A DNA stretch of 8,948 nucleotides from Desulfuromonas sp. SDB. GTDB lineage: Bacteria > SDB-A. The stretch covers positions 1 through 8,948 of the forward strand of contig LKUE01000344.1 in assembly GCA_001412365.1 (NCBI GenBank), written 5' to 3'. Below are positions 1-8,948 of this stretch, piece after piece (position 1 is the stretch's first letter; every line of letters starts with the position of its first letter). The notes below the pieces were generated by a model. It worked only from the letters and a program-made list of their open reading frames with translations. It ran no database searches and was not told the DNA's origin. Made by a program: the position numbers and the translations under genes.

Positions 1-342
1 TTTGTGGATAAATTTTCAAAAAAACACAATTTAAAAAAGTCACTGTCTGCTCAAGCAAAACGATATTTGATCACCAGAAAATGGAAGGGAAATGTCCGGG
101 AACTTGAAAATGTCCTGGAAAAGGTGGTGGTTTTGGGAGAACAGGAGACTATAACTGTTTCTGATTTTGAAGAGGAATTGAAATTAAACGAAAATTATGA
201 AATCAAAACCTTAGATGAAATTGAAAAAAATGCAATTATTAAAACCTTGCAGTCTTTTGAATATGATAAAAAGAAAACTGCGGAAATGTTGGGTATTAAT
301 TTATCCACCTTGTACCGAAAACTAAAAAAATATGCGATATAA
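1..342 (+). CDS. Sigma-54-dependent response regulator (NtrC family), C-terminal part only
   Basis: This is the 3' end of an enhancer-binding activator of sigma-54 RNA polymerase. The frame is open from base 1, so the receiver domain, Walker motifs and GAFTGA loop lie upstream of the window, and the GTG at 4 is not a real start. Visible residues 1-60 match the end of the AAA+ domain, including WKGNVRELEN (28-37), the family signature usually written WPGNVRELEN; here the Pro is Lys. Residues about 89-110 (KKKTAEMLGINLSTLYRKL) are a Fis-type helix-turn-helix that binds upstream activating sequences. The last 11 bases overlap the start of the O-antigen-ligase-like gene, so the regulator is co-transcribed with the polysaccharide genes. 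A two-component role is inferred from family architecture; the receiver domain is not visible. The family call is secure; the target promoters are unknown, and I saw no convincing -24/-12 element in the window. Confidence 0.93.
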   Translation, partial: FVDKFSKKHNLKKSLSAQAKRYLITRKWKGNVRELENVLEKVVVLGEQETITVSDFEEELKLNENYEIKTLDEIEKNAIIKTLQSFEYDKKKTAEMLGINLSTLYRKLKKYAI

Positions 343-2395
343 AGTAAATTTAACTAAGACCCAAACCACCCTGATCCTCAGCCTAATATACGGCTGTTTG
401 TTTTTATTGACTTTGTTCAGCGGAGGAATTACTCCCTATGGTCCTTATATTCTGGAAGTAATTGTTTTTGGAACTGCAATTCTCTGGTTTATCTGGTTTT
501 CCCGGAAAAATTATTCGATATATTTTTCTAAATTCTATTGGCTGTTAATGCTGTTCATGGTTTGGTGTTTTTTTTCCGCCTGGTTATCTGATTATGTTTA
601 TTTCAGTTTAATGAGGTGCAAAGAATGGATCGCTTTTTCCTTACTGATATTTTTATCCAGTCAGATCTATAAAGATTATTCCAAATATTTTTCCTTTCAA
701 GTAGTAGTGGTGTTCTTTTCTCTTTTTCAATCCATTGTGGGAATAATTCAATTTTTTGGCTTCAATTATTCAAGGGCGGTGGGAACCTTCGGAACATATG
801 CAAATTTTTATTCTCATTTTATAGGGGTGGGATTTCTCATTGCGATGTGGTGGATATTTAAATCCACCATCAGAAGATCACGCAGAGAAAAAATATTAAT
901 ATGGGTTCCTGCCATAATAATTGGTATAGCTTTAGTTTTATCAGGATCTCGTATATTAGTTCTGATGATAATACCTTTATCCTTATTTGCCAATTCCTGG
1001 AGCAGAAGGATTTTCATATTTATTATGGCGATAATATTAATTTTGGGTGGATTTGTAGTCGCCCATAATTACGGCGGCAGAAATATTTTCACCGGTGATC
1101 CCTATCATTTTGCCCGAATTGAGATATGGCAGCAGAGTATAAGGTTGTTCAGGGATAATCCAATTACCGGATATGGTCCAGGTAGTTTTATTGAAGTATC
1201 CCACCGGGAAAATTTCCCTTCGGGCGAGGGAATTGTGAATTACAGCAAAATTGCCAAATATGCCCACCAAAATTATCTGGAATTAGCAGTAGAGACAGGG
1301 ATAGTGGGCTTGTTACTGATGATGTTATTGTTTTGGGGAGCAATTAAAAATTTCTTTGATTCCGAAACAAGGTTGGAAAATAACTTAAAGTTAGTTTCCA
1401 TTTTGATAATGTGGTTTATCATCATCGGTTTTTTTGACACCTTTATGTATCCGCCTTCTTTGGAAGTTGTACTGGCATTACTGTTGGGAATGGCTATTCC
1501 GGTTAAAGAGTACCGCTTTAGCGGGAGAAGTGGAATTAGACTTAAAAGGTTCGGATTAATTTTTATCAGTTTAATTTCTTTTTGGACTATATGTTCCGGA
1601 GTGGGAGGATTATTAATACATTTAGCCTTGGGTGAAATTAAACAGGGATCTCCGGAAAATGTTAATCAAGCTAAAAGGATCTTAAAAGTTGCTAAATACC
1701 TGGTGCCTACTCATCCTGACATTTACTTACTGAACAGTTATGTTTATGAATACTATTATTTATGGTCAGGTAATAAAACTTGGCTGGAATTTGCTTATGA
1801 GCAAGCTGAAATTTCAGCTGAAGACGACTACTCTCCCCAACGCTGGCATAGGTTGTTACAATTAGCTGAACAGATGAATTTAAGAAAAGAGAAAAATATG
1901 ATTCTTGATAAATTAATTGAAATTAAACCTTATGACCCAACCTACTTTTTGAAAAAAGCGGAAATTATTGACAATATATTTCAAAGAGAATCTCTATTGA
2001 AAAGAGCTTACCAGTTGGAACCAAATTTTATCGGAGTAGCAGCTGAATTATACCGGGCTGGACTTATTGAGGACAGTGCGGTCATCCACTGGAATTTTGA
2101 TTCACTACTCCTGCTTTCTGAAAATGAACAGGATACTTGGCTGGTTTCAAACTATCCCTCCGTAAATATAATCAGCAATATTTTGGTGTTAAAAGGCTAC
2201 AGCGATTCTGCAATTGAACTGTGGCAAAGGATTTTTCCAATTTACGGTTATGATTTTAAATATGTTCAAGCTTATGTGGAATTTTTAACTTTGAAAAATT
2301 TTGATATTCAATTAGATAAATTTTTAGATACACTTAACTGTTATCCCCAGGGACCGGAATTTTTGGACTCTCTTAAAAGATTGGATCTAATTTGA
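332..2395 (+). CDS. O-antigen ligase/polymerase-like membrane protein (Wzy_C family) with TPR-like C-terminal region
   Basis: This 687-residue polytopic inner-membrane protein belongs to the family that polymerises lipid-linked glycans (Wzy) or transfers them to an acceptor such as lipid A core (WaaL). Hydrophobic spans fill residues about 12-245 and 320-432. The Wzy_C core is recognisable: SGSR at 204-207, ARIEIW at 261-266, NPITGYGPGSF at 276-286 in a periplasmic loop, then AHQNYLEL and ETG at 311-323 leading into the next helix. Residues about 433-687 are soluble and helical with TPR-like repeats, for example around 444-458, 483-497 and 553-566. This is seen in long family members and could bind an acceptor or partner. 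The ATG at 332 lies inside the end of the regulator gene, has no clear Shine-Dalgarno sequence and probably relies on translational coupling; the first membrane span begins directly after it, so no later start fits. Sequence cannot separate ligase from polymerase. Confidence 0.88.
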   Translation: MRYKVNLTKTQTTLILSLIYGCLFLLTLFSGGITPYGPYILEVIVFGTAILWFIWFSRKNYSIYFSKFYWLLMLFMVWCFFSAWLSDYVYFSLMRCKEWIAFSLLIFLSSQIYKDYSKYFSFQVVVVFFSLFQSIVGIIQFFGFNYSRAVGTFGTYANFYSHFIGVGFLIAMWWIFKSTIRRSRREKILIWVPAIIIGIALVLSGSRILVLMIIPLSLFANSWSRRIFIFIMAIILILGGFVVAHNYGGRNIFTGDPYHFARIEIWQQSIRLFRDNPITGYGPGSFIEVSHRENFPSGEGIVNYSKIAKYAHQNYLELAVETGIVGLLLMMLLFWGAIKNFFDSETRLENNLKLVSILIMWFIIIGFFDTFMYPPSLEVVLALLLGMAIPVKEYRFSGRSGIRLKRFGLIFISLISFWTICSGVGGLLIHLALGEIKQGSPENVNQAKRILKVAKYLVPTHPDIYLLNSYVYEYYYLWSGNKTWLEFAYEQAEISAEDDYSPQRWHRLLQLAEQMNLRKEKNMILDKLIEIKPYDPTYFLKKAEIIDNIFQRESLLKRAYQLEPNFIGVAAELYRAGLIEDSAVIHWNFDSLLLLSENEQDTWLVSNYPSVNIISNILVLKGYSDSAIELWQRIFPIYGYDFKYVQAYVEFLTLKNFDIQLDKFLDTLNCYPQGPEFLDSLKRLDLI

Positions 2396-3393
2396 TGCAA
2401 ATTGCAGCAGTGGGAGGGATAACTTTTGCTCTGTCCTTGATCGTGGTTCTTTATTCAACTCCTATCGCCCGAAAAGCGGCAATTTACTTTAAAATTCTTG
2501 ATTTTCCTGATGGAAAGTTGAAAAATCAAAAGCAGGCGGTACCCTATCTGGGAGGTATCTCCATATATGCTGCAGTGCTTATTTCCAGTGCTAGTTTATT
2601 GAGATTTGATACTGATATTCTGGGAATATTATTATCAGGAAGCATATTAATGCTGGTGGGGATTCTTGATGACCTGAAAGCATTGACTCCCATTATCAAA
2701 TTAGGTGGTCAGATATTTGCATGTTTTGTCATTGTCAAAGCAGATATTTTTATTGATGTTGTTTCCCTGCCCTGGTGGATTAATTTCCCTCTGACCATTT
2801 TATGGGTACTGACTATTATCAATACTTTTAACATCATTGATGTAATGGATGGGCTATGTATTACCGTTACTTTTTTCAGTTCCCTGTTTATAGCAGCCCT
2901 GGCGTTTTTAGCTGGTCAGAACATTTTAGGAATGCTGGCATTAAGTTTGTGTGCGGCTGCATTTGGCTTTTTTTGGTTTAATAAACCCCCTGCTAAAATT
3001 TATCTGGGAGATGCGGGGAGTATGTTAGTGGGTCTGTTTATTGCGGCAATGGCAATGAGTGTTCGATATACCTATCATTCAAATTTAGGTTTAATTGCTC
3101 CGGTGGTCGTTTTGGGTGTGCCCATATTTGAGTTGGTTCTGGTGGTGATTATTCGAACTTTAAACAAAAAACCGTTTTATTTAGGATCACCTGATCATTT
3201 TTCCCTTCGGCTGAAGAAATTGGGAATTAACAATTGGTGGATATTATTTATAGTTTCATTAGTCAGTATTTTACTGGGGATAGGTTCAATTATTATTGTA
3301 TTGGGTTCGGCTACAACCGGCATTGTAACCGCTGGGTTGATAGTTGTAATGATGCTGATAGCCGGGGTTTTATTGTCAATGGTAAAAGTATAG
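2395..3393 (+). CDS. Polyprenyl-phosphate glycosyl-1-phosphate transferase (WecA/MraY family)
   Basis: This multi-span membrane enzyme transfers a sugar-1-phosphate from a UDP-sugar, in WecA UDP-GlcNAc, to undecaprenyl phosphate, the first step of lipid-linked glycan assembly. It has 332 residues, a normal family length. Motifs in order: VPYLGGI (about 49-55), GILDDLKALTP with the metal/substrate aspartates D92-D93, NTFNIIDVMDGL (143-154), and IYLGDAGS (202-209) carrying the catalytic-site aspartate. The last cytoplasmic loop has SPDHFSLRLKKLG (about 265-277) where WecA has a His-rich HIHH-type motif, so only one His remains and the sugar specificity should not be assumed. Ten or eleven hydrophobic spans fill the rest. 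I chose the ATG at 2395, which shares one base with the preceding stop (TGATG), a coupling arrangement; an in-frame TTG at 2392 is possible but less likely. Placed directly behind the ligase-like gene, it probably primes the same glycan. Confidence 0.92.
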   Translation: MQIAAVGGITFALSLIVVLYSTPIARKAAIYFKILDFPDGKLKNQKQAVPYLGGISIYAAVLISSASLLRFDTDILGILLSGSILMLVGILDDLKALTPIIKLGGQIFACFVIVKADIFIDVVSLPWWINFPLTILWVLTIINTFNIIDVMDGLCITVTFFSSLFIAALAFLAGQNILGMLALSLCAAAFGFFWFNKPPAKIYLGDAGSMLVGLFIAAMAMSVRYTYHSNLGLIAPVVVLGVPIFELVLVVIIRTLNKKPFYLGSPDHFSLRLKKLGINNWWILFIVSLVSILLGIGSIIIVLGSATTGIVTAGLIVVMMLIAGVLLSMVKV

Positions 3394-3402
3394 AAGTTAA
3401 CC

Positions 3403-3407
3403 GGGAG
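3403..3407 (+). promoter_or_regulatory. Shine-Dalgarno site setting the start of the flavoprotein gene
   Basis: GGGAG ends five bases before the ATG at 3413. The in-frame GTG at 3407 overlaps this site and has no ribosome binding site of its own at a suitable distance. The protein starting at 3413 (MDVVIGGAGISG) begins as expected for a Rossmann FAD protein. Both points favour 3413. Confidence 0.6.
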
Positions 3408-3412
3408 TGTTT

Positions 3413-4684
3413 ATGGATGTAGTTATCGGTGGAGCAGGGATTTCCGGTTTAACCATGGGATATTTTCTGGATAAGAAAAAAAGAGATTATATCCTGCTGG
3501 AGAAACAGTCAGAGCCGGGAGGTCTGTGCAGATCTATTCATCAGCAGGGTTTTATTTTTGACTACACCGGTCACCTTCTGCATTTTCGTTATCCGGAAAT
3601 AGAAAGCTTTATTAAATCGCTTAACTTAAAGCTGTTATCTCATAAACGAAGAGCTTATATTTTTTTTAATGGCAAGTTGATCTCTTATCCTTTCCAGTTG
3701 AACTTACATCAATTGCCTCCGGAAATAGGCTACCATTGCCTCTATGATTTTATTCAACGACGCTCTTGTCCTAATCCTCAAAATTCCGAAGAGTTTTTTG
3801 TCAGTGAATTCGGTAAAAGCATATTCCAGTATTTTCTGGAACCTTATAACCAGAAATTATGGACGATAAAACCCAAATACATTATCCCCGACTGGATGGG
3901 GAGATTTGTACCGCATGTTCAGTTATCAGAAGTGCTTAAACCATTATTTTCCGGAGAAGAGATAACCGATAAAGGATATAATCCTTTTTTTTATTACCCT
4001 CAAAATGGCATTTCTGAACTTCCCCTCAGTTTAGTAAAAAAAATAAGTCAAATTAAGCTGAACCAGGAGATAATCGAAGTAAATTGGAAAGAGAAGAAGG
4101 TGATCACTGAACAGGGGACCTATCCTTATGGTAAATTGATTTGGACCCTGCCTCTTAAATCATTCTTGAATCTTGCACAACCAGCTGTTCCCGAGGTAAT
4201 TAAAAAAAGTTTTAATAATCTGCGTTCGGTAAAAGTTTTGGATCTGGAGATGGGATTTGAGGGGAAGTCCCCTGAATATCACTGGGTTTACTTACCTGAA
4301 GAAAATATACTGCCCTACCGGGTAGGTTGTTCTTCAAATTTCTACCAGGGAAAACCGGGTCAATTTTCAATTTATGCTGAAATTGCCTTCAGCCGTTACA
4401 AAAAAATTCCTCCCGGAGATAAAAAAGCAGTTTTAGAAAAGGTGATTAGCAGTTTAAAAAAATATAAACTAATTGATTCTCAGGCAAAGTTACAAACTTA
4501 TATTGCCAGAGTTATTGATCCGGCTTATGTGATTTATGATAAAAACTGGAAACAGTCCCGCAAGAATATTTTTGTTTTTTTCGGCAAGCACTCCATTGTT
4601 CCAGTAGGAAGGTATGCTAAATGGTATTATGCTTCCATGGAAGATGTAATTTTCAACACACTGAAAATTGCGGAGATGATGTGA
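3413..4684 (+). CDS. FAD-dependent oxidoreductase/mutase-like protein (amine oxidase / UDP-galactopyranose mutase superfamily)
   Basis: This is a 423-residue cytoplasmic flavoprotein. The N-terminus is a classic dinucleotide-binding fold: VVIGGAGISGL (residues 3-13) supplies GxGxxG, E30 closes the second strand and would hold the ribose, and EPGGLC (34-39) is the usual second glycine motif. Residues 144-153 (PYNQKLWTIK) and the aromatic-rich middle resemble the UDP-galactopyranose-mutase/protoporphyrinogen-oxidase branch. GRYAKWYYASMED (399-411) is the C-terminal FAD-contact motif. In polysaccharide clusters such proteins usually rearrange or oxidise a nucleotide sugar or lipid-linked sugar, for instance by ring contraction of a hexopyranose to the furanose; that role is inferred from superfamily and location. 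The gene is too divergent to be called glf. It follows the transferase by 19 bases and precedes the GT4 gene by 4, within one operon. A carotenoid- or porphyrin-type oxidase is an unlikely alternative here. Confidence 0.82.
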   Translation: MDVVIGGAGISGLTMGYFLDKKKRDYILLEKQSEPGGLCRSIHQQGFIFDYTGHLLHFRYPEIESFIKSLNLKLLSHKRRAYIFFNGKLISYPFQLNLHQLPPEIGYHCLYDFIQRRSCPNPQNSEEFFVSEFGKSIFQYFLEPYNQKLWTIKPKYIIPDWMGRFVPHVQLSEVLKPLFSGEEITDKGYNPFFYYPQNGISELPLSLVKKISQIKLNQEIIEVNWKEKKVITEQGTYPYGKLIWTLPLKSFLNLAQPAVPEVIKKSFNNLRSVKVLDLEMGFEGKSPEYHWVYLPEENILPYRVGCSSNFYQGKPGQFSIYAEIAFSRYKKIPPGDKKAVLEKVISSLKKYKLIDSQAKLQTYIARVIDPAYVIYDKNWKQSRKNIFVFFGKHSIVPVGRYAKWYYASMEDVIFNTLKIAEMM

Positions 4685-4688
4685 AATA

Positions 4689-5834
4689 ATGAAATCGCGT
4701 TTAAATTTTACCGCGGTTGAGATTATTACTAAACTTCAGCGGGGTGGAGCTCAACTGACTACTTTGGAAATTAACCGTCATTTTAGCAATAGTTTTTTAA
4801 TTACAGGAAAAGGCGGAGAATTATTTGAAGAAGCAAAACAGCATTTAAACGAACGTTTAATCATTGCACCCCACCTCTACCGTGAAATAAATTTCTATTA
4901 CGATATTAAAGCATTGGTGGAAATAATTGAAATATTAACCTGCCTGAAAAGACATTACCGGAATTTAATTGTCCATACTAACAGTTCTAAAGCCGGTATA
5001 CTGGGAAGACTGGCGGCAAGGTTACTTCATCTTCCGGTGTTTCATACTGTTCACGGATGGAGTTTTAATCCCTGCCAACATAAAATATTTCAATGGCTGA
5101 TTATCCATGGAGAGAGGTTATTAGCCAAATATACCAGGAAAATTATAGTGGTGACCAAAGAGGATATCGGTAAAGGATTAAACTGTAAAATTGGTGAATT
5201 TAATCAATATGAGGTCATTCGCGCGGTGGTTCCCCTGGAGCAATATCAAAATTGCAGTGGATTGAAAATAAGAACAGAATTGAATATTCAGTCAGATAAT
5301 CCGGTAATTGGCAGTGTTGCTGTTTTTAAACCTCAAAAAGCTCCTTTTGATTTTGTTCAGGCTGCCGCTGAAGTAGTTAAACAATGTCCCCGGGCTGAGT
5401 TTATAATTGCAGGAGGAGGACCTATGTTAAATCCAGCCAGGGAGTTAGCGGAAAAACTGAATATCCGGGATAAGATACATTTTTTAGGGTGGAGAAAAGA
5501 TATCCCCGAAGTGATAAACGCCCTGGATATATTTATACTTACCTCCCTTTGGGAAGGATTACCTCAGGTTATTTTACAGGCGATGATGGCTTCCAAACCG
5601 GTTATAGCTAATGCAGTGGATGGATCTAAAGAAGTTGTAGTTCATGGGGTTAACGGTTACCTGGTCCCCCCAGGGTGTCCGCATTTAATTGCCCAAAAAA
5701 TCATTGAACTGATAAATAATCCCAGCAAAAGGAATGAAATGGGAAAAAGAGGCAAAGCAGGTATTTATCCTGAATTTTCCCTGGAGAGGATGCTGAACAA
5801 AATAACTGTGGTTTTCCAGGATTTAGCTTACTGA
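4689..5834 (+). CDS. Family 4 glycosyltransferase (GT-B fold)
   Basis: This 381-residue cytoplasmic or peripheral-membrane enzyme would add a sugar from a nucleotide donor to the growing lipid-linked glycan. The N-terminal acceptor domain has the glycine loop LQRGGAQ (16-22), HTNSSKAGILGRLAARL (96-112) and HTVHGW (119-124). The C-terminal donor domain has GSVAVFKPQK (208-217), AGGGP (241-245), LGWRKDIPEVINALDIF (266-282) and SLWEGLPQVILQAMM (286-300). The EX7E signature of GT4 enzymes is altered: E289 is present but the residue eight positions on is Q297. Length and fold are otherwise complete. The gene starts four bases after the flavoprotein stop, with a weak GGAG at 4672-4675 that is rather distant (13 bases), so translation is probably coupled. 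It is the last gene of the polysaccharide operon seen here; I find no clear hairpin terminator after it. Donor and acceptor sugars cannot be read from sequence. Confidence 0.92.
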   Translation: MKSRLNFTAVEIITKLQRGGAQLTTLEINRHFSNSFLITGKGGELFEEAKQHLNERLIIAPHLYREINFYYDIKALVEIIEILTCLKRHYRNLIVHTNSSKAGILGRLAARLLHLPVFHTVHGWSFNPCQHKIFQWLIIHGERLLAKYTRKIIVVTKEDIGKGLNCKIGEFNQYEVIRAVVPLEQYQNCSGLKIRTELNIQSDNPVIGSVAVFKPQKAPFDFVQAAAEVVKQCPRAEFIIAGGGPMLNPARELAEKLNIRDKIHFLGWRKDIPEVINALDIFILTSLWEGLPQVILQAMMASKPVIANAVDGSKEVVVHGVNGYLVPPGCPHLIAQKIIELINNPSKRNEMGKRGKAGIYPEFSLERMLNKITVVFQDLAY

Positions 5835-5853
5835 ATAAATAAATTTAAATATT

Positions 5854-6066
5854 CTATTTTTTGTGGTCAGGGGAAATTTTATGTTCAGCGAATCCTATAA
5901 CTGCCACCGCCAAGGCAATTAACAGTAAAATTCCATTAGCTTTTAATATTTTACCGCCTTTGCCTATTTCATCACTTAGTAAAACTGAAAAAGAATAAAA
6001 TAAATCAATAATTCCAATTATAATTAAGGCAGCCCAGTAAGTTTTATTAATAACTCCCCCTTGATC
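5854..6066 (-). pseudogene. Small two-helix membrane protein ORF without a canonical start codon
   Basis: Read on the minus strand, the frame is open from 6066 to a TAG stop at 5854-5856 and reads like real protein. It has a hydrophobic segment TYWAALIIIGIIDLFY, a charged loop with SDEIGKGGK, a second hydrophobic segment GILLLIALAVAVIGF, and a polar tail ending ISPDHKK. There is no ATG, GTG or TTG early in this frame. A near-perfect Shine-Dalgarno GGGGGAG (complement of 6054-6060) lies just upstream. The sequence after it, TTATTAATAAAAC, would give an ideally spaced ATG AAA ACT TAC with a single added G, so a one-base loss at the start codon, or a sequencing error, would explain it. An ATT start at 6051 is possible but sits only two bases from the Shine-Dalgarno. 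I do not recognise a family. It converges on the GT4 gene with a 19-base gap. Confidence 0.5.
6054..6060 (-). promoter_or_regulatory. Strong orphan Shine-Dalgarno sequence
   Basis: The minus strand carries GGGGGAG here, stronger than the ribosome binding sites of most + strand genes in the window. It sits directly before the start-less small membrane ORF and supports the view that a gene was, or is, translated from about 6045 leftward. Confidence 0.5.
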
Positions 6067-6263
6067 TCATCAATGGAGTAACCTTTGCCAATCCCTCTAT
6101 TGCAGGATGTTTTAATATAATTGAAAATTGATACTTGTTTAAATAATCAACTGAATATAAAGTTAAAACAGCAGTACAAATCATCAACTGAGTTTACAAC
6201 GGCATGATAATATTCACAAATATTAGTTAAACAGATGTAAATGGAAATATTTCAGGAAATAGG
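6067..6263. other. AT-rich spacer with no supported gene
   Basis: This is the remainder of the 429-base gap between the GT4 gene and the 71-residue membrane protein gene. Short open frames exist on the minus strand, for example complement 6047-6184 (45 residues), and another that reads GIGKGYSIDEIKGELL near 6055-6105. None has a ribosome binding site or a recognisable family. They could be the remains of a gene upstream of the small membrane ORF. A 7-bp AT-only inverted repeat lies at 6208-6225. I could not identify a convincing -35/-10 pair for the downstream gene. Confidence 0.5.
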
Positions 6264-6479
6264 ATGATTGAATTTTTCAGTTGTTCGGTAATAATTAGCG
6301 TTTTAGTGTTGATAGTAGTGGTTATTTATCTGCTGCTCAGAGTAATTGACAATGTAAAAAATCAGAATAAACTTGATTTTCGAAGATCCCCTAAAAATCC
6401 TAAGTACAATGAAAAAATAGATAAAATTATTGATAAAGCAGAAGAAGCTGAATTTGAAGAGTATGATGATAAAAGATAA
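6264..6479 (+). CDS. Small single-span membrane protein with charged tail, unknown function
   Basis: This is a 71-residue protein. Residues about 5-26 (FSCSVIISVLVLIVVVIYLLL) form one strongly hydrophobic helix; the rest is hydrophilic, first basic (RVIDNVKNQNK, RRSPKNPK), then mixed and acidic (EEAEFEEYDDKR), predicted helical from about 48 on. By the positive-inside rule the tail should be cytoplasmic. AGGA at 6254-6257, six bases before the ATG, is a good ribosome binding site. The gene stands alone: 429 bases after the GT4 gene and 116 bases before the propeller gene, same strand. I recognise no family. It could be an accessory subunit or membrane tether, but nothing in the sequence says of what. 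Good start, ribosome binding site and composition make it likely to be a real gene. Confidence 0.65.
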   Translation: MIEFFSCSVIISVLVLIVVVIYLLLRVIDNVKNQNKLDFRRSPKNPKYNEKIDKIIDKAEEAEFEEYDDKR

Positions 6480-6582
6480 TACCTGCCCGTGTTTTCATTG
6501 TTTTTTAAGTATAGTTAAGTTATGTTCAAAATTTCAAATAAAATATGAAAATTTAAATTTCTCCGGAGTACTGTTGAGTTGA

Positions 6583-6588
6583 AAGGAG
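6583..6588 (+). promoter_or_regulatory. Consensus Shine-Dalgarno of the beta-propeller gene
   Basis: AAGGAG (within GAAAGGAG), seven bases before the ATG at 6596, is the best ribosome binding site on the + strand here. It fixes the start of the propeller gene and suggests efficient initiation independent of upstream translation. Confidence 0.75.
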
Positions 6589-6595
6589 AAAGGGC

Positions 6596-7975
6596 ATGAT
6601 AAAAATTTTTAGTTTAATTAAAAAATTTATAATTTTTATATTGACATATCATTTAAGGAATTTTTTATTTTTTTTTATAATAATAATTCCCTTTTCATTG
6701 AAAGGATTATTTTTAAGTTATATATATCCGCATTATGCCATTCAGGATCAGATACTAACTGTTTACATTCTCGGTTCTGGTTTTTTATATAATACTAAAG
6801 TGATATTTCTCGGACCAGATAGTACAACCATTGTCCCCATAGAAATAAAAGCTGATTGGAACAAAATTGAATGTAGTTTAGATTTGGGTTATTCAATTTA
6901 TGGAAATTATTCAGTGATAGTATTTAATAATAACTTTTCAGATACTATGTGGAAATGCTTCAGGATTACAAAAAAATCGTATTTTCAAGGTCAATGGGTA
7001 GAAACAATAATTGGGTTAGGTGAAGCTCCCATGCTGGATGTTGAATTAATGGATGGTGATCATGACAATTTAGTGGAAGTATATGCTGCTTGCTACGATG
7101 ATAATTTGTATCATTTTAAGTTTGAACATAGTAAATGGAATATTTCATTAACCAAGGTTAGTACATGGGGATTGAATGGAGTGGTGGGAGGAGATTTTGA
7201 TAATAATGGTTTGTATGAGATTTATGTTGCATGCAGAGATCATTGTATTTATCAGATATTCTATAGTGGATTAGCTTGGGAATTGCAGAAAGTAGGAGAA
7301 TTAACTGATGAGGTCTGGTCTTTATATACAGGAGATGGTAATAATAACGGAATTATGGAAATCTATGCCGCCTGTGAAGACAGCCAAATATATCAATTTT
7401 CTCACATTAACGGTAAATGGGAAGGTGAGGTAATTGGAATGGGATTGGATGAAATGGAATCAGTGACGGTTGGAGATGGTGATAACGACGGAAGATTAGA
7501 AGTTTATGCTGCCTGTGATGATAATTCAATTTACAGATTTCAATATTCCCAAAAGCAATGGTGTACTGAAATTATAGGTTCTGGCTCCAATCAAATGGAA
7601 GATGTTTGTATTGGAGATGGGGATAATGATGGAACTCTAGAGTTATATACAGCATGCAGGGATAGGTATGTTTACCAATTTAAATATGAAAATGGTCAAT
7701 GGAATAAAAATGATTTGGGCTGCGGACAAGACGGTATATTAAGTGTTTGCGTGGGGGATGGAAATAATGATGGATTTTCTGAAATATATGCAGTTGGATT
7801 CGATGGATTTATTTATAAGTTTGAATGTAACCGTAATTCCTGGCAGAAAGAAATTATTGGTTTTACCAATAGCTCTTTAAGAGGAATTGAAGTGGGGGAT
7901 GTAGATAATGATGGATTTAATGAAATTATAGTTTCTTCTCTTAATTCCAAAATTTACATGTATAAATTATATTAA
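6596..7975 (+). CDS. Membrane-anchored IPT/TIG domain plus seven-repeat FG-GAP/VCBS-like beta-propeller protein
   Basis: This 459-residue protein is predicted to be surface-exposed or periplasmic. Residues about 9-43 are very hydrophobic (FIIFILTY, then FLFFFIIIIPF), a signal anchor or uncleaved signal sequence; there is no lipobox. Residues about 53-124 resemble an IPT/TIG immunoglobulin-like domain: YILGSGF opening, then an IYGNYSVIVFNNN strand and a closing CFRI. From W134 to the end are seven repeats spaced exactly 47 residues apart. Each starts with Trp and contains a DxDxDG-type loop with Glu at loop position 9, then an Y-A-A-C-type strand and IYxF. In integrins and FG-GAP/VCBS proteins such loops bind calcium, and seven repeats predict a closed seven-bladed propeller. 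The ligand is unknown; carbohydrate, protein or adhesion roles are possible. Translation starts from a consensus ribosome binding site, and the gene ends at a strong hairpin. It may be a monocistronic unit or follow the small membrane protein gene. Confidence 0.85.
   Translation: MIKIFSLIKKFIIFILTYHLRNFLFFFIIIIPFSLKGLFLSYIYPHYAIQDQILTVYILGSGFLYNTKVIFLGPDSTTIVPIEIKADWNKIECSLDLGYSIYGNYSVIVFNNNFSDTMWKCFRITKKSYFQGQWVETIIGLGEAPMLDVELMDGDHDNLVEVYAACYDDNLYHFKFEHSKWNISLTKVSTWGLNGVVGGDFDNNGLYEIYVACRDHCIYQIFYSGLAWELQKVGELTDEVWSLYTGDGNNNGIMEIYAACEDSQIYQFSHINGKWEGEVIGMGLDEMESVTVGDGDNDGRLEVYAACDDNSIYRFQYSQKQWCTEIIGSGSNQMEDVCIGDGDNDGTLELYTACRDRYVYQFKYENGQWNKNDLGCGQDGILSVCVGDGNNDGFSEIYAVGFDGFIYKFECNRNSWQKEIIGFTNSSLRGIEVGDVDNDGFNEIIVSSLNSKIYMYKLY
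6995..7972 (+). repeat. Seven 47-residue (141-base) protein-coding repeats, predicted propeller blades
   Basis: Repeats start at W134, W181, W228, W275, W322, W369 and W416, that is bases 6995, 7136, 7277, 7418, 7559, 7700 and 7841; the last is 44 residues and ends the protein. The calcium-type loops begin at D153, D200, D247, D294, D341, D388 and D435, all exactly 47 apart; the position-9 Glu follows at 161, 208, 255, 302, 349, 396 and 443. Loop sequences are DGDHDN, DFDNNG, DGNNNG, DGDNDG, DGDNDG, DGNNDG and DVDNDG. There are no insertions or deletions between units. Codons differ widely between repeats even where the residues match, so this is an old, selected repeat and not a recent DNA duplication. 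Confidence 0.93.
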
Positions 7976-7980
7976 TTATT

Positions 7981-8016
7981 AAAAGGGGGTCCCCCTCAGG
8001 GGGTACTCCCCCTTTT
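7981..8016. terminator. Bidirectional intrinsic terminator with alternative G5/C5 hairpins
   Basis: AAAAGGGGG (7981-7989) pairs with CCCCCTTTT (8008-8016) around an inner CCCCC TCA GGGGG (7991-8003). AGGGGG TACT CCCCCT (7998-8013) is an alternative compact hairpin. T-rich sequence follows on both strands, so it can end the propeller transcript (+) five bases after its stop and the converging peptidase transcript (-) six bases after its stop. Confidence 0.88.
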
Positions 8017-8021
8017 AATTT

Positions 8022-8948
8022 CTATTTTACTACCCTCTCTGTCCGCACCGGCAATGTTTGAGGATAAGTGGCCAGGGTAGCTATTTCTGTGGAAATGTAA
8101 TTTACTCTTTCCTCCGGAGAAGGATGTGCTCCGTAATGGTCTCCCACTCCTTCATTTAATTTTCCAATGATATTGATCAATTCATAGGGATTGTAGCCAG
8201 TTTTAGTCATCAGATGTACTGCATAGATATCTGCAGCTTTTTCCTGATCCTGATTGTAGGCATTTTCCCATAATCCCATCATCCCATCTACGATGGTGGA
8301 AAATATTTCATCGGTAGAAGTATTGATGATCTCGTCAACAAACCAATCGGGAAGTTTGTCCAGAGCTTCCTGCGCTTTCTGCTTTGCTGCTGGTCCGCCG
8401 TATTCCTCAGCCAGTTTAATCAGAGAAATCAATCTTTGCTTGGAATCAATTGAATTTACTGCATCTTTGTGAATAACATGACCGATCTCATGAGCAAGTA
8501 TGGCTGCAATTTGATCTTCATTTTCACAAGCTTCTATCATCCCGGTGGTAATAAAGATGAAACCTCCGGGGGTGGCAATGGCGTTTTTATTAGATCCTTC
8601 CACCACAATAAAAATAAATCCGGAGAACAAATCATCTCTGTCTGCCTGTGACATCACTGCCAGGGATTGACCGATTTCATTGACGTACATGCTGAGTTGG
8701 TCATTTTCAGTGGTTTTATTTTGATATTGGTTGAGTATGTTTGCTGCACAAGTTCTTCCCAGGTAATATTCCTGTTCGGGTGTGTAACCTTCCGCAAATA
8801 CTTGTAATGCCTCATTGATATCTTGAGCAATTGCTAAATAATCACCTACCGGTCCGGGAATATCCACCGGTATATCCACCCCCACATCAGGCCAGGCGGA
8901 AAGTTGAATTACACAGATGAATATAAAAAATGATGTTGATAATAATTT
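8022..8948 (-). CDS. Secreted M48 family zinc metallopeptidase, start beyond the right edge
   Basis: This is a zinc endopeptidase of the M48 family, the group of periplasmic BepA/LoiP-type proteases and of Ste24/HtpX. HEIGH (bases 8478-8492) gives the two zinc histidines and catalytic Glu. The third ligand is in the downstream helix QDQEKAADIYAVHLM (bases about 8208-8252), E of EKAAD. HPSPEERV (about 8103-8126) is the family's conserved His-Pro segment after the core. Upstream, TPGGFIFITTGMI (about 8534-8572) is the usual edge strand. The frame stays open through 8948. Codons at 8886-8948 encode a hydrophobic stretch, FFIFICVIQLSA then WPD, which looks like a signal peptide cut near LSA/WPD. 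The GTG at 8885 is therefore inside the gene and the true start is outside the window. No lipobox is seen. At least 309 residues are present. Likely role: quality control or processing of exported proteins. It converges on the propeller gene across a shared terminator. Confidence 0.93.
   Translation of the reverse strand, partial: KLLSTSFFIFICVIQLSAWPDVGVDIPVDIPGPVGDYLAIAQDINEALQVFAEGYTPEQEYYLGRTCAANILNQYQNKTTENDQLSMYVNEIGQSLAVMSQADRDDLFSGFIFIVVEGSNKNAIATPGGFIFITTGMIEACENEDQIAAILAHEIGHVIHKDAVNSIDSKQRLISLIKLAEEYGGPAAKQKAQEALDKLPDWFVDEIINTSTDEIFSTIVDGMMGLWENAYNQDQEKAADIYAVHLMTKTGYNPYELINIIGKLNEGVGDHYGAHPSPEERVNYISTEIATLATYPQTLPVRTERVVK

Follow-up and report, generated by a model that had tools for sequence, protein, structure and literature searches.

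A predicted seven-bladed VCBS/FG-GAP propeller with evenly spaced calcium-type loops and a putative membrane anchor in Desulfuromonas sp. SDB

The stretch of DNA that we analyzed (the window; 8948 nucleotides of contig LKUE01000344.1 of Desulfuromonas sp. SDB) carries a gene for a protein in which seven units with calcium-type loops follow each other at exactly equal distances. We consider it reasonably likely that this protein is a membrane-tethered, calcium-loop, seven-bladed VCBS/FG-GAP propeller with a TIG-like spacer, and that its most likely ligand is a glycan. Under this proposal, an uncleaved N-terminal signal anchor would fix the protein in the inner membrane, its C-terminal part would extend into the periplasm, and the small TIG-like Ig domain would serve as a spacer between the anchor and the closed propeller. 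The seven D-x-[DN]-x-[DN]-G loops would lie on one rim of the disc and, judging from the motif, each could bind one metal ion, probably Ca2+, which would fix the AB hairpins. The disc would then offer a rigid, multivalent binding surface, and its likeliest ligand would be a glycan, possibly an exopolysaccharide made by the products of the adjacent Wzy/WecA-type genes.

Gene borders, repeat units and the modeled ring

The open reading frame occupies the positions first proposed for it (Table 1), and its ATG is supported as the start by a Shine-Dalgarno-like sequence directly before it. An inverted repeat with a T run that follows the stop codon is a likely terminator, marking the natural 3' end of the gene. 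The convergent gene on the other side of this repeat encodes a metallopeptidase of the M48 family (PF01435; positions 8022-8948, - strand) and runs off the end of the window.

Table 1. Features of the propeller gene and of its borders (positions in the window).
Feature	Position	Strand	Basis
Shine-Dalgarno-like AAAGGAG	6582..6588	+	sequence; 7 nt 5' of ATG
Whole open reading frame, 459 aa	6596..7975	+	
N-terminal hydrophobic region, aa 1-45, predicted uncleaved signal anchor	6596..6730	+	hydropathy, model helix (predicted)
IPT/TIG-like Ig domain, aa 42-126	6719..6973	+	homology to the domain preceding sister propellers
Propeller unit 1 (W134; loop D153-E161, DGDHDNLVE)	6995..7135	+	loop positions, model
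Propeller unit 2 (W181; loop DFDNNGLYE)	7136..7276	+	loop positions, model
Propeller unit 3 (W228; loop DGNNNGIME)	7277..7417	+	loop positions, model
Propeller unit 4 (W275; loop DGDNDGRLE)	7418..7558	+	loop positions, model
Propeller unit 5 (W322; loop DGDNDGTLE)	7559..7699	+	loop positions, model
Propeller unit 6 (W369; loop DGNNDGFSE)	7700..7840	+	loop positions, model
Propeller unit 7 (W416; loop DVDNDGFNE)	7841..7972	+	loop positions, model
Inverted repeat with T run, likely transcription terminator	7981..8016		between the convergent propeller and M48 peptidase genes

The genes 5' of the propeller gene encode a Wzy-type ligase/polymerase, a WecA-type transferase, an FAD amine-oxidase-like protein and a group 1 glycosyltransferase. 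Between the last of these and the propeller gene lie about 760 bases with a low G+C content (5835-6590) and small open reading frames only, a stretch that is unique in the genome except for one 36-base match. Because of this gap, the propeller gene may be outside the glycosyltransferase operon. One of the small frames, just 5' of the propeller gene (6264-6479), could encode 71 aa that include a single hydrophobic segment and end in a charged tail; a Pfam search with it gave no match.

The calcium-type loops begin at aa 153, 200, 247, 294, 341, 388 and 435, each interval being 47 residues, exactly as had been claimed. Their consensus is D-x-[DN]-x-[DN]-[GN]-x-x-E, with the D-x-[DN]-x-[DN] part present in 7/7 units. 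The original prediction also held that all units have a Trp start and a complete integrin-like loop. This was correct for the Trp at the unit start and for the D and E at loop positions 1 and 9 (7/7 each), but not for the G at position 6, which occurs in 6/7 units, unit 1 alone having N (DGDHDNLVE). Self-identity of the protein at a lag of 47 residues was 36.6%, versus a maximum of 12.5% at lags of 40-55 in 2000 shuffles, and the repeat is thus far beyond chance. Searching the window DNA with TRF revealed no tandem repeat, and the mean identity among the units is 34% for amino acids and 48% for DNA. The repeats are detectable at the protein level only and are old at the DNA level, which excludes a tandem repeat in the DNA or a very recent duplication. 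The claim that such regularity is unusual also held: the window array was the only one of 33 loop arrays scanned across relatives to have six equal intervals, the next best having three, in what is a small sample counting only loops that fit the strict motif.

A Cys residue also recurs at distances of 47 residues in units 1-5 (aa 166, 213, 260, 307 and 354; codons at 7091, 7232, 7373, 7514 and 7655), and is replaced by Gly in unit 6 and Ser in unit 7. These residues, each in an A-C motif after strand B, form part of a ring and would be unusual in the periplasm.

A single-sequence AlphaFold2 model of aa 125-459 (pLDDT 77, pTM 0.80) contains 28 strands, that is, seven blades of four. In this model, the first strand, around W134, comes before blade 1 and serves as the outer, N-terminal strand of blade 7, which otherwise consists of three C-terminal strands of its own; this is the layout of a ring shut by an ordinary velcro closure. 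The C-terminus lies directly behind the last strand of unit 7. The Asp-rich loops are placed between the first and second strands (A and B) of each blade, as they are in calcium-loop propellers; this agrees with their original assignment, and we regard genuine calcium loops as quite likely. A Foldseek search with the propeller model was led by the PLL/PHL lectins (TM about 0.70), which also dominated the top of the list obtained with the full-length model. VIA-align gave a Z of about 35 over model residues 7-335 versus seven-bladed WD40 propellers. The WD40 chains that head the VIA list, from whose top 50 rows PLL chains are absent, have only about 10% identity with the window protein, which indicates a shared seven-bladed fold, not kinship. 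Taken together, the 28 modeled strands, the velcro strand at W134 and the matches of both searches to seven-bladed folds bear out the predicted seven-blade closure, while an open solenoid or an incomplete ring is ruled out by the propeller model. A closed seven-bladed propeller is thus highly likely.

Kinship to the VCBS superfamily and to lectins

The window protein matches Pfam PF13517 (VCBS/FG-GAP_3) at 72.6 bits, versus a curated cut-off of 26.9 (E 4.1e-20). It is a member of the VCBS/FG-GAP superfamily by sequence and fold, and since this superfamily is large and already known, it represents a previously undescribed member and not a new kind of fold. Pereira and Lupas (2021; PMC8023676) described the VCBS supercluster as having a DxDxDG motif in loop AB, a G and a W in loop CD, which they do not regard as universal, and a GW in loop DA'. 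The window units have the DxDxDG-type loop between strands A and B and, in loop CD, W in 7/7 and G in about half; most sister units have this G. The window protein also resembles the members of this group in that they are signal-bearing prokaryotic proteins with Ig-like partner domains and with blades amplified within lineages (PMC8023676). It differs from them in the perfectly equal 47-residue spacing, and in having a single TIG-like domain and a predicted uncleaved anchor, with no secretion tail.

Among solved proteins, the nearest by sequence are PLL2 (E 1e-9) and PHL. A profile of six propellers, the window one and five from sister proteins, matched PLL2 at 1e-10, and also PLL and PLL3, and showed a weak match to a fucose lectin. 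Similarly weak sequence matches connect the window protein with the eukaryotic scaffold propellers BBS2/BBS7 and ITFG2. The PLL/PHL lectins of Photorhabdus (PDB 5C9L, 6RFZ, 5MXE), which have the best Foldseek rank, share with the window protein seven four-stranded blades, 18-20% identity and a comparable unit pattern (DGRLEVFARGTDNALWH versus DGRLEVYAACDDNSIYR). However, PLL units lack the DxDxDG loop, and PLL has neither a TIG-like domain nor an anchor, whereas the window protein has the former and is predicted to have the latter.

In PHL, fucose is contacted by W199, W214 and T194, and galactose by R91, E93 and W107 (PMC5584973). We mapped these residues onto the window units through the PLL/PHL sequence alignment. 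In the fucose site, the position of W199 is occupied by Tyr in 7/7 units, there is no Trp at the position of W214, and T194 is not conserved. In the galactose site, the Glu corresponding to E93 is kept in 7/7 units, while the Arg is found in unit 4 only and the Trp in 0/7. The fungal lectins PVL and AAL2 are also seven-bladed, contain calcium loops and are built of a VCBS-type repeat (PMC8023676, PMC4483166), but their blade is about 56 residues long versus 47 in the window unit. Their GlcNAc pocket is formed by the GW motif of loop DA' (PMC8023676, PMC4483166). No recurrent GW was found between strand D and the next A in the window units, and neither the GW/His sugar pocket that lies between the blades of PVL/AAL2 nor the GW motif of PVL/tachylectin is conserved there. 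Comparison with the CV39L lectin family (NCBIfam NF052350) gave 33.6 bits, far below the cut-off of 350. As the sugar-contacting residues of PLL/PHL and PVL/tachylectin are mostly lost, the protein is akin to lectins without passing the tests for a lectin, and a lectin role is unproven.

The propeller of alpha-integrins, like that of the window protein, has seven blades and DxDxDG-type loops. In alpha-integrins, calcium-type loops are present in a subset of blades only, whereas in the window protein they are present in all seven. The FG-GAP/Cage motif that alpha-integrins have around strands A and B was also sought, and no FG or GAP string occurs in the window protein sequence.

Sister proteins, the TIG-like domain and cellular location

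At least three longer relatives are encoded elsewhere in this genome, contig C249 (8342-15672) carrying two of them and contig C130 one. One of the C249 sisters is a 1276-aa open frame (1265 aa as an ORF) and the other has at least 1152 aa, its frame being cut by the contig end with the start probably on contig C181; the C130 sister is a 752-aa open frame. The C249 sisters contain two seven-bladed propellers per chain, and seven blades were found in 5/5 sister propellers. Their units are of variable spacing, with lengths of 41-54 residues, and the sisters have 28-33% identity to the window protein. Wherever the N-terminus is complete, the sister propellers are preceded by the same TIG-like domain. 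According to the original prediction, seven closed blades and recurring N-terminal domains would support a defined family, and both the domain and the blade number do recur in the sister proteins of this genome. Random blade numbers, which would have spoken against the prediction, did not occur among these sisters; in a more distant genome, neighboring relatives have seven and about six units (G118:C7, locus L071). In these more distant relatives the calcium loop is degenerate, reading GxGRND(G), and one of them runs on into a long coiled-coil-like stretch.

The assignment of the IPT/TIG-like domain, too, draws its support from the sister proteins and is weak on the window sequence alone. Pfam gave no match at E 0.1 with the window segment alone, and this region is of low confidence in the single-sequence full-length model. 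The segment is nevertheless homologous to the domain preceding the sister propellers, and 4/5 members of this domain group match Pfam TIG (PF01833), the best at E 0.072, which is below the cut-off. A profile search of the PDB with the domain found nothing, and its relative in another genome (L062) is not recognized as TIG by Pfam.

In all three sisters, HYDIN-type Ig domains are followed by sorting-tail-like C-termini, which match Por_Secre_tail weakly and below the cut-off (E 1.2e-4 to 0.08), and the signal peptide of the C130 sister looks cleavable, ending in a plausible small-x-small site. The window protein shares with the sisters the TIG-like domain followed by seven Trp/DxDxDG blades, and differs from them in these other three features. 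The genome also encodes SprA, a component of type IX secretion (E 5.7e-17), which was absent from 14 controls. As the genome bin is estimated to be 3.9% contaminated, the sisters could in principle stem from another organism. The C249 sisters adjoin genes for three glycosyltransferases, a polysaccharide deacetylase and a Wzi-type capsule protein, while the C130 sister adjoins a two-component regulator, with no polysaccharide locus there. On C181 (L098; 145-6872), another propeller protein begins with its TIG-like part at the contig end, just after a row of signal-bearing proteins, at least two of which share nearly identical C-termini (like RSGIYFYHLESDYITETGKFMVVR) with the C249 sisters.

A scan of genome contigs revealed a single distant relative (L009, 21%), and no further close members were found among the relatives of the genome with the next-best match. 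Phage origin was rejected, as there was no relative in viral contigs and one weak PHROG match only, and so was plasmid spread, with no match. A literature search combining type IX, FG-GAP and the candidate phylum returned no paper.

The N-terminus of the window protein is strongly hydrophobic over aa 22-43, with the best 19-residue windows starting at aa 22-25 (mean hydropathy 2.0-2.2), and forms a helix over residues 2-42 in the full-length model. Thus, the membrane anchor of the original prediction is clear as far as the hydrophobic N-terminus is concerned. No small-x-small cleavage site was seen in this region, which on its hydropathy is predicted to be an uncleaved signal anchor, and anchoring in the inner membrane is probable. 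The type IX sorting domain was also sought, and none was found in the window protein, whose chain ends at the last blade. The lack of a sorting tail and the predicted uncleaved anchor argue for retention in the inner membrane. The proposal of a cell-surface receptor or adhesin, which would reach the outside and present the disc to other cells, was therefore not upheld. It would fit the sisters, which have the same modules and probably leave the cell by type IX secretion, and it would fit VCBS propellers at large, which typically bear signals and have Ig-like partners (PMC8023676). However, the window protein has neither the sorting tail nor the HYDIN domains, and its long hydrophobic N-terminus has no cleavage site, so that a surface role is unlikely and a periplasmic, inner-membrane location appears likelier.

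Because the C-terminal half of the sisters is missing from the window protein, and the gene adjoins a low-G+C stretch with no recognizable gene directly upstream, it could also be viewed as a secreted sister that has been truncated or is decaying and has no present function. Yet the reading frame is unbroken and is flanked by a good Shine-Dalgarno sequence and, right behind the stop, a terminator, the chain ends in the model exactly at ring closure, and Trp, D1 and E9 are kept in 7/7 blades, which would not be expected in a decaying gene. We find this explanation very improbable.

Candidate ligand and origin of the equal spacing

A polysaccharide is the most economical guess for the ligand of the inner-membrane propeller that we favor, because polysaccharide genes adjoin both the window gene and the C249 sisters. 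The guess also draws on the position of sisters resembling type IX substrates in a glycosyltransferase/Wzi locus, and on the closest solved relatives being lectins. It is weakened by the lack of polysaccharide neighbors of the C130 sister and by the low-G+C gap that parts the propeller gene from the glycosyltransferase, and a glycan ligand is thus possible but tentative. Alternatively, the propeller could bind no glycan and act in the periplasm as a platform on which a protein complex docks, for instance in polymer export or outer-membrane assembly. The loss of most lectin residues would be in line with this, as would the weak sequence matches to the scaffold propellers BBS2/BBS7 and ITFG2 and the finding that propellers are mostly recognition scaffolds for varied biomolecules (PMC8023676). 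On the other hand, no partner gene was identified, and the nearest structures in Foldseek are lectins. We treat such a docking function as a serious possibility, although not as the leading one.

A more elaborate version of the glycan proposal would be a two-tier system, in which double propellers exported by type IX secretion and the single propeller in the inner membrane would both recognize the same capsule or exopolysaccharide, one on the outside and the other on the inside, guiding or anchoring the polymer during export through a calcium-dependent sugar site unlike those of PLL and PVL. We give this version little credence.

The mean score among the blades of the window propeller is 80, whereas against sister blades it is 58 and no rotation is preferred; their self-similarity is the highest of the six propellers. 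The sister pairs, in turn, align blade for blade (A1-B1, 81; A2-B2, 84.5). As the window blades resemble each other more than they resemble any sister blade, they were probably amplified or homogenized in their own lineage, after the lineages had split. Blade amplification has been described for all major propeller lineages (PMC9218822). The equal spacing would then reflect amplification or homogenization in the lineage of this gene with no later insertions or deletions, and not a novel type of fold. However, the C130 blades are nearly as self-similar (76) and their spacing is irregular, which indicates that amplification is not the whole explanation. Instead of arising by lineage-specific amplification, the 47-residue spacing might have survived by chance or have been selected because it makes the disc symmetric, the more so as a unit identity of only 34% means that no amplification was recent. 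The absence of a preferred blade rotation relative to the sisters and the top rank of the window propeller in self-similarity speak against such an origin, which is possible but less likely.

With its fold and superfamily being well known, the protein itself is unsurprising. It nonetheless provides a clean natural case of near symmetry in a seven-bladed calcium-loop propeller, one for which a single sequence suffices for folding in silico, and a handy model for the amplification of VCBS propellers and for the design of symmetric binding discs. Should the neighboring exopolysaccharide prove to be its ligand, Wzy-type polymer export would gain a recognition protein in the periplasm, in a lineage that has been little studied.
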